Shown: positions 1 to 64,000 of the stretch, piece by piece
How positions within the stretch are numbered: position 1 is the stretch's first letter
How the letters are laid out: each line of letters starts with the position of its first letter
Assembly: GCA_012031225.1 (NCBI GenBank)
Contig: JAAUTZ010000008.1
Coordinates: 1 to 64,000, forward strand
Reading direction: 5' to 3'
Length of the DNA: 64,000 nt
DNA from: Chloroflexaceae bacterium
Lineage (GTDB): Bacteria; Chloroflexota; Chloroflexia; Chloroflexales; Chloroflexaceae
Made by a program: the position numbers and the translations under genes
Notes under the pieces: generated by a model
The model's database searches: none
Told to the model about the DNA's origin: nothing
Seen by the model: only the letters and a program-made list of their open reading frames with translations

Positions 1-1806
1 GCCCACCCCGCGCCCGCCTGCCGCGCCGATGCCCACCGCGCCCGCCCTGCCCGAAGCGGTGGTGATACAAGGCGGCAATTGCGGACTGAGCCACGCATCG
101 CCGATGAGACGGTGCTAGCCCAAGTCTGCCCGCCTGACGAAGTGGTGATCCTAGAGGAATTTGAGCGCGACGACATACGCTGGTTGCGGGTGCGCGTGCA
201 GAGCCAGAACAGCACCGCCTGCACCGCCAATCACGCGAGCGCGGGCAGTGTCGGCTGGCTGAGTAGCCGTCTTGTTGAACGCCGCCCGCCGCCCGTTGCC
301 GATGGGCCGCCCGCTCCAGCACCGGACAGCAATGCGCCGCTTGTGGGGGGTGCGCTTGATCTGGGCAACCCGCCCCCATCCGCACCCACCGCCGCCGGCA
401 GTAGCCCGCCAGCGGTACAGGTATCCGGCACGCGCCCGATCCAAGAGCTTGCCCGTTGGCGCGACGAAGCAGGCTTGACCGGCATCACCTTCACCCCCGA
501 TGGGCGGCAGTTGGCGGGCACGTTCGTGAATGGCACGGTGCAGATCTGGAATGCCACTAACGGGCGACTGAGCCAGACCTTGCTCGTAACCCGCACCAGC
601 ACCCCTAGCACCCTGCTCCAGACGGTGGGTATTCCGCTTGCCACTAGCGCCGAAGGGCAATATCTTGCGGCGGGCTTCACGCTCAAAGCCTACGTGGACA
701 GCAAGAAGGTGAGCGATGCCGACGAGCCGGGCGAGGTGTGGGTGTGGTCTGTGCCGGACAGCACCCTCAGCACGATCATTCCGGTGGCAGCGGCCGCCCT
801 CGCCTTCAGCCCCGATCCGCGCATCCTTGCGGTGGCGGGTGTGCCAACCAGCACGCTGCAAGCCGCACCGGCCAATCAGCCCATCAACTTGCTGGGTGGA
901 GCGGTGCAACTGTGGGAACTAGGCCCGCCTAGCAGCCTGCGCAGCACCTTGACCGTATCGGGCACGGCCCAAATCCGCACACTGCACTTCAGCCCGGATG
1001 GGCAGCAATTGGTGGCGGTGCTGCGCGACGGTACGCTGCAAGGCTGGGACGTGGCGAGCGGCGCAATCCTGCCCCTCAGCACCGTGCGCGATGCCCTACA
1101 CGTCGCCTTTGATCCATTTGGGCGGCTGGTGCTGGTGCGCCTGACGGGGAACACCCCGCGCCTTGTGCCCGCCCCAAGCGGCGCAGACACACCCGCCCAA
1201 ACCCGCAACATCGTCCAATTACAACTACAGGATGTGGTTACAGGCGAAACGCTTCAGACCCTCGATCTGGAGCTAGACGGGCTATTCCGGACCGCCCAGT
1301 TCAGCCCAGATGGGACGCTGCTGCTGCTGATCGCCGATGGGCTGATGCAGATCTGGAATGTGCAGAGTGGGCAGCTCGAAGCTGTGCTAGCCCGCCCCGA
1401 AAACAGCCCTGCCCTGCCCGATGCCGTCGGCTTCAGTGCCAATGGCGAACGACTAGCGGCGGCATGGAGCGACGGCACGCTACAGGTGTGGAGTGCAGCC
1501 GGTACGCCTGCGGTAGTTGGCTTCTCGCCCAATGTGCCGATCACGCCGATCCCGCTCACGCCTACCGCCGCCCCTATCGGCACCGGGCGCGTGATCGAGG
1601 CTACGCCGCTCCGCAGTGCGCCCCGCACCGCCCCCGCTACCGCCCGCGACCTGCTCTGCCCCAACGATGCACTGGAGATCATCGAGCGACGCGGCGATTG
1701 GCTACAGGTGCGCGTGGTGGGGCTAGCCGCCGCGTGTGGCGATACGCACGCCGCCCCCGCGAGCGAAGGCTGGGTCAGCGTGCGGTTTGTTGCCCGCGAT
1801 CCATAA
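1..1806 (+). CDS. SH3b-WD40-SH3b protein, 5' truncated, probable frameshift
   Basis: The coding frame is open from the left window edge, so the true start is outside. Two bacterial SH3-like modules flank a beta-propeller: the N-terminal one (about nt 79-280) reads LRTEPRIADETVLAQVCP and the C-terminal one (about nt 1600-1800) reads PLRSAPRTAPATARDLLCP, both ending in GW(L/V)S. Between them are WD40-like blades with repeated FSPDG and W(N/D/S) motifs at about nt 490, 990, 1300 and 1440. Proline/threonine linkers separate the parts. The family usually sits outside the cell or on the surface; the ligand is unknown. Upstream of nt 79 the natural-looking proline-rich linker and the SH3 strand lead-in VVIQGGN lie in the neighbouring frame (frame 2), so a one-base deletion near nt 79-81 is likely. 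Domain identity is seen in sequence; function is inferred. Confidence 0.75.
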   Translation, partial: AHPAPACRADAHRARPARSGGDTRRQLRTEPRIADETVLAQVCPPDEVVILEEFERDDIRWLRVRVQSQNSTACTANHASAGSVGWLSSRLVERRPPPVADGPPAPAPDSNAPLVGGALDLGNPPPSAPTAAGSSPPAVQVSGTRPIQELARWRDEAGLTGITFTPDGRQLAGTFVNGTVQIWNATNGRLSQTLLVTRTSTPSTLLQTVGIPLATSAEGQYLAAGFTLKAYVDSKKVSDADEPGEVWVWSVPDSTLSTIIPVAAAALAFSPDPRILAVAGVPTSTLQAAPANQPINLLGGAVQLWELGPPSSLRSTLTVSGTAQIRTLHFSPDGQQLVAVLRDGTLQGWDVASGAILPLSTVRDALHVAFDPFGRLVLVRLTGNTPRLVPAPSGADTPAQTRNIVQLQLQDVVTGETLQTLDLELDGLFRTAQFSPDGTLLLLIADGLMQIWNVQSGQLEAVLARPENSPALPDAVGFSANGERLAAAWSDGTLQVWSAAGTPAVVGFSPNVPITPIPLTPTAAPIGTGRVIEATPLRSAPRTAPATARDLLCPNDALEIIERRGDWLQVRVVGLAAACGDTHAAPASEGWVSVRFVARDP

Positions 1807-1859
1807 GCACGGCGCGGCAACCCGCCCACACCTGCCGCGCTTGTGGTATGCTATGCGAC

Positions 1860-2717
1860 ATGACGATCTGGGCTATTGCTGACCTGCATCTCTCGACGGT
1901 GCAACCCAAGCCGATGGACGTATTTGGCGATCACTGGCACAACCATGCCGAACGCATTGCGACGGCGTGGCGGGCACAGGTTGCGCCCGATGATCTGGTG
2001 CTGCTGGCGGGCGATATTTCGTGGGCGTTGAAGCTGCCTGCTGCGCTGCCCGACCTGCACTGGATTGCCGCGCTGCCCGGCACCAAAGTCATGATTCGCG
2101 GCAACCACGATTACTGGTATCCACGCAAGCCCGCACCGCTCCGCAAGCACCTGCCGGAAAGCATCATCGCGCTCGGTGGCGATGCAGTGGCGACACACGG
2201 GGTAGTGGTGTGTGGCACACGCGGCTGGCTCACGCCGGATTTCGTCGGCTTCGATCCGGCAACCGATGAGCGCATCTACCGCCGCGAACTAGGGATGCTC
2301 GATACCGCCCTTGCCCACGCGCACCGCCTTGCCCGCGGCAGCCAGCCGATCATTGCGCTGCTGCACTTCCCGCCCTTCGTCAATCACTACCCCACCGCCT
2401 TTGCCCAGCGGCTCAGTGCAGCAGGCGTGGCGGTATGCCTGTACGGACACCTGCATCGCCGCGAGGACTGGGCCGCAGCGGTGCAAGGCAACGTGGATGG
2501 CGTGCGCTACCAACTGACCGCCTGCGATTACCTGAACTTTGCGCCGACGCTGGTGCGGGGGGGCAGCCAGAATAGCCCATCCGTCCTACCCCTTTCGACA
2601 AATCCGCCATGCTGTGCTATACTATCTGGAAGGAATAGCCGATTGGGGTACGCTAAAGTGGGATTGCTCCAGCATACCCGCTTTTCTGTGTACGTGGCTA
2701 GCCCTGCCCCTGCCTAG
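1860..2717 (+). CDS. calcineurin-like metallophosphoesterase
   Basis: Predicted phosphohydrolase with the full metallophosphoesterase motif set: DLHL near the N-terminus, GDISW, GNHDYW, LHFPP and YGHLH. These supply the ligands for a two-metal site. It resembles the predicted phosphohydrolases of COG1768, whose substrate I do not know. The ATG at 1860 places the first strand (TIWAIADLHL) directly at the N-terminus; the open frame starts further upstream but overlaps the preceding gene. Oddity: the protein should end soon after DYLNFAPTLV, but the frame runs on about 50 residues through the gyrA promoter. One extra G in the 7-G run at 2557-2563 would give a stop at 2573-2575 and a protein of about 238 residues, so the true end may be 2575. 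Confidence 0.85.
   Translation: MTIWAIADLHLSTVQPKPMDVFGDHWHNHAERIATAWRAQVAPDDLVLLAGDISWALKLPAALPDLHWIAALPGTKVMIRGNHDYWYPRKPAPLRKHLPESIIALGGDAVATHGVVVCGTRGWLTPDFVGFDPATDERIYRRELGMLDTALAHAHRLARGSQPIIALLHFPPFVNHYPTAFAQRLSAAGVAVCLYGHLHRREDWAAAVQGNVDGVRYQLTACDYLNFAPTLVRGGSQNSPSVLPLSTNPPCCAILSGRNSRLGYAKVGLLQHTRFSVYVASPAPA
2595..2623 (+). promoter_or_regulatory. gyrA promoter
   Basis: TCGACA at 2595-2600, a 17-bp spacer, then TATACT at 2618-2623 preceded by TGC (extended -10). Each hexamer matches the sigma-70 consensus at 5 of 6 positions. It lies about 120 bp upstream of the gyrA ATG. Confidence 0.75.
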
Positions 2718-2741
2718 CAACAAAAGGAGTAACCAAGCGTT

Positions 2742-5231
2742 ATGGAAATTGGTATTGTGCGCCCCATCAGCCTCGTAGATGAGATGCGGAGTTCCTACCT
2801 CGATTACGCCATGAGCGTGATCGTCTCGCGTGCGCTGCCCGATGTGCGCGATGGACTCAAGCCCGTGCAACGGCGCATCCTCTATGCGATGCTCCGCGAG
2901 GGCTTGCGCCACGATCAACGCTACTCCAAATGTGCCGGTATCGTCGGCGAGGTGCTCAAGAAGTACCACCCGCACGGCGACTCGGCGGTGTATGATGCAC
3001 TGGTGCGGCTGGCCCAGCCGTGGAACATGCGCTACCCGCTGGTGGATGGGCAGGGCAACTTTGGCTCGATTGACGGCGACCCACCCGCCGCCTACCGCTA
3101 CACCGAAGCCCGCCTGACCCAGATCGCCGAAGAACTCCTGATAGATATTGAGAAGAACACGGTAGATTTCCGCCCCAACTTCGATGGCGAACATCAAGAG
3201 CCAAAAGTCCTGCCGTCCCTGCTGCCCAATCTGCTGCTGAATGGCGCAGCGGGCATTGCCGTCGGCATGGCCACCAACATCCCACCCCACAATCTAGGCG
3301 AACTGTGTAACGCCCTCGCGCACCTGATTGACCACCCGGATGCGACGGTGGAGGATTTGAACCAGATTCTGCCGGGCCCCGATTTTCCAACGGGGGCGAG
3401 CATTCTCGGCACGGAAGGGATTGTGCAAGCCTATAGCACCGGGCGCGGGCAGATCACCTTGCGGGCGAAGGCCCACATCGAAGAAGCGGCCCGCGGCGCA
3501 TTCAACATTGTCGTGACCGAGCTACCGTACCAAGTCAACAAAGCCCGCCTGCACGAGCGGATGGCTGAGATGGCCAAAGAGCGCAAGATCGAAGGCATCC
3601 GCGATATTCAGGATCAGTCGGATCGCACCGGTATGCGCCTTGTGATCTTCCTTAAGCAAGATGCCCAACCCAAGAAGGTGCTGAATGCGCTCTACAAGCA
3701 CACCCAGATGCAGACGACGTTTGGCGTGAATATGCTAGCCCTGATCGAGCGCGGCACACAGCCGCGGGTGCTGAACCTGAAGCGCATTCTGCACGAATAC
3801 ATCGAGCATCGGCGCGAGGTGATTCGGCGACGCACCGAGTTCGATCTGGAGAAAGCCCGCGCCCGGGCCCACATCCTCGAAGGGCTGAAGATCGCCCTCG
3901 ACAACCTCGATGCGATCATCAGCACGATTCGCAATTCGGCCACCGTCGAGGTGGCCCGCACGGCCCTGATCAGCACCTTCGCACTCAGCGAGGTGCAAGC
4001 ACAGGCTATTCTAGATATGCAGCTGCGCCGCCTTGCCGCCCTCGAACGCCAGAAGATCGAGGATGAATACAACGAGCTGCTCAAGCTGATTGACGAACTC
4101 GAAGGCGTTCTCGCCGATCCGCAAAAGGTGCTGAACCTGATCAAGCAAGACCTCGCCTACCTGAAGGAGAAGTATGCTGATGAGCGGCGCACGCGGATCA
4201 TCCCCGATGTGGATGGCGACGTAAGCGACGAGGATTTGATCCCCGACATTCGGGTGCTGATTACGCTCACGGATCGCGGCTCGATCAAACGCCAAGCCGC
4301 CGACATCTTCCGCACCCAGCGGCGCGGCGGACGGGGCATGCGCGGCGTGTTGACCCGCGAGCAGGATGTGGTGCGCCACTTGCTCAATTGCAGCACGATG
4401 CACAATCTGCTGTTCTTTACGGATCGCGGCAAAGTGTATCAGCTCAAAGCCTATGAAGTGCCGGATGCCAGCCGCACCGCCAAAGGCATCGCCCTCGTCA
4501 ACCTGATCGCATTGGAGCCGAACGAACAAGTCACCTCGCTCCTTGCCGTCTCGGATGCCGATTTCGAGAGTGGCGAATACCTCGTGATGGCAACCGTGCG
4601 CGGCAAGATCAAGCGCACCGCCCTCAAGGAGTATAGCCAAGTGCGCTCGAATGGCTTGATTGCGATTGGGCTAGAAGAGGATGATATGCTTGGCTGGGTT
4701 GCCTTTAGTCGCGGCAAAGAGGATATTCTGCTGACAACGGCACTAGGGCGCACTAATCGCTTCAAGCAGAGCGAGGTGCGCTCGATGGGCCGCCCCGCGA
4801 CAGGTGTGATCGGGATTAACCTCCAAGCGGATGACCGCGTGGTGAATATGAACCTGACCCGCGACAACGCCGATCTGCTGCTGGTGACGGAGGCTGGGCA
4901 CGGCAAACGCACGGGGCTGGACGAGTATCCGGTGAAGGGGCGCGCAACGCAGGGCGTGATTAGCATCAAGCTCCGCAGTAACACAGATCGGGTGGCGGGC
5001 GCACTGATCGTAGATGACGAGTCGCTGGTGACATTCATTACCCGCAACGGCATTGTCATGCGGACTGGGGCTGAGGGCATTTCGCGCTTCGGGCGTTCGA
5101 CGCAGGGCGTGATCCTGCTCAACCTCGACAAAGGCGATACAGTTGCCGCGCTCTCGGTGGAGCAGCCCGATCACGAGGCGAACGGCAACCACCCTGACGG
5201 CGACCTGCTGATTATGACAACGATGGAGTAG
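2742..5231 (+). CDS. gyrA: DNA gyrase subunit A
   Basis: Type IIA topoisomerase subunit that cleaves and religates DNA; with GyrB it introduces negative supercoils. At 829 residues it has the usual GyrA length. The breakage-reunion domain shows the catalytic tyrosine Tyr120 in AAYRYTEAR, and the quinolone-region motif [17 protein letters not shown] with Ser81 and Asp85 in the sensitive-type state. The GyrA box QRRGGRG at about residues 525-531 marks gyrase rather than topoisomerase IV and heads the C-terminal DNA-wrapping propeller. The ATG has a strong AAAAGGAG site. gyrB is not adjacent. Transcription starts from the promoter at 2595-2623 and a hairpin follows the stop. Confidence 0.98.
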
Positions 5232-5237
5232 CACCCC

Positions 5238-5288
5238 GCCGTGCCGCTCCCGCTCGTGGCTGTGCCGCAACGGTGGGAGCGGCACGGC
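5238..5288 (+). terminator. hairpin downstream of gyrA
   Basis: Perfect 14-bp inverted repeat, GCCGTGCCGCTCCC at 5238-5251 and its complement at 5275-5288, with a 23-nt loop, starting 7 nt after the gyrA stop. There is no T-tract, so it is either a non-canonical terminator or a 3'-end stabilising stem. Confidence 0.6.
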
Positions 5289-5528
5289 TGCTCCGCACGC
5301 GCTGCGGGCGATGTGGCAGCCATACGTTACGCTGCCAACCACGCGCAGCGTAAACAAACCACTACTAAACTATCACTATTTTATAAGCCCATCCTCAGCC
5401 CAATTCAGCTATTATAGAGTGTATGATGGATGTAAATCCAACAGTAATCCAAGTTACCGATCCATCCACTGGCATGTACTGACAACGCATCACCTACAGC
5501 ATTTACGATGCACGAAAGGAGTACCACC

Positions 5529-5852
5529 ATGCCAACCCTCATTGCAGCGGGAGTCGGTGTGACCTTCGTTCTGATCCTCGGCTGGTTCACCCGCGCAATC
5601 TTCAGCAAGCGGCGTAACCAGTATGCCGCTACACAGGGCCCAGTACGGGTCTCGCGGATCCATCTGGTAATGTCGGCAATGTTTCACTGGAGTCTTGGCT
5701 TGGGCTTAGCGGGCACGATTGTCGGGGCGATTCTCGGCTTTCTCCTGCCAGATGTCACCTCTGTATTGAGCAGCATTGCCGCTGCCACCCTACTCGCCGC
5801 GCTTATCGGCGGGCTAGTGGGATTGGTGCAAGGCTTGCTTGATCCGGCCTAA
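5529..5852 (+). CDS. small two-to-three-segment membrane protein
   Basis: A 107-residue hydrophobic protein of unknown function. It has an N-terminal membrane segment (LIAAGVGVTFVLILGWF), a short basic cytoplasmic stretch (SKRRNQ), then two further segments rich in Gly/Ala/Leu (about residues 45-70 and 75-100). The ATG at 5529 follows a good AAAGGAG site with 7-nt spacing; the in-frame ATG 21 nt upstream lacks one. The last 50 bases overlap, tail to tail, the 3' end of the large minus-strand membrane protein gene. No homologue is recognised. The nearly 300 bp upstream (5232-5528) contain the gyrA hairpin and an AT-richer stretch, with no convincing promoter or RNA gene. Confidence 0.7.
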   Translation: MPTLIAAGVGVTFVLILGWFTRAIFSKRRNQYAATQGPVRVSRIHLVMSAMFHWSLGLGLAGTIVGAILGFLLPDVTSVLSSIAAATLLAALIGGLVGLVQGLLDPA

Positions 5853-8769
5853 GCCCGCCAAACTGGATGCCTAGCCCGCGCTGATCGGTTTGGCGCGGGT
5901 CGGCTTGGGCTGGAACCCACCCGTCGCTCGTGAGCCGCAGGAGCAGGCTCCCGGTTGCAGGCGGGGGGATCTGGGCCGGATCAAGCGTGATCGCATACTC
6001 CTGCCACGCCTCTGTTAGGGTGAAGCAACCAAGCGGCGTGAAGCTCAAGCTGTCGTGCGTAGTAGGCGACCACGCCGCCGTCTCTGGGGTAGCCGCCACA
6101 CACACCTCTGCCGCCCCAAGCTGCGCCGGACGATTGCCGCCCGCAAGCGTGAGATGCAGCACCGCCACCGGATCGCCGGCCCGCCACGCCACCCGCAGGA
6201 GCGCATCCCCATTCGTCCACGCATACACCGTGCCATCCGCAGCCACTTCGGGCAGGTAGAAGCCGCGCACCTGTGCCGCAAAGTCGCGGGCGGTGATCGG
6301 CAGGGGCAGCGTGGGCAAGCTGCCCGCCTGATCTGGCTCAACGTGATAGCGGGTGAAATCGAGGCTGAGCAGGGCTACATTGCGCGGCTTCTGGTTGGTT
6401 AGCTGCTCGAATTCGGGGACACGCAGGGTCAGGTCATCAAGGCGCGTCAGGCGCGTGCCGGGCAGCACCAGATCAGCACCACTGGCACTGAGCAAAAGCT
6501 GCACCTCGCGCCCCTGCGCCTGCCAGTAGGCCACCTGCTGCGCGAGTGGTTCGGCATACGTGCCGGGATTGCTGCTCTTGACGGGCAAGGCATTCACGCC
6601 AAAGCCAAAGCGGAGCGGCGTAGCCACCAGATCAGGCACGTCGCGGCTTTGGCTCGCGGTGGGCGCACCACCCCGCACCAGCAGCACGGTGTCGGGCGCA
6701 ATCTGGGCGGCTGTGGCGGCGAGGGTTGCCACTGCCCCGTGATACTCGATATGGCGATAGACGGGGCGACCCGTCCACACGAAGAAAGCCACCAGCAGCA
6801 ACGCGGCACTTGCGGCACTCACGCGGCGCACGCGCCCAAGCCAACCCTGCGCCAGCGGGCTAGCCCCCGCCAGTTGCACCAGTGCATAGGCGATGGCGAG
6901 CGTGAAGGCGGGGTAGGCAATCGGCACGAAGCGGCGCAGGATGTAGATGTAGGTCTGCTCGGTTGTGCCGTAGGTATCGCGCACAAAGAAGAACGTGCCC
7001 AGCAAGCCCACCACCAGAAACAGCCACGAAGCCCGGCTTAGCCCGCGCCACCACCAGAGCGCAAAGCCCACCACCCCCAACACCACGCCAAGCGGCGAGA
7101 GATACCAGCCGATCCGCACCAGATTGGCGAGCGGCACCATCCGGCGCGGATCGCCGCCGGGCGGTGGATCGGGGATGGTAACTGGCGCACCGACATAGCC
7201 CTGCAAGATCAGGCAGGCATCGGCTTCGGGCCCAAGCCCAGCCTGCCCCTGCCAGTTCTGCGGGAGGAGACACAGCGGCAGATCAGCCAGCAAAGCGGGC
7301 GTAAGGATCTGCGGGCGCACGAGATAGGCATAGCCCGCCAGCAACAGGATCAGCAGAGCGATGCCACCGCGCAGCCAGTCTTGCCAGCGCAGGAGTTGCT
7401 GCTCAATCCAGCGCACCGGTGTTTGCCACCGCCACAGCGCAAGCACCAGTGCAATGCCCACACTGAGGAGGGCTAGTTCGCGCCAGATTTGCAGCGGGTC
7501 TTTGAAGGGGCTACGGTTGGTGGTATGGTAAACCTCGCGCAGCAGGGGCGTGATGAACGGCTGGGCGATGTAGGACGTGATCGCAAAATCTTGCAGGCGG
7601 GCGAATGCGGTATCGAAGAAATATGCCCGCGCAATGAGGATGATGTGCAGCGCGGTGTGGATCAGCATGGCTGCTAAGGCAAGGCTCATCACCGTCTGCG
7701 GGCTTTGCCACCGCCGCGTGAGCCAGCAGTAGCCAAGATAGGACACCACTGGCCCAAGCACCAGAAACGCATCTATGCGATTGAGCGCAAGCTGCCCAAA
7801 GGCAATCCCCGCAATGCCAGCATAGGCCAGCCGTGCCCGAACTGGCAGGGGCGGGTTGCTATAGAGCGCGGCAAAGGCATACAGCCCCGCGAAGATCAGG
7901 AACTGCGCGGCGGTTTCGGCGGTGCTGTAGCGCGAGAACCAGACCTGCACCGTATTCAGCGCAAGCAGGAGAAAGGCTAACCCTCCCCCCCATACGCCCA
8001 TCAGCTGCCGCCCTAGCATGCCCACACTCCACGCGCCGAGTACGCCCAATACGCCCGGCGCAGCCAAGCCGCCATATCCGCCGAAGATGCTGGCGAGCAA
8101 GCCGATCCACGCCGAGAGCAGGTGCAGGTGTTGCGGCACGATGCGCCCTTGCACCAGTTCGCCCTCATTGATGAAGAACCCCGCCGTGTAGAGCCGCGTG
8201 GCAATGAACCGCTCCGGGTTCTGCACACCGAGAAAGTTCGAGCGGGCTTGTTCGGCGGCTCCGCGCAGCACCGGATCGGCGGATTGCGTCTGTTGTCCTA
8301 ACTCTGCGAGCAGTGGGTCGTGCTGCACAAGGCTGCCAGTGCGGGCTATCGCCAAGCCGGTACTCGCATAGACCCCCGCATCGCGTGCGCCCAGCACCGT
8401 CTCAAAGGGCGGCAGCACCAAGCCAAACGCCAGTGCTCCGATCACGGCAAAGGCGGCTACCTCGTACCACTGGGTCCGGTGCGGCATCGCTTCCGGCGGG
8501 CGCGGCAGCGCGGGCGTGCGGCGGGCGAGCAACCACAGCCCACCACAGATCAACACGATGATGAGGAGCAGGAGCCACAGGCTGAATATACCCAAGCTCG
8601 CCAGCAGCAACGCCAGCCAGCCACTTAGCAGGGTACTCGCTACCACGCGCACGTAGCCGCCCGTGAGCGGATCGAGGTGCGGCAGGGCAAGGCGGCAAAA
8701 TAGCCAGCCGGGGAGGTAAAAGACCAATGGCAGGGCAAACAGGGCCCGCAGCAATTCCAGCAAACTCAA
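5803..8769 (-). CDS. large GT-C-like membrane glycosyltransferase
   Basis: A 988-residue protein with about ten or more membrane helices, then a long C-terminal non-membrane part (about residues 640-988) rich in beta-type sequence. The N-terminal half has the layout of GT-C enzymes (PMT/ArnT-like), which move sugars from a polyprenyl-phosphate carrier on the outer face of the membrane. The first large loop carries an acidic motif (LGARDAGVY), and HLLSAWIG and WFSRYSTAET follow in later loops. The likely role is glycosylation of envelope components; the substrate cannot be told. The start is a TTG with an AGGAG about 11 nt upstream. A TGCTATAAT extended -10 lies about 40 nt upstream of it. The gene follows the M20 peptidase gene on the same strand with only 52 bp between. 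Confidence 0.7.
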   Translation of the reverse strand: MSLLELLRALFALPLVFYLPGWLFCRLALPHLDPLTGGYVRVVASTLLSGWLALLLASLGIFSLWLLLLIIVLICGGLWLLARRTPALPRPPEAMPHRTQWYEVAAFAVIGALAFGLVLPPFETVLGARDAGVYASTGLAIARTGSLVQHDPLLAELGQQTQSADPVLRGAAEQARSNFLGVQNPERFIATRLYTAGFFINEGELVQGRIVPQHLHLLSAWIGLLASIFGGYGGLAAPGVLGVLGAWSVGMLGRQLMGVWGGGLAFLLLALNTVQVWFSRYSTAETAAQFLIFAGLYAFAALYSNPPLPVRARLAYAGIAGIAFGQLALNRIDAFLVLGPVVSYLGYCWLTRRWQSPQTVMSLALAAMLIHTALHIILIARAYFFDTAFARLQDFAITSYIAQPFITPLLREVYHTTNRSPFKDPLQIWRELALLSVGIALVLALWRWQTPVRWIEQQLLRWQDWLRGGIALLILLLAGYAYLVRPQILTPALLADLPLCLLPQNWQGQAGLGPEADACLILQGYVGAPVTIPDPPPGGDPRRMVPLANLVRIGWYLSPLGVVLGVVGFALWWWRGLSRASWLFLVVGLLGTFFFVRDTYGTTEQTYIYILRRFVPIAYPAFTLAIAYALVQLAGASPLAQGWLGRVRRVSAASAALLLVAFFVWTGRPVYRHIEYHGAVATLAATAAQIAPDTVLLVRGGAPTASQSRDVPDLVATPLRFGFGVNALPVKSSNPGTYAEPLAQQVAYWQAQGREVQLLLSASGADLVLPGTRLTRLDDLTLRVPEFEQLTNQKPRNVALLSLDFTRYHVEPDQAGSLPTLPLPITARDFAAQVRGFYLPEVAADGTVYAWTNGDALLRVAWRAGDPVAVLHLTLAGGNRPAQLGAAEVCVAATPETAAWSPTTHDSLSFTPLGCFTLTEAWQEYAITLDPAQIPPPATGSLLLRLTSDGWVPAQADPRQTDQRGLGIQFGGLRPDQASLAPIPLARR

Positions 8770-8802
8770 GGCAGGGTATGCTCCTGATTGGATAGTATCA
8801 TG

Positions 8803-8819
8803 GTGCTAGATTATAGCAC
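8803..8819 (-). promoter_or_regulatory. inverted repeat overlapping an extended -10
   Basis: GTGCTA / TAGCAC with a 5-nt centre. On the minus strand it contains TGCTATAAT (8810-8818), a plausible -10 for the membrane glycosyltransferase gene starting at 8769. It begins 2 nt past the M20 peptidase stop, so it could also act as a small 3' hairpin for that transcript. No good -35 is seen. Confidence 0.4.
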
Positions 8820-8821
8820 GG

Positions 8822-9994
8822 CTACGCCGCGCCGGATAATACGCGCCGCGTAAGTTCCATGTAGACTTGGGTGCCCAGCAGCAACTGCTCGATGCTGAGA
8901 TGCTCATCAATGCGGTGCAGTTGGGTTGGATCGCCGGGGCCTAGTACAATCGTCGGAATCCCTAGCCGCCCCGCCGTTGCGCTGCCGTTGGTGCAGTAGG
9001 CCGGGGCGCACGTCTGCGCGGGCAATCCCACCGCCTGCACACTGGCCAGAGCCGCCTGCAAGAACGGATGCTCGGCGGCGATGGCCCACGCCGCGTGGAA
9101 ATCAGTGCCGCGTAGCGTTGCGCCGGTGTAGGCTGCGACCTGCACCTCTGGCACTGTCACCTGCACCCTATCGCCAAATGGAGCCAACGCCGCCTGTACT
9201 TCAGCCAGAACGTAAGCCTGTGTTTCGCCCCGCACCAGCCGCCGATCCCAGCGGGTAGTGCAGAGATCGGGAACCATGCCCGTGCCGGGATACGGGGCAC
9301 TGACAATCTCAACCAACTCCAATACACTTGCGCCCAATACTGGATCGTCGTGGGTGGGCAGCTCGCGCAACACGCGGATCACCTCCATCATCGTGTAGAC
9401 TGCGTTATCGCCCATGTGCGGCGTTGAGCTATGCGCGGGCGTGCCGTGCGTTGTAACACAGATGCCGGCGCGGCCCTTGTGCCCCACCCCCACCTGTAGG
9501 GCGGTTGCCTCGCCAATCACCACCAGATCAGCCGGATGCTCACGCAGGATAGCGGTAAGATCTGCGCCTTCGTAGGCTTCTTCGGCAACACTCGCGGAGA
9601 CGGTGAGTATGCCGTGCAGATCGGCACGCGACACAAACGCCGCCGCGCAGATCATCGCGGCTACAGGCCCCTTCATATCCACCGTGCCGCGCCCCCAGAT
9701 CGCGCCAGCGGCAAGCTCTGCGCCAAACGGATCACGCTGCCACAAGGCACGGGCGGTTGCCGGTACGGTATCAAGATGCCCATCGTAATGCAGCCGCGTA
9801 CCCACCCCCGCCTGCCCATCAATACGCCCAGTGACACTCCCATACGCCCCTATGTGGACTTCATCATAGCCGAGCGCACGCATCCAGCGTGCCGCCACCG
9901 CAGCCGCCTCTGCTTCGCGTCCGGCGTAACTTTCGGCTTGCACTAATTCGCGGCAACAATCAATAACCATTTGGCGTTGTTCATCATTCAGCAC
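8822..9994 (-). CDS. M20 family metallopeptidase (YgeY/ArgE/DapE-like)
   Basis: A 390-residue zinc-dependent amidohydrolase or peptidase of the M20 family, expected in the cytoplasm. Metal-site motifs are present in order: DGHLDTVP (His and Asp ligands), GRGTVDMKG (bridging Asp), SVAEEAYEG (catalytic Glu pair) and a C-terminal His in RIDEHLS. The lid/dimerisation domain lies between (HKGRAGICVTTHGTPAHSS). The overall pattern is close to YgeY-type hydrolases, but the substrate is not certain. The start is GTG at 9994, with a GTGAGG ribosome site 9 nt upstream; this overlaps the end of the upstream gene by 11 bp (stop at 9984-9986), which suggests translational coupling. In the reading frame further upstream the sequence is the shadow of the neighbouring gene. 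Confidence 0.85.
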   Translation of the reverse strand: MLNDEQRQMVIDCCRELVQAESYAGREAEAAAVAARWMRALGYDEVHIGAYGSVTGRIDGQAGVGTRLHYDGHLDTVPATARALWQRDPFGAELAAGAIWGRGTVDMKGPVAAMICAAAFVSRADLHGILTVSASVAEEAYEGADLTAILREHPADLVVIGEATALQVGVGHKGRAGICVTTHGTPAHSSTPHMGDNAVYTMMEVIRVLRELPTHDDPVLGASVLELVEIVSAPYPGTGMVPDLCTTRWDRRLVRGETQAYVLAEVQAALAPFGDRVQVTVPEVQVAAYTGATLRGTDFHAAWAIAAEHPFLQAALASVQAVGLPAQTCAPAYCTNGSATAGRLGIPTIVLGPGDPTQLHRIDEHLSIEQLLLGTQVYMELTRRVLSGAA

Positions 9995-10583
9995 AGGGGG
10001 GATCCTCACTTTCGGGTATCGGTGGCGCAGCGTGGGGTGGGCCATCCGGCGGCTCCAACAGATCATCAAGATAGGCAATCGCCTCGCCGCCGGGAGTACA
10101 CAGCAGGGTGGTGAAACTCTGCTCGTGGATGTGGCGGTAGAGCCGCTCCTGCGCCCGCAGCCACCGTTCGCCCTGCGAGCGGGGCACGGCTTCCTGCAAG
10201 CCATGCATGCCCAGATAGAATGCCTCCGCAATATTCACGCGCACAAAGCAGCGTTGCACCGGTGCGTCATTGCTGTTATCGGTGCTGCTCGTGCGGCGTT
10301 TCTCTAGCACCTGCACCACCAGCACTGTGGGCCTCCCCATATAGTCGCGCCAGCCACTGCCACCCATCAGCCAGACGAGCGCAAAGCCAGCGATAATGAA
10401 GATCGCCGCGACGTAGATCGGGGCATTCATGAACACCCCTAGACACATGCCGATATTAAATACGACGAAGCCGCCCATCCCCGCCACAAACACTTTGGTA
10501 GTAGCCGTGGCGTGTACCTGCATCCGCGCCACATTGTAGATGCGCGTCCAGTTTACGGGTGATGGTGGTGGTAGTTGTGGCAT
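9984..10583 (-). CDS. membrane protein of unknown function, coupled to M20 peptidase
   Basis: A 199-residue protein with two adjacent membrane helices near the N-terminus (TKVFVAGMGGFVVFNIGMCL and APIYVAAIFIIAGFALVWLM) and a soluble C-terminal part of about 120 residues ending in a Pro/Glu-rich tail. No family is recognised. The ATG at 10583 has an AAAAGGAG site at 7-nt spacing. The 3' end overlaps the GTG start of the M20 peptidase, so the two are probably made together. A TGGTATCAT extended -10 on the minus strand (10678-10686) is a candidate promoter about 95 nt upstream. Confidence 0.7.
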   Translation of the reverse strand: MPQLPPPSPVNWTRIYNVARMQVHATATTKVFVAGMGGFVVFNIGMCLGVFMNAPIYVAAIFIIAGFALVWLMGGSGWRDYMGRPTVLVVQVLEKRRTSSTDNSNDAPVQRCFVRVNIAEAFYLGMHGLQEAVPRSQGERWLRAQERLYRHIHEQSFTTLLCTPGGEAIAYLDDLLEPPDGPPHAAPPIPESEDPPCAE

Positions 10584-10677
10584 CGGCTTGCTCCTTTTGG
10601 CGCGGGCCCCGCAGACAAGGCGGGGCAACGATGGTGGGATGGTAGATTGAGGGGGGTTGTTGTCCGCACATGCCTCT

Positions 10678-10686
10678 ATGATACCA
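10678..10686 (-). promoter_or_regulatory. extended -10 (TGGTATCAT) for the membrane protein/M20 pair
   Basis: Minus-strand TGGTATCAT. The same nine-base form stands ahead of both DUF4058 genes and of a small gene at 38250. No clear -35 hexamer is visible at 17 bp. Confidence 0.45.
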
Positions 10687-10787
10687 CGAACTCCGCCGCT
10701 GACCTGTGCCCCGCAAACAGCACAACCAACGCAACAGCAGAGCAGGTTGTGCTGCTGCCGCAAGCTATCGCAAAGCATGGGCTGTTA

Positions 10788-10796
10788 TGGTATCAT
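10788..10796 (+). promoter_or_regulatory. extended -10 (TGGTATCAT) for DUF4058 gene
   Basis: TGGTATCAT, 32 bp upstream of the ATG at 10829. The hexamer 17 bp upstream (TCGCAA) matches the -35 consensus at only 3 of 6 positions, so recognition would depend on the TGN extension. Confidence 0.5.
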
Positions 10797-10828
10797 AAAT
10801 AAGGACTACTCAAACAGGAGGCACGACG

Positions 10829-11641
10829 ATGGACTCACCGTTTGCTGGCATGAACCCCTACCTCGAAGAGCCGAGTATGTGGCCCGATGTACATAACAGT
10901 CTGATCACTGAAATCCGTAACCAGATTCAAAATGCCCTTGCGCCGAAGTACCGCGCCGTGATTACGCCCTACACCGCCTTCGAGAGCATTGAGATTGCCC
11001 CCGTGCGGGCTGTCATTCCCGATGTGGGCGTGATCGAGGCCCCGCTACGCCGCCCTGATACCGGCGGCGTGGCGGTGGCAACTGCCATCGAGATCGCCGT
11101 TGAGATCGAAGCTGCCCCGCTTAACCTGCCCGCCATGATGGAAGTCCCAGTCGAGTATGCCCGCATCGAGATCCGTACCGTGCGCGACTACATCCTCGTC
11201 ACCGCGATTGAGCTGCTCTCGCCCGCCAACAAACGCCCGACCCAGACTGGCGCAGAAGCCTACGAAAGCAAGCGGCAGGAACTCTTCCGCAGCCGCGCCC
11301 ACCTACTCGAACTCGACCTGCTGCGCGGCGGTGTGCGCCCGCAGGTGGCCCGCCCGCTCCCCGCCGCGCCCTACTTCATCTTTCTCAGCCGCGTCCAGCG
11401 TCGCCCGCACATCGAGATCTGGCCGCTCGCCCTCCACCTGCCGATCAAGCCCGTGCCGATCCCCTTGCGCCACCCCGATCCGCCCGTGCCGCTTGATCTC
11501 GGCGCGGCGATCCACGCCACCTATCGCCGTGCCCGCTACGATCTGGCCCTTGATTATACCCAAGCCCCACCTGCGCCCGTACTCACCCCTGAAGACCGGA
11601 CGTGGCTTGATCAGCACCTGCGGGCAGCGGGCTTGCGCTAG
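10829..11641 (+). CDS. DUF4058 family protein (copy 1)
   Basis: A 270-residue soluble protein of the DUF4058 family, function unknown. It opens with the family signature (GMNPYLEEPSMWPDVHN) and has the conserved centre LVTAIELLSPANKRP followed by Y-x-x-KR and LLELDLLRGG. A paralogue lies at 37339-38139 with the same signatures. The ATG has a strong AGGAGG site. The conserved acidic/Lys pattern around IELLSPxNK faintly recalls nuclease-fold cores, but that is only a guess. It stands alone between divergent and downstream units, with its own promoter. Confidence 0.85.
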   Translation: MDSPFAGMNPYLEEPSMWPDVHNSLITEIRNQIQNALAPKYRAVITPYTAFESIEIAPVRAVIPDVGVIEAPLRRPDTGGVAVATAIEIAVEIEAAPLNLPAMMEVPVEYARIEIRTVRDYILVTAIELLSPANKRPTQTGAEAYESKRQELFRSRAHLLELDLLRGGVRPQVARPLPAAPYFIFLSRVQRRPHIEIWPLALHLPIKPVPIPLRHPDPPVPLDLGAAIHATYRRARYDLALDYTQAPPAPVLTPEDRTWLDQHLRAAGLR

Positions 11642-11668
11642 CCTATCGCCCACACTACGCCAGAGCCA

Positions 11669-11677
11669 TGCTATAAT
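11669..11677 (+). promoter_or_regulatory. extended -10 (TGCTATAAT) for mltG-aroE operon
   Basis: A perfect TATAAT with TGC extension, 35 bp upstream of the mltG ATG. The -35 position (CCCACA at 11649-11654) is weak. Confidence 0.6.
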
Positions 11678-11712
11678 GACGCGGTGAAGCGATACAACGG
11701 AGGTTTTACACA

Positions 11713-12792
11713 ATGCGATATATACGTGCGTTGATGCTCGGCATCACGCTTATGGCTCTGGTGGTCGCCTGCGGGAGCTACGCCCTCCTGCGGGAGGTAC
11801 GCGCTACAGGCGGCAGCAGCAACGTGCCCGTCGAGGTTACGATTGCGCCCGGTGCCACCACCAGCGATATTGCGACCATCCTTGCCCGCGAGGGTCTCAT
11901 CAGCCAGCCGCTGCTGTTCACCTCGATTGTGCGGGCCCAAGACCTTGATGGCAAGCTGCAAGCCGGACGCTACTTGCTTACGCCTTCCATGACGATGAAT
12001 GAGATCTTGATCAATCTCCAGTTCAGCCGCGTAGAGGAAGTGCAGTTCACTGTTCCTGAAGGCTTGCGGCTAGAGGAGATTGCAGCGATTGTTGGGGAGA
12101 CGGGGGTTGTTTCAGAGCAAGCCTTCCTCGATGTGATTAGCGACGCGGAGCCGTTCAAAGCGAACTACTTCCTACTCAGCTCACTGCCACCCAACGCCTC
12201 ACTCGAAGGCTACCTTTACCCGGATACCTACCGCGTCTCAACCACAGCCAGTGCGGAGGAGGTTGCCAGCATAATGCTGGATCGCTTTAGCCAGCTCTAC
12301 CTCGAAAACGTAGATCAGGTGGTACGTATCCCCAATGTCAATGTGCATCAGATTGTTACAATGGCATCAGTTGTGCAGCGCGAGTCAGCCCGGATTGACG
12401 AGATGCCCCTGATTGGTGCGGTGTTCTGGAATCGACTCAAGCCAGAGAATGTCGCCGAGACCGGCAACGGGCGGCTCCAAGCGGATGCAACCGTACAGTA
12501 CGCACTCGGCTTCAGCGAGGAGGAGCAGACGTGGTGGCGTAAGAATTTGACGGCCACCGATCTGCTCGTGGATAGCCCCTTCAACACTCGTGAACGTCCG
12601 GGCTTGCCGCCGGGGCCGATTGCTGCGCCGGGGCTAGATGCCCTAATCGCCGCCGCCCGCCCCGATGAAAGTGATAATTATCTCTACTTCGTGGCAAATT
12701 GTGCGCTCGATGGTACGCACAAGTTCGCTTCATCCTACCCTGAGTTTCAGGAGTATGAGCGTGAATGGCTCGCCTGTAGCGGTGGCTCGTAA
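11713..12792 (+). CDS. mltG: endolytic murein transglycosylase MltG (YceG-like)
   Basis: Membrane-anchored lytic transglycosylase that cuts nascent glycan strands and so sets their length. The 359-residue protein has an N-terminal membrane or lipobox-like segment (LMLGITLMALVVACGSY), a LysM-like region, then the YceG catalytic domain: VVQRESARIDEMPLIGAVFWNRL region with the catalytic Glu, LQADATVQYALG, and PGLPPGPIAAPG followed by YLYFVA. Because Cys20 follows LVVA, lipidation is possible. The start has a GGAGG site 9 nt upstream. It heads a plus-strand unit with aroE 29 bp downstream; the pairing of yceG and aroE is common in other bacteria. Confidence 0.92.
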   Translation: MRYIRALMLGITLMALVVACGSYALLREVRATGGSSNVPVEVTIAPGATTSDIATILAREGLISQPLLFTSIVRAQDLDGKLQAGRYLLTPSMTMNEILINLQFSRVEEVQFTVPEGLRLEEIAAIVGETGVVSEQAFLDVISDAEPFKANYFLLSSLPPNASLEGYLYPDTYRVSTTASAEEVASIMLDRFSQLYLENVDQVVRIPNVNVHQIVTMASVVQRESARIDEMPLIGAVFWNRLKPENVAETGNGRLQADATVQYALGFSEEEQTWWRKNLTATDLLVDSPFNTRERPGLPPGPIAAPGLDALIAAARPDESDNYLYFVANCALDGTHKFASSYPEFQEYEREWLACSGGS

Positions 12793-12821
12793 GCCGATTG
12801 AGTGGTAAGGGAGATGCGACC

Positions 12822-13721
12822 ATGACGACCTACCGCGCTGGAATCATTGGCGATCCCGTTGAGCACAGCCTATCGCCAGCGATGCACACTGCTGCGTTTC
12901 AGCAGCTCGGCTTGGATGCGGTATACGCACGCTGGCTCACTCCTGCCGCCACACTGCCCGCGCGGATCGCCAGCCTGCGTGCGCCGGAGATGCTCGGTGC
13001 AAGCGTGACCTTGCCGCACAAGTTGGCGGTGATCCCGCTGCTGGATGGGCTAGAGCTTGACGCGGCGCGGATCGGGGCAGTCAACACGATCTATAAGCGC
13101 GAGGATGGGGCCTTGATCGGCGCAAACACCGATGCGCCCGGCTTCCTCGAATCGCTCCGGCTGGATGGCAACTTCGATCCGGCGGGTACCACAACCTTGA
13201 TCTTGGGCGCCAGTGGAGCTGCCCGTGCCGCCGTGTTCGCCCTGCTGGATGCTGGCGCAGCCCAGATTATCGTTGCGAACCGTTCGCTGGCGCGGGCCGA
13301 AGAGCTGCTTGCTGATGCACTCAATAGCTTGTACGATGAGATAGGCAACCTGAACAGTCGCACTGCACTTACGCCCGATACCCCACCACAACTGGTTGCG
13401 CTCGCCCTTGATGATAGCGATCTCGGCGATTGGCTCACCCAGAGCCACCTGCTGGTGAATGCAACGGCACTCGGCTGGCACGGCGACGAGTCGCCCTTGA
13501 CCCATCTGCCGATTCCCGCCCACCTGCTCGTGTGCGATATGGTCTATCGCCAAACCAGCCTGTTACGGGCGGCACAGGCAGCAGGTGCCCGCACCCTCGA
13601 TGGCTTTGGCATGCTGCTGCGGCAAGGTACGCACGCCTTCACGCGCTGGACGGGGCAACCTGCGCCGGTGGACGTGATGCAGGCGGCATTGCGTGAGTCA
13701 CTTCAGACCCGCCCCGGATGA
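12822..13721 (+). CDS. aroE: shikimate dehydrogenase
   Basis: NADP-dependent reduction of 3-dehydroshikimate to shikimate in aromatic amino acid synthesis. The 299-residue protein shows the substrate motif HSLSPAMH, the lysine-bearing LPHK (catalytic Lys in GASVTLPHK), GAVNTI, the nucleotide-binding LGASGAARA and the following NRS. The ATG at 12822 is preferred over an upstream in-frame start because of the GGGAG site in front and because GIIGDPVEHS then lies at the expected place. Its stop overlaps the next start in ATGA (13718-13721). Confidence 0.95.
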   Translation: MTTYRAGIIGDPVEHSLSPAMHTAAFQQLGLDAVYARWLTPAATLPARIASLRAPEMLGASVTLPHKLAVIPLLDGLELDAARIGAVNTIYKREDGALIGANTDAPGFLESLRLDGNFDPAGTTTLILGASGAARAAVFALLDAGAAQIIVANRSLARAEELLADALNSLYDEIGNLNSRTALTPDTPPQLVALALDDSDLGDWLTQSHLLVNATALGWHGDESPLTHLPIPAHLLVCDMVYRQTSLLRAAQAAGARTLDGFGMLLRQGTHAFTRWTGQPAPVDVMQAALRESLQTRPG

Positions 13722-14485
13722 ACGCGATGCCGCCCCTACCAACCCTCGTGATGCTCATCGTGGGCGGGTTGCTGCTTGGGAGCCTGCTCAACATTGTAAT
13801 CATCCGCCTGCCCCGCGAACGTCAGCTGCTCCGCACGCCGTTGCACTGCACCCGCACCGGCGAGCCGTTGGCGTGGTGGCAGGTGTTACCGCTGGTGGGC
13901 TGGCTGATCCAGCGTGGGCGCAGCCGGGATGGTCGCCGCCTGCACTGGATGTTCCCGCTGGTTGAGGTCATCAGTGCCGCCCTGCCAGTAGTGTTCTACC
14001 TGCACTACAGCTTCTCGGCAACCTTCGCCTACCTCATGTTGGTGGCTAGCATCCTGATTATTACGGGGGCAATAGATTGGCTCCACCGCTATATCTACAC
14101 CTTCGTCATTTTGGGCGGGGCAGTGCTAGTCCTGCTGGTGGGCTTTGCCATTCCGCAGATCACGATCTTCAATGGGCTGCTCGGCGCACTGATCGGCGGG
14201 ATGGGCTTTCTGATTCTATATATGCTGGGCAGCATCCTCTTTCCGGCAACATCCGTACCGTTCGGTTTGGGCGATGTGTACCTTGCCATCTTCATTGGGG
14301 CGGCGGTTGGCTTGACGCGCATGAGTACGCCGCTGCTGTATGGCATCCTGATGGCGGGGCTACTCTCGGCGGTGGTGTTGTTGGTGCGGAATGTATTCAA
14401 GCGCGAGACCCCCCAGTACATCGCCTACGGCACATTCCTATGCTTGGGCACGCTGCTGTATCTTGCGCTCAATGGATTAGCCTAA
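13718..14485 (+). CDS. prepilin peptidase (A24 type), cysteine tetrad missing
   Basis: Integral membrane aspartic protease of the type IV prepilin/archaeal preflagellin leader peptidase family. The N-terminal domain begins with the family hallmark GSLLNIVIIRLP; the two catalytic aspartates are in AIDWLHRYI and in GLGDVY (GxGD motif). There are about seven to eight membrane segments in 255 residues. The cytoplasmic loop after the first helix normally has two CxxC pairs; here only one Cys (LHCTRTG) remains, so zinc binding is probably lost, as in several other members. No pilin or secretion genes are nearby. It is translationally coupled to aroE by a 4-bp overlap. Confidence 0.88.
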   Translation: MNAMPPLPTLVMLIVGGLLLGSLLNIVIIRLPRERQLLRTPLHCTRTGEPLAWWQVLPLVGWLIQRGRSRDGRRLHWMFPLVEVISAALPVVFYLHYSFSATFAYLMLVASILIITGAIDWLHRYIYTFVILGGAVLVLLVGFAIPQITIFNGLLGALIGGMGFLILYMLGSILFPATSVPFGLGDVYLAIFIGAAVGLTRMSTPLLYGILMAGLLSAVVLLVRNVFKRETPQYIAYGTFLCLGTLLYLALNGLA

Positions 14486-14486
14486 G

Positions 14487-15101
14487 ATGGGCCTGCGTAC
14501 CATCACCCAGATTGCCCTGCGCCTGCTCCAAAATCTGCTCCTGCTGCTCGGTGTGGCGGCGGCGGGCATCATCCTTGTGTTGCTGCTGACGATTGCCCAG
14601 AGCCGCGATGACCAAGCCCGCCGCGCCGATGTGATTGTGATCGCCCACCTTGACACCTCCGCCGCGCCCCACTTCGATGCCGCAGTGCGCCTGTATCAGC
14701 AGGGCTACGCCTCACGCCTGATTGTCGCGGGCGGCGATCCGCCGGCCCTCAAGGATCAGTTGATCGCCCGCCGGATCAGCTCCGAGATAATCCTGATCCC
14801 CCCGATCACCACCACCACCCGCCTTGCGAGCGTCCGTCAAGTGGCGGCTATCGCGCAGGCAAACCGGTTTGAGACGGTTCTCATTGTGGAACAGCCGGAT
14901 CAGCTCTTGCTGACGCTGAAGCTCGCCGGCGATTATGGGCTGGATGCGTATGGTGTACCAATCAGCAGTCTCCAGCCCGATCTAGCGAGCCTGCTTCAAT
15001 CCGCCCTTGATTACTGGCAGTACGCGCTGCTGGGCAGCACCCGCGCTATGCCAGCAGCAGCCCCACCGCCACGGCCGCCGCCGCCCCCACCAACGAACTG
15101 A
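14487..15101 (+). CDS. YdcF/SanA-like DUF218 protein
   Basis: A 204-residue protein with one N-terminal membrane helix (about residues 12-38) and a DUF218-type domain: ADVIVIAHLDTS, the helix YQQGYASRLIVAGGDP and the following TRLASV. Members such as SanA and ElyC act at the envelope, but the reaction is not settled. It starts 1 nt after the prepilin peptidase stop and has no good ribosome site, which fits coupled translation. The C-terminus ends in a polyproline run (PPPRPPPPPP) that overlaps, tail to tail, the 3' end of the DUF92 gene by 56 bp, so the tail may reflect the constraint of that overlap. Confidence 0.7.
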   Translation: MGLRTITQIALRLLQNLLLLLGVAAAGIILVLLLTIAQSRDDQARRADVIVIAHLDTSAAPHFDAAVRLYQQGYASRLIVAGGDPPALKDQLIARRISSEIILIPPITTTTRLASVRQVAAIAQANRFETVLIVEQPDQLLLTLKLAGDYGLDAYGVPISSLQPDLASLLQSALDYWQYALLGSTRAMPAAAPPPRPPPPPPTN

Positions 15102-15882
15102 GTAGATTGACGGCATCATTGGAGAGCCACGCCACGCCGCGCAGGTAGGCGTGGGCCTGCCCATCGGCGGCACGCGGGCGTTCGGTTTCGCTCCCGTCCG
15201 GCAGTTGGTACATCACCTGCGCGGTTGCCCCCAGCAGGCTATCGCTCAGCGATCCGGCGACACCGCCCAACGTTGCCGCCACCAGCAACCACCACCCGCC
15301 CGCCTGTCCAACACCCGTGAAGGCGGCCTCTAGCGCGATGCAGATCGGCAGCACCAGCCCGATGAAGACCGCCCCCGCGAGGGTTGCCAGCGTGCCCGCC
15401 AGCGTCACCCCGCCAGATGTCCCGGTCGGGACAGGCTTGCCAGAGGTAATCAGGCGTGGTTGGTGGCGGCTCAGCGTGCCGAGTTCGGTTGCCCATGTAT
15501 CGGCAGTGACGGTTGCCATCACGCCGGCAAAGGCGGCAAGGAGCAGGGCCGGCATGCCTGCGAGGGCATAGGCTACCGCGAGCAAGCTCGCAATGCCGCC
15601 ATTGGCAAGAGCTTGCCCCAGATCACGCTGCCCGCCTTTTGCAAAACGTGCCCCTGTGCGCTCGGCTTTGACCCGCCGCTTGTAGCGCGAGAGGAGACTA
15701 CTGCTGACGAAGAAGGCGATCAGGGTGAGGCCCCACGCCCACCCCCCGCAGCCGAAGGTCAGCGTGCCTGTGATGACCGCACCGAGCCAGCCGCTGCGCG
15801 TGAGCGAGCCACGCCAGTAGGCAATGCCGCCCATCGCACTGCTCAGGATGATGCCAAGCACGATGCGCCCCCCATCAAGCAT
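15046..15882 (-). CDS. DUF92 family membrane protein
   Basis: An integral membrane protein of about 278 residues in the DUF92 (TIGR00297) family, related to plant VTE6 phytyl-phosphate kinases. The family motif around VTADTWATELG is present, followed by TSGGVTLAGTLATLAG and a C-terminal NDAVNLLSSLVGA. It may phosphorylate an isoprenyl phosphate, which would fit phytol or carotenoid-chain recycling, but this is family knowledge only. I prefer ATG 15882 because GGAG lies 6 nt upstream; an in-frame ATG at 15894 would add MEYD. Confidence 0.8.
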   Translation of the reverse strand: MLDGGRIVLGIILSSAMGGIAYWRGSLTRSGWLGAVITGTLTFGCGGWAWGLTLIAFFVSSSLLSRYKRRVKAERTGARFAKGGQRDLGQALANGGIASLLAVAYALAGMPALLLAAFAGVMATVTADTWATELGTLSRHQPRLITSGKPVPTGTSGGVTLAGTLATLAGAVFIGLVLPICIALEAAFTGVGQAGGWWLLVAATLGGVAGSLSDSLLGATAQVMYQLPDGSETERPRAADGQAHAYLRGVAWLSNDAVNLLSSLVGAAAAVAVGLLLA

Positions 15883-15958
15883 ATCGTACTCCATCAGCGA
15901 TCCCGAATCGGGTCAAGCGTGGGGTAGGGTGGCGGGGTATGGGCCGGTACAACACGAA

Positions 15959-15986
15959 GGGACGTGCTAGAGCACGCCCCTTTTTT
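15959..15986 (+). terminator. rho-independent-type terminator
   Basis: GGGACGTGCT / AGCACGCCCC stem of 9 pairs and one mismatch, tight loop, then six T. It points in the plus direction, yet no plus-strand gene ends just upstream; it may act mainly as a two-way barrier between the SRPBCC and DUF92 genes, both on the minus strand. Confidence 0.6.
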
Positions 15987-16114
15987 AACGCGATTTTTGA
16001 ATTGTGGGACACAACACGTTGTTTTACTAACTTTTGCATGGGACGCTACCACCTGAAGCATAAAACAGGTTTGGCACACGTCATTTCAAAGGGAACATCA
16101 TTTCACTCAACCGC

Positions 16115-16588
16115 TTAAGCTGCCATCCGGCGGGTGTTGCGCTGGGCTTCAACTTGCTTGGCAACGGCTTTCATGGCGTGCCGGATTTCAGTTTCCATCA
16201 TCGCTTTCACAACATCCTGCGGAACAAACGCTGCCATCGGGCCGAGCAGCGGGACGAGATCAAGTTTCAGGGTGACATCCATATCGGTGCCACCAGCGGG
16301 CGATGGGTCAAGGTTCCAATTCATCGTGACCGGGAGCGGGGTGTTAACCTTGAACATGAGGCGGTTTGGCTCATCCCAGCTCAGGATCCCATCGCAGCGG
16401 ATTGTGCCAAACGTCTGCCCAATCGAGACGTGCATCACGAGCTTGGCTTGGCTGCCTTGCAGGGGGGTGTATTCGACTTTACGCATGCGCGGCAGCAGGG
16501 CCTGCAAAGCATTCGGGTTGGAGAGCGTGTCAAATACTTCTTGTGGTTCTGCACCCTTAATTGTGGATCCCAAACGTAATGCAATCAT
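16115..16588 (-). CDS. SRPBCC family protein (CoxG-like)
   Basis: A 157-residue soluble protein with the START/Bet v1-like SRPBCC pattern: an N-terminal strand (LRLGSTIKG), the helix EVFDTLSNPNALQALLP, the strands around KLVMHVSIG and FKVNTPLPVTMNWNLDP, and a long C-terminal helix. Such proteins bind a hydrophobic ligand in a deep cavity; the pattern is closest to the CoxG (CO dehydrogenase subunit G) branch, but no cox genes are here. The ATG has AGGAG at 7-nt spacing. A clear promoter lies 75-100 bp upstream. Confidence 0.75.
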   Translation of the reverse strand: MIALRLGSTIKGAEPQEVFDTLSNPNALQALLPRMRKVEYTPLQGSQAKLVMHVSIGQTFGTIRCDGILSWDEPNRLMFKVNTPLPVTMNWNLDPSPAGGTDMDVTLKLDLVPLLGPMAAFVPQDVVKAMMETEIRHAMKAVAKQVEAQRNTRRMAA

Positions 16589-16662
16589 TTTCCTACTCCT
16601 GATTTCTAGTTCCTGTAGCTTATAGCGAATTGCGTTTTTGCTGTTAATTTTGTACTATGAAC

Positions 16663-16690
16663 ATTGTAGCTGTGTGAGGACGGTGTTCAA
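16663..16690 (-). promoter_or_regulatory. promoter of the SRPBCC gene
   Basis: On the minus strand, TTGAAC, 16-bp spacer, TACAAT. Hexamers match the sigma-70 consensus at 4 and 5 of 6 positions. Confidence 0.6.
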
Positions 16691-16725
16691 AACACGCTTG
16701 CCAGATGCACAGGTTCATAATAGTT

Positions 16726-16744
16726 TTGCCCATCTTTTGCACAG
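16726..16744 (+). repeat. 19-bp repeated intergenic motif (copy 1)
   Basis: TTGCCCATCTTTTGCACAG. An almost identical 19-mer, with one C/T difference, is found at 42682-42700, also between divergent genes. It may be a binding site for a shared regulator. Confidence 0.45.
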
Positions 16745-16862
16745 TTTTAGTATACATCTGATTAAGGTGGATGTCAATACCCTAGAACCTGCATCTTCTG
16801 AAATCGTAATATTTTGCTCTTAGAAGGATCGTGGACAAACGCTAGCGGAGAAGGAACCAACG

Positions 16863-17600
16863 ATGTCCGAACTGCGTGACAAGCTCATCCTCGTCGTGGA
16901 TGATGAGCCGCATCTTGTGAATTTTATGCGGATGAACCTAGAGCTGGAAGGAGCGCGGGTTATCACCGCCAGTAATGGGCGCGAAGCCCTTGATCTGGTG
17001 CGCGAGGATATGCCCGATGTGGTGCTGCTGGATGTGATGATGCCGGAGATAGATGGCTTTGAGACGCTCAAACGTCTGCGGCAGGTATCACACGTACCCG
17101 TCCTCTTTCTGACCGCGCGGGATGAAGAAGATGATCGCGTGCGGGGCTTGGAGTTGGGCGCGGATGATTACATCGCCAAGCCCTTTAGCCACCGCGAGTT
17201 AATCAGCCGCATTCGGGCGGTGCTGCGCCGCCACTACATTGCCCCCCCCCTAGCCCAGACGGTGGTGCATGTGGATGATCGCTTGCAGATTGATTTTGCT
17301 CGCCGCGAAGTACTTGTTGAGGGAAAACGTGTGAATATGCGCCCCACCGAGTATCGTCTGCTGTATCATTTGGTGCAGAACGCTGGTTACGTGCTGACGC
17401 ATCAGATGCTGCTGACCCGCGTGTGGGGCCCAGAGTACCGCGACGAGAGCCACTACCTGCGCCTGTATATCACCTACCTGCGCCAGAAGATTGAGGAGAA
17501 TCCCGCCCATCCGCACTACATCCTGACTGAGCGCGGGGTGGGCTATCGGTTCGTGGATTTCCAGAAGCAGACCCATGAAGCGGGACCAATGACAGCATAG
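16863..17600 (+). CDS. OmpR/PhoB family response regulator
   Basis: A 245-residue DNA-binding response regulator. The receiver domain (about 1-120) has the acidic pair Asp13/Asp14, the phospho-acceptor Asp57 in LLDVMMP, Thr84 and Lys106. The C-terminal winged helix (about 130-235) has the recognition-helix region [20 protein letters not shown] and ends in [10 protein letters not shown], typical of KdpE/PhoB-like regulators. No histidine kinase is next to it, so it is an orphan here. The ATG follows GGAGAAGGA. The C-terminal run includes nine consecutive C bases at 17246-17254 without disturbing the frame. Confidence 0.93.
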
Positions 17601-17618
17601 CCGATCAGCAGGCTCGCG

Positions 17619-18260
17619 CTACGCACCAGCATCGGCGAGGCTGAGCATGCGCTGGCGCAGGCTTCGCAGGCGTTGGTCCATCCCTTCCGGGCGCACGCGC
17701 ACCTCCTCGCGCAGGGTGCTGAGCTGGGCGCGAAACTCGCTAATCGGCCCCTTCTCCTGCTCGGCACTATACTCATAGGCGCGATTCACAGATGCGGCGG
17801 CAGCCGTCACGCTTTGCTCAACGTGATCGAAGTTGTTGATCTGAAGCGCGGCTTCGGCATCAGCAATCTGGTTGGCAGCGCGGGCGAGGTAGTAGGCACT
17901 CCATAGCCGCTCCATTTCACGCCGCAGCAGGGCTAGCTCATCGGGATCAGGTGTGCCAAGCGGGGCAGATCCAGCGATGGCGGGACGGGGCGGCACGGAT
18001 GTGCGCGTGGGTGCGGGGGTGCGCGTAGGCTGGCGGGTTGGGGCTGGGGCGGCGGTTGGTGGCACAGCTTGCCCTGCTGCTTGTTCGGGCAGCCCCAGTT
18101 CAGCGGCAGAGCGGGGCGCGATCAACAGATTTTGGATGAGCAAAGCCAACCCTATCGCTACCACAATAGTAACAATGGAGGGCAACACAGCACGCACACG
18201 GTGCAGCCACACTGATGCTTGCCGTGCTGACGTTGCGGGATCAGGCGGTGGTACAGACAC
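17619..18260 (-). CDS. single-pass membrane protein with coiled coil
   Basis: A 213-residue protein of unknown function. After a short N-terminus, one membrane helix (VLPSIVTIVVAIGLALLIQN) anchors it; a Pro/Thr/Ala-rich extracytoplasmic linker follows (about 45-90), then a charged helical region (about 100-213) rich in Glu/Arg/Leu heptads (ELALLRREMERLWSAYYLAR; LSTLREEVRVRPEGMDQRL). The start GTG at 18260 lies 13 nt downstream of the ANTAR gene stop with GGAG just upstream. It is the last gene of the STAS-ANTAR unit, which suggests a sensory or scaffold role, but nothing shows it directly. Confidence 0.65.
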   Translation of the reverse strand: MSVPPPDPATSARQASVWLHRVRAVLPSIVTIVVAIGLALLIQNLLIAPRSAAELGLPEQAAGQAVPPTAAPAPTRQPTRTPAPTRTSVPPRPAIAGSAPLGTPDPDELALLRREMERLWSAYYLARAANQIADAEAALQINNFDHVEQSVTAAAASVNRAYEYSAEQEKGPISEFRAQLSTLREEVRVRPEGMDQRLRSLRQRMLSLADAGA

Positions 18261-18273
18261 GCCGCTCCACTCG

Positions 18274-18849
18274 CTAGATTTCGTGGGCCAGCAGGATCGC
18301 CTGTGCAATCTCCTTCATTGGCTTGCGCGTATTCATCGAAAGCTGCTGGATCTTGCGGAAGGCTTCCGCTTCCTTCAGCCCTTGGGCATCCATCAAGACC
18401 CCCTTCGCCCGCTCAACCAGCTTACGGGTATCGAGCGTTTCTTTGAGATCGTGGATTTCGTTATCCATCTCCAGAAACTCCTGATAGCGAGCCAGTGCAA
18501 TCTCGATAGCGGGGAGCAGTTCGGCATCACGGAAGGGCTTCACAATGTAGTTGACCACCCCCGCTTCTTTGGCGCGATCTACCAGTTCCCGATCCGAGTA
18601 GGCTGTCAAGAGCAGCACGGGCGCAATCTTCTCTTGGGTCAGCACTTTGGCTGCTTGGATCCCGTCCAGCTTGGGCATCTTGATGTCCATCAGGACCAGA
18701 TCGGGGCGTAGCTCACGGGCAAGATTGATCACACTCACCCCGTCGCCAGCTTCACCAATCACGAGGTAGCCTAGCCCAATCAGAGTCTCTTTCAAATTCA
18801 TCCGGATGATGGATTCATCATCCGCGATAATAAGGCGTATCTGCGACAC
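18274..18849 (-). CDS. ANTAR-domain response regulator (antiterminator type)
   Basis: A 191-residue two-domain regulator. The N-terminal receiver (1-120) has the acidic pair Asp10/Asp11 (IIADDES), phospho-Asp in LVLMDIKMP, and Lys in VKPF. The C-terminal ANTAR domain (about 130-188) reads LVERAKGVLMDAQGLKEAEA and ends in the typical helical RKPMKEIAQAILLA. ANTAR proteins bind tandem-hairpin RNA leaders and prevent termination when the receiver is phosphorylated (AmiR, NasR, EutV). The start is a GTG with GAGGG 6 nt upstream. It lies between a STAS gene and a membrane coiled-coil gene, all in one orientation. Confidence 0.92.
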   Translation of the reverse strand: MSQIRLIIADDESIIRMNLKETLIGLGYLVIGEAGDGVSVINLARELRPDLVLMDIKMPKLDGIQAAKVLTQEKIAPVLLLTAYSDRELVDRAKEAGVVNYIVKPFRDAELLPAIEIALARYQEFLEMDNEIHDLKETLDTRKLVERAKGVLMDAQGLKEAEAFRKIQQLSMNTRKPMKEIAQAILLAHEI

Positions 18850-18900
18850 GTCACACCCTCTTTCCGTACTCGCTTGCGGCAGTGCAAGCAGCTCCTATGG

Positions 18901-19230
18901 CTATGCGTACTCGGCTAGCCCTGTCTCCCGATCTGCCGCAATTTTAAAGAGTGTATCGAAGCGGCTCTTGCGGAAGATTTCAGAAATCTGGGGCTGTAGC
19001 CCCGCAAGGCGCAGATCACCGCCCATGCCCTGCACCTGCTTCAGGTTGGTCAGCAGCATACGCAGCGCAAGGCTCGCCACAAACGACACCTCAGACATAT
19101 CCACAAGCGTTTTCCCCTTGTGGCTGTTCACGGCTTCCGATAGCTGATTCTCGATAGATGCCACACCAATCGCATCGAGGCGGGCTGGCATCGTAATGAT
19201 TAGGACATCACCAATCTGCTCTGTGTTCAC
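18901..19230 (-). CDS. STAS-domain anti-sigma factor antagonist
   Basis: A protein of about 109 residues consisting of one STAS domain, the class that binds anti-sigma kinases and so frees sigma factors. The core strand-helix segment reads TLVDMSEVSFVASLALRMLL, in the place of the usual D(S/T)SGLR phospho-site; the Ser is retained in VAS but the neighbouring Asp and Gly are changed, so regulation by phosphorylation is uncertain. Two GTG starts are possible (19236 and 19230). I prefer 19230 because GAGGG then lies 7 nt upstream, the same arrangement as in the ANTAR gene. No kinase partner is adjacent. Confidence 0.85.
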   Translation of the reverse strand: MNTEQIGDVLIITMPARLDAIGVASIENQLSEAVNSHKGKTLVDMSEVSFVASLALRMLLTNLKQVQGMGGDLRLAGLQPQISEIFRKSRFDTLFKIAADRETGLAEYA

Positions 19231-19295
19231 GCTCACACCCTCTTTTCATCCAGCTCAGCAGTTGAACTCATCCAGTTGCTCTCTTGCGAGTTACC

Positions 19296-19324
19296 ATTGT
19301 ACCGTAACGTAGGGTTCACTGCAA
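19296..19324 (-). promoter_or_regulatory. candidate promoter of the STAS-ANTAR operon
   Basis: On the minus strand, TTGCAG (19319-19324), 17-bp spacer, TACAAT (19296-19301). The -35 matches only 3 of 6 but spacing and -10 are good. It is the only good candidate in front of the STAS gene. Confidence 0.45.
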
Positions 19325-19393
19325 GCCCTACGCCTCAGGAGTTATGCAGTATTATAGCATACCATCATCTGAATAAGTTACAACAACCGCGCC

Positions 19394-19422
19394 TTGCCAG
19401 CATCTGCACACCGTGTTATAGT
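19394..19422 (+). promoter_or_regulatory. thiamine operon promoter
   Basis: TTGCCA (5 of 6), 17-bp spacer, TATAGT (5 of 6) with a TGT extension. Predicted transcription starts at about 19429, just ahead of the TPP riboswitch. The 390-bp gene-free stretch 19231-19620 is thus filled by two divergent promoters, the riboswitch and a terminator. Confidence 0.7.
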
Positions 19423-19444
19423 AGCATGAAATACAATATTTGTA

Positions 19445-19536
19445 TCCGTTAGGGGAGTCTGGCACACTGTCGGGCTGAGAGGACGTATGTCGACCCTACG
19501 CACCTGATCCAGATCATGCTGGCGCAGGGAAACGGA
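19445..19536 (+). ncRNA. TPP riboswitch (THI box)
   Basis: All conserved blocks of the thiamine pyrophosphate aptamer are present in order: GGGGAGT, GGCTGAGAGGA, GACCCT, ACCTGATC, GATCATGCTGGCG and AGGGAA. Helix P1 closes perfectly with TCCGTT (19445-19450) and AACGGA (19531-19536). TPP binding is expected to repress the downstream thiE-thiM-thiL-tenA-tenA-thiD genes, here by termination because a U-tailed hairpin follows. Confidence 0.97.
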
Positions 19537-19569
19537 GCTTGTACGCAGAGGACCTTCGCTTTGCGTTAC

Positions 19570-19595
19570 ACCGCTCCAGAGTAGGGCGGTTTTTT
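19570..19595 (+). terminator. riboswitch expression-platform terminator
   Basis: ACCGCTC (19570-19576) pairs with GGGCGGT (19584-19590), followed by a run of T. It lies 34 nt after the aptamer and 25 nt before the thiE start, so it is the probable off-switch of the TPP riboswitch. Confidence 0.8.
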
Positions 19596-19620
19596 GTATT
19601 ACGCTCCCTTATGGAGAGCA

Positions 19621-20334
19621 ATGAAAGCTAGGCAATCTATGCTAGATGATGAACTTGATTGGGGCGTGTATGTTGTTACCGATCACGATCTCGTTGGCTC
19701 ACGCCCACTGCCCACCGTGATCGCCCACGCCCTTGCCGGCGGTGCGAGTGTGGTGCAGCTACGGAACAAGCACCGCCCAATCCGTGAACTGTATGCGCTC
19801 GGAGTAGCGTTACGCGACCTCGCCCGCGCCGCCGCTGTACCCTTCATTGTCAATGATCGGCTTGACCTTGCGCTCGCCCTGAATGCTGATGGGGTTCACG
19901 TTGGGCAAGCTGATCTGCCCGCCGAGATCGTCCGGCGCGTGCTCGGCCCACACCGCATTCTGGGCGTATCGGTGGAGACAGTGGCCCACGCTGAACAAGC
20001 CGCCCTCGCGGGAGCCACCTATCTGGGGGTAGGGGCAGTGTATGCCACAAGCACCAAGCCCGACGCGAATGCCCCCATTGGGCTAGATCGGCTCGCAGCA
20101 ATCGTGCAGGCTACCCCGCTACCGTGTGTGGCGATTGGCGGGATTACGCTGGAGAATGCCGCCGCCGTGATGCAGACGGGTGTGCAAGGCATGGCCGTAG
20201 TCTCTGCGATCCTGAGTGCCGCCGATCCGCAACAGGCCGCCCGGAGCCTGCGCGAGATTGTGCAGCAGCATCGCCGCCCGCTCTGGGCGGATGAGCCTGC
20301 CGCGCCCAATGTGTACCCAGTTGTGATACCCTAG
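19621..20334 (+). CDS. thiE: thiamine-phosphate synthase
   Basis: Joins HMP pyrophosphate and thiazole phosphate to give thiamine monophosphate. The TIM-barrel protein of 237 residues shows VQLRNK, FIVNDRLDLALALNADGV followed by HVGQ, GVSVET, YLGVGAVYATSTKPDA and the phosphate-binding VAIGGI. The ATG at 19621 has a GGAGA nearby; a second ATG at 19639 is possible. Any start further upstream would lie in the terminator hairpin. First gene after the TPP riboswitch. Confidence 0.95.
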   Translation: MKARQSMLDDELDWGVYVVTDHDLVGSRPLPTVIAHALAGGASVVQLRNKHRPIRELYALGVALRDLARAAAVPFIVNDRLDLALALNADGVHVGQADLPAEIVRRVLGPHRILGVSVETVAHAEQAALAGATYLGVGAVYATSTKPDANAPIGLDRLAAIVQATPLPCVAIGGITLENAAAVMQTGVQGMAVVSAILSAADPQQAARSLREIVQQHRRPLWADEPAAPNVYPVVIP

Positions 20335-20351
20335 AAAGTGAGGCCCACCTT

Positions 20352-21191
20352 ATGACGAACACAATTGACAAAGTCGCCATGGCCGACCTCCTCAGCATTG
20401 CGCGAGTTATGCGCCCGCTGATCCACCACCTTACGAACGATGTTGTGATGAACGATACGGCCAACATGACGCTCTTCTTTGGCGGCTTGCCGGTGATGAC
20501 GGCGGCCCGCGAGGAAGTTGTTGAGATGGTGCAAGCCGCGAGTGCGCTGGTGCTGAATATCGGCACGCTTACGCCGGCCCAAGTGGAGACGATGCTGATC
20601 GCAGGGCATGCAGCTAATGCACGCAACATCCCGATCATCCTTGATCCAGTGGGAGCTGGCGCAACCCAACTGCGCACCGATGCGGCCCTCCGCTTGCTGC
20701 GCGAGCTACGCATTGAGGTGCTGCGCGGCAACCTCGGCGAGATTGGGGCGGTCAGTGGCATGGGCGGGGAGATGCGCGGCGTAGAGAGCATCGGCAGTGA
20801 TGCCGACCCGCGCACCCTCGCCCGCGAAGCAGCCCGTAGCTTCAAGACGGTAGTTGCGATTACAGGTCCGCGCGATCTCATCTCGGATGGGCAACGGCTG
20901 TATGGCGTGGACAATGGGCATAACTGGCTCACCACCCTGACTGGCACGGGCTGCATGGCCACCACCGCTATCGCCACCTGTGCGGCTGTTGCCACCGATG
21001 CACTGCTGGCGACCACCACCGCCCTTGCGGCCTATGGGCTAGCCGCCGAACGGGCCGCAAAAACTGCTGGCGTACACGGGCCGGGCAGCTTCAAAGCCGC
21101 GTTCTTCGATCAAGCCTACACCCTCACATCGGAGCAGCTCTACAATCATGCGCGGATAGTTGACCTGAGCGATCCAACGGCAACCGCATGA
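20352..21191 (+). CDS. thiM: hydroxyethylthiazole kinase
   Basis: Phosphorylates the salvaged thiazole moiety of thiamine. The 279-residue ribokinase-like protein has HHLTNDVVMNDTAN near the N-terminus, ILDPVGAGAT, RGNLGEIGAV, and the catalytic TGTGCMATT with its conserved Cys. Overlaps thiL by ATGA (21188-21191). Its presence, with no thiC, thiG or thiF nearby, points to salvage rather than full synthesis at this locus. Confidence 0.96.
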   Translation: MTNTIDKVAMADLLSIARVMRPLIHHLTNDVVMNDTANMTLFFGGLPVMTAAREEVVEMVQAASALVLNIGTLTPAQVETMLIAGHAANARNIPIILDPVGAGATQLRTDAALRLLRELRIEVLRGNLGEIGAVSGMGGEMRGVESIGSDADPRTLAREAARSFKTVVAITGPRDLISDGQRLYGVDNGHNWLTTLTGTGCMATTAIATCAAVATDALLATTTALAAYGLAAERAAKTAGVHGPGSFKAAFFDQAYTLTSEQLYNHARIVDLSDPTATA

Positions 21192-22243
21192 CCCACCCGC
21201 CTACGCCCCACCCTATCGCCAATATCGGTGAGTTTGACTTGATCGCACGCCTGCACCGCGTGCTCGATAGCAGCCCGCGCTGCGATGTGCTGCACGGCAT
21301 CGGCGACGACACCGCCGTACTTGGCACGGGCGATCCGCTCTGGCTGGCAACCGTAGATAGTCAAGTGGACGGGGTGCATTTCCTATCGCCGATCATCACC
21401 CCCGAACAGCTCGGCTGGCGGGCAATGGCGGTCAATCTCAGCGATATTGCCGCAATGGGCGGGCAGGCTCTGTACGCCCTGATTGCCCTGCTGCTCCCCC
21501 CTGAGACTGACGTGGCGTGGCTGGAGCGCGTCTATCGCGGGGTGCAGCAAGCAGCGACCCAGTATGGCGTAGCCATCGTGGGGGGCAACATCTCACGCCT
21601 GCCGGAGCGGGTTGTACTGGATGTGACCGTGATCGGGCAGGTGCGCCGTACACAGCTGCTGTTGCGGGCGGGGGCGCAGATCGGTGATCTGGTGCTCGTC
21701 ACAGGTGAGCTGGGGGCAGGCGCGGCAGGCTTGCTGGTGGCGCGGGAACACCTTGATGGAGCCGGCGCATTGCACACCGCGCTCAGTGCTAGCGAACGTG
21801 AGACCCTCGTGCTGCGCTACGTCAGACCTACCCCGCGCCTGCCAGAAGCGGCGATCATTGCCGCGAGTGGCTCCGCAACGGCGATGCTTGACGTGAGCGA
21901 TGGCTTGAGTAGCGATATTGGGCACATCTGCCAACAGAGCGGCGTTGGGGTGCAGCTCGATAGCACCGCACTGCCCATCGCCCCCTTGACGCGCCGTGCG
22001 GCTCACGCCGGCGGCAGATCGCCGCTTGAGCTGGCACTGGCCGGCGGCGACGATTACGAGCTATGTTTTACTGTCGCCGCCCACGCCGCGCCCGCGCTGA
22101 TCGCCGCCGTGCAAGACGCAACCGGCACGCCTGTGAGCATCGTGGGCGAGATCGTGCCTGCCGCACACGGGCGCAGCATCCTGCTCGACAATGGGCAACC
22201 CGTCGCGCTCGATGCACGCGGCTGGCAGCATTTTCAGGGCTGA
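21188..22243 (+). CDS. thiL: thiamine-monophosphate kinase
   Basis: ATP-dependent phosphorylation of thiamine monophosphate to the active cofactor TPP. The 351-residue protein of the PurM/ThiL fold shows GEFDLIARL, HGIGDDTAVL, the metal-binding TVDSQVDGVHF, NLSDIAAMGG, GGNISR, LDVSDGLSSDIGH and LAGGDDYELCF. Its start overlaps the thiM stop. The product is the ligand of the riboswitch upstream, so the operon is under feedback control. Confidence 0.96.
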   Translation: MTHPPTPHPIANIGEFDLIARLHRVLDSSPRCDVLHGIGDDTAVLGTGDPLWLATVDSQVDGVHFLSPIITPEQLGWRAMAVNLSDIAAMGGQALYALIALLLPPETDVAWLERVYRGVQQAATQYGVAIVGGNISRLPERVVLDVTVIGQVRRTQLLLRAGAQIGDLVLVTGELGAGAAGLLVAREHLDGAGALHTALSASERETLVLRYVRPTPRLPEAAIIAASGSATAMLDVSDGLSSDIGHICQQSGVGVQLDSTALPIAPLTRRAAHAGGRSPLELALAGGDDYELCFTVAAHAAPALIAAVQDATGTPVSIVGEIVPAAHGRSILLDNGQPVALDARGWQHFQG

Positions 22244-22326
22244 GGTTGAGGTGTCCGGCGGCGGGGAACCGCGCAACACCTGTCACCCAGACCCCCGCCA
22301 CCTAATAATTGAGAGAGGACAACGCT

Positions 22327-22980
22327 ATGACATTAGCACAACAGCTTTGGGAGCAACACCGCGACCTCGCCGATGCGTGCCTGCTGCACCCCTTTGTACA
22401 GGGGCTAGGCGATGGCTCCCTGAGCCAAGCCCGCTATCGCTACTACATCGCCCAAGATGCCTTCTACCTCGAAGCCTTTGCGCGGGCATACACCCTTGCA
22501 GGCGCAAAGGCTCCCGATTGGGAAGGCTTCCGCGAACTGCACGCACTGGCGGGCGGGGTACTCCACGAACTCACCCTCCACACCAGCGTTGCCGCCGAAC
22601 TGGGTATAGACCTGCGAGCGGTGCAGGTGGGCAACGCCACCCGCCGCTACACCGATTTCCTGCTGGCAACGGCGTGGGGCCAATCTACCGGCACGACGGC
22701 CGTAGCGATGGCTCCGTGCATGCGCCTGTATGCCTACATCGGGCAGCAGCTGGCCCAGCTGGCCCAGTCCATCCCATCCACCCAGCCGACCCGATCCAGC
22801 CACGCCTACAGCGCGTGGATCGCTACCTACAATAGCCCCGAATTTGAGGCACTGGCCCAGCAACTCGAACAGCTTATCGAACGCTATGCCCCTGCCGCTG
22901 TCGCTCTGGATCAGACCTACCGCTATGCCATGCAGTGCGAATATGATTTCTTTCAAGCTGCATGGGAACAAGGAGCCTAA
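22327..22980 (+). CDS. tenA: TenA family aminopyrimidine aminohydrolase, Cys type
   Basis: Salvages base-degraded thiamine by hydrolysing aminopyrimidine to HMP. The 217-residue all-helical protein shows DAFYLEAFARAY, the active-site Cys in MAPCMRLYAYIG, and the late Glu in CEYDFF. This places it in the TenA_C class. The ATG at 22327 follows GAGAGGA. It stands directly ahead of a second TenA homologue of the other class. Confidence 0.92.
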   Translation: MTLAQQLWEQHRDLADACLLHPFVQGLGDGSLSQARYRYYIAQDAFYLEAFARAYTLAGAKAPDWEGFRELHALAGGVLHELTLHTSVAAELGIDLRAVQVGNATRRYTDFLLATAWGQSTGTTAVAMAPCMRLYAYIGQQLAQLAQSIPSTQPTRSSHAYSAWIATYNSPEFEALAQQLEQLIERYAPAAVALDQTYRYAMQCEYDFFQAAWEQGA

Positions 22981-22981
22981 C

Positions 22982-23662
22982 GTGTCATTTCATCAGGAGT
23001 TGCTCACCGCCGTTGCCCCCCTGTGGCAGCGCAAACTCGCGCACCCGTTCCTCACCGCCGTCGCCGATGGCAGCATTGCCGATGCGACCTTCAAAACGTG
23101 GATCGCGCAAGATTACCTCTTTGTCGAAGGGTCAGTGCCGTTTCTGGGGTTGCTCACGGCCAAAGCCCCAGTTGCCCTGCGCCCCGCACTCGGCGGCTCA
23201 ATCACAGCCTTCAACACTGAGCTAGGGCTGTTTGAGCAGCAAATGGCGGCGCACGAGGTCACACTCACCCGCGAGTATAGCCCAACCTGCCACGCCTATC
23301 TCCAGTTTCTGCTTGCTACCGCCTACGACCGCCCCTTTGAAATTGGCTTCACGGTGCTGTACGCCGCCGAAAAGGCCTACTTCGATGCGTGGGAGCGCGT
23401 GCGGACCACCCAGACCGACGCTAGCAAGTGGCAAGCCTTCATCAATAACTGGGCCAGCGATGCCTTTCGGGGCTACGTGGATTGGCTAGCGGGCACGCTG
23501 GATGAGCTAGCGGCGGACGCAACACCGCCAATGCGGGCAGAGATGCACAGCTACTTCCGCTACACTACGCTGTACGAATATCGCTTCTGGGAGATGGCCT
23601 ACACTACCGAAACGTGGGACAGCCCCCTGCTCTTAGCAATGCCCACCAACGCAGGAGCCTGA
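22982..23662 (+). CDS. TenA family protein, Cys-less (TenA_E-like)
   Basis: A second TenA/THI-4 fold protein, 226 residues. It shows [39 protein letters not shown] and the C-terminal [10 protein letters not shown]. The segment matching the active-site Cys of the first TenA reads [13 protein letters not shown], with no Cys, so it belongs with the TenA_E proteins, in which glutamates take over; in plants such proteins act on formylated and amino-pyrimidine thiamine fragments. The GTG start has AAGGAG 6 nt upstream and is 1 nt after the first tenA stop. Substrate here is inferred, not shown. Confidence 0.87.
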
Positions 23663-23664
23663 CC

Positions 23665-24468
23665 ATGCACACCGTTCTCACCATTGCCGGATCAGATTCG
23701 GGCGGCGGGGCCGGCATCCAAGCTGACTTGAAAACCTTTGCAGCACTCGGCACATTCGGCATGAGTACGATTACCGCCCTCACTGCCCAGAATACGCAGG
23801 GCGTGCAGGGCGTGTATGAGATCCCTGCCGATTTCATTGCAATGCAGATCAATGCGGTGATGCAGGATATAGGTGCGGATGCGTGGAAGACCGGCATGCT
23901 GTCAAGCAGCATCATCATCGAGACTGTGGCCGAGCGGGCCCAGCACTACCGGATTAGCCGCTTGGTGGTTGATCCGGTGATGGTGGCCAAAGGTGGCGAT
24001 CCACTCTTGCGCCCCGAAGCCCGCACCACCTTGATCGAGCAGCTGCTGCCGCTGGCCTACGTTGTCACCCCCAACCACCACGAGGCGGGCGTATTAGCAG
24101 CGATGCAGATCGAGACGGTAGACGATATGCGCCGCGCCGCCCAACGCATCCACGCACTCGGCGCACACCACGTCATCGTCAAGGGCGGCCACCTACCGGC
24201 GAGCAGTGATGCGATTGACATACTCTATGATGGGCAGGCGTTCGTCGAGCTACGTGCGCCGCGCCACGCATCCAAGAATACCCACGGCACCGGCTGCACC
24301 TTTGCATCGGCCCTCGCGGCGGGCTTGGCGCAGGGCATGCCACTGGCAGCGGCGGCACAGCGGGCCAAAGCCTACATCACGGCTGCGGTGCAAGCCGCCG
24401 ATGCGATGCAGATAGGGCACGGGCACGGCCCCTTGAATCATATGCTGGGGCAGGCTGTGGTGTTTTAG
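23665..24468 (+). CDS. thiD: HMP kinase / HMP-phosphate kinase
   Basis: Two-step phosphorylation of hydroxymethylpyrimidine to its diphosphate, which ThiE uses. The 267-residue ribokinase fold protein has [51 protein letters not shown], and the anion hole [18 protein letters not shown]. The ATG has AGGAG 7 nt upstream and lies 2 nt after the preceding stop. It is the last gene of the thiamine operon; a long hairpin follows. Confidence 0.96.
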
Positions 24469-24484
24469 CAGGTCGTGTACTGGA

Positions 24485-24529
24485 CCGTTAGTCACCCAGA
24501 GCCATTCGATGGGATTGGGTGACTAGCGG
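24485..24529. terminator. hairpin between convergent thiD and oxidoreductase genes
   Basis: CCGTTAGTCACCCA (24485-24498) and its near-perfect complement at 24516-24529 (13 of 14 positions), 17-nt loop. It lies between convergent genes and lacks a T-tract on either side, so it is a likely two-way terminator. Confidence 0.6.
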
Positions 24530-24550
24530 CGGAGATGCTGCGGAGCCAGT

Positions 24551-25945
24551 CTATGCGGGCAGAATGGGCGGATACCCCTGAAACACATTTGCCGGATCGT
24601 AGGACTGTTTGATCGTTTGCAAGCGGGCGTAGGTTGTCGGTGGATAGGCGCGTTGCACCGCATCGGCATCTTCCCCACCGAGTGCATTGCCGTATGCGCC
24701 GCCAGTGCTATAGGGCTGCATCGCCATAAGCGTATCAACCATCCAGCGCGTATGCCGGGCTGCATCCGCCGCGCTGCTATCAGGAGTCCATGCCAGCGGG
24801 AGCCAGAGCAGATAGGCTGCATCACGGTGGGCAAATGCCGTTGCATCAGGCAACACCCGGGCCACCGCCGCCCCAATGGGAGCCACCTGTACAGCAATCA
24901 AGGGCGTGGTCATTGCCGCCACCTGCGCGACCAGTGTTTCAATCGCGGTATCGGGTAGGCTGTGCAGAAACGTATTCGTAGCCTCATGGTGAAAGCCCGG
25001 ATGGGCCATGCCGTCAATCATGGTCATCCGTACCATGTATGGCATCGGACCCATCAGATCAAGCTCGGCTGAGACCGCCGCACGGAGTGGCGCAAGCACC
25101 TGTGCGCCGCGTTCAAGATCGCCCACATAGCAGCCTTCGAGCAGCAGCACCGCTTGCCCGTGTAAGTGCGGCGGGAACGGCGGCATTGGGGGGAGTGCCG
25201 CAAAGGTTGCCCACAGCGTCAATTCATCGGGAATAGTCGGAGCGAATTCACGCAAAGCCTGCAATGCTGCCACCGCATTGTCCAACGTGATCACGAGCGG
25301 ACCACTGTACACCATTGTGCCAATCGCGTGGGCTTGATAGGTAAAGCGAGTCACAACCCCAAAGTTGCCGCCGCCACCGCGAATTGCCCAAAACAGATCC
25401 GGATCAGTATTTGCATCTACATGGCGAATCACCCCATCCGCCGTAACGATCTCGGCGGCAACGAGATTATCTATCGTCAGCCCGTATTTCCGCATGAGCC
25501 AGCCAAAGCCACCGCCGGTTGTGATCCCCCCAACCCCAACCGATGAGATTGCACCAAAGGGCACAGCTAGCCCGTGTTCTTGCAGTGCCTGCGAGACAAG
25601 CCCAACTGTCGCCCCACTCCCAACCTGTACGGTATGGGTGGCTAAGTCTATCTCAACCTGATTGAGGCGGCGCAGATCCAGCGTCATGCCGGCATCATTG
25701 ACTGATGCACCAATCGCACTGTGGCCCCCAGAACGCAGCGCAAGCGGGAGCTGGTAGGCTTGGGCAAATTGCACCGCAAGGGCTACATCCTGTGTATTGG
25801 ATGGACATACAATCAAGGCGGGGTGGCGATCATAGCGTCCGTTTGAAAGCTGGCGGAGATCATCGTAGGGGTCACTATTTGGCAACACCACCTCGCCCGT
25901 CAATTGTGCCTGTAGTGTTGCCAACGCAGCTGGATCCATCATCAT
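24551..25945 (-). CDS. FAD-linked oxidase, berberine-bridge type
   Basis: A flavoprotein of about 464 residues. The N-terminal FAD-binding PCMH-type domain holds RSGGHSAIGASV, where His is the usual covalent flavin anchor, and VGSGATVGLV, GGITTGGGFGWLMRKYGLTI and IRGGGGNFGVVT. The C-terminus has the BBE motif with YGNALGGED followed by YARLQTIKQSYDPANVF. Substrates in the family are alcohols, sugars or alkaloid-like molecules; none can be assigned here. Three consecutive ATG codons (25945, 25942, 25939) follow AAGGAG; the first is given. Monocistronic. Confidence 0.88.
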   Translation of the reverse strand: MMMDPAALATLQAQLTGEVVLPNSDPYDDLRQLSNGRYDRHPALIVCPSNTQDVALAVQFAQAYQLPLALRSGGHSAIGASVNDAGMTLDLRRLNQVEIDLATHTVQVGSGATVGLVSQALQEHGLAVPFGAISSVGVGGITTGGGFGWLMRKYGLTIDNLVAAEIVTADGVIRHVDANTDPDLFWAIRGGGGNFGVVTRFTYQAHAIGTMVYSGPLVITLDNAVAALQALREFAPTIPDELTLWATFAALPPMPPFPPHLHGQAVLLLEGCYVGDLERGAQVLAPLRAAVSAELDLMGPMPYMVRMTMIDGMAHPGFHHEATNTFLHSLPDTAIETLVAQVAAMTTPLIAVQVAPIGAAVARVLPDATAFAHRDAAYLLWLPLAWTPDSSAADAARHTRWMVDTLMAMQPYSTGGAYGNALGGEDADAVQRAYPPTTYARLQTIKQSYDPANVFQGYPPILPA

Positions 25946-26059
25946 CCTGCTCCTTTCCTCATGTTCCACGATACCGGTGCTTCAACACAACCTGTTTACG
26001 ACCACTGCTCGTAGCTTTTAAGCATATAAACGCAGCCCCATCTCCACGCCGACTGTATT

Positions 26060-26905
26060 CTAGATATACTCACGTTGGGAGACGCGCCGCCGCCACTGCT
26101 CTTTGATCTCGACGGGGCTACCTTGGCTGACAATGAAGTCCATAATCAGCCGCCCAAACGTCGCAGTATCCTCAAGGAAGGGGAAGTGATTCAGACGTGG
26201 CAACACCAGCAACTGGTGCGGGCGGTCTGATTCGTTGTTCAGCACATTCGCGTGTTCCGGCGGTACAATTGAATCTTTCTCACCATACACCGCAAGCAGC
26301 GGCGTGTTCGTCAGGCCATTCATCATCGGGAGCAGATCCGTTTGGGCCACAGATTGTTGCACCGCCTTGACAACATTCTCGCTCAGACCCTCAGTATCAT
26401 CAACGACTTCTTGCTTGATCGTGGCATTGTCTATCGGCATTTGGCGGATCAGCTTGGACCACGTATCCGCCGGGCTGCTCCGCCCCATCAGCCGCGAGAG
26501 TGCATTCGGGCGGCTCGTCTCCCCAATGATCTGCCCCCGCAACGGAGTCGAGACAAGCATCAAGCGCGGGAACCGATCCGGGTGCGTGCGGGCGGCATGC
26601 ACCGCAACCATCCCACCCAAGCCGTGCCCAATCAGATTCGCCCGCGATACCCCCATCTGATTGGTAAACTGCACCAGCATTTCAGCATACGCCCCAATCG
26701 TATAGATATTCGTGCCGTTGCTGCGATCTGAGTCGCCAAAGCCCCAGAAGTCGAGGGCATAGGCGCGGTAACGCTCCGTGACCAGATCCATCATGGGGAC
26801 CCAATAACGCCACGAGCCAACCCAACTGTGCAGGAAAATAATCGGCTGACCGCGCCCGTACACTTCATAGTGGACTAAGCGATTGTCGAGATAGATTGCG
26901 CTCAT
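26060..26905 (-). CDS. alpha/beta hydrolase fold protein lacking the nucleophile
   Basis: A 281-residue alpha/beta hydrolase. The fold is complete: oxyanion-hole region FLHSWVGSWRYW, DFWGFGDSD, acid in YGEKDSIVPPEH and the catalytic-type His in LPRLNHFPFLED. The nucleophile elbow, however, reads IGHGLGG, so Gly95 replaces the usual Ser; a single base change (AGC to GGC) would explain it. It is therefore probably inactive as a classical hydrolase and may be a binding or signalling partner. Its ATG overlaps the histidine kinase stop (ATGA at 26902-26905), so the two are coupled. Last gene of the operon. Confidence 0.85.
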   Translation of the reverse strand: MSAIYLDNRLVHYEVYGRGQPIIFLHSWVGSWRYWVPMMDLVTERYRAYALDFWGFGDSDRSNGTNIYTIGAYAEMLVQFTNQMGVSRANLIGHGLGGMVAVHAARTHPDRFPRLMLVSTPLRGQIIGETSRPNALSRLMGRSSPADTWSKLIRQMPIDNATIKQEVVDDTEGLSENVVKAVQQSVAQTDLLPMMNGLTNTPLLAVYGEKDSIVPPEHANVLNNESDRPHQLLVLPRLNHFPFLEDTATFGRLIMDFIVSQGSPVEIKEQWRRRVSQREYI

Positions 26906-29900
26906 GCGGCATCCTCTTGCTCATCGCCGGTATGCTGGCGCAGGTCTTGCTCGAGCGGCAGCACAAAGTGGAAGACACTGCCTTTGCCCTGCTCGCTCGT
27001 CACCCACAGCTCGCCACCGTGCTGCTCCACGAGCGATTTGGTAATCAGCAAGCCTAGCCCCGTCCCTCCAGCCTGCTCGCTGAGCGGGTTGAAGGCGCGA
27101 TAGAAGGGGCGGAAGAGCTTCTGCTGCTGGGCGGGCGACAACCCGACCCCGTTGTCCTCAATCTCTACTTGGAGCAGATTGGCCGGATTGAGGAACGCCC
27201 GCACCACAATCGTACCGCCCTCATAGGTATACTTGATCGCATTGCTAAATAGGTTGGCGATCACTTGGGTGATGCGCTTCTCATCCGCAATAACAGACGG
27301 CAGATTGGGCTGCACTTCTAGTGTCACCTGCATCTTCTTGCGCTCTGCTTCGAGGCGCAGCGACTGCTCCACATCGCGGATGATCTCAGCGGCACTGATT
27401 GGCTTGAAGGCTAGCTCGATCTTGCCTGCCTCAAAGCGCGAAATCTCCAGAATATCATCCACCAAAGATCGGAGGCGGCGCACGTTTGATTTGACCACAT
27501 TCAGCAGTTCCTTTTGCTGCTCGTTCAGCGGCCCACCTGTGCCGAGCATCAGCAGATCCACGTAGCCGCCAATCGCCGTGAGCGGGGTTCGCAATTCGTG
27601 CGACACACCCGACACAAATTGCCGCTTCGCCCGATCTGCCTCAATCTCTAGCGTTATGTCGCGCAACACCGCGACATCGCCGTAGTTTTCGCCGCTACGG
27701 GATTGGATCGCTGAGAGGCTAACTGAAATGGTCTGGGTCGGGTTCTCCAATTCAAACGTGGTGCGAAAAATATCATCCCGCTCTTTTGCCGTCTTTAGCC
27801 CATTCCGGAGTGTCTCAAGAATAATTGCCCCGCGCTGGTGGGTCTCATCCGTCTCACCATAGTGGGCAATCGCATCCAATGTTTTATGCTTTACCGCGGC
27901 GGCGGGAATACCGAGCATCTGCTCCGCCGCAAGATTGAAAGCATCAATCATCTTCTCTTGATCAAGCACGATCACGCCTTCAGTCATACTCTGGAACACA
28001 GCATCATTCTTTGAATTGGCAAGCCGTTCTTCTTCCATCTTGGTTGCCAATTGGGTTGCCATTTCGTTGATATAGCCATACAGCAGAGCATTATTGATGG
28101 TAATCGCAATCTCATTGGCAACCGTTTCCAGCAGGCGCAGCTGTGACTCCGTGAAGTAGTTGATGCGCGGGCTATTCAGCATCAACACACCGAGAATATT
28201 GTCCGTCGTTTGCAGCGGCACAGCAATCACCGAGCGTGTTTCTTCGGCTCGTCCTTCCGCAACTGTCCAGCGCGGATCAAGCCGCACATCGCCAATCCGC
28301 ACCGGCTCGCGGTTGTTGATCACCCAATGCGCGAGGCTGTCGCCCCCCTGAAACGTGATCGGGAAGTTGACCCGATTGACCATGCCTTGCTCTTGCAGCA
28401 AAGCGCGGCAGAGGAGTTCCCCCGTCTGCGTATCGCGCAGCATAATTGAGCCGCGTGAGACAATCAGGTTGGCTGAAGTCATTTCGAGCGCACGCCCGAT
28501 GATCTCATCCAGATCAAGCAGGGCTGTGAGTTCAAGCGTGATCGCGTGAACAGTTTCGAGCCGCTCTTTCTCATCTACCAGCTGGGTATTGGCGGATGCC
28601 AATTCGCGGGTACGGTCAGCTACGCGAATCTCCAGATCGGCGGCGAGCTTGCTCGTCTGCTCAAACAGGCGGGCGTTCTCCAGTGCAATTGCCGCCGATG
28701 ATGCAATCGTCGAGAGGATGCGTACATCGTCGCTGCTATAGGCAACGGCTAGGTCATAGTTCCGCACGACAATCAAGCCGGTCACATGATCGGCAACCAC
28801 CATCGGCACCCCCAGCCACGCAAAGGGCTTGGTGTACTGTGCGCTGCGCATTTCGCTCGGCAATTCAACGAGCCACCCATCGGCGATGAGAGCATCACCC
28901 TGCACCAGCACCGGCTCAGGGCTGTGCAAGGCGTGGCGCGTCAAGCGCACCAGCACCGGCCAGCGGGGGATGCTTAACAAGGAGCGCAGATATTGGCTCT
29001 CACTGTCGTGGAGCGGGACCGGAGCGATCTGCTGGCGTTCGCCCTGCTCATAAAAGAGCGGGAAACTCAGCATACGGCGGTCTTCGTCGAGCAGCACAAT
29101 ATACAAATTACTCGTGTCAATCAGCCGCCCAATTTGGCGTTGGATCAGGGCCATCAGCTCATCACTGCTAACGGTTGCACTCAATTCACGCCCGATCTCA
29201 TTAAAGATCGTCAGCTCTTCAAGCCGTCGCCCGCGCTCAATGAATAGCCTGATGTTGGCGATACTTGCAGCAGCTTGGTTGGCAACGGTTGTAACGAAGC
29301 GCAGGTCGTCGTTATCAAAGGCACGCGGGGTATAGCTCTGGATGTTGATCACACCGAGCACCTGATCACCACTGATGATCGGCACGATCAGCAGCGATTG
29401 CGGCACTTGCGAGTGGGCAAGGCGTTGGCCCGTCTGCCCCGAACGCATCTCGAACAGGCTGAGCAGGCGATCATCAAACCCAATTTGGCGGGCTTGCTCG
29501 GGCGAAAGGATCAGCAGCGGCTGGCGGTTGCGAATGACCCAGCCATTCACATCGTTGCCAAGCACGGTGGGGGCAAGGTACACGCGGTTGCCGCGCTCAA
29601 AGGCAACCGGATACGAGAGCAGATCGAGTTCGGCAGCATACAGCGCAATCGCTGAGGTGCTAATATCTATGGCTTGGCCTAGCTCAAGGCGCAGCCGTTC
29701 CAGCACGGTAGGCAGATCGAGCGACGTTGAGAGGGCCGCCCCAATATCTTTCAGCACGCTCATCTCGCGCAGGCGGCGTTCACGCTCTTGCAGCAGGCGG
29801 GCACTAGCAATTGCGGCGGCGGCTTGGCTGGCAATCGTGCTGAGGAACTGGAGATCATCATTGGTGAAGGCATACGGCTGCTGGCTTTCAATCCCGATAA

Positions 29901-32304
29901 TGCCTTGCAGATCGCGCCCTTGCATGATCGGCACCGCGAGCAGCGAGGCAAAGTTCGTGTTGATCGGGGAGCGATGCATCCGCTCACGCGCAACGCTGTA
30001 CTGGCTACTCCACTCATCGAGGTGGGCTTCGATCACTTCGGGCGTTTCCAGCAGTAACGCTTCACTCCGCAACATGACGTAATCAATCAAGCCCGAACCA
30101 TCAATCACCACTGTTGCATCGCTGAGGTGGGGCGTATCGCCCTGCTGGATCACGCGGAGCTGGACGGTATACTCAGCAACATCAAGGCTGGTATCTTCAA
30201 ACAATCCGATGTACGATTGGCAGTTGTCGAGAATATTGCCAATCCCACGCTGCAACGTCAGCAGTAGCTCATCCAGATTGAGCGTCGCATTCACATCTAC
30301 GCTGATCTGATTGATCGCACTGAGTTGATTGATCCGGTGTTCGCGCTCTTGGAACAGGCGGGCGTTTTCAAGCGCAACTGCCGCTTGCCGGCCGAGTGCA
30401 ACCAAAAGCTGCATCTCATCTTCGCTGAATTCGCGTTCATGGGTACTCATCACACTGAGGACACCGATCACCTGATCGCGGTAGAGCAGGGGCACACCCA
30501 TATACGAAGAGAGCGGAGCCTGCGACCCATCAGCAGTGCGAATGTCGTTGAACAACGCCCCGCCGTGCCCTTGCACATCGGTAATACGGAGCGGTTCACC
30601 AGTTTTGGCGACATACCCAGTCAGCCCCTGCCCAAACGGAACCCGCATCGTGGTGAGGGCTTCCAGTGCAATCCCATAGATCGCGGCGGGGGTCAATACC
30701 TGATCACTGCCCATCGTCCACAATGCAACCGTCGTAACTTGCAACTGGCGGCGCACGAGGTCAATCAAGCTATCCAGCACCTCTTTGGGGCGGAGCAGCG
30801 ATCCCAGAATGCCCGCCGCTTCGAGCAGCGTTGAGAGTTCACCGACCTTGACGTGCAGTGCTTCCGAATTCTGCTTAGCATCCTCAAAGAGCCGCTCTTT
30901 GTCAATCACCGTCACGACGGTATTGGCAAGGGTCTGGCAGTAGGCAAGATGCTGCGGGTTGAAGTTGCGCCGCTCATCGTACACCGAGAGGCTGATGAGA
31001 CCAAGCAAGTTGTCATTGAGCACAAGCGGGATGTACGCAATTGAGGCGATCTGCAACGAATCGAGCAGGGCATGCACTGGCGCAAGCAAGGGATCGCTTT
31101 GGGCATCGTAGCTGGCGAAGGGAACCCGATGCTGCTCCAGCCATGCCACCAGCGGGTTAGCATTGATCGGGATCACAATGCGCTTGGGCTGTGCGGTGGG
31201 GATATACTCCGACACTTCGATAAAGCTCTGCTGGGCTTGATCTAAGAAGAACACCAACGCTTGATCGGCGGCGGTGATCTGCACCATTGACTCAATCGCG
31301 GCGTAGTAGATCTCCTGCGTTGTGCCATTGGAAGCCGCGACAGAGGAGACGAAGTTGAGCAAGCTCAGTTGGAGAATTTGCTCTTCCACTTGGAGCTGGA
31401 GCTGAATGCTCTGCACCCCAGTAGCAACTTGGCGGGCGATGCTGTGGAGCAATGCCAGTTCGTGATCGCTGTAGGCGCGGGCTGTCTGCGAGAGGACCAT
31501 ATGCCCGACATTCTGGTAGCGGCCAACAATTAGGGGCACACCGAGATGATACTGCGTCTGATCGGCTTCGGCAGTCTGCCAGCGATAGGGCTGATTGGTT
31601 TGCGCTAGCACCGCTTCGGGGCTGCCCGCTTGCGGGCGCGGCGGTGCGCTATACGTGACAATATCATCTGGGCGGGCAGTGAAGCAGAGTTCTTGCGGGT
31701 TGGTATCGCTGTAGTAGACCGCCACACGGTAGGTATCGGCGGGTATCCACGCGGAGAATGTGCGATACGCATAGGAGATCCACGCGCTGAGATTATATGA
31801 GGTTGCGGCCGCCTGCGCCAAATCGCTGATCAGCTGCAACTCAGCAACGGTGTAGACAGCCGGATTGAGCGGCTCTTGTGCGGTGGCAAGCAATGTGCCA
31901 AGCTGGACGCTGAGGGCCCGCAGATACAGCTCGTCGCTAGCGGTCAGGATGACGGCCGGATGCAGCACCAACACTCCCCGCCGGACGGTGCGATTGGCAC
32001 TGGCGGTAAACGGAAAGCTGGCAAACTGGGTCGCTGCACCAGTGGGAGCGGTGTGCCACGCTTGCAGCAGCCCGTCAGCTTGACCGGCATCCATGCCCCA
32101 CGCAAGATACACCGTTGGAGCATCCCCGTCGGTGATGACTACGCCGGGCAGATCGGCGAGGTAGTGCTGCAACAGATCGTGTAGCGACTGGCGCAACACC
32201 GCTGGCTCAAGCGGGTGGCTGACAGTCTGTGCCGTTAGGGTCAGGTGTGCCAACAGTTCCCAGCGTTGGTCACGCACTGCGGTTGTAGTTAGCTCCGTAT
32301 CCAT
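26902..32304 (-). CDS. giant multi-GAF sensor histidine kinase
   Basis: An 1800-residue kinase without obvious membrane helices, so probably cytoplasmic. Seven GAF-type repeats of roughly 180 residues can be counted by the recurring end motif of the form (G/A)VP-x(5-8)-GV-x(n)-LLxxxAxQAAxAxxxARLF, with short coiled linkers (LFQERE, LLQERE, LFIERG) between. A PAS-like segment follows (about 1415-1540, AVFQSMTEGVIVLDQE), then the HisKA dimerisation domain with phospho-His in GVSHELRTPLTAIGGY (about residue 1555) and the ATPase domain with the N box NLFSNAIKY, G1 EDNGVGLS and G2 GGTGLGLLI. Its partner is presumably the response regulator 47 bp upstream. The ligands of the GAF domains are not evident. 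Confidence 0.93.
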   Translation of the reverse strand: MDTELTTTAVRDQRWELLAHLTLTAQTVSHPLEPAVLRQSLHDLLQHYLADLPGVVITDGDAPTVYLAWGMDAGQADGLLQAWHTAPTGAATQFASFPFTASANRTVRRGVLVLHPAVILTASDELYLRALSVQLGTLLATAQEPLNPAVYTVAELQLISDLAQAAATSYNLSAWISYAYRTFSAWIPADTYRVAVYYSDTNPQELCFTARPDDIVTYSAPPRPQAGSPEAVLAQTNQPYRWQTAEADQTQYHLGVPLIVGRYQNVGHMVLSQTARAYSDHELALLHSIARQVATGVQSIQLQLQVEEQILQLSLLNFVSSVAASNGTTQEIYYAAIESMVQITAADQALVFFLDQAQQSFIEVSEYIPTAQPKRIVIPINANPLVAWLEQHRVPFASYDAQSDPLLAPVHALLDSLQIASIAYIPLVLNDNLLGLISLSVYDERRNFNPQHLAYCQTLANTVVTVIDKERLFEDAKQNSEALHVKVGELSTLLEAAGILGSLLRPKEVLDSLIDLVRRQLQVTTVALWTMGSDQVLTPAAIYGIALEALTTMRVPFGQGLTGYVAKTGEPLRITDVQGHGGALFNDIRTADGSQAPLSSYMGVPLLYRDQVIGVLSVMSTHEREFSEDEMQLLVALGRQAAVALENARLFQEREHRINQLSAINQISVDVNATLNLDELLLTLQRGIGNILDNCQSYIGLFEDTSLDVAEYTVQLRVIQQGDTPHLSDATVVIDGSGLIDYVMLRSEALLLETPEVIEAHLDEWSSQYSVARERMHRSPINTNFASLLAVPIMQGRDLQGIIGIESQQPYAFTNDDLQFLSTIASQAAAAIASARLLQERERRLREMSVLKDIGAALSTSLDLPTVLERLRLELGQAIDISTSAIALYAAELDLLSYPVAFERGNRVYLAPTVLGNDVNGWVIRNRQPLLILSPEQARQIGFDDRLLSLFEMRSGQTGQRLAHSQVPQSLLIVPIISGDQVLGVINIQSYTPRAFDNDDLRFVTTVANQAAASIANIRLFIERGRRLEELTIFNEIGRELSATVSSDELMALIQRQIGRLIDTSNLYIVLLDEDRRMLSFPLFYEQGERQQIAPVPLHDSESQYLRSLLSIPRWPVLVRLTRHALHSPEPVLVQGDALIADGWLVELPSEMRSAQYTKPFAWLGVPMVVADHVTGLIVVRNYDLAVAYSSDDVRILSTIASSAAIALENARLFEQTSKLAADLEIRVADRTRELASANTQLVDEKERLETVHAITLELTALLDLDEIIGRALEMTSANLIVSRGSIMLRDTQTGELLCRALLQEQGMVNRVNFPITFQGGDSLAHWVINNREPVRIGDVRLDPRWTVAEGRAEETRSVIAVPLQTTDNILGVLMLNSPRINYFTESQLRLLETVANEIAITINNALLYGYINEMATQLATKMEEERLANSKNDAVFQSMTEGVIVLDQEKMIDAFNLAAEQMLGIPAAAVKHKTLDAIAHYGETDETHQRGAIILETLRNGLKTAKERDDIFRTTFELENPTQTISVSLSAIQSRSGENYGDVAVLRDITLEIEADRAKRQFVSGVSHELRTPLTAIGGYVDLLMLGTGGPLNEQQKELLNVVKSNVRRLRSLVDDILEISRFEAGKIELAFKPISAAEIIRDVEQSLRLEAERKKMQVTLEVQPNLPSVIADEKRITQVIANLFSNAIKYTYEGGTIVVRAFLNPANLLQVEIEDNGVGLSPAQQQKLFRPFYRAFNPLSEQAGGTGLGLLITKSLVEQHGGELWVTSEQGKGSVFHFVLPLEQDLRQHTGDEQEDAA

Positions 32305-32351
32305 ATTGCTGATCCTGCCTGTTGCTCTAAGGCGATGCTCACGCAGGCGAA

Positions 32352-33299
32352 TCAGGCGATACGGCCATAGTGGGCAAAGCTCTTGCGTGATTGTTCACGG
32401 GCTTCGGTCGTAGCACGCTGGCGTGTTTCTTCGAGGATCTCACCAAGTTCCCGTATATCATAGAACGGTCCATCTTGGCTACTCAGCACACCCGCAGAGA
32501 GCGCCATAAGCGGCAGGCGGCGCAGTTGCCCGGTTTCGTCGGTCACTTCAATATAGCCCTGCTCACGGTGCTTGAAGTTGTAGTGCAAACCGACCTCGTT
32601 GTCAAAGCGCGTAATGATCGTATCGAGCAATACCCGCATGCGCTCCGGCGTACTCGTGATCAGAAATTCGGGGCCGACGATCATGTGCCCCAGAAAATCC
32701 TCATCGTTCCCAGACTCGTTGATCGCATCGTTGAGCAGCAGGGCCGTAAACTTCAGCACATCTTCGCCGACTGTGCCGCCGTAGGCTTGGGTGAAGCTCT
32801 CAAAGCCATTGATATGCAGCAGGGCAACTGCCCAGCCATTGCTCGTCATCAAGCCGCGCAGCTGCTCGCTGATGATGTCCGCCGTCGGCAGATTGGTAAC
32901 GGGGTGCGATTGGTTCTTGCGGCGGGCATCTTCAAGCTGGTTCTTGACGATGATATGGACTTCCTCAATATCAAACGGCTTGATCAGGTAATGCTGGGCT
33001 TGCACCTCGCCCAGCCCTTTGAGGCGATCCGCCCGTTCGCCGCGTGCGGTCAGGAAGATGATCGGGATATGGCGCGTGCGTGGGCTAGCCCGCAACGCTT
33101 TGCCAATGTCGTAGCCCTCCATATCCGGCAGCATCACGTCCAACAAGGCAAGGTTGGGCGGGGTCTTGCGGCAGATTTCGAGCGCAACCTGCCCCCGCAT
33201 TGCCGTCATCACCTCGTAGCCCTGCGAGGTGAAGTAGATTTTCAGGAGGCTCGAAATGTCAGGGGCATCTTCGACTACTAATATGCGTTCTTTCGTCAC
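32352..33299 (-). CDS. response regulator with degenerate GGDEF domain
   Basis: A 315-residue protein. Residues 1-120 form a receiver with Asp11, phospho-Asp54 (LLDVMLPD), Thr84 and Lys107. The second half looks like a diguanylate cyclase domain (NLPTADIISEQL, then ALLHINGFESFTQAYGG), but the active-site loop reads IVGPEFLI at 207-214 in place of GGDEF, so cyclase activity is very unlikely. It could bind a nucleotide or a partner. The start is GTG with AAGGAG upstream. It lies between the hexapeptide-repeat gene (15 bp upstream) and the giant kinase (47 bp downstream), its presumed phosphodonor. Confidence 0.88.
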   Translation of the reverse strand: MTKERILVVEDAPDISSLLKIYFTSQGYEVMTAMRGQVALEICRKTPPNLALLDVMLPDMEGYDIGKALRASPRTRHIPIIFLTARGERADRLKGLGEVQAQHYLIKPFDIEEVHIIVKNQLEDARRKNQSHPVTNLPTADIISEQLRGLMTSNGWAVALLHINGFESFTQAYGGTVGEDVLKFTALLLNDAINESGNDEDFLGHMIVGPEFLITSTPERMRVLLDTIITRFDNEVGLHYNFKHREQGYIEVTDETGQLRRLPLMALSAGVLSSQDGPFYDIRELGEILEETRQRATTEAREQSRKSFAHYGRIA

Positions 33300-33314
33300 A
33301 GCTAGGTACTCCTT

Positions 33315-34898
33315 CTACGCTCCACCAGAATAGATGCTTTGAGGTTCATTGATCGGGATAGCAACCGCGTTCCGTTCAGTCTGAGCCGCCAATGGCAGGG
33401 CATCATGCACGCCCGCCTCGAACGCCGCTGAAGGCTGGTGTTTCACCAGTGGATTATGATGATCAAAGTCGGGCGCGTGGTCAAGGGCTTCAGCGGGGGA
33501 CACGTCGCGCCGCACAAGCGGGCGCGGGTCGCGCAATTCGCCCGTTTCGGGATTGTACAGGTACGGCCAGCGATAGACGGTGCGTTGCACCTCGCTGTGC
33601 ATGTCTTCCTCTGGCGGAGTGGGAGCATCGTGCCGGGGGACATTGACGGCCCGCCGGATCACGTTGAAATCGTTGTCAAGGATCAGCACGGTGTTCGAGC
33701 CAATCATCCGCCCCGGATAGGTGTAGAAGCCACTGCCGATCTTGCAGTGGTGGCCAACGGCACTGCCCAACACGGGCGTACACACATCTTCGAGCTTGCC
33801 GCGATGCAGGGTGCGGATTGGCTCGCCGAGCAGGTTGAAGTCGGTGAAGGTGCTGCCCGCACCGATGAACGTATTGCGCCCGATCACACCGAGCTGCACG
33901 CAGGTGTTTTGGGCAACCATGCTGCCGTCCATCAGGCTACTCATAAAGATCGCACTGTTGAAGGGCAGGAAGCAGCGATCACTGATGACACTGAGCATCA
34001 CTTGTGCGCCCTGCATAATGTTGACGTTGCTCCCGATCAAGCTGTTCGTAATCACCGCACCGGGCCCAATGTAGACATTATCCCCGATGATAGTCGGACC
34101 GTGAATGATTGCGGTTGGATCAATCGAGCAGTTCTTACCCACCTTCACCAGCTTGCGGCAGGCGAGGAAGTGATTGCGCCAGTGATCTTCAAAGGGATTG
34201 ATCCGTTCCCCGAACGATGTGAGCAGGAGTTCGATTTTGGGGCGGAGGGCATGCCAATCGTGCTTATCCCACGTGCGGATATTGGCGAGCCGCCCGCGTT
34301 GCATCAGATCATCCACCTGCCGCGCCCAATTGAACACCCCGAAGGGCGTACTCGCAAGGTAGATATGCACCCAACTCTCAATCGAGAGAAACACCCGATT
34401 GGGCACTTGGAAGACCAGATCGCCCTGCTGCGGAGCCATATACTGGGGAATGTTGTAGTAGCCCATCTCGTAGGCTTGCGTATCAATCACGAGGGGCTGC
34501 GGCGCGTGGCGTTTGCCCGCCGGGAAGTAGTACATCTCGGCGACATACACATCGCCCGTGCGCTGAATGCCCGTTGCAAGCGGCAGGGCGTGCGTGGTGA
34601 TGGCTTTGTCATCCAGCGCGAACGCGATTTGGCAGGCAGTGCGGCGGGCGCGAGCCTGCACGATAAACTCGTCTACTAACTCTTGATTGAAGAACAGGTT
34701 ATCTTTGCAGACGAAATGCTCGTCATCGAAATGATCCGGCAGTTCTTCGATCCCGTCTAGTTCCAGCATGCCTTTACAATGACGCGCAAGCAGATCGCGC
34801 TGCAACAGCCAGAGCTGCTTGTTGAGCAGGCGCAATTCTGAGGCGGGTTCGCCAAACGGAGCTATGGGTGTTGCATCGTGAATAATTATTCGTTTCAT
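33315..34898 (-). CDS. GlmU-like protein with left-handed beta-helix
   Basis: A 527-residue protein. The central and C-terminal part (about 240-400) is a hexapeptide-repeat beta-helix (PTAIIHGPTIIGDNVYIGPG; VISDRCFLPFNSAIFMSS), like the acyltransferase half of GlmU and of sugar-nucleotide enzymes. The N-terminal 230 residues occupy the place of a nucleotidyltransferase domain, but I do not see the Gly-rich pyrophosphorylase signature, so that activity is doubtful. Possible roles are sugar-nucleotide metabolism or scaffolding. It is the first gene of the signalling operon, with promoter and a leader inverted repeat upstream; AGGAAG is the ribosome site. Confidence 0.7.
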   Translation of the reverse strand: MKRIIIHDATPIAPFGEPASELRLLNKQLWLLQRDLLARHCKGMLELDGIEELPDHFDDEHFVCKDNLFFNQELVDEFIVQARARRTACQIAFALDDKAITTHALPLATGIQRTGDVYVAEMYYFPAGKRHAPQPLVIDTQAYEMGYYNIPQYMAPQQGDLVFQVPNRVFLSIESWVHIYLASTPFGVFNWARQVDDLMQRGRLANIRTWDKHDWHALRPKIELLLTSFGERINPFEDHWRNHFLACRKLVKVGKNCSIDPTAIIHGPTIIGDNVYIGPGAVITNSLIGSNVNIMQGAQVMLSVISDRCFLPFNSAIFMSSLMDGSMVAQNTCVQLGVIGRNTFIGAGSTFTDFNLLGEPIRTLHRGKLEDVCTPVLGSAVGHHCKIGSGFYTYPGRMIGSNTVLILDNDFNVIRRAVNVPRHDAPTPPEEDMHSEVQRTVYRWPYLYNPETGELRDPRPLVRRDVSPAEALDHAPDFDHHNPLVKHQPSAAFEAGVHDALPLAAQTERNAVAIPINEPQSIYSGGA

Positions 34899-34950
34899 CG
34901 AACACTATCTTCCTATATACGGCGAAACGTCGCTGCCGATAGATTACTTA

Positions 34951-34974
34951 CTACTGTAAATCTACGTACAGTAG
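34951..34974 (-). promoter_or_regulatory. leader inverted repeat of the signalling operon
   Basis: Perfect CTACTGTA / TACAGTAG repeat with an 8-nt centre, about 53 nt upstream of the first start codon and about 75 nt downstream of the predicted transcription start. It could be an operator or an RNA hairpin. Confidence 0.45.
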
Positions 34975-35050
34975 CAGCATTCTCGCCAGATGGTAAGATT
35001 ACGTTCGGATTACACACGGTAGCGCAGCCCCAGCATGACTGCCTGACGGT

Positions 35051-35079
35051 ATTGTACACGATGGGCTGATGAGCGTCAA
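35051..35079 (-). promoter_or_regulatory. promoter of the four-gene signalling operon
   Basis: On the minus strand, TTGACG (35074-35079), 17-bp spacer, TACAAT (35051-35056); 5 of 6 matches in each hexamer. The transcript would have a leader of about 145 nt before the hexapeptide-repeat gene. Confidence 0.75.
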
Positions 35080-35100
35080 CACTATACATAATGCTATTCA

Positions 35101-36018
35101 TCACGAGTGTTCAATGTTCGGTGATTGATACCAATGCGCCAGCAGTGCCGCTAGCTCGTTCAGGGCGAGTTGGTCTATCGGTTGGTGCAGCCGCGCTACC
35201 GCCGTTTGCAGCATTTGCACTTGGTGCGGGTACAAGGGTGCGTTCGCGCCATGCACCAACGTATTCAGCAGAGCCGTGTAGGAGAGCGCAAGGTCGCCCG
35301 CTGCTACCGGCTCTGACGCAATCGCCTGTAGGCTCGCTTCGATTTGGCGTTGCACCTGCGGCCAGTCCAGCAGATCGGGCATCTCGTGGAGCATCGCCAG
35401 CACGCGCTCAAGCCGGGCAAGCGCGGCGGTTCGGGGCAGGGTGTCAGGTAGGGTGGGCGTAGGCACAGGCGGCTCTGGCAAGATGGGCACGGCAGGCGGC
35501 TCTGGCGGCGCACCAATGAGGTGGGTGAGCAGGTGCGGCAGAGCATCGGTAAGCATCTGCTGCATCGCGTGGGCGTATGCCATCCACGCCCCAACCTGCA
35601 TCCGAAACGGATCGGGAATATCGCGTTCAGTTGCGGCAAGCTCACTTAGCGTCAGGATCTTGGCGCGGGCAGTCGGGTAGTATTGGCGCAACACATGGGC
35701 AATGCCGCGATCTATCGCTACCAGTAGCGTCGCGGATTGGACCAGTTCAGCCGAAATTGAGCGGGCACGGTGGGCAGCTATATCCACGCCAAAAGCAGCC
35801 ATCGCATCACGGGCTTCAACCTCTGGCGGGTCGTCATCGTGGCCCGTCACACCAGCCGAAGCCACGCAACAGGTGGGGGCCTGTTCGGCAAGCAATTGGC
35901 GCAGCAACGCCACAGCCATTGGCGCACGCCCAGTATCTGCGCCACCTACGATCAGGATCGTGGCATCAGCTGGAGGCGTTGTCGGTATTACGCTCACACT
36001 GCGGTCTACGGTACTCAT
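35101..36018 (-). CDS. low-molecular-weight phosphatase-like protein without catalytic Cys
   Basis: A 305-residue protein. Residues 20-150 follow the low-molecular-weight protein tyrosine phosphatase fold: ILIVGGADTGRAPMA stands where the family has V-C-x-G-N-x-C-R-S-P-M-A, then VASAGV, and the general-acid motif IPDPF with Asp136. The catalytic Cys is Gly25 and the second Cys is Gly30, while Arg31 remains, so phosphatase chemistry is lost but anion binding may persist. The last 120 residues are a Pro-rich hinge and an all-helical domain of unknown type. It is upstream of the multi-GAF operon on the same strand, but the operon promoter lies between them. Confidence 0.8.
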   Translation of the reverse strand: MSTVDRSVSVIPTTPPADATILIVGGADTGRAPMAVALLRQLLAEQAPTCCVASAGVTGHDDDPPEVEARDAMAAFGVDIAAHRARSISAELVQSATLLVAIDRGIAHVLRQYYPTARAKILTLSELAATERDIPDPFRMQVGAWMAYAHAMQQMLTDALPHLLTHLIGAPPEPPAVPILPEPPVPTPTLPDTLPRTAALARLERVLAMLHEMPDLLDWPQVQRQIEASLQAIASEPVAAGDLALSYTALLNTLVHGANAPLYPHQVQMLQTAVARLHQPIDQLALNELAALLAHWYQSPNIEHS

Positions 36019-36054
36019 ACAGCTCCCAATGTGCGAGGTGATGGCCTATTTCCT

Positions 36055-36080
36055 AGTATACCATGCTTACGGGTATGGTA
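36055..36080. promoter_or_regulatory. divergent promoter region with inverted repeat
   Basis: Contains minus-strand TGGTATACT (36055-36063), an extended -10 for the phosphatase-like gene, and an overlapping inverted repeat TACCAT N10 ATGGTA (36059-36080). It lies between divergent genes starting at 36018 and 36127, and so could be an operator for both. Confidence 0.4.
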
Positions 36081-36126
36081 GGATAGATACGGGTTGGCAA
36101 GATCTCTTGGATTGAAAGCGACACGC

Positions 36127-37257
36127 ATGCACATTCTGCATATCTACAAAGACTACTTCCCCATTCTGGGTGGTATCGAGAACCACCTGCGCGATGTAGC
36201 CGTGGGGCTGGCCGCACGCGGCACACACGTAACCGTGTTGGTGACGAATACCGTTGGAGCTACCGTTACAGAGCAATCCGGCTCGCTACGGATCATCAAA
36301 GCTGCACGCCAGTTGCATGCCGCATCTACGCCACTAAGTTGGCCGATGTTCGCGCAGGCACACGGGTTGCCTGCGGTAGATGTGGTGCAGTTGCACTTCC
36401 CCTACCCGCCCGGCGATCTGGTGGCGCGGGCGGTGCCGGGCGCACCGCCGCTGGTGATCTCGTATCACAGCGATATTGTGCGGCAGCAGGGCATCTTGCG
36501 GCTCTACGCGCCATTGCTCCGCACTACGCTGGCGCGTGCCGCTCGCATTCTGGTGGCCAGCCCAGCATACATGCACAGCTCGGTGTGGCTACGCCCACAC
36601 CACGCCCGTTGCACGATCCTGCCGTATGGGATTGAGCTAGCCCGCTTCGCCGCGCCAGATGCGGCCGCAGTGGCAGCAGTGCGGGCCCGCTACCAGCACG
36701 CGCCATTAATATTGTTTGTGGGTCGCCTGCGCTACTACAAAGGCTTACACTTCCTGCTGGAGGCAATGCCGCTGATCAATCAGACCCATCCAGATGCGCG
36801 GCTTTTGATTGTTGGGGTGGGGCCTGAGCAAGCCCGTTTGCAGGCACAGGCACACGCGGCTGGAATTGGTGATCGGGTGCATTTTCTGGGCGAGGTGGAC
36901 GACACAGCGTTACCCGCTATATACGCGGCGGCGGATGTGTTTGGGTTGCCTTCGCACCTGCGGGCGGAGGCGTTCGGGATTGTGCAGATCGAAGCCCAAG
37001 CAAGCGGGCTACCGATTGTCTGTGCGGAGTTGGGCACAGGCACGAGCTTTGTCACCCAACACGGGCGCACCGGCTTGGTGGTGCCCCCAGCCGATCCGGT
37101 GGCATTGGCGCGGGCAATCGCGGTATTGCTGGCAAACCCCGACCTTGCCCGCACGCTTGGCGCAGCGGGGCGCAGGCGGGCCCACGCCGAATTTAGCCAG
37201 CCGGTGATGCTGGATCGGCTGCAAGCGGTGTATCAGGATGTTGTCAGGCACGCTTGA
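36127..37257 (+). CDS. GT4 family glycosyltransferase
   Basis: A 376-residue retaining glycosyltransferase of the GT-B fold. It shows the N-terminal acceptor loop (YFPILGGIENHL), the domain link HFPYPPGDLV, the donor-domain start LFVGRLRYYKGLHFLLEAMP, FLGEVDDTALPAIYAAADVF, and the E-x7-E motif region EAFGIVQIEAQASGLPIV. Such enzymes act at the inner face of the membrane in making polysaccharide or glycolipid. The start ATG at 36127 is chosen because HILHIYKDYFP is the first strand. It has a weak ribosome site. Sugar specificity is unknown. Confidence 0.9.
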   Translation: MHILHIYKDYFPILGGIENHLRDVAVGLAARGTHVTVLVTNTVGATVTEQSGSLRIIKAARQLHAASTPLSWPMFAQAHGLPAVDVVQLHFPYPPGDLVARAVPGAPPLVISYHSDIVRQQGILRLYAPLLRTTLARAARILVASPAYMHSSVWLRPHHARCTILPYGIELARFAAPDAAAVAAVRARYQHAPLILFVGRLRYYKGLHFLLEAMPLINQTHPDARLLIVGVGPEQARLQAQAHAAGIGDRVHFLGEVDDTALPAIYAAADVFGLPSHLRAEAFGIVQIEAQASGLPIVCAELGTGTSFVTQHGRTGLVVPPADPVALARAIAVLLANPDLARTLGAAGRRRAHAEFSQPVMLDRLQAVYQDVVRHA

Positions 37258-37296
37258 GGCTCGCGCTGTAATCACCATCGCTAAGCCACGCCGATG

Positions 37297-37305
37297 TGGT
37301 ATCAT
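37297..37305 (+). promoter_or_regulatory. extended -10 (TGGTATCAT) for the second DUF4058 gene
   Basis: TGGTATCAT, 33 bp upstream of the ATG, the same form and nearly the same distance as for the first DUF4058 gene. No good -35. Confidence 0.5.
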
Positions 37306-37338
37306 GCACGTACTGATCAGCGTGAAAGGAGCTAGCCG

Positions 37339-38139
37339 ATGCAGCCGCCATTGCCGGGCATGGATCCCTATCTCGAAAAGCCGTCGCTCTTTCCCGATGT
37401 CCATCATCGGATCATTACCGCCATCTGCGACCATATCCAGACGCAGCTTGTGCCGCGTTATGTCGCCCAGATTACACCCTACGTCGCCTTAGAGCAGATC
37501 GGCATTGCCGCCACGCGCCGCGCCCTCGTGCCCGATGTCGGCGTGTATGAACACGACTTCGCCGCCTTGCCCCACGCAGACCCCGCTATTGCCATTGATA
37601 CCGCTCCCCTCGTCGGCACGGTTGCGGTGGCTGTCCCCACCCGCTATGCCCGCATCGAGATCCGGGCCGTTGCCGATGAGACCCTCGTCACCGCGATTGA
37701 ACTGCTTTCGCCTGTCAACAAACGCCCCACCCCCGATGGAGCCGATGCCTACGAACGCAAACGCCGTGACCTTTTTGATAGTTATGTCCACCTGCTTGAG
37801 ATTGACCTGCTCCGCGCCGGCCACCGCCCGCAGGTCTTCGAGCCTGACCCGCTCCCCGCTGTGCCCTACTTCGTCTTCCTCACCCGCGCCAATCGCTTTC
37901 CTGAGATTGCGATCTGGCCCTGCCCCCTGAACCAGCCCCTGCCCACTGTGCCCGTGCCGCTGCGTGCGCCCGATCCCGATGTCGCCCTCAACCTGTCCCA
38001 AATTATCCAGCACGTCTACCGCAACGCCCGCTACGATGTGCAGGTGGATTACCGCGCCGATCCACCTGCCCCGCCACTTGCGCCCAGCGATGCCGCGTGG
38101 CTCGATGCCCGCCTGCGCGAGTGCGGCCTGCGCGGGTAG
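37339..38139 (+). CDS. DUF4058 family protein (copy 2)
   Basis: A 266-residue paralogue of the protein at 10829-11641. Shared signatures include GMDPYLEKPSLFPDVHH, ARIEIRAVADETLVTAIELL followed by SPVNKRP, and HLLEIDLLRAGHRPQV. Function is unknown. The start ATG has AAAGGAG at 7-nt spacing. The two copies are about as long as each other and clearly diverged, so this is an old duplication; their promoters keep the same TGGTATCAT -10. Confidence 0.85.
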   Translation: MQPPLPGMDPYLEKPSLFPDVHHRIITAICDHIQTQLVPRYVAQITPYVALEQIGIAATRRALVPDVGVYEHDFAALPHADPAIAIDTAPLVGTVAVAVPTRYARIEIRAVADETLVTAIELLSPVNKRPTPDGADAYERKRRDLFDSYVHLLEIDLLRAGHRPQVFEPDPLPAVPYFVFLTRANRFPEIAIWPCPLNQPLPTVPVPLRAPDPDVALNLSQIIQHVYRNARYDVQVDYRADPPAPPLAPSDAAWLDARLRECGLRG

Positions 38140-38175
38140 GCGCTGGGGTATATCCTATCCCCGCCCAGCCCCCGC

Positions 38176-38204
38176 TTGACACCAAACACTTGTTCTGGTA
38201 TCAT
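38176..38204 (+). promoter_or_regulatory. strong promoter for the small gene at 38250
   Basis: Perfect TTGACA (38176-38181), exactly 17 bp, then TATCAT (38199-38204) with TGG extension. It is one of the best sigma-70-type promoters in the window and lies 45 bp upstream of the start. Confidence 0.8.
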
Positions 38205-38249
38205 CAAGCTAAACACGCACGTACTTTCGTTAGCAGAAAGGTATTCGCC

Positions 38250-38474
38250 ATGCCCGGTACACACTATCTTGTCTGGTATGATGACAACCCGCGCATCCCC
38301 TTCTTGACCAAGATTGAGCAGGCTATTGCCGCCTACACCTACCGCTTTAAGCGCACACCGAATGTGGTTTTGGTGCACGAGACGGAGATCAAGCAGCATA
38401 ATGCAATTGCGATCCGCAGTGTGGGCAATGTCCAACACCACAATTTCTGGGTAGGCTACGAAGCAGAAGGCTGA
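38250..38474 (+). CDS. small conserved-looking protein, function unknown
   Basis: A 74-residue soluble protein with a mixed alpha/beta pattern: strand (HYLVWYDDNP), amphipathic helix (FLTKIEQAIAAYTYRFKR), strand (TPNVVLVHETEI) and a His/Asn-rich C-terminus. It has no membrane segment and no family I recognise. The ATG at 38250 has AAAGG 8 nt upstream, and a very strong promoter drives it, which suggests high expression. Confidence 0.7.
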   Translation: MPGTHYLVWYDDNPRIPFLTKIEQAIAAYTYRFKRTPNVVLVHETEIKQHNAIAIRSVGNVQHHNFWVGYEAEG

Positions 38475-38541
38475 TCGGGTGCGGCTGGAGGGGCAACGAT
38501 ACGTGGCGCGATACGTTCGGCGGCGTGCCCCCACAGCAGGC

Positions 38542-39636
38542 CTAGCGGAGCGTATGCACCGACACGCTGCTATCGCTACGAAGCTGGGCAAGGCGGGTAT
38601 CAAACTGGAGCCGCGCCGTCGCAAAGAGTGCATTCGCCTCTTGGAAGCGATTGGCGGCACGATTGGCATGCTCCACGCGGTAGCTTTCGTAGAACTCTTG
38701 CATGGCACTGATCGCCAAGAGTTCGACTTCTAGCCCCTGTAGGTAGAGCTGGTGCGCCTGTGCCAATTCGGGCGGTGGCGTGATTGCCGCAAACCGCTCC
38801 TGCGCCTGCGTCACAAGTGCCGCAAAATCCTGCGTGGCAGCGGCGTGTTCCACCGAGCCGCCCGGCTTGCCGATGCTCGTGCGGAAGGTATCTACCGCCA
38901 GTTGCAAATCACGCCGGATCGGGGCGATCTGCTCAAGGTATAGCACTGTGCGGCTAGCACTCACGGGGGCTAGCTCGGCTTCGGTCAGCGGGATCGGGGT
39001 TGGGGTAGGCGCAAGCAATGGAGCAAGCACCAGCATCGGCGCATCCACCACTAGCGCAGGGGTGGGAGTCAATAGCAGCGGCGGCTCTTGGCTACGCGCA
39101 ACCGCCTGTGCGAAACTCTGGTGGAGCACCAGTGCAACCAGCACCAGCACCAGCGGCAGGCTGAGGAAGATAATCTTGAGATAGCTCACATCGTGCTGCC
39201 ACTGCCGCCACCGCACCCACCACGCATCGGGCGTGCGGCTGCGGGCGGGCGCGGCGGCACTCGGCCCAGTCAAGCTAATCTCGGTCAGCGGCGAAGGCTT
39301 CGGCGTGCCATCCAGCTTGTTCTGGTCTGCTAGCCAGCGCAAGCCCTTTTGGGCCCGCGCATTGTCGGGGTTAAGCTGAAGCACGGCATTCAGGCAGAAG
39401 GCGATCTGGTGCGGGTCATCTAGCACGCCACTGAGCCACAGCCACGCCTGCTCGTTGTGCGGGTTGAGTTGCACCGAGCGCGTGAGCAAGCCTTCCGCCA
39501 TGCGCCGATTGCCGCCCCGTGCCGCCGCTACGCCGCGTGCAAATAGGCGGTGCGCTTCATCCGTGTGGGCGTGCACATCGGGCGCATCCGATGGGCTAGG
39601 CGGGGGCGCGTTGTTGGGCATACCGAGCGTCGTCAT
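38542..39636 (-). CDS. TPR-like membrane-anchored protein
   Basis: A 364-residue protein. The N-terminal cytoplasmic part (about 25-110) has TPR-type helices (AHRLFARGVAAARGGNRRMA; LNPHNEQAWLWLSGVLDDP; LQLNPDNARAQKGLRWLA). One membrane helix follows (IIFLSLPLVLVLVALVLHQ), then a Pro/Thr linker and an all-helical outer domain. It probably joins protein partners inside to an envelope function outside. Its ATG comes 3 nt after the GH18 gene stop, with GGAG 9 nt upstream, so it belongs to the zincin-GH18-TPR operon. Confidence 0.7.
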   Translation of the reverse strand: MTTLGMPNNAPPPSPSDAPDVHAHTDEAHRLFARGVAAARGGNRRMAEGLLTRSVQLNPHNEQAWLWLSGVLDDPHQIAFCLNAVLQLNPDNARAQKGLRWLADQNKLDGTPKPSPLTEISLTGPSAAAPARSRTPDAWWVRWRQWQHDVSYLKIIFLSLPLVLVLVALVLHQSFAQAVARSQEPPLLLTPTPALVVDAPMLVLAPLLAPTPTPIPLTEAELAPVSASRTVLYLEQIAPIRRDLQLAVDTFRTSIGKPGGSVEHAAATQDFAALVTQAQERFAAITPPPELAQAHQLYLQGLEVELLAISAMQEFYESYRVEHANRAANRFQEANALFATARLQFDTRLAQLRSDSSVSVHTLR

Positions 39637-39639
39637 CGC

Positions 39640-40917
39640 TTAATGCTCCGGCAGTAGGGGGCTAATTGAACGCTGGACAAGCACCGGATCTTGGACGAGT
39701 GTCCGCCGGATGACATCCCAGTATTCGGGCTTTTCGTAGCCAATCCGCCAGATCGCAATGCCCGCCAGATCAAGGCGTTGCACCAGATCAAGTTTGGCTT
39801 CAAGGCTATTATCAGTCATGTACCACACTTCGCGCAAGCCGTCGCCGGATTGGTAGCGAAACCAGCTTTCGTCTACACGCCCGCGTTGATCACGTTGCAT
39901 CAAGTTGATCGTCAAGCCTTGATTGCTGATCAGGTCTTCGATCTCGCCCCACGGCAACGCCCGTGCATTGCCTTGCGGGGGCCAGTCGTAGCCGTAGAAG
40001 GGCACGCCGATGAAGATCTTTTCTGGATTGATGACGCTGCGTGCATACTCAGCCACCGATTCGACCCAGTAGAGCGGTGCAACGGGGCCTGCCCCACCGC
40101 CACGCCAGCTGTAATCATACGTCATAATCCGCACCCGATCTGCGTACTGGCCAATCACCTGCCAATCTTGGAAGCCGCCCAAGCCGCAGTAGTCGCAATC
40201 TTTGGCATGCACGGCAATCGTGAGCAGCTTGCCATGCGCGTGCAGGGCAGTCGAAAGCTCAATGATGAAGGCTGAGAAGCTCGGGCGCAACGAGTCCGGC
40301 AACATCTCGTAATCAATATCAATGCCATCATAGTTGCGGGCTAGCACCTCATCAACAATATTCTGGACGTGGCGGGCCCGGATGTAGTTATCCGACAGCA
40401 CGCCAATCACGGCCCCGGGATCCTCGACATTGTGGATCGAGGGGATCACCAGCACATTGGCGGCGTGGGCCGCCTGCACAAGTTCATCATCCCGATTGCC
40501 ATACAGCCGCCCACTGGCATCGCTGGAGTACCAGAATGGGCTGATCTCATCGAGAATATCTTTGTTCTGTTCAAACGACTCGCGGGCGCCACCTGCAAAC
40601 AGGGGCGGGAACCACGCCGCAACATACCGCCCACTCTTGGGGTGGAAGCCGCTCACTGGCAGCGGCGCCACCGCACTTACGGGCGCAGCCGCCACAACCG
40701 GCGGCACAGCCGTCGGGAGCGCAACCACCGTTGGCACGGCAGGGACAGTCGGCACTGGCAGCGGCGTGGGCGCAGGCGCGGTAATCACCAGAAAGTCGGG
40801 GCGTTGCTGGGCGAGGGTGTAGGTACGATAGAGCAATACGCCTGCGACTAGCAGGGCCGTGCTGTAGAGGGCAATCATCAGCCACCAACGCAGGTGGCGC
40901 AGAGTACGGTGAGGCAT
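39640..40917 (-). CDS. GH18-family glycosidase (YaaH/SleL-like), membrane-anchored
   Basis: A 425-residue protein. An N-terminal helix (WWLMIALYSTALLVAGVLLY) anchors it, a Pro/Val/Thr linker of about 60 residues follows, then a GH18 TIM barrel. The catalytic DxxDxDxE motif is intact (YDGIDIDYEML), with IMTYDYSW, GVPFYGYDW and the C-terminal DLAGIAIWRIGYE typical of spore-germination YaaH-type N-acetylglucosaminidases. It may hydrolyse peptidoglycan or chitin-like polymers outside the membrane. It starts 2 nt downstream of the zincin-like gene stop. Confidence 0.87.
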   Translation of the reverse strand: MPHRTLRHLRWWLMIALYSTALLVAGVLLYRTYTLAQQRPDFLVITAPAPTPLPVPTVPAVPTVVALPTAVPPVVAAAPVSAVAPLPVSGFHPKSGRYVAAWFPPLFAGGARESFEQNKDILDEISPFWYSSDASGRLYGNRDDELVQAAHAANVLVIPSIHNVEDPGAVIGVLSDNYIRARHVQNIVDEVLARNYDGIDIDYEMLPDSLRPSFSAFIIELSTALHAHGKLLTIAVHAKDCDYCGLGGFQDWQVIGQYADRVRIMTYDYSWRGGGAGPVAPLYWVESVAEYARSVINPEKIFIGVPFYGYDWPPQGNARALPWGEIEDLISNQGLTINLMQRDQRGRVDESWFRYQSGDGLREVWYMTDNSLEAKLDLVQRLDLAGIAIWRIGYEKPEYWDVIRRTLVQDPVLVQRSISPLLPEH

Positions 40918-40919
40918 GC

Positions 40920-41285
40920 TTAGTAGGCTCCCAATTCTTCGAGGCGGTCATCACTGATCCCAAACATGTGCGCTAGTTCGTGCAGCACCGTGCGGCGTAC
41001 TTCCGCCCGTAGCTCAGCGGGATCAGGGAAATCGGCTTCGAGGCTATCTTGAAAAATGATAATCACATCAGGCGGTACAAGCTCGCCCGCCGCCCGCTCG
41101 GTGATCGGGACACCTTCGTAGTAGCCATACACAATGTCATCCGGCTCTAGCTCTAGCTCAGCCCGATGCTGTGCGGTGCAATGCGGCTCGACAAGGATGT
41201 CCACGTTGGTGAGGTAGCGGGCAAACTGCGCCGGCAGGTTCTCGATCACGTCTAGCACAAGTTGTTCAAAGGCGGTTGGTTGCAT
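40920..41285 (-). CDS. zincin-like metallopeptidase (PF06262 type)
   Basis: A 121-residue protein with the HExxH zinc motif (VLHELAHMFGISDDRLEELG), which is the hallmark of the small zincin_1 family, earlier DUF1025. The third ligand is probably in the D-x-x-x-x-E downstream of the HExxH. The upstream half contains NVDILVEPHC and the strand DVIIIFQDSLE. Protease activity is often assumed but not shown for the family. The ATG at 41285 is preferred because of GGAG upstream. It is the first gene of the operon with GH18 and TPR genes. Confidence 0.85.
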   Translation of the reverse strand: MQPTAFEQLVLDVIENLPAQFARYLTNVDILVEPHCTAQHRAELELEPDDIVYGYYEGVPITERAAGELVPPDVIIIFQDSLEADFPDPAELRAEVRRTVLHELAHMFGISDDRLEELGAY

Positions 41286-41480
41286 TGGACTCCGTTCCTT
41301 TACATCTTGGTTCATTATACGAGGCGCATTGATCTGATGTCAATACGCGAAACGCGATAATCGCAGCCAAAGCAGCAGATTCAGGTGGTAAATGTTGCTG
41401 GCCATGCCTGTTGTTGTTGCTCGCACGAGTATGATAGGATGAGAAACAGGGCGACTGATGCCCGCGTCAGGGGAACGTAC

Positions 41481-42332
41481 ATGCCACATTGGGTGCGCTC
41501 GAAACATGTTGGGCAATGGCTGCTCCTGATGCTGGTGGTGGTGGTCCTACACAGCAGCGATCTGGGCCTACCCGCCCCAGATCTACGCCCCACCCACAGC
41601 ATCCAGCACCGCCCGCACCACATGCCCGCGCCACAGCTGGCCATTGTACCATATGTGCGCCCCTCGCTTGCCGCCCATATGGTGAGCTTGCAACCGACGA
41701 TCCAAGCGGCAGCCGCACACTACTACGATCCGACGGTGTGCGAATTGGATCAGGCGAGCTTTACGCGGCTGATCGCGGTGATTATCTACAATGAGCAGAA
41801 CGGCTGGTTTGAAGATATGGTTGAGCCAGTACGCCGATTCACGCCCACCTATGAGTATGCACAGGTGCTGCTCAATCGCCACGTCGCGGGCAGTAACTAT
41901 AGCGTCTGGCCCACCAATCTGCGCCCCTCCGTTGCGCTCGAAGTGGTGCGCGGCGAAGTGCCGATCCCGCACGCGCCGGGCATTATGCCAACAACCTTAC
42001 GGGTTGCCCGGAGCCAGATCCATCCAGCCCACTTCAGCAACATGGATCACCTGTATGCTGCCCTGAATGAGGAGATTAGCGATGCGCCTGTGGCGATTGA
42101 GTACCTTGCTGCGAATCTGGTGCGCGGCTGCTACCGTGCCCGCTACGAAGGTGTGCCGCAAAGCTGGCGCACACTTGCCGCATGGCACAATCAGGGCATT
42201 GTCCAGCCCACCCAGATCAGCCAGAGCGGATGGACACAGGCCTATCTGCGCCGCGCCGGAGCCTACATCCCGACGGCGCACGCCCTGCTCAGGGCCGATG
42301 TTCAGCCGAGTGCGGGCGGATGCTGCCGCTAA
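41481..42332 (+). CDS. secreted protein, possible lysozyme-like fold
   Basis: A 283-residue protein with an N-terminal hydrophobic segment (QWLLLMLVVVVLHSSDLGLP) that can serve as signal peptide or anchor. The mature part is helical and includes LIAVIIYNEQNGWFEDM, where the Glu is placed like the catalytic Glu of lysozyme-type lytic enzymes, WPTNLRPSVALEVVRGE, EYLAANLVRG and TLAAWHNQGI. These recall transglycosylase-type domains, but no family is certain. The C-terminus ends in a double Cys. Its stop overlaps, tail to tail, the 3' end of the ferredoxin-like gene by 4 bp. Confidence 0.6.
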   Translation: MPHWVRSKHVGQWLLLMLVVVVLHSSDLGLPAPDLRPTHSIQHRPHHMPAPQLAIVPYVRPSLAAHMVSLQPTIQAAAAHYYDPTVCELDQASFTRLIAVIIYNEQNGWFEDMVEPVRRFTPTYEYAQVLLNRHVAGSNYSVWPTNLRPSVALEVVRGEVPIPHAPGIMPTTLRVARSQIHPAHFSNMDHLYAALNEEISDAPVAIEYLAANLVRGCYRARYEGVPQSWRTLAAWHNQGIVQPTQISQSGWTQAYLRRAGAYIPTAHALLRADVQPSAGGCCR

Positions 42333-42559
42333 AGCGCGTTGAGTTCGGCATCAATCAAGGCGGAAAGGTTGCTCAAGTCAATGCGGGGGTAGTAGGTATC
42401 GTTGAGGAATACGGCTGGGGCGGCATCACACGCGGCGAGGCATTCACTCGGCTCAATCTGGATCGTGTTGCCATAATCTGCCCGCAGCTGCGCTAGCAGC
42501 CACTCCAGATAGTTCGGGCAGGCGGTACAAGTCGTACAGACCATTATTGTTACATTCAC
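42329..42559 (-). CDS. thioredoxin-like [2Fe-2S] ferredoxin domain protein
   Basis: A 76-residue protein of the NuoE/thioredoxin-like ferredoxin type. Cys residues are at 8, 11 and 14 (VCTTCTACPNY) and at 40 and 44 (SECLAACDAAPAVFLNDTYYP), matching the C-x(n)-C / C-x3-C cluster pattern with the usual GP-x-V-x-x-N replaced by APAVFLN. It can carry electrons for an oxidoreductase that is not nearby. The start is GTG at 42559; an in-frame ATG lies five codons later. Confidence 0.8.
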   Translation of the reverse strand: MNVTIMVCTTCTACPNYLEWLLAQLRADYGNTIQIEPSECLAACDAAPAVFLNDTYYPRIDLSNLSALIDAELNAL

Positions 42560-42681
42560 AGCGCAAAACCACCCAATCTAGCACGCAGGTTCAAGGTATA
42601 ATTGCGATCAGCTTTAGAGCTAGATCCTAATAGATTCAGTATGGCGCATGCGGCAGGCAATGTCAAGGGTTTGTGAAAGAA

Positions 42682-42700
42682 TTGCCCATCTTCTGCACAG
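42682..42700 (+). repeat. 19-bp repeated intergenic motif (copy 2)
   Basis: TTGCCCATCTTCTGCACAG. It matches the sequence at 16726-16744 with one difference. It lies about 85 bp upstream of the leaderless-type -10 at 42787. Confidence 0.45.
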
Positions 42701-42783
42701 ATAACCACACCGATTGGCAGAGGTATACAAGCCGAGTCGGTGCAGAATCGGGACAAAAGTCTCTAGGCTTTCGCGCTACGTTG

Positions 42784-42792
42784 TGCTATAGT
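42784..42792 (+). promoter_or_regulatory. extended -10 (TGCTATAGT) just before a start codon
   Basis: Only 6 nt lie between the end of the -10 and the ATG at 42799, so transcription would begin at or next to the A of the start codon. The mRNA is probably leaderless. Confidence 0.55.
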
Positions 42793-42798
42793 TTACGT

Positions 42799-43143
42799 AT
42801 GAACAGCATAATCCCTACAACACCATCCCCGCCATCCTTACGCTCAATTCAGAGCTACCACTGCTACCAGCGAAAGGTTGCCGAATTGAAGAGCGTGCGT
42901 GAGCTGCACAACGATCTCGCGTGGCAATTGGATGATACGCAGTTCCTGCTGCGGGATCTGTATGCCCACCGCGAGGGCGACACGGATCCCTTGCTGGAAC
43001 GTGAGATCGCTCGCCTTGAAACGCTCTGCGCCAGCCTCGAAGAACGCCTGCACCACGAAGCCCAGCGGATTGCCCAGCTTGAAGACGGAGTCGCGGCAAT
43101 GCGCGGCGAGCTAGAGCGCATAGCTGGGCTGCCCTACGTGTAG
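42799..43143 (+). CDS. small coiled-coil protein
   Basis: A 114-residue protein, almost all alpha-helical after the first 20 residues, with heptad-like Leu/charge spacing (VAELKSVRELHNDLAWQLDD; EREIARLETLCASLEERLHH). No family is recognised. There is no ribosome site, and the -10 lies 6 nt upstream, as in leaderless genes. It ends 21 bp before the convergent moaC gene. Confidence 0.65.
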   Translation: MNSIIPTTPSPPSLRSIQSYHCYQRKVAELKSVRELHNDLAWQLDDTQFLLRDLYAHREGDTDPLLEREIARLETLCASLEERLHHEAQRIAQLEDGVAAMRGELERIAGLPYV

Positions 43144-43164
43144 CCGGCCCAGCCCTGCCCGCCG

Positions 43165-43671
43165 CTACTCCAGCACTACATCGCCACTGCGCCCGCCGCG
43201 CTTCTCAGCAAGGCGAATGTCGCTAATCCGCATGGCCCGATCCACTGCCTTGCACATATCATAGATCGTCAGCGCAGCCACACTCACCGCAGTCAAGGCT
43301 TCCATCTCCACCCCCGTCTGCCCGCGTGTCCGTACCACCGCTTCAATCTCTAGCACCCGCAGCGGCCCGTCCAGTGTCGCCGGCGGCACGGGGCGGAAGT
43401 CTACCGCCACATGCGTCAGGAGCAGCGTATGGCAGAGCGGGATTAGCTCCGGCGTGCGTTTTGCGGCCATAATGCCCGCCACCCGCGCCACGGCCAGTAC
43501 ATCACCTTTGGGGATACCACCGCTCAGGATCATGTCCAGCGTCGCCGCCTGTAGCTGCACCGTGCCGCGGGCAATCGCTTCGCGCTGAGTTTCCGCTTTC
43601 GCGCCAACATCTACCATGTGGGCTTTGCCCTCAGCATCAAGGTGGGTTAAGTGGGCTGGTTGCTCCTGCAT
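43165..43671 (-). CDS. moaC: cyclic pyranopterin monophosphate synthase
   Basis: Second step of molybdenum cofactor synthesis, with MoaA. The 168-residue protein has [31 protein letters not shown], the central [19 protein letters not shown] followed by IYDMCKAVD, and the C-terminal KRGGRSGD. Catalytic Lys and Asp residues of these motifs are kept. GAGGAGG stands 8 nt before the ATG. No other moa genes are in the window. A minus-strand TATAAT at 43711-43716 is a candidate -10. Confidence 0.96.
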
Positions 43672-43814
43672 TCGGGATACCTCCTCTGTTTCAGTTTGGT
43701 TCTGTTTGTCATTATAGGCAGTTTTCGGGCTAGGCGGGGCGCGGCAGCAGTGCCCGCGCGTGAGCTATGCCATCTGTTCATCCTAAGCTGATCTGAAATC
43801 AACTGCTCGTGCGC

Positions 43815-43843
43815 TTGAAACTCTGGGGCAAATCCGCTATAAT
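43815..43843 (+). promoter_or_regulatory. dcw cluster promoter
   Basis: TTGAAA (43815-43820), 17-bp spacer, perfect TATAAT (43838-43843). It heads the mraZ-ftsZ cluster and directly abuts the MraZ-box repeats. The transcript would have a leader of about 180 nt. Confidence 0.85.
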
Positions 43844-43844
43844 G

Positions 43845-43880
43845 GTGGAGCAAGGTGGGGAAAAGTGGTAGAAAGTGGGA
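43845..43880 (+). promoter_or_regulatory. MraZ box: four GTGG repeats at 10-bp spacing
   Basis: GTGGAG (43845), GTGGGG (43855), GTGGTA (43865) and GTGGGA (43875) start exactly 10 bp apart, with A-rich spacers (AAAA, GAAA). Known MraZ operators in E. coli and mollicutes are tandem TGGG or AAAGTG(G/T) repeats at about 10-bp spacing, upstream of mraZ. Position immediately downstream of the -10, over the transcription start, fits autorepression. Confidence 0.85.
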
Positions 43881-43924
43881 TACCTTCCCTCATATTCTGA
43901 GCGAAGTTCCCTGATTGCCACGAC

Positions 43925-43990
43925 AACAATTGTTTATCTGTGCTAATTTTAGCACAAGCGGTCACATTACGCAACTGCCGCGTGGGGCAG
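43925..43990 (+). promoter_or_regulatory. structured mraZ leader
   Basis: Three adjacent symmetric elements in the 5' leader: AACAATTGTT (43925-43934), TGTGCTAA-TT-TTAGCACA (43939-43956) and CTGCC N6 GGCAG (43975-43990). They may be protein operators or an RNA structure controlling mraZ translation. The gene-free stretch 43672-44030 is accounted for by these, the promoter, the MraZ box and the moaC upstream region. Confidence 0.45.
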
Positions 43991-44030
43991 GACAACCAAC
44001 ACCTATCGGTGCGTCGGAGCGGATAGCAGT

Positions 44031-44462
44031 ATGTTTCTGGGAGAGTTTGAACACTCCATAGACGATAAGGGGCGTGTTGCTATTCCGGCTCGCTTTCGGG
44101 AGGAGCTGGGCGAGGGCTTGGTGCTGACACGCGGCTTTGATCGCTGTCTGCAAGCCTTTCCGCGCCCGATCTGGCAACGCCTTGCCGAGCGGGTCAGTGG
44201 GCTATCGTTGGGCAATGAAGAAGCCCGCAACTTACGCCGCCTGCTCTTTTCAGGGGCGGCTGAAGTCGAAGTGGATCGGCAAGGGCGGATCCTGATCCCG
44301 CAGAACTTGCGCGAGTATGCCGGACTATCGGAACAGGTCGTCGTGGCGGGCTTGAACACCCACTTTGAACTGTGGTCAGGCGAACGTTGGCATAGCGTGC
44401 TGGATGCACTGGACAACAGCGCCCCGGCGATTGCCGCCCAACTCGCCGAGCTAGGGATCTAA
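44031..44462 (+). CDS. mraZ: transcriptional regulator MraZ
   Basis: DNA-binding protein with two SpoVT/AbrB-type domains; forms a ring and represses the dcw operon through GTGG-type repeats. The 143-residue sequence has both conserved cores: DDKGRVAIPARFREEL in the first and VDRQGRILIPQNLREYAGL in the second. It is of the usual length. The matching operator lies 150 bp upstream. Ribosome site is GGAG, somewhat distant from the ATG. Confidence 0.97.
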   Translation: MFLGEFEHSIDDKGRVAIPARFREELGEGLVLTRGFDRCLQAFPRPIWQRLAERVSGLSLGNEEARNLRRLLFSGAAEVEVDRQGRILIPQNLREYAGLSEQVVVAGLNTHFELWSGERWHSVLDALDNSAPAIAAQLAELGI

Positions 44463-44471
44463 TCCACGCCA

Positions 44472-45410
44472 ATGACAGGCTTTACCCATACGCCAGTGCT
44501 GTTGCCGGCGGTGCTGGAATGGCTCCAGCCGCGTGCAGGCGGGATCTACATAGATGCCACGCTCGGTGGGGGCGGGCACGCCACCGCCCTGCTCGAACAG
44601 GCTCAACCGGACGGACGCTTGCTCGGCATAGATGCCGACCCCGCTGCACTTGCCACCGTGCAGCAGCGGTGGCAGGCGCAGTTTCCGCCTAGTGCCTACC
44701 AGCTTGTGCAGCACCGCTTTGAACGGCTGGCGGACATCGCCGCCGATGCGGGCATAGCGGCAGGGCAGGCGGCTGGCATCCTGTTTGATCTAGGGGTGTC
44801 ATCGCATCAACTGGATACGGCGGAGCGGGGCTTCTCGTTTCAGCACGATGCACCGCTGGATATGCGCCTCGATCCGACACGCGGCGCAACGGCCGCTGAT
44901 CTGATTGCAGAGCTAAGGGAGACGGATTTGGCAAACATCATCTACCAATACGGCGAGGAACGGATGTCGCGGCGCATTGCCCAGCGCATCGTTGCCCAGC
45001 GCACGCAGCAGCCGATCACCACCACCCAGCAGCTCGCTGCGCTGGTCGCACAGGCAGTTGGCGGGCGCGGCACGCAGCGCGGAGCACGCCAGATCCATCC
45101 GGCAACACGCACCTTTCAAGCCTTGCGGATTGCCGTAAACCGTGAGCTAGAGCAGATCGAACACGCCTTGCCCCAAGCGGTGACGTTACTGGAACGCGGC
45201 GGGCGGCTGGCGGTGATCAGCTTTCACTCGCTGGAAGACCGCATCGTGAAGCAGTTCTTCCGCAATCAGTCGGGCTATGATGATCCCGATCAGTTGCGCC
45301 CAGTCCGCCTGCGGGTGCTGACGCGCAAGCCGATCAGCGCGGATGCCGCCGAGCAGCACGCCAATCCGCGTAGCCGCAGTGCCAAGCTGCGCGTTGCCGA
45401 ACGGGTCTAA
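44472..45410 (+). CDS. rsmH: 16S rRNA (cytosine-1402-N4)-methyltransferase
   Basis: SAM-dependent methylation of C1402 in the ribosomal P site, also known as MraW. The 312-residue protein shows [15 protein letters not shown], the SAM motif [45 protein letters not shown], and the C-terminal [20 protein letters not shown]. It follows mraZ by 9 bp, in the standard dcw order. Confidence 0.97.
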
Positions 45411-45485
45411 CATTATGTGGAAATAGATCGGAAGCAGTGAAATAGTTCGTTACATGCAGTTTATGTCGCCTTAAGGAGTGTGAAT

Positions 45486-45893
45486 ATGGCCGTCAATTTC
45501 AACCAACGCTTGACCCCGCTGCGGCACGCCAAAGCCCGCCGCCGCGATCTGGTAGATTACATCCGCCTCGATGGGAGCCGCTACCTGTTGGCGGTGATCG
45601 TTTTGCTCTGCTTGATGAGCATGATCGCCCTAGGGCAGACCGGCGTGGTTGCCACCAAAGGCTACTCGATTGTGGCACTGGAGCGCGAACTCGTTGAGCT
45701 GAAACGCGAACGGGGGCAACTCCAGCAGCAGTATGCCGAAGCGCGTTCGCTAGATCGGATTCGCGTGCGGGCCACAGAGCTAGGCTTGCGCCCGATGGAT
45801 TTGGCGCAGGGGCACTACTTGCAGATCGTGCAGATGCCCACCTCTGGCGAACAGCCCGTGGCCTTACTGCCAGATGCCGCCCAGAATGAGTAG
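45486..45893 (+). CDS. ftsL: FtsL-like septum protein
   Basis: A 135-residue single-pass protein in the usual ftsL place between rsmH and ftsI. The basic N-terminus is followed by one helix (YLLAVIVLLCLMSMIALGQT), then an extracytoplasmic leucine-zipper-like coil (VALERELVELKRERGQLQQQ) and the LGLRPMDLAQGHYLQI segment typical of FtsL/DivIC-like proteins. It would link FtsQ with the FtsW-FtsI synthase. ATG at 45486 has AAGGAG at 7-nt spacing; a GTG two codons earlier is less likely. Confidence 0.75.
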   Translation: MAVNFNQRLTPLRHAKARRRDLVDYIRLDGSRYLLAVIVLLCLMSMIALGQTGVVATKGYSIVALERELVELKRERGQLQQQYAEARSLDRIRVRATELGLRPMDLAQGHYLQIVQMPTSGEQPVALLPDAAQNE

Positions 45894-45930
45894 CATGCAT
45901 ACGCTGGAGCCGCGTAGATAGGACGACCAT

Positions 45931-47760
45931 ATGGCAGCTCGACCAAGCCAACGCCCATATCGCCCACAGGCACGCCGCGCCGCACGCGCTGAACCGCCCG
46001 TCGCCAATCAGATTGTGCGGCTGGCCCACTGGCGCGTCTATGTCATTTTCACGGTTGCCCTGCTGATTACGGCACGGCTAGGCACCCGCCTATTTGAAGT
46101 GCAGGCACTTGATCCGCGTGATTACGCGGGCAAAGCCGAACGCGAGATTCTGCAAGAGATTGTCGTCAATCCGAATCGGGGCATGATCCTTGATCGGATG
46201 GGCAACGTCCTTGCCCTCGATATAGAGCGCGAGAGCCTGTGGGTGATCCCCTCACTGCTGCCCCAAGAGCGCGTGCCTGCTATTGCTACGACGCTTGCCC
46301 CCTTGATCGGCAGCGAGCCTGAGAGCCTGCGCCAAGCCATGGCCTCCACCGACTATTATTGGTGGCGGGTGGCCCGTTGGCTCAAGCCCGAAGTTGCCAC
46401 ACAGATTGAAGCCCTGAATGAGCCGGGCTTGCGGCTGATGCCGGAACCGTTGCGCTACTACCCGCAGGAGAGCTTCGCCGCGCATGTGATTGGCGCAGTC
46501 AATCGCAACGGCACCGGCTTGAGCGGGGTTGAGGCATTCTACGACACCGCGCTGAAGGGCATTACCGGAACCGTCAAAGCTGAGTTTGATCCCGCCAAGA
46601 ACCCGATTGCGATTGCCCCCCAGACGAGCCGCTTCCCGCGTGATGGGGCCAACCTGCGCCTCACCCTTGATCCGGTGATCCAACAGATCATCGAAACTGA
46701 GCTGAAGGCATCCGTTGAGCGCAACCGCGCTAGCGGCGGCTCGATTGTCGTGATCGAGGTGGCCACAGGGGCAGTGCGCGGCATGGCGAGCTACCCATTC
46801 TTCGATCCGAACCACTACGATGAATTTGACCCTGAACTGTACAGCCGCAATCCGGCGGTCTCCAACCTGTATGAGCCGGGCAGCACCTTCAAGATGGTTA
46901 CAGCAGCGGCAGGCTTGGAGAGCCGCGCCTTCACCGCCGACACGCTGGTCAATGATACCGGCACGATCTACTACATTGATACCACGCTCGGCAACTGGAA
47001 CCGGCTCGGCAACGGCCAGATCAATGTGGACGGCATGCTCTACCACTCCAGCAATGTGGGCGCGGTGCTGTTTAATGACTTAACCGGCCCCGACAACTTC
47101 TACAGCATTGTGCGTCGCTTTGGGTTTGGCGCACACACGGGCATTGATCTCGGCGGCGAAGAAGCCGGCATCGTCCATGCGATTGGCTCACCGTTCTACA
47201 ACGACATTCTGCTGGCGACGAATGCCTACGGGCAGGGCATCTCAGTGACCCCCCTGCAAATGACGCTGGCTGCCGCGGCGATTGCCAACGACGGCGTGCT
47301 GATGCGCCCCTACATTGTTGAGGAACGCTGCGACGGGCCTCAATGCACAACCACTACGCCAACCGTGCTGGGGCAAGTGATCGAACCCGGCGTGGCGTGG
47401 ACCGTTCGGCGCATGCTGGTCAACTCAGCCAACCATTACGCGCCCGTTGTATGGGCCGCACAGACTGGCAACTATGCCGATCAATGGCTTGTGCCCGGCT
47501 ATGAAGTTGCCGCCAAAACCGGCACATCATCTATTCCCCTACCCGGCGGGGTAGGCTACGATACCACCGCAACGATTGGCTCAGTGTTGGGCTTTGCGCC
47601 CGCCGAAGAAGCCCGCTATGCCATTCTCGTCAAGGTGGATCGGCCCGCAGATATTTGGGGGGTGCAAACTGCCATCCCCCTGTTCCAGACGGTGGTAGAC
47701 CAGATCATGACCTACGAACGCATCCTGCCCCAGCCATGGCTGGTTGGTCCATCGCGCTAA
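45931..47760 (+). CDS. ftsI: penicillin-binding protein 2 / FtsI transpeptidase
   Basis: Class B penicillin-binding protein that cross-links septal peptidoglycan. The 609-residue protein has a basic N-terminus, one membrane helix (VYVIFTVALLITARLGTRLF), a dimerisation/pedestal domain (NRGMILDRMGNVLA) and a transpeptidase domain with catalytic Ser in PGSTFKM, SSN (YHSSNVGAV) and KTG (AAKTGTSS). It is followed not by murE but by a 398-bp gap and mraY. No PASTA domain is present. Confidence 0.95.
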   Translation: MAARPSQRPYRPQARRAARAEPPVANQIVRLAHWRVYVIFTVALLITARLGTRLFEVQALDPRDYAGKAEREILQEIVVNPNRGMILDRMGNVLALDIERESLWVIPSLLPQERVPAIATTLAPLIGSEPESLRQAMASTDYYWWRVARWLKPEVATQIEALNEPGLRLMPEPLRYYPQESFAAHVIGAVNRNGTGLSGVEAFYDTALKGITGTVKAEFDPAKNPIAIAPQTSRFPRDGANLRLTLDPVIQQIIETELKASVERNRASGGSIVVIEVATGAVRGMASYPFFDPNHYDEFDPELYSRNPAVSNLYEPGSTFKMVTAAAGLESRAFTADTLVNDTGTIYYIDTTLGNWNRLGNGQINVDGMLYHSSNVGAVLFNDLTGPDNFYSIVRRFGFGAHTGIDLGGEEAGIVHAIGSPFYNDILLATNAYGQGISVTPLQMTLAAAAIANDGVLMRPYIVEERCDGPQCTTTTPTVLGQVIEPGVAWTVRRMLVNSANHYAPVVWAAQTGNYADQWLVPGYEVAAKTGTSSIPLPGGVGYDTTATIGSVLGFAPAEEARYAILVKVDRPADIWGVQTAIPLFQTVVDQIMTYERILPQPWLVGPSR

Positions 47761-48158
47761 CCATGTTGCCGGATGGCTCGGTTTCTGTGCTACAATGGCG
47801 TTAGAGCAACACAGAAATAGGCCATCCACGCGAGAAACAAGGCAGCATGGATTGTTTGGGTCGCACCTTAACAATTCATTGATATGGATTTCCATGTTGT
47901 CGTTTCGACGAGATGCGCGTATACTGTGCGGGCATCGCTTGGGCAAGCACCACCGGTTGTTTGCACGGGCGAGCCTGCACAATGTACGGGGCATCGGGGG
48001 GATGCTGCGCATGGGCCCGGGATGCCCGTGTCCGATGAACCGATTGTCGTTGAGGATGAAGTGTGGTAAGGTAGGCAGGCTTGTGGGCGAGTGTGCGGTC
48101 GTCAGGTCAGCGGGCTACAGGCGGTAGCTCGGCAACAGCAATGGGCGAGGAGGTTTGG
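47761..48158 (+). promoter_or_regulatory. gene-free gap in the dcw cluster with promoters and leader
   Basis: About 400 bp between ftsI and mraY with no credible gene. It holds TGCTACAAT (47788-47796), then a better promoter TTGTCG-17 bp-TATACT (47897-47925). A leader of about 225 nt follows, with a GC-rich segment that can fold (CATGGGC with GCCCGTG at about 48010-48030). The usual occupants, murE and murF, are missing. I do not recognise a known RNA family. Confidence 0.55.
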
Positions 48159-49301
48159 GTGGATTTTCTGCGTGCAGTTCTCGTGCAGGATATAGCGCGG
48201 GCGTTATTGCTCGCTGCGGCAGCGTTTGTGTTAACACTGATTACCGAAGGCTTTTGGGTACGCTTTGCGCGGGCGCACAACATCGGCAAGCGCATCCGCG
48301 TGGATGGTCCTCAGAGCCACATGGAGAAGATGGGCACGCCGACGATGGGCGGTATTATGATCGTCGTGCCAGTCGTGTTCCTCACCGCCCTGTTCAATCT
48401 CGTAGATCGCTGGTCTATGCTGCTGCCGCTCGGCGTGATGATCAGCTTTGCGATCATCGGCGCACTGGATGACTGGCGTTCGCTGACAACCTCAAAGAAC
48501 GTCACGCACGGCTTTACCGCCCGCTTCAAGTTCCTCTTGATTGCGGGGGTTGCCACAGTTGCCAGCCTTGTGCTATACCTGCCGAATCCGTTTGGGCTGA
48601 ACCACGGCGGGCTGGTGCGGATCCCGTTTGTCGGCACGTATGACATCAACCTGTGGTTTATCCCGCTCGCCGTGCTGATCATCATCGCCACCTCGAATGC
48701 GGTCAATCTCACCGATGGGCTAGACAGCCTCGCCGGATGGAGCCTAACGCTGGCATTCGCGGCCTTCGGAATTATGACCCTGCTCTCGGAGCCACGCCTG
48801 ACGAACCTGATGGTCTTTAGCCTCACAATGGTTGGGGCGTGTGCCGCCTTCCTGTGGTACAACGCACATCCGGCGCAGGTGTTTATGGGGGATACCGGCT
48901 CACTGGCCCTCGGCGCAGTCTTGGCAATCGTTGCCCTGCAATCGCAGCAGTGGTTGCTCCTCCCCGTTGTGGGTGTTGTGTTTGTGATGGAGGCTCTCTC
49001 GGTGATCATCCAGACCAGCTACTTTGAGTGGACTCGCCGACGCTATGGGTACGGGCGGCGGGTGTTCAAGATGGCTCCCTTGCACCACCACTTCGAGCTA
49101 AGTGGCTGGAGCCAAACCCAAGTGTCGCAACGCTTCACCATTATTGCAGCAGTTGCGGCAATGGTTGGGATCGCCCTCGCGCTGACGTTCGCCGGCGAGC
49201 TTGTGCCGCCGATGCAGGCATCGCCCGATATTCCGGGTGCCCAACGCGAGCAGAGCGTACCGGCGGAAGTCCCCGTCTCGGCCGAATTTAACGGGGAGTA
49301 G
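48159..49301 (+). CDS. mraY: phospho-MurNAc-pentapeptide transferase
   Basis: Makes lipid I from UDP-MurNAc-pentapeptide and undecaprenyl phosphate in the inner membrane. The 380-residue protein has about ten membrane segments and the conserved cytoplasmic loops: KMGTPTMGG, GALDDWRSL, NLTDGLDSLAG, FMGDTGSLALGA and APLHHHFELSGW. GTG at 48159 is chosen because GAGGAGG lies 5 nt upstream; an ATG at 48141 would place that site inside the gene. The C-terminal extension after the last helix is about 40 residues, Glu/Pro-rich. Confidence 0.95.
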   Translation: MDFLRAVLVQDIARALLLAAAAFVLTLITEGFWVRFARAHNIGKRIRVDGPQSHMEKMGTPTMGGIMIVVPVVFLTALFNLVDRWSMLLPLGVMISFAIIGALDDWRSLTTSKNVTHGFTARFKFLLIAGVATVASLVLYLPNPFGLNHGGLVRIPFVGTYDINLWFIPLAVLIIIATSNAVNLTDGLDSLAGWSLTLAFAAFGIMTLLSEPRLTNLMVFSLTMVGACAAFLWYNAHPAQVFMGDTGSLALGAVLAIVALQSQQWLLLPVVGVVFVMEALSVIIQTSYFEWTRRRYGYGRRVFKMAPLHHHFELSGWSQTQVSQRFTIIAAVAAMVGIALALTFAGELVPPMQASPDIPGAQREQSVPAEVPVSAEFNGE

Positions 49302-49368
49302 CCGTTTCGCTCCTGCCACAGCCACCACAACTGAAGCGGGCGCGGGCTGCACCGCCACAGGAGAGCAT

Positions 49369-50868
49369 ATGACCGAGCAACAACCGCACGCTGCCCGCCC
49401 CGCCCTGTTCCCGCGGGGCACACCGCGCCGCGTGCTGGTGATGGGTCTGGGGGTACATGGCGGCGGGCTAGGCGTGGCGCAGTGGCTGATGCAGCAGGGC
49501 ATTGCCCTGACCATCACCGATAGCGCACGTGCCGATGCCCTTGCTGCGCCACTCGCAACGCTCGCCGCGCTTGCCCGCGAGACAGGCGCAGAGGTGCGCT
49601 ACGTTCTCGGCGAACACCGCCCTGAAGATTTTACGAGCCACGATCTGGTCATTGCTAATCCTGCGGTCCCGCCCGACTCGCACTGGCTCCAGCTGGCTCG
49701 CCACGCGGATGTGCCCATCGAAACCGAGTTGACGCTCTTCTTTCGGGCCTGCCCCGCGCCGATCATCGGCATCACGGGGACAAAGGGCAAAACAACGGCA
49801 ACGATGCTGACGGGTGCAATCCTGCGCCAGCACCGCCCCGATACCGTGATTGCCGGCAACCTGCGCGTCTCGGCCCTCGCTAGTCTCGCCCAGATCAACC
49901 CCAGCACGCCGGTTGTGCTGGAACTCAGTAGCTTCCAACTGGTCGGCTTGGGCGCAGCCGGCCTCAGCCCACCCTACGCCGCAATCACCAACTTCTCACC
50001 CGATCATCTCAACTATCACCACACGATGGAAGCCTATGCCGCAGCCAAGCAGCAGATCTTCCTACACCAATATCGGCCTCAGGCTCCGGGCACGGGGGGG
50101 GTTGTCATCCTCCCAACGGATCTACTGGAGCAGTTCTATCCACCCGCCCTTGCCGCCCAGCGTCCCGCGCATGCCCTGCACACCCTTGATCCCACGCCGG
50201 GCGCACACGCCGACTGCCGCATAGATCCGCAGGGCACGATCTGGTGGCACGACGAAGCCGTGCTGACTACAGCCGACATCCGCTTGCCCGGCAGCCACAA
50301 TCTCGCCAACGTATTGGTCGCCGTCGGGCTGGCGCGGTGCTACGGCGTACCCGCCACAACCGTGCAGCAAGCCGTGCGCGGCTTCACAGGCGTAGAGCAT
50401 CGCCTTGAACTGGTGCGCCAACTGGAGCAGGTGCGCTACATCAATGACACCACCGCCACCAATCCTGTAGCTGCCCAAGCCGCGTTACGGAGCTTCACCG
50501 AGCCGATCATCCTGCTGGCGGGCGGGGCCGCGAAAGGCTTAGATACGGCTCAGTTTGCGGCGGATATTGTCCGCACCGTGCAGGCGGTGGTGCTGCTGGC
50601 CGGCACCGCCACGGCCCAACTGGCCGCCGAGCTAGCCGCAGCGCAGGACCAGCAGGGGCGCACGATCCCCATCGCAGGGCCATTCGAGGATTTCGCCCTC
50701 GCCATCCAGACCGCCCGCGAGCTAGCCCGCGAACTTGCCCCATCTACCCTATCTGCCCCATCCGGTGCGGTGGTATTGCTCTCGCCCGGCTGTGCCAGCT
50801 TCGGCATGTTTCGCAATGAGTTTCAGCGCGGTGAGGAGTTCCGCCGCATCGTTGCCGAACTTACGTGA
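49369..50868 (+). CDS. murD: UDP-MurNAc-L-alanine-D-glutamate ligase
   Basis: Adds D-glutamate to UDP-MurNAc-L-alanine in the cytoplasm. The 499-residue protein shows an N-terminal Rossmann-type domain (VLVMGLGVHGGGLGVAQWL), the P-loop GITGTKGKTTATM, the central NFSPDHLNYH and VEHRLELV, and the C-terminal INDTTATNPVAA with GGAAKGLD. ATG at 49369 follows AGGAGA. It lies 67 bp after mraY. Confidence 0.95.
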   Translation: MTEQQPHAARPALFPRGTPRRVLVMGLGVHGGGLGVAQWLMQQGIALTITDSARADALAAPLATLAALARETGAEVRYVLGEHRPEDFTSHDLVIANPAVPPDSHWLQLARHADVPIETELTLFFRACPAPIIGITGTKGKTTATMLTGAILRQHRPDTVIAGNLRVSALASLAQINPSTPVVLELSSFQLVGLGAAGLSPPYAAITNFSPDHLNYHHTMEAYAAAKQQIFLHQYRPQAPGTGGVVILPTDLLEQFYPPALAAQRPAHALHTLDPTPGAHADCRIDPQGTIWWHDEAVLTTADIRLPGSHNLANVLVAVGLARCYGVPATTVQQAVRGFTGVEHRLELVRQLEQVRYINDTTATNPVAAQAALRSFTEPIILLAGGAAKGLDTAQFAADIVRTVQAVVLLAGTATAQLAAELAAAQDQQGRTIPIAGPFEDFALAIQTARELARELAPSTLSAPSGAVVLLSPGCASFGMFRNEFQRGEEFRRIVAELT

Positions 50869-50909
50869 CGATTACTTGACCATTACTCAACGGGAAGGAA
50901 CCCTGACGC

Positions 50910-51743
50910 TTGCAACCGCCATCATCCCTATCACCATCGTCGGCTTCGCTGCCGCCCTATGGCTCCGAGCACGAACCGCCCTTCGCAGGCCCCCCGCCCC
51001 AGATGGTGCGCGTGTCGCTCCCAACTGGGCGCGTGTGGGTGACGTGGGTGCTCCTGACAATCAACATCTCCATGTTCGTGCTGACATACATCGTGAGCTG
51101 GCTGCCCGGCTGCCGTGAATTGGGGCCATTCAGCTTCAACTGTGCCCTACTCGTGCTGGGCTGGAAAGACAACGCCCTCATCGCGCAGGGCCAATACTGG
51201 CGGCTGCTGACGGCGATCTTCCTACACGGCAGCCTCATCCACTTGGGGCTGAACATGCTCGCCCTGTATGTCCTCGGCCCGCAAGCCGAGCGGGTCTACC
51301 ACTCAGGGCGGTTCCTGCTGCTCTACCTGATCGCGGGCTTGGCCGGCAGCGTCGCATCCTACGCCTTCACGCCTAGTCCATCGGTGGGTGCAAGCGGCGC
51401 AATCTTTGGCATCTTTGGCGCATTAGCCGTATTCTATTACACCACCCGCGACATTCTCGGTGAGGCGGGGCGCGAGCAACTCCGCTCGATGGGCGTGCTG
51501 GTGGCAATCAATATTGCCTTTGGCATCTTCGCCGGTGGAGCAATAGATAATTTCGCCCATATCGGCGGCTTGTTCGGCGGCGGGCTGAGTGGCTTTATGC
51601 TCATCCCCCGCTTTGTCCTGATCCGAGATTGGTACAATCCCCGGATCGAGCGCGAGACCCGCAAGTACGGCTTAATCGGCGCATTCGGGCTGCTCTTGCT
51701 GATCGGCGTGCTAGCCCTCATGATCAACCCGCCCGTGCGCTAA
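50910..51743 (+). CDS. rhomboid family intramembrane serine protease
   Basis: A 277-residue protein with about seven membrane helices. The catalytic Ser is in VGASGAIFGIFGA (GxSG motif) and the catalytic His in DNFAHIGGLFGG; the helix with HLGLNMLALYVLGP carries the conserved HxxxN. It probably cleaves membrane-anchored proteins near their helix. Its position between murD and ftsW is unusual and suggests a link to envelope or division proteins, which is inference. The start is TTG at 50910 with AAGGA 10 nt upstream; ATG at 51003 is an alternative. Confidence 0.93.
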   Translation: MQPPSSLSPSSASLPPYGSEHEPPFAGPPPQMVRVSLPTGRVWVTWVLLTINISMFVLTYIVSWLPGCRELGPFSFNCALLVLGWKDNALIAQGQYWRLLTAIFLHGSLIHLGLNMLALYVLGPQAERVYHSGRFLLLYLIAGLAGSVASYAFTPSPSVGASGAIFGIFGALAVFYYTTRDILGEAGREQLRSMGVLVAINIAFGIFAGGAIDNFAHIGGLFGGGLSGFMLIPRFVLIRDWYNPRIERETRKYGLIGAFGLLLLIGVLALMINPPVR

Positions 51744-51820
51744 GGTGGCACGGCCTGAATATGATCCTATAACGCAACAGCTCACGGTATACCTGAGCGA
51801 TCTGAAAGGAGGCGGTAGAG

Positions 51821-53155
51821 ATGCTACCCCGACCCAACCAACGCCCTACGCCACTTGTCGCACACGAGCCAGACTACCTGCTGCTCCTAATTGTTGGGGC
51901 CCTAGTTGCATCCGGCTTGGTCATGGTCTACAGTGCGAGCTTTGTCGAAGCCTTCGTCCTACACCGCTCACAGTTCTACTATATCTTCCGGCAGGTGATC
52001 GGGGCGATGATTGGCACAGCCGCGCTGATCTTCGCCATGAACACGCCCTATCCTATCTGGCGGCGGTTCTCTGTGCCGTTGATGGGCACTGCGCTGTTCT
52101 TACTGGTGCTGGTGCTGATCTTGCCCGAAAGCATGACGATGGTCAACGGTTCGCGCTCGTGGATTCGCTTGCAGGGCGGCTTGTTCAGTGTGCAGCCCTC
52201 TGAAATCGCCAAGCTCGCCGTGATTGTGTACTTTGCGGATTGGCTCTCGCGGCGCGGCGGGCAAGTTGGCAATGTGACCTACGGCTTGCTGCCTTTCGCC
52301 CTGATGCTTGGGGTGGTGTGCGGCTTGGTAATCCTAGAGCCTGATCTGGGCACGATGGTGATAATCCTGATGATCGGTGGGATCATCTACTTTGCAGCCG
52401 GCGCAAACTTGCTGCACATCCTCGCGGCAGCCATCGTGGGCGGGGTTGCCTACTGGCTGATCCTGTATGGCTTCGACAGCAACAATGGGCGCATCTTAGC
52501 CTTCCGCGATCCGTGGCAGTTTTATGATAGCTACGGCTACCAGCCGATCCACGCCCTGTATGCGCTTGCCAGCGGCGGCATCTTTGGCGCGGGGCTAGGT
52601 CAGTCGCGCCAAAAGTTCCAGTGGCTCCCGCAAGCCCACACCGATTCGATCTATGCCATCGTGGGCGAAGAGTTGGGGTTAATTGGAACACTACTCATGT
52701 TAGTAGCATTTGCTATAATAGCATATCGAGGGTATCGAATCGCGTGCCGCCTTGCTGATCCATTTGCGGCACTGGTTGCGATTGGGATTACCTCGTGGCT
52801 GGTCTTCCAAGCCCTGCTGAATATGGCTGTCACAACGTCGTTGGTTCCGTTCACTGGGCTAACGCTGCCGTTCATATCCTACGGCAGCACGTCGCTGATT
52901 ATGTCTATGCTGAGTGCAGGCATCCTGCTCAACCTTTCACGCTACGCGGCTGATGTTCAGCCAGAGGAGCAAAAGCATGACCAACGCGCACGCCGCAGCC
53001 CCGCCCCCCGTGCCAGTGGCACCGGTGTATGGGCCCCTGCCGTCGCCGCTCTACCTGTGTGGTGGGGGCACTGGCGGCCACGTCTACCCCGCTTTGGCCG
53101 TCGCCGCAGCGTTCGCCAGCCACCCCGCCGCAGCCCCCGCCGCGTCCGCTCCTGA
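51821..53155 (+). CDS. ftsW: FtsW/RodA-type peptidoglycan polymerase
   Basis: SEDS glycosyltransferase that polymerises lipid II at the septum together with FtsI. About ten membrane helices; conserved motifs include LVMVYSAS, NGSRSWI, QPSEIAKLAVIVYFADWLSR, LEPDLGT, QSRQKFQWLPQAHTDSIYAI, EELGLIG and LPFISYGSTSL. AAAGGAGG precedes the ATG. Oddity: after the last helix the frame runs on through an Arg/Pro-rich tail that overlaps murG by 179 bp. One additional A in AAAA at 52971-52974 would end FtsW at ATGA (52977-52980) with about 387 residues, the normal size. Confidence 0.95.
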   Translation: MLPRPNQRPTPLVAHEPDYLLLLIVGALVASGLVMVYSASFVEAFVLHRSQFYYIFRQVIGAMIGTAALIFAMNTPYPIWRRFSVPLMGTALFLLVLVLILPESMTMVNGSRSWIRLQGGLFSVQPSEIAKLAVIVYFADWLSRRGGQVGNVTYGLLPFALMLGVVCGLVILEPDLGTMVIILMIGGIIYFAAGANLLHILAAAIVGGVAYWLILYGFDSNNGRILAFRDPWQFYDSYGYQPIHALYALASGGIFGAGLGQSRQKFQWLPQAHTDSIYAIVGEELGLIGTLLMLVAFAIIAYRGYRIACRLADPFAALVAIGITSWLVFQALLNMAVTTSLVPFTGLTLPFISYGSTSLIMSMLSAGILLNLSRYAADVQPEEQKHDQRARRSPAPRASGTGVWAPAVAALPVWWGHWRPRLPRFGRRRSVRQPPRRSPRRVRS

Positions 53156-54248
53156 TGCGCCGGCGGCCCCGCAGATCATCTATGTAGGCGGGCGGCACGG
53201 CATGGAACAGGGTATTGTGCAGGGTGAAAGCAGCCTGCCGTTTCGGGCGTTGCCGGCCGCTGCCATTCGGGGGCGCGGGCTACGCGAGCGGATGCGGGGC
53301 AGTGCGATCATGCTGGCGGGGCTAGTCGAGGCGTTGCGCCTGCTCGATCAGGATCGCCCGGCGGCGATCCTCGGCACGGGGGGCTATGTGTGTGTGCCCC
53401 TGTTTGTCGCCGCACGGCTACGGCGCATCCCAACCATGATCTACCTGCCGGACGTGGTGCCGGGCGTTGCCGTCAAAGCCCTCGCCCAAATTGCCACGCA
53501 GGTAGCCTGCAACGTGGAAGCCTCGCGCCGCTACCTGCCACATGCTCGGCACACCGCCTATCCATTGTTGGTGGCGGGCTATCCGGTGGCGGATGCACTG
53601 TATCAGCGAGATCGGGCCCAGAGTCGCGCGGCCTTCGGATTGCCCGCAGTGGGGCAGGCCGATGCAGGGCTACCCGTGTTGTTGGTGTATGGTGGCAGTC
53701 TCGGCGCACGCAGCATCAATCGGGCAGTGCAGGCATTGTTGCCGGACATCCTCGCGCACGCGCATGTGATCCATATCTGCGGGCGCGAAGGCGATGAACA
53801 GTGGCTGCGGGAGACAGCCGCCCACCTTGCGCCGCCGCTACAGGCGCGCTACCACCTGTATCCGTATCTGGAGCGGCGCGGCGCACCAACGATGCTGCAT
53901 GCCTTCGGAGCGGCCGATCTTGCGCTGTGCCGCAGTGGGGCTTCGACCCTCGCCGAGCTACCGGCGGCAGCGTTGCCCGCGGTACTCGTGCCCTACCCGT
54001 ATGTACATCAGGAAGATAACGCCGACTATCTGGTGCAACACGGTGCGGCGATCAAGGTGCGCGATCAGGAGATGCTCGGCGATTCGGCGGATGCCCGCAA
54101 TGGGCATCTCTGGCAGGCACTTAGCCAGCTCTTGGGCGATCCGCAGGCCCGGCAGCGTATGGCATCCCACAGCCACGCTCTGGCAAAGCCTGCTGCCGCC
54201 CATACACTAGCACAGGCGTTGGTCACTTTAGCTATCGGGGAGAGGTAA
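52977..54248 (+). CDS. murG: UDP-GlcNAc:lipid I GlcNAc transferase
   Basis: Converts lipid I to lipid II at the inner face of the membrane. The protein of about 423 residues has GGGTGGHVYPALAV after a Pro/Ala-rich start of some 25 residues, an Ala/Pro insertion (about 48-65), GTGGYVCVP, the link YGGSLGARSIN, CRSGASTLAELPA and VPYPYVHQEDNADYL. The ATG at 52977 has GAGGAGCAAAAGC upstream. Its first 59 codons coincide with the extended 3' end of ftsW. A sizeable deviation is the Ala/Pro insertion, otherwise a normal MurG. Confidence 0.94.
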   Translation: MTNAHAAAPPPVPVAPVYGPLPSPLYLCGGGTGGHVYPALAVAAAFASHPAAAPAASAPDAPAAPQIIYVGGRHGMEQGIVQGESSLPFRALPAAAIRGRGLRERMRGSAIMLAGLVEALRLLDQDRPAAILGTGGYVCVPLFVAARLRRIPTMIYLPDVVPGVAVKALAQIATQVACNVEASRRYLPHARHTAYPLLVAGYPVADALYQRDRAQSRAAFGLPAVGQADAGLPVLLVYGGSLGARSINRAVQALLPDILAHAHVIHICGREGDEQWLRETAAHLAPPLQARYHLYPYLERRGAPTMLHAFGAADLALCRSGASTLAELPAAALPAVLVPYPYVHQEDNADYLVQHGAAIKVRDQEMLGDSADARNGHLWQALSQLLGDPQARQRMASHSHALAKPAAAHTLAQALVTLAIGER

Positions 54249-54252
54249 GGTT

Positions 54253-54888
54253 ATGGTCAATCTGGACGCACAGGGAACATCACTGTTTTTGCAGATCAAT
54301 GGCACGCTGTTCCTCCTTGTGATTTTGGGCATTGGCGGGTGGTTTGGCTGGCGTAATGGCATTCGGGCGTTACTCACGCCTGCTATCGTGAGTGGCATTG
54401 CTTATCTGTTGTTCGTGAGTGGCATTGATCCGATCATTGGCTTTATCAATCGGGTCTACTCCAACTTGCCCTACCTGATCGCCATTCTGACTGGGGGCAG
54501 TGCCGCGCAGGCCACGCCGCTGCCGCCCGCGATTACGAATGTGCCACAGCTCGGCTTGCTGGTACGAATCTTCTTTTTCATTGGGACAGTCGCACTCGGC
54601 TTTATTCTCAACAGCGACAAGCAGCTGTGGTATGGGCAGCCCAAGAATCAAACCAACCGCATGCTCGGAGCCTACACTGGGGCGATGATAGCGGCAATCT
54701 TTGCCAATGCCGCCACCGTCTTTTTCATTGATTATGTCAATGAGCGCGGCAATCCGGGCAACCCATGGAATGCACTGTTTGGCATCCTGCCCGACATTCG
54801 CACCTACGTTCCGTTGATGTTTGGAGTATTTGTATTGATGGTTGTGACGACAGTAGTCTTGAATTTCCCGAAGGCTCTGCGTCCGTAG
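54253..54888 (+). CDS. membrane protein of unknown function in the dcw cluster
   Basis: A 211-residue protein with about four to five membrane helices: LFLLVILGIGGWFGW, LTPAIVSGIAYLLFVSGIDP, LGLLVRIFFFIGTVALGFIL, GAMIAAIFANAATVFFI and the C-terminal VPLMFGVFVLMVVTTVVLNF. A loop at about 78-95 is Pro/Thr-rich. No family is recognised; CvpA-like topology is possible. Location between murG and murC suggests a role in envelope assembly or division. GAGAGG lies just upstream of the ATG, 4 bp after murG. Confidence 0.75.
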   Translation: MVNLDAQGTSLFLQINGTLFLLVILGIGGWFGWRNGIRALLTPAIVSGIAYLLFVSGIDPIIGFINRVYSNLPYLIAILTGGSAAQATPLPPAITNVPQLGLLVRIFFFIGTVALGFILNSDKQLWYGQPKNQTNRMLGAYTGAMIAAIFANAATVFFIDYVNERGNPGNPWNALFGILPDIRTYVPLMFGVFVLMVVTTVVLNFPKALRP

Positions 54889-54910
54889 GATGGGTACTGG
54901 GAGCAACACG

Positions 54911-56374
54911 GTGACGCGCTACCACATTATTGGCATTGCGGGGGCGGGCATGAGTGCCATCGCCAATCTCCTGCTCGATCAGGGACATCTGGTGAGCGGC
55001 TCGGACTTGACCCAGAATCACCTGACAGCGGCCCTCAGCGCACGCGGGGCGGTGATCCATCATGGGCATGCCGCAGACTATATTCACGGTGCAGAGGTAG
55101 TGCTCGCAACTGCCGCCGCTGCCCCCGATCATGTGGAGCTACGCGCCGCCGCCGCCGCGGGCATCCCCTGCCTGCGCCGCGATGATCTGTGGCGTGAGTG
55201 GTCGCGCACACGGGCGATCATTGCCGTTGCCGGATCGCACGGCAAAACGACCACCACGGCCATGATTGCGTGGCTGCTGCATGCCGCCGGGCGTGAGCCG
55301 GGCTTCTTGATTGGCAGTGATGCGCCGAATCTGGGGACGAATGCGCGGTGGGGCAACCCGCACGCGCCACTCGTGATTGAAGCCGATGAGTATGATCGGG
55401 CGTTTCTCGCGCTCACCCCCATCATTGCGGTTGTGACGAATGTCGAGTGGGATCACCCCGACATCTACCCGACGGCGGAGCAGTACCACGCCGCGTTCAG
55501 CGATTTCGTCATGCAGACACAGGGCGTGATCGTGACCTGTGGCGATGGCGGGCTAGGGGCGTGGACCACCACCGCCGCCGCCAATGATATGCCCTTCCTG
55601 ACCTATGGGCTAGATCGAGCCAATCACTATCAAGCCGTGCTTGCCCCAGAACCCGCAGCGGATCCGGCAATCCTCACCCGCGCAACGGTGCAGCACCCAA
55701 AACCGAGTGACCCACTCGTTTATGCCACAAACAGCGTAGCCGCGCCGTTCGCGTCCGACCTCCCCGCGCTCATCCTTGAGCTAGGTGTGCCGGGCTTGCA
55801 CAATCTCCGCAACGCGCTGGCAGCTCTGGTTGTTGCCGATCTCTATGGGGTTGCCCGTGATACCGCCATCGCTGCACTCCGCACATTTCGGGGCACTGCC
55901 CGCCGCTTTGAGCTGGTGGGCGTAGCTGGAGCAATTACGGTGATTGATGATTATGCCCATCACCCAACCGAAGTCCACGCAACATTACAGGCGGCCCGCA
56001 CGCGCTACCCAGCCCCACAGCGCATCGTGGCCTATGTGCAACCGCACACCTACAGCCGCACGCGCAGCCTGCTGGCCCAGTGGGCGGGCGCATTCGAGTA
56101 TGCCGATCTGGTGCTGGTGGGCGATGTCTACCCCGCGCGGGAGCGCGAGCCAGAAGGAACCGCACACGCCCTTGCCACCGCGCTTGCCGCGCAGATTGGG
56201 CAGCAGCACCCGGCGGTGCAGACTGTCGGCGATCCGGCACAAGCAGCCATCACGATCTCTGCCCTGCTGTGCCCCAACGATGTGCTGTTGGCGATGGGCG
56301 CAGGCGATAGCACGCACGTTGCGGCGCAGGTGTTCCGCACGGTGGAGCAGCAAGCAAGCGAGGTGAGGGGATGA
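54911..56374 (+). CDS. murC: UDP-MurNAc-L-alanine ligase
   Basis: Adds L-alanine to UDP-MurNAc. The protein of about 487 residues has YHIIGIAGAGMSAIANLL, the P-loop AGSHGKTTTTAMIAW, EADEYDRAF, NVEWDHPDIY, and the C-terminal IDDYAHHPTEV with YVQPHTYSRT. I choose GTG at 54911 because GGGAG is 7 nt upstream and the protein then starts just before the first strand; an ATG at 54890, 1 nt after the preceding stop, would add seven residues. The stop overlaps murB by ATGA. Confidence 0.95.
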   Translation: MTRYHIIGIAGAGMSAIANLLLDQGHLVSGSDLTQNHLTAALSARGAVIHHGHAADYIHGAEVVLATAAAAPDHVELRAAAAAGIPCLRRDDLWREWSRTRAIIAVAGSHGKTTTTAMIAWLLHAAGREPGFLIGSDAPNLGTNARWGNPHAPLVIEADEYDRAFLALTPIIAVVTNVEWDHPDIYPTAEQYHAAFSDFVMQTQGVIVTCGDGGLGAWTTTAAANDMPFLTYGLDRANHYQAVLAPEPAADPAILTRATVQHPKPSDPLVYATNSVAAPFASDLPALILELGVPGLHNLRNALAALVVADLYGVARDTAIAALRTFRGTARRFELVGVAGAITVIDDYAHHPTEVHATLQAARTRYPAPQRIVAYVQPHTYSRTRSLLAQWAGAFEYADLVLVGDVYPAREREPEGTAHALATALAAQIGQQHPAVQTVGDPAQAAITISALLCPNDVLLAMGAGDSTHVAAQVFRTVEQQASEVRG

Positions 56375-57285
56375 ACATCATCGAGCACGAGCCACTCGCC
56401 CGGCACACCTCGTGGCGCATCGGCGGAGCCGCCCGCTACTATGTCGAGGTGACAGATGCCGCGCACGTCCAAGCTGCGCTGGGGTGGGCTGCCGAGCGCG
56501 AGCTACCCGTCTTTGTGATGGGGAATGGCACGAATCTGCTGGTACGCGACGGCGGCTTCGACGGGCTGGTGATCCGCTTTGTGGGGCGCGAATGGAGCAT
56601 CACCCCCGCCCCCGATGGGGTAACCGCCACGTTGCATCTTGCCGCTGGCGCACCAATGGCGGGCACGGCGCGGCGGGTGAGCGCACAAGGCTGGGGCGGG
56701 CTAGTCTGGGCAGAGGGGCTGCCCGGCAGTCTTGGGGGGGCAGTCTATGGCAATGCCGGCTGCTATGGCGGCGATATTGCGGGGGTACTGACACAGGCTT
56801 GGCTCCTCGTCGAAGATCGGGTAGCGGTGTGGGCGAATGAGCAACTCGACTTTCGCTACCGGAGCAGCGTGCTGAAACGCTGGCCCGTGCCGCCGAGCCG
56901 CCCGCTCGTGCTGGCCGCCGACCTGCGCCTGCACCACGCTGATGCGGAGCTGCTGCGGGCAGAGCTGGCAGAGATTGCCGCCGCCCGCAAGTCCAAAACG
57001 CCGTGGGGCAGTTCGTGCGGCAGTGTCTTTAAGAATCCGCCGCCCGTAATTGGTGCAGATGGTACGGCAACTGCCTACAGTGCGGGGCAGCTCATCGAGC
57101 GGGGGGGGATCAAAGGCACCCGCATCGGCGGCGCGGAGATTAGCCAAGTGCATGGCAACTACATCGTCAATGTTGATCACGCCACTGCCGCCGATGTGCT
57201 AGCTCTGATTGGGCTAGCCCAGCGTACCATTCGCGCCGAATTTGGAATTGACCTTGAGTTAGAAGTACAGGTAGTGGGAGAGTAA
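56371..57285 (+). CDS. murB: UDP-N-acetylenolpyruvoylglucosamine reductase
   Basis: FAD- and NADPH-dependent formation of UDP-MurNAc. The 304-residue protein has TSWRIGGAARYYVEV, VMGNGTNLLVRDGGFDGLVI, the FAD-loop GSLGGAVYGNAGCYGG, RYRSSVLK, and the catalytic region WGSSCGSVFKNPP. It overlaps murC by 4 bp, so translation is probably coupled. Adjacent murC-murB is common in several phyla. Confidence 0.95.
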   Translation: MNIIEHEPLARHTSWRIGGAARYYVEVTDAAHVQAALGWAAERELPVFVMGNGTNLLVRDGGFDGLVIRFVGREWSITPAPDGVTATLHLAAGAPMAGTARRVSAQGWGGLVWAEGLPGSLGGAVYGNAGCYGGDIAGVLTQAWLLVEDRVAVWANEQLDFRYRSSVLKRWPVPPSRPLVLAADLRLHHADAELLRAELAEIAAARKSKTPWGSSCGSVFKNPPPVIGADGTATAYSAGQLIERGGIKGTRIGGAEISQVHGNYIVNVDHATAADVLALIGLAQRTIRAEFGIDLELEVQVVGE

Positions 57286-57288
57286 CCC

Positions 57289-58311
57289 GTGCCACGTCTG
57301 AACCATCACGAACCCGTCAGCCGCACCCGCAAGCGCATAGATGCGCGGCGGCGCAATCGGCAGCAACCACCCGATCATGCCTCCGCACCTGCTCGCCCGA
57401 ATAGCGGCCCTGCCGCCCGGTCATCTGGCGGTGCGCGACCTATGGGGATTGCCTCCGGCTTGCGCACGTTCGAGGCCCGCCGCCAGTTTCAGGCTTCGCT
57501 GCACGCGGCCCAAGCCTCGCTCCACCAGCTTCGGAGCGGGGCACAGGCCCGAAACCGCCGCCAACGGGCCACGCCGGCTGGTGCGTCGCAGGTGCAGCCG
57601 GGCATACGGCGGGCATTGCTGCACTGGTTTGTGTCGGGGCGTATGCTTAGTCTCGGCTTGTTTCTAGCAGCAACCGTAGCCCTGTTCTACATTTTCATAG
57701 CGCCTGCGTTCTACATCCAGACGGTGGCCGTGGAAGGCAATACGATCCTCGAAGATCATGTTGTCGCAGGCTTGGTTGAGCTAGAAAGCGACTGGATTTG
57801 GTTTATTGATAAGCAGCAGCTGATCGCGCAGATCAAGCAGAATGCGTATGTGGAGCATGCCGCACTGGAGCTGGCCCTGCCCAACCGGGCCGTAATCCAT
57901 GTTAGCGAACGCCGCCCAGAGGTGCGCTGGCAGGCAGGCGGCACTGAGTATCTGGTGGATGGGGGCGGGCGGGTGCTGGATGTTGCCCGCGCATCCGAAG
58001 CGGGCACGCTGGTGATTGTTGATCATTCCAATCCGGCATTGCAGCCGAACCAATATATTGATCCAGATGCACTCAAGCTAGCCCAATCGCTGGCTGTGCG
58101 TCTGCCAAATGAGTTGCGCTTCCCGCCCCAGTTGATCGGGTGGGATGTGGCACTTGGCATCTATATCATTAGCCCGTATGGTCAGACGATTGTATTTGGG
58201 CGGAGTGAACGGCTGGAGTCGAAATTGGCAATCTTAAACCAACTGTTAGTCGAAGATGTTCGCTTTAGTTACCTTGATCTGCGCCCCACCTATCCCTACT
58301 ATCGCCCGTGA
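57289..58311 (+). CDS. ftsQ: FtsQ/DivIB-type division protein
   Basis: A 340-residue bitopic protein. The long cytoplasmic N-terminus (about 115 residues) is rich in Arg/Gln/Ala. One membrane helix follows (LSLGLFLAATVALFYIFIAP), then a POTRA domain (FYIQTVAVEGNTILEDHVVA and VEHAALELALPNRAVIHVSE) and the FtsQ beta domain (LVDGGGRVLDVA ... LDLRPTYPYYRP). It recruits FtsL and FtsI at the septum. The start is GTG with GGGAG 8 nt upstream, inside the end of murB. The N-terminal tail is longer than in most homologues. Confidence 0.88.
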   Translation: MPRLNHHEPVSRTRKRIDARRRNRQQPPDHASAPARPNSGPAARSSGGARPMGIASGLRTFEARRQFQASLHAAQASLHQLRSGAQARNRRQRATPAGASQVQPGIRRALLHWFVSGRMLSLGLFLAATVALFYIFIAPAFYIQTVAVEGNTILEDHVVAGLVELESDWIWFIDKQQLIAQIKQNAYVEHAALELALPNRAVIHVSERRPEVRWQAGGTEYLVDGGGRVLDVARASEAGTLVIVDHSNPALQPNQYIDPDALKLAQSLAVRLPNELRFPPQLIGWDVALGIYIISPYGQTIVFGRSERLESKLAILNQLLVEDVRFSYLDLRPTYPYYRP

Positions 58312-58335
58312 GCACGGAAGAAAGATGGCAAGCGT

Positions 58336-59670
58336 ATGCGCCGAACCGTTGTAAGTATTGAAGTTGGCACAACCAAAGTCTGCACTGTTGTCGCGCAAGT
58401 TCACAATGAGCGCAGCCTGAATGTGCTTGGCGTGGGCATGACCCAGAGCAAAGGCATAGATCGGGGCGTGGTGGTGAACATTGAAGAAGCCGCCAGCGCA
58501 ATTGCCACGAGCGTCGAGAAAGCCGAGCGAGCCAGTGGCTATCGCATTGATACGGCGTATGTTGGGGTGGCGGGGCAGCACATCGCGTCGCTGAACAGTC
58601 GCGGGGTGGTGGCGGTGAGCAACCCCGATCACGAGATCACGCCGCACGATGTTGCCCGTGCGGTGGAAGCCGCGCAAGCCGTCGCCATTCCCACGCAACG
58701 CGAGGTGGTGCATATCATTCCGCGTGCTTATATTGTGGATGGTACAGAAGGCATCCGCGATCCAGTGGGCATGAGTGGCTTCCGCCTCGAAGTCGAGACA
58801 CACATCGTCACGGGTGAAGTGATGGCAATTCAGAACCTGATTAAGAGCGTGCAACGGGCGGGCATTGAGATAGACGATTTAATTTTGCAGCCGCTGGCCG
58901 CAGGTGAAGCAGTCCTCTCGGATGAGGACAAAGATCGCGGGGTGGTGCTGGTGGACATCGGCGGCAGCACGACGGATGTTGCCGTATTTGTGCAGGGCGG
59001 CATCTGGCATACCAGCGTAATCCCGATTGGCGGCAGCCACTTCACCAGCGATCTGGTGTATGTGCTGCACACCCCCCACAACACCGCCGAGTACCTCAAG
59101 CTGAAGTACGGCGAAGCGATGCAGGATGTGCCCGCCCTGCCGCCCCGCGATCCTGATCATCCTGATGATCCCGATGATCCCGATTCTGCGCTACCGGAAG
59201 CCAACCCGGATGACCTGATTGATGCGGATACGCTGGTGGTGGGCGAGCGGCAGAAGATCCACCGCGCCCTGCTGAATGAGATTTTGCAGGCTCGCGCCGA
59301 GCAGTTGGTTGAAATGATTTACAATGAATTGCAACGGAGCGGGTATGATGGTATGCTTCAGTCAGGCATTGTGTTGACTGGAGGGGGCGCACAGCTTCCG
59401 CGCCTCGATGAGCTGATGCGCGAGATGCTCGGCGTACCCGTGCGGGTCGGGCGGCCCCGCGGGCTAGGCGGCTTGGCTGAGGCGATAGATACGCCACCCT
59501 ATGCCACCAGCGTCGGCTTGCTGTTGTGGGGCTTGCGGCACGGGCAAGCCGATGATCCCTACTATGCGTATCACCAGCCCTATGGCAATGGCTATGGCAG
59601 CTACGGCAATGAAGGGCGCGTGCCGATTTATGAACGGCTGAAGAACTGGATGCGAACGTTTTTACCCTAG
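58336..59670 (+). CDS. ftsA: cell division protein FtsA
   Basis: Actin-like ATPase that anchors FtsZ to the membrane. The 444-residue protein has the phosphate-1 motif SIEVGTTKVCTVV, the 1C domain (RVVVNIEEAASAIATSVEKA-like), LVDIGGSTTDVAVF for phosphate 2 and VLTGGGAQLPRLDEL for the adenosine motif. The C-terminal amphipathic helix (RLKNWMRTFLP) is the membrane anchor. Between about residues 268 and 300 there is an acidic Asp/Pro insertion (PPRDPDHPDDPDDPDS) not usual in FtsA. The ribosome site is weak. Confidence 0.94.
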   Translation: MRRTVVSIEVGTTKVCTVVAQVHNERSLNVLGVGMTQSKGIDRGVVVNIEEAASAIATSVEKAERASGYRIDTAYVGVAGQHIASLNSRGVVAVSNPDHEITPHDVARAVEAAQAVAIPTQREVVHIIPRAYIVDGTEGIRDPVGMSGFRLEVETHIVTGEVMAIQNLIKSVQRAGIEIDDLILQPLAAGEAVLSDEDKDRGVVLVDIGGSTTDVAVFVQGGIWHTSVIPIGGSHFTSDLVYVLHTPHNTAEYLKLKYGEAMQDVPALPPRDPDHPDDPDDPDSALPEANPDDLIDADTLVVGERQKIHRALLNEILQARAEQLVEMIYNELQRSGYDGMLQSGIVLTGGGAQLPRLDELMREMLGVPVRVGRPRGLGGLAEAIDTPPYATSVGLLLWGLRHGQADDPYYAYHQPYGNGYGSYGNEGRVPIYERLKNWMRTFLP

Positions 59671-59728
59671 TGCGCCAACGAGCGCACCTGTGCGAAGGGG
59701 CACATCACCCCAATCTGATCGAGATTGG
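59670..59728 (+). promoter_or_regulatory. three hairpins in the ftsA-ftsZ spacer
   Basis: In the 87-bp spacer: GTGCGC N6 GCGCAC (59670-59687, starting at the last base of the ftsA stop), GTGC N6 GCAC (59690-59703) and CCAATCT N5 AGATTGG (59710-59728). They may be a partial terminator or processing site that adjusts ftsZ relative to ftsA. Confidence 0.5.
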
Positions 59729-59757
59729 CAACCAACAATACGTGAGGGAGACTCAGG

Positions 59758-60927
59758 ATGGCAGACCTAAACAACTTTACGCTTGAACAATTTGCCCAGA
59801 TCAAAGTGATCGGGGTGGGCGGCGGCGGCTGCAATGCCGTAGATCGTATGATCGAAGAAGGCATTCAGGGCGTGGATTTCATCTCCGTCAATACCGACGC
59901 GCAAGCCCTACTGCATACCAAAGCCCCATTGCGGGTGCGGATTGGCGATAAGCTGACCCGTGGTCTGGGCAGTGGCGGCAATCCCGTGATTGGGCAGAAA
60001 TCTGCCGAAGAGGATGAGGATATTCTGCACGAGCAGCTCAAAGGGGCTGATATGGTCTTTGTGACGGGCGGCATGGGTGGCGGCACGGGCACGGGTGCAT
60101 CGCCCGTGATCGCTGGCTTTGCGCAGGATTTGGGCGCACTGACGGTGGGCGTTGTGACGCGCCCGTTCACCTTTGAGGGCAACCACCGCCGCAAAGTTGC
60201 CGAGCAGGGCATTGAGCAGCTGCGCCCCGTTGTGGATACGCTGATTGTGATCCCCAATGATCGCCTGCTCCAGAATGCCACCAAGAATACATCTATGCTG
60301 CAAGCCTTCCAAATGGCGGACACGGTGCTGCTGCACGGCATTCAAGGCATCTCAAGCCTGATTACGCAGCGCGGGCTGATCAATGTAGACTTTGCCGATG
60401 TGAAGGCGATTATGCAGCAGGCTGGCTCGGCTCTGATGGCGATTGGCGTAGGCAACGGCGACAACCGCATGGTGGATGCAGTGAACCAAGCGATTGCTAG
60501 CCCGCTGCTCGAAGTCAGCATTGATGGCGCAAAAGGCGTGCTGTTTAATGTCACCGGTAGCGAAGATTTGGGCTTGCTCGAGATTTACGAAGCGGCTGAT
60601 ATTGTGGCGAAGGCGGTTGATCCTGATGCGAATATCATCGTGGGAGCCGTGATTGACCCAACCTTCCCCTCCGGCCAAGTCAAGATCACCCTGATCGCCA
60701 CTGGCTTCGATGCCACCAAGCCCAACGTTCAGCGCAGCCGTTCGTACCCATCGGGAGCCACATCTGGCGCACACACCGCGCAGCCTGCTATTCCCGTGCC
60801 GCCTGCGCCAGAGTCGCTCAAACGGCCCACCACGCAGCAGCCGGTACGCAACACAAGTAGCTTTGCCAGCAGCGAAGATTTGGATATTCCGCCATTTCTG
60901 CGGAACCGCAACCGCAACCGTCAATAG
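59758..60927 (+). CDS. ftsZ: cell division GTPase FtsZ
   Basis: Tubulin homologue that forms the division ring. The 389-residue protein has [29 protein letters not shown], the tubulin signature [16 protein letters not shown], the T7-loop region [11 protein letters not shown], and the conserved C-terminal peptide [10 protein letters not shown] followed by a basic tail (RNRNRQ). GAGGGAG is 7 nt before the ATG. Last gene of the dcw cluster. Confidence 0.98.
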
Positions 60928-60940
60928 CATAGGCGGGAAT

Positions 60941-60991
60941 AGGCACTGGGAGTCGTCTGCCCTTACACGGCAGGGCTGACTCCCAGTGTCT
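60941..60991 (+). terminator. terminator of the dcw cluster
   Basis: Perfect 11-bp arms CACTGGGAGTC (60944-60954) and GACTCCCAGTG (60978-60988), extendable to 14 pairs with one G-U, and a second inner stem (CTGCC / GGCAG). Only a weak T-tract (TGTTT) follows. It starts 14 nt after the ftsZ stop. Confidence 0.75.
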
Positions 60992-61015
60992 GTTTCCGTT
61001 AGAAAGTCGTGGGCA

Positions 61016-64000
61016 ATGTCAACGCCGAATCACATCACGCCGAGTGCCGCTGCCGCGCAACTCCCTATTGCGCCAGCGGAACCCGCACCGAGCGTGCCCT
61101 ATCTGCAAAGCCCCGCCCTTAGCCCCGATGGGAGCCAGCTCGCGTTTGTGTATGCCAGCGACATCTGGCTGGTGAGTAGTGCGGGGGGCACTGCCGAACG
61201 CCTCACCGCTCATCCCGGCACCAACATTCACCCGCGTTTCGCCCCCGATGGGCACGCGCTTGCGTTTACCTCGTTTCGCACTGGCTCCGGCGATGTGTAT
61301 GTGCTGCCCCTGCATGGCGGCGATCTGCGCCGCCTGACCTTCGACGATAGCACATGCTATGTGTGTGATTGGGCGGCAGATGGCCAAGCGATCTACTTTG
61401 AGAGTGACTATGAACAGCAAAGCTATGCGATCTGGCAGGTTGGGCTAGATGGGCGCACGCCCGTCTGCCGGTATGCCGAACCCTACGAGAGCCTCGGACA
61501 AGCGGCGATCTCGCCGGATGGGGCGTGGCTCGCCCTGACTGTCGAACGCCAGCGTTGGTGGCGGCGGGGGCCAGACCCCTACAGCCCCGAAGATATTCTG
61601 CTGCTGCCCGCCCTGCCCCCCGCCACAGCTAGCCCAGCTACCTTGCCGCGCCTCGTGATTGGCGCGGATGCCCCGCTTGCACCATATGCTGGTGCAAACC
61701 GTGCGCCGCTCTGGTCGCCGGATGGACAGGGGCTGTATTTTGTATCGGATCGGGACGGCACCGAGAACCTGTGGTATTACCAGCTTGAGCCACCCGCGCT
61801 CACGCAGATGACCCACTTCCGCGACGGGCGGCTGATTGCCCCTAGCATCGCCCGCAACGCCCCCGTGATCGCCTTTGAGCGGCACACGCACGGCACTGAT
61901 GGCGTGTATCGCCCGCAGATCTGGCGGCTCGATCTCGCTAGCCGGGCGCTCACCCCACTGGCGATACAGGTGCGCCCCGATACCCAGTTTACCCCGATCT
62001 ACACTGAGTATCGCACCCGCGCCTTCAGCGAATTTGCGCTTGCCCCAGATGGCAAGAAAGTTGCGTTTGTGGCACGCGGCAATGTGTTTGCCGATTTCGC
62101 CGACAAAGAGACTGACCGCGAACGGCGCGAGGGCGACTCGTTCCCAATCACACAGAACACCGCCCGCCAGAGCGAACTGGTCTGGCATCCGCAGAGCCGC
62201 GTACTGGTGTATGTGTCGGATCGCAATGGCGAGCCGGAGCTGTATGCCTATGATTTCACCACCCAGCAGGAACGCCAACTAACCAGCGACGGCATCGCCA
62301 AGCGTGCGCCCTGCATCGCCCCCGATGGTACACACGTTGCCTATATTCGCGGCGCAGATGCGATCTGGCTGCTGAACTTGGGCACTAGCGAGCAGGCTGC
62401 CTTTGCGCGGGGCGTGTTCATCTGGAGTAGCGATCTGGCGTGGTCGCCGGATAGCCAGTGGCTGGCCTACATCTCGCTCGATGAGCAGTTCTTTAGCAAC
62501 GTGTATGTGCAGCAGCGCGACACCGCTACTGCCCGCCAGATCACCTTCCTCAGCAATGTGGAAGGCAGCGATCTGCGCTGGTCGCCCGATGGTCAGTACC
62601 TTGTGTTTAGTAGCGGGCAGTTCCGCGCCGAGTCGCAGATTGTGCGGGTAGACTTGCGCCCGCCCCCGCCACAGTTCCGCGAAGCCGATTTCGAGAAGCT
62701 GTTTAGCGATGCGCCAGAGCAGGCCCGCAAGCCGGAACCAGCCCCTGCTGAGCAGACCACCCCAACCACCCCAACCACCCCAACCGCCCCAACCGCCGCA
62801 GCCGCGCCAGCCGATGCGCCGGATACGGCGGACACACCGGATACGGCGGACACACCGGACACACCGGATACGGCGGACACACCCGCCCCTGCCACAGGCA
62901 AGCCGGTGGAGATCGTGTTTGAAGGCATCCAACGCCGCCTGCACATCCTCACCCCGCCGCAGATGGATGCCAGTGTTGCCGCCCTCAGCCCAGATAGCCG
63001 CGACCTGCTGTTTCTGGCGAATGTCGCCGGCAAAACCAACATCTGGAACCTGCATATGGATGAAGCCCGCCGCGACACGCCCCCGCGCCAACTCATCGCC
63101 AGCAGCAGCTACAAAGCGCAGGTGCAGTTTGCGCCCGATGGCAAGACCTTCTACTATCTGGATGAGGGGCAGATCACGATCCGCAAGTTTCCGGTAGGCA
63201 ACGATGCAACGGTGCTGCGCGTGCGGAGTAGCATGCAGGTAGATTTTGCCGCCGAGAAGGAGCAGGTCTTTGGCGAAGTGTGGCGGCTCATGCGGGATTA
63301 CTTCTACGATGAGAGCTTCGGTGGGCGCGATTGGCATGCGCTGCGTCAACAATTTGCGCCACTCATCCATGCCGCCCGCGTGCCCGCCGATCTGCTCACC
63401 GCGATCAACTTGATGATTGGCGAGCTGGGCACATCCCACACGGGGGTCTACTGGTTGGGCAAATGGGAGAGCGACGACGGCTACACGGGCTTGGTGTTTG
63501 ATCCGCAGGAGCAACTCAGCACAGGCGCGTTGCGGGTTGCCGATGTTGTGCCCGATAGCCCCGTAGCCCACACGGCCCAGCCGCCCCAGCCGGGCGAGTA
63601 CCTAGTCGCGGTGAATGGCACCCCGATCACACCGCAGGCATGCCTGCCCGCGCTGTTGCACGAGCGGGTCGGGCAGCGGGTGCGGCTTGCATTTGCGCCG
63701 CTGGCTTTGCCTGCTGAACCGGCTCAGATCCGTACCCTCGACATCCGCTTGATAGATAGCAAGGAGTACGAGCAACTGCGCTACCGGGCGTGGGTGGATC
63801 GCAACCGGGCCTACACCGCCCGCATGAGCAATGCGCGGCTGGGCTATGTGCATATCCCCGAAATGACCTATACCGCCTATCAACAGTTCCTGCTTGATCT
63901 GGATGCAGCAACCCATGCCTGTGAAGGGGTTGTGCTGGATATGCGGTATAATGGGGGCGGCTACATTGCCACGTTTATTTTGGATGTGCTGACCCGCCGC
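61016..64000 (+). CDS. tricorn protease homologue, 3' truncated
   Basis: The frame is open from ATG 61016 to the window edge (995 codons). Tricorn proteases are large self-compartmentalising serine peptidases. Domains seen: two beta-propellers of WD/PD40-type blades (repeated LSPDG, FAPDG, WSPD; about residues 35-560 and 620-740), the mixed C1 domain (VFGEVWRLMRDYFYDESF), with the catalytic His in GTSHTGV, a PDZ domain (VADVVPDSPVAH, about 830-920), and the start of the S41-type C2 domain (LGYVHIPEMTY ... LDMRYNGGGYIATF). The catalytic Ser would lie beyond the edge. A low-complexity linker at 62755-62885 carries tandem TTP and DTADTP repeats. The first bases have only a weak ribosome site. 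Confidence 0.9.
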   Translation, partial: MSTPNHITPSAAAAQLPIAPAEPAPSVPYLQSPALSPDGSQLAFVYASDIWLVSSAGGTAERLTAHPGTNIHPRFAPDGHALAFTSFRTGSGDVYVLPLHGGDLRRLTFDDSTCYVCDWAADGQAIYFESDYEQQSYAIWQVGLDGRTPVCRYAEPYESLGQAAISPDGAWLALTVERQRWWRRGPDPYSPEDILLLPALPPATASPATLPRLVIGADAPLAPYAGANRAPLWSPDGQGLYFVSDRDGTENLWYYQLEPPALTQMTHFRDGRLIAPSIARNAPVIAFERHTHGTDGVYRPQIWRLDLASRALTPLAIQVRPDTQFTPIYTEYRTRAFSEFALAPDGKKVAFVARGNVFADFADKETDRERREGDSFPITQNTARQSELVWHPQSRVLVYVSDRNGEPELYAYDFTTQQERQLTSDGIAKRAPCIAPDGTHVAYIRGADAIWLLNLGTSEQAAFARGVFIWSSDLAWSPDSQWLAYISLDEQFFSNVYVQQRDTATARQITFLSNVEGSDLRWSPDGQYLVFSSGQFRAESQIVRVDLRPPPPQFREADFEKLFSDAPEQARKPEPAPAEQTTPTTPTTPTAPTAAAAPADAPDTADTPDTADTPDTPDTADTPAPATGKPVEIVFEGIQRRLHILTPPQMDASVAALSPDSRDLLFLANVAGKTNIWNLHMDEARRDTPPRQLIASSSYKAQVQFAPDGKTFYYLDEGQITIRKFPVGNDATVLRVRSSMQVDFAAEKEQVFGEVWRLMRDYFYDESFGGRDWHALRQQFAPLIHAARVPADLLTAINLMIGELGTSHTGVYWLGKWESDDGYTGLVFDPQEQLSTGALRVADVVPDSPVAHTAQPPQPGEYLVAVNGTPITPQACLPALLHERVGQRVRLAFAPLALPAEPAQIRTLDIRLIDSKEYEQLRYRAWVDRNRAYTARMSNARLGYVHIPEMTYTAYQQFLLDLDAATHACEGVVLDMRYNGGGYIATFILDVLTRR
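62757..62885 (+). repeat. in-frame tandem repeats in the tricorn linker
   Basis: Nine-base units (ACCACCCCA type, encoding TTP/TAP) occur about four to five times, followed by 18-base units CCGGATACGGCGGACACA (PDTADT) about three times, some shortened. Such runs commonly vary in number by slippage without shifting the frame. Confidence 0.8.

Follow-up and report, generated by a model that had tools for sequence, protein, structure and literature searches.

Among the closest described systems is the RsbQ-RsbP pair of Bacillus subtilis and other bacteria, in which an alpha/beta hydrolase gene lies beside that of a PAS-bearing sensor; RsbQ needs its Ser-Asp-His triad for signalling, is thought to make the ligand for RsbP, and belongs to an RsbQ-PAS module also known with histidine-kinase and diguanylate-cyclase outputs (PMC3183031). 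A second comparison is offered by the actinobacterial conservons (AGPS), composed of CvnA-D and the accessory protein CvnF (PMC13343842), and by the Rup/MglA systems (PMC4316618), in all of which a histidine kinase is genomically tied to a Ras-like GTPase. Hydrolase folds also act as receptors in plants (D14/KAI2 and GID1), where duplication was followed by a functional split. GID1 has lost a different triad residue, and NDRG proteins and neuroligins are non-catalytic hydrolase folds with a Ser to Gly change at the nucleophile elbow. Here we describe a locus that may work like RsbQ-RsbP or the conservons and that, by comparison of its parts, is a member of neither; no description of such a locus was found in the literature searched, which was limited in extent.

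The locus under study spans positions 26,060 to 36,018 of a 64,000-nucleotide window, that is, the whole stretch of DNA analyzed (positions 1 to 64,000, forward strand, of contig JAAUTZ010000008.1, assembly GCA_012031225.1), from a Chloroflexaceae bacterium (GTDB lineage Bacteria; Chloroflexota; Chloroflexia; Chloroflexales; Chloroflexaceae). A sequence-only reading had placed here, on one strand, a seven-GAF histidine kinase and four degenerate enzymes thought to serve as binding folds, and the ORF list and Pfam bear out the five genes, all encoded on the minus strand. The operon begins with LbH (33315..34898), a 527 amino acid left-handed beta-helix (hexapeptide) protein (Pfam Hexapep, 1.5e-15), followed by the response regulator RR (32352..33299), the 1800 amino acid histidine kinase HK (26902..32304) and AbH (26060..26905), a protein with an alpha/beta-hydrolase fold (Pfam Abhydrolase_1, 1.9e-27) whose ORF overlaps that of HK by 4 bp. 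The fifth gene, LMW (35101..36018), encodes a low-molecular-weight-phosphatase-like pseudophosphatase (Pfam LMWPc, 5.8e-16) and is a looser member. The same reading had noted a promoter between LMW and LbH; a sigma-70-like candidate, TTGACG-17-TACAAT, does lie upstream of LbH (35051..35079, minus strand, 10/12 match), but such sites occur in the region at the chance rate (6 found vs 5.1 expected).

The phosphorelay core carries the HisKA H-box, HATPase N/G boxes and REC acceptor Asp of orthodox two-component systems. Pfam recovered the seven GAF stretches of HK together with PAS, HisKA and HATPase_c domains and found no receiver domain in this protein; its kinase boxes are intact (SHELRTP, NLFSNAIKY and DNGVGL), and its orthologues have 1 to 16 GAF domains. 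Unlike in RsbP, the PAS domain (at about residues 1434-1557) sits beside HisKA, and the GAF domains, which precede it, dominate. RR, a constant member of the locus, combines a Response_reg domain, with an intact and invariant acceptor D54, and a sub-cut-off GGDEF match. At residues 208-212 its loop reads VGPEF, just as the sequence-only reading had it, and the diguanylate cyclase motif GG(D/E)EF is missing from RR and from all orthologues of the order, in which the loop is degenerate throughout (V/TGPDF, VGQSF or VGPEF). Two outgroup families have GGSDF/GGADF, and other classes have GGDNF/GGDDF. The presence in signalling of a GGDEF domain lacking the cyclase motif resembles degenerate-GGDEF regulators, LapD-type and others (PMC3032553); unlike these, RR is a REC-GGDEF protein with no EAL domain and no visible I-site.

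The nucleophile elbow of AbH reads GHGLGG in the window, with Gly95 in the place of the Ser, Cys or Asp that an alpha/beta-hydrolase enzyme requires. This substitution, pointed out in the earlier reading, is found in 51/51 sequences of the window's order, in which the oxyanion HG motif has also become HS. By contrast with RsbQ, in which signalling depends on the full triad, AbH has lost Ser and kept Asp and His; moreover, AbH lies downstream of its sensor, whereas RsbQ lies upstream and is paired with an N-terminal PAS domain. The other two triad residues, Asp211 and His240, show no variation among 26 aligned orthologues and are kept in other classes, so residual non-serine chemistry is possible, and the pattern would fit such chemistry as well as binding. 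A conserved C-terminal tail, KEQWRRRVSQREYI, is missing from the Ser-bearing paralogue AbH2. D14/KAI2 differ from AbH in keeping Ser and in having unrelated partner proteins; NDRG proteins and neuroligins share the elbow Gly, a likeness drawn from their description, and are eukaryotic proteins with no two-component context.

One tailed AbH orthologue (L110, in outgroup family f6) still has Ser. The hydrolase of L111 was rejected as a second Ser-bearing orthologue, since it is tail-less and clusters with AbH2; its contig stops shortly after it. The AbH tree does not separate one loss of Ser from two, and AU tests on the constrained trees (p = 0.45 and 0.37) neither supported nor rejected a single origin of the Ser-less hydrolases.

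LbH had been described as GlmU-like, with a nucleotidyltransferase half lacking a clear signature. The beta-helix part of this description holds, since the C-terminal repeats show the left-handed hexapeptide pattern of GlmU and hexapeptide transferases, but the proposed identity of the N-terminal half is not borne out. Pfam gave no convincing match for this half among 28 orthologues, and hhalign comparison with alt-GlmU and NTP_transferase profiles was significant on the beta-helix only, with a non-significant alignment in the N-terminal half (DNLFF/GDNIFF). As signatures of a GlmU nucleotidyltransferase we took the Gly-rich LxxGxGTR loop or the alt-GlmU RPVxxLRxG motif; the former is absent from LbH. 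The half is nonetheless conserved (P14, F15, L22, R23, N26, K27 and EMGYY, among others). A structure predicted from three sequences (pLDDT 31) was too low in confidence for a fold search. With Pfam and hhalign matches covering the beta-helix only, the claim that LbH is a proven pseudo-nucleotidyltransferase is not supported; judged by these profiles, its N-terminal half is a putative orphan domain that is not countable as a degenerate enzyme.

The order LbH-RR-HK-AbH is repeated in 50 loci of the window's order and in outgroup families f6 and f8, and in 38/53 loci AbH begins within the stop of the gene before it (HK or, in four loci, a REC gene). Of 400 genomes taken as a sample of the phylum, 70 carry the LbH family. 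The operon genes are under purifying selection, with dN/dS about 0.1 (AbH 0.105, RR 0.069, LbH 0.117, HK 0.102), similar to the Ser-bearing paralogue AbH2 (0.095), with neighbouring genes at 0.11 and 0.135. Related genomes thus bear out the three expectations that had been attached to the proposal: gene order is kept, the genes occur together, and within the order practically every orthologue has lost Ser, GGDEF or the phosphatase Cys, as the case may be. Because the losses are common to these orthologues, we rejected local decay of the catalytic residues.

Other families of the phylum have a larger cluster, which is the older form of the locus: DUF4388, Ras-like GTPase, AbH2, V4R, LbH, RR, giant multi-GAF kinase, REC and AbH. 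V4R, a stand-alone REC, the Ser-bearing hydrolase and the GTPase are thereby added to the window's set, and DUF4388, GTPase and AbH2 are clustered with the remaining genes in most loci of other classes. In those classes AbH2 has the elbow GHSMGG or GHSTGG, and the distal hydrolase, which also carries a conserved basic C-terminal tail, again has no Ser (GHGLGA, GHALGG, GHDLGA or GHGLGG). Among genomes of the class, V4R is present in 66/71 with the locus and in 0/87 without it (counted by hand), and in family f1 it is unlinked from the locus despite this co-occurrence. Since V4R, AbH2 and the GTPase are separated from the operon genes in the window's family, joint function there rests on co-occurrence. 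A UvrA-like gene that precedes LbH or V4R in 22 loci was rejected as a member, being an unrelated-looking neighbour absent from the window's locus.

The P-loop of LMW (V24-GGADTG-R31) departs from the canonical CxGNxCR, and likewise from the C(X)5R(S/T) pattern of low-molecular-weight protein tyrosine phosphatases (LMW, GGADTGRA), in having Gly for Cys25 and for the second Cys30; Arg31 and the DP motif are kept. The Gly reported at the catalytic position is therefore real, and Cys is absent in 30/30 inspected orthologues. A match in L163 (CTGNLCRS) is a canonical phosphatase and was excluded as an orthologue. LMW is order-specific and does not belong to the unit in its oldest form. We give an even chance to its being an unrelated neighbour: it has its own promoter candidate, a dN/dS of 0.25, above that of the operon genes, and adjoins LbH in no more than part of family f1, lying elsewhere in the genome in other families, which agrees with the weaker linkage suspected earlier. 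Against this, among genomes of the order it occurs in 63/69 with the locus and in 0/13 without it (genera g27 and g34; counted by hand), and in G056 and G070 its neighbour is a V4R paralogue.

Taken together, the conserved losses, the kept gene order and the co-occurrence make it reasonable to infer binding instead of catalysis for AbH, the GGDEF-like domain and LMW, three of the four folds originally proposed, the N-terminal half of LbH dropping out; the comparison suggests that enzyme folds were recruited for signal binding instead of chemistry. We tentatively favour, at close to even chances, a conserved two-component system whose core lies in the window and whose ligand-binding subunit is a non-hydrolytic alpha/beta hydrolase; the ligand, partners and output are conjectural. 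The many GAF domains of HK would integrate cytosolic signals, while AbH, a putative former hydrolase that lost its nucleophile and kept acid and base, would bind a small ligand without turnover and signal this to HK by way of the conserved basic tail. HK would phosphorylate D54 of RR and, in loci that have it, the stand-alone REC; the GGDEF-like domain, presumably no longer making c-di-GMP, would serve as a binding output, probably acting on the constant neighbour LbH, which would be an oligomeric scaffold or effector. The ligand is probably made or removed by AbH2, LMW would be a later accessory, and lineages with the full cluster plausibly use the Ras-like GTPase as their output.

An AbH that is still active is an unlikely alternative, in which the Asp-His pair would perform serine-free chemistry and make a ligand for the GAF or PAS domains of the kinase; general-base hydration, proton abstraction and cofactor-free oxygenation are options. 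The invariance of D211 and H240 and the triad requirement of RsbQ (PMC3183031) speak for it, yet the elbow residue varies (G, A or D) and the order has an altered oxyanion HG, which is what a loss of transition-state chemistry would predict, and a Ser-bearing paralogue is retained alongside. More improbable still is an ordinary two-component system whose metabolic or structural neighbours merely share a promoter, with incidental substitutions and LbH an active hexapeptide acyltransferase. Intact phosphotransfer motifs and the similarity of LbH to active GlmU/eIF2B-type beta-helices would agree with this, but the substitutions are kept across the order under selection matching that on the Ser-bearing paralogue, and gene order and co-occurrence are conserved far beyond the genus.

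It is also possible, although doubtful, that the locus is a counterpart of the conservons, the kinase and the hydrolase pair regulating a Ras-like GTPase module that would be the true output in place of RR. A conservon unites kinase, Roadblock protein, DUF742 protein and GTPase in a single system (PMC13343842, PMC4316618), and the likeness extends to cytosolic accessory proteins tuning a kinase, to the DUF4388-GTPase-AbH2 genes within the larger cluster, and to a Roadblock/DUF4388/GTPase module with AbH2 in the window's genome (G000:C182), apart from the operon. No Roadblock, DUF742 or Ras-like GTPase gene lies beside the kinase in the window, however, the GTPase module does not adjoin the kinase operon in the window's order, and clusters of other classes yielded no Roadblock gene resembling the one in the window's genome. 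Response regulators, which conservons lack, are a constant feature of this locus, and alpha/beta hydrolases, V4R and a beta-helix protein also set the locus apart, as does DUF4388 (weak DUF742 match only, E 0.0056) where conservons have a DUF742 protein. This reading is compatible with parts of the two-component explanation that we favour, and our confidences in them overlap. A bolder extension, which we hold to be speculative, would pair AbH2 as enzyme with its dead, tailed paralogue AbH as receptor for an acyl-derived small molecule, AbH gating a relay from multi-GAF kinase to pseudo-GGDEF regulator, beta-helix scaffold and Ras-like GTPase in a phylum-level system.

Signalling in this phylum is little studied, and to our knowledge bacterial systems with several enzyme folds held non-catalytic over such depth are rarely documented. 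The loops GGDDF, GGDNF, GGSDF and VGPDF form a graded series of intermediates. With a Ser-bearing hydrolase and its dead paralogue clustered alongside a giant kinase and a Ras-like GTPase, the question of how an enzyme becomes a receptor can be put to the test in bacteria.

Five genes on the minus strand of the window are transcribed in the order LMW, LbH, RR, HK and AbH. They encode an LMW-phosphatase-like pseudophosphatase (LMW, 36018-35101; Pfam LMWPc), a beta-helix protein (LbH, 34898-33315; Hexapep), a response regulator (RR, 33299-32352; REC and, below cut-off, GGDEF), a multi-GAF histidine kinase (HK, 32304-26902; seven GAF, PAS, HisKA and HATPase_c) and a tailed, Ser-less alpha/beta-hydrolase-fold protein (AbH, 26905-26060; Abhydrolase_1). 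The AbH start overlaps the HK stop by 4 bases, and a gap of about 200 bases holding a promoter-like site separates LMW from LbH. A sequence-only reading had proposed a signalling locus of apparent pseudoenzymes here (26060-36018); an ORF check reproduced its gene positions and strand, Pfam backed all five folds, including the seven-GAF kinase, and the residues it named are correct: Gly95 in the GHGLGG of AbH, VGPEF in RR and Gly for the catalytic Cys of LMW, whose second Cys is also Gly. The kinase motifs of HK and the REC acceptor D54 of RR appear intact. The genome is 4.2 Mb in size, and its closest relatives in the named genome collection are one Chloroflexales and one Chloroflexaceae MAG.

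Of the GlmU-like architecture that the same reading had assigned to LbH, the beta-helix is secure and the nucleotidyltransferase half is not supported. This N-terminal half is strongly conserved, yet an orphan with no convincing family match; by eye it shows NKPL then DNLFF with nucleotidyltransferase-like spacing, and hhalign gave no support for that identity. A separate alt-GlmU candidate lies on contig C176 of this genome.

A close RR orthologue (E below 1e-75) was counted by hand in 71 of 158 genomes of the class: all of families f1, f2 and f3, f4 except genera g27 and g34 (f1-f4 being the order that includes the window), and a single genome from f6 and from f8. Of the five-gene neighbourhood proposed for searching in related genomes, LbH, RR, HK and AbH keep a constant order in the 52 loci around the pair that were compared, apart from truncation at contig ends and some kinase genes that are shortened or broken into fragments. 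In 38 of 53 loci the start of AbH falls within the stop of the gene before it, which is HK or REC. A UvrA-like gene, mostly of 913-1033 aa, lies directly upstream of LbH or V4R on the same strand in 22 loci (L071, L073, L075, L078-L081 and L100-L109, among others). The kinase carries 7 GAF domains in the window, 16 in L101, 10 in L165, 4 in L163, where it also bears two receiver domains, and 1 in L099; HK looks like a signal integrator with an expandable input part and a constant output part.

The AbH Ser, RR GGDEF and LMW Cys, which the earlier reading had called lost and wished to see aligned, are gone throughout the order (LMW: 30 sequences inspected). The AbH nucleophile is Gly in 51/51 sequences of the order, Asp211 and His240 are invariant (26 aligned sequences), and the oxyanion HG reads HS; it is HG in L110 (f6) and L111 (f8). 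The L110 protein, with GHSLGG and the C-terminal tail, is the sole tailed AbH with Ser observed. The L111 hydrolase was rejected as an AbH orthologue, as it has no tail and groups with the Ser-bearing paralogue AbH2. RR reads VGPDF, VGPEF, TGPDF, VGQSF and similar across the order; the f6 and f8 proteins have GGSDF and GGADF. All orthologues compared keep D54. None of the 30 LMW orthologues inspected has the Cys (29 carry Gly and one Ser); nearly all retain Arg31 and the DP motif, and a canonical form, CTANQCRS, is present in f6. In the pseudophosphatases (window 35101-36018, L179-L197), a near-invariant G(G/A)(A/S/T)(D/N)TGR replaces the P-loop, and a C-terminal stretch of roughly 130 residues belongs to no family.

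Constraint on the dead hydrolase is about equal to that on its Ser-bearing paralogue, since dN/dS against a congener is 0.105 for AbH and 0.095 for AbH2; values were 0.102 for HK, 0.069 for RR, 0.117 for LbH, 0.25 for LMW, and 0.11 and 0.135 for two neighbouring genes. In a maximum-likelihood tree with weak deep nodes (support 58-60), the tailed AbH of the order (100) and of other classes (99) formed separate clades; AU tests rejected neither one clade of all tailed (p 0.45) nor of all Ser-less proteins (p 0.37).

Among 400 sampled phylum genomes, 70 gave matches to an LbH profile; they include several families outside the class, which may be Anaerolineae, and 18 of the outside loci were fetched. 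The fullest clusters run in the order DUF4388 protein, Ras-like GTPase, AbH2, V4R, LbH, RR, giant HK, REC and AbH. In these other classes every AbH2 identified (16 loci) carries GHSMGG or GHSTGG, and Ser is replaced by Gly, Ala or Asp in every readable motif of the distal AbH. Every complete distal AbH terminates in a KEEWRRRVR-like tail, and RR reads GGDNF or GGDDF (one GGDNL). An acyl-ACP-reductase-like gene, with TIGR04058 and PigE matches both below cut-off, often lies between or near LbH and RR there (L161-L178, e.g. L165:9175-10272); it is not at the window's locus.

Within the order this cluster is split up. V4R of the window's genome lies on contig C89 (G000:C89), adjoining a MoaB-like gene. 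In f1, V4R adjoins a MoaB/Mog-like gene (L135:6332-6961, L136:7290-7925), and its C-terminal Cys residues are kept in G006 and gone in the window's genome. On L115 (G000:C182, 5811-9265), Roadblock, DUF4388, Ras-like GTPase, a small protein and Ser-bearing AbH2 are consecutive, the DUF4388 protein having a weak DUF742 (CvnC-type) match. The GTPase adjoins AbH2 in G022 and G019 too, and about 9 kb separate them in f2 genomes G042 and G047. Co-occurrence, also proposed as a check, holds among genomes of the class and order: V4R is in 66/71 class genomes with the locus versus 0/87 without (matches below 1e-50), and LMW in 63/69 order genomes with it versus 0/13 without. Such counts are not independent events, as the absences in g27 and g34 may go back to only one or two losses. 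In these f4 genera (G057, G058, G071-G081; genomes of 1.7-4 Mb) the locus, V4R, LMW and the GTPase are all missing together. In two f4 genomes, the LMW gene adjoins a second V4R paralogue (L186, G056:C25; L187, G070:C4).

In RsbQ-PAS modules the hydrolase must keep its full triad and be paired with a neighbouring N-terminal PAS (PMC3183031); the window's locus has neither feature. Conservons are single operons of kinase, Roadblock, DUF742 protein and GTPase, with no regulator (PMC13343842, PMC4316618); the window's locus does not match this arrangement. The Roadblock-DUF4388-GTPase row with its weak DUF742 match recalls them, and a functional resemblance may be real.

What was observed is the set of genes with their residue losses, the selection on them and their linkage; the steps of the following model are inferred from there. 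AbH would bind a ligand without turnover, and its tail would contact HK; HK would phosphorylate RR and, in loci that have it, REC. The pseudo-GGDEF domain of RR would serve as a binding output, probably towards LbH, while AbH2 would handle the ligand and the GTPase, where linked, would likely be a further output. The acyl-reductase-like neighbour gene weakly hints at an acyl-derived ligand. The system is best called an apparently new form of two-component signalling with pseudoenzyme accessories.
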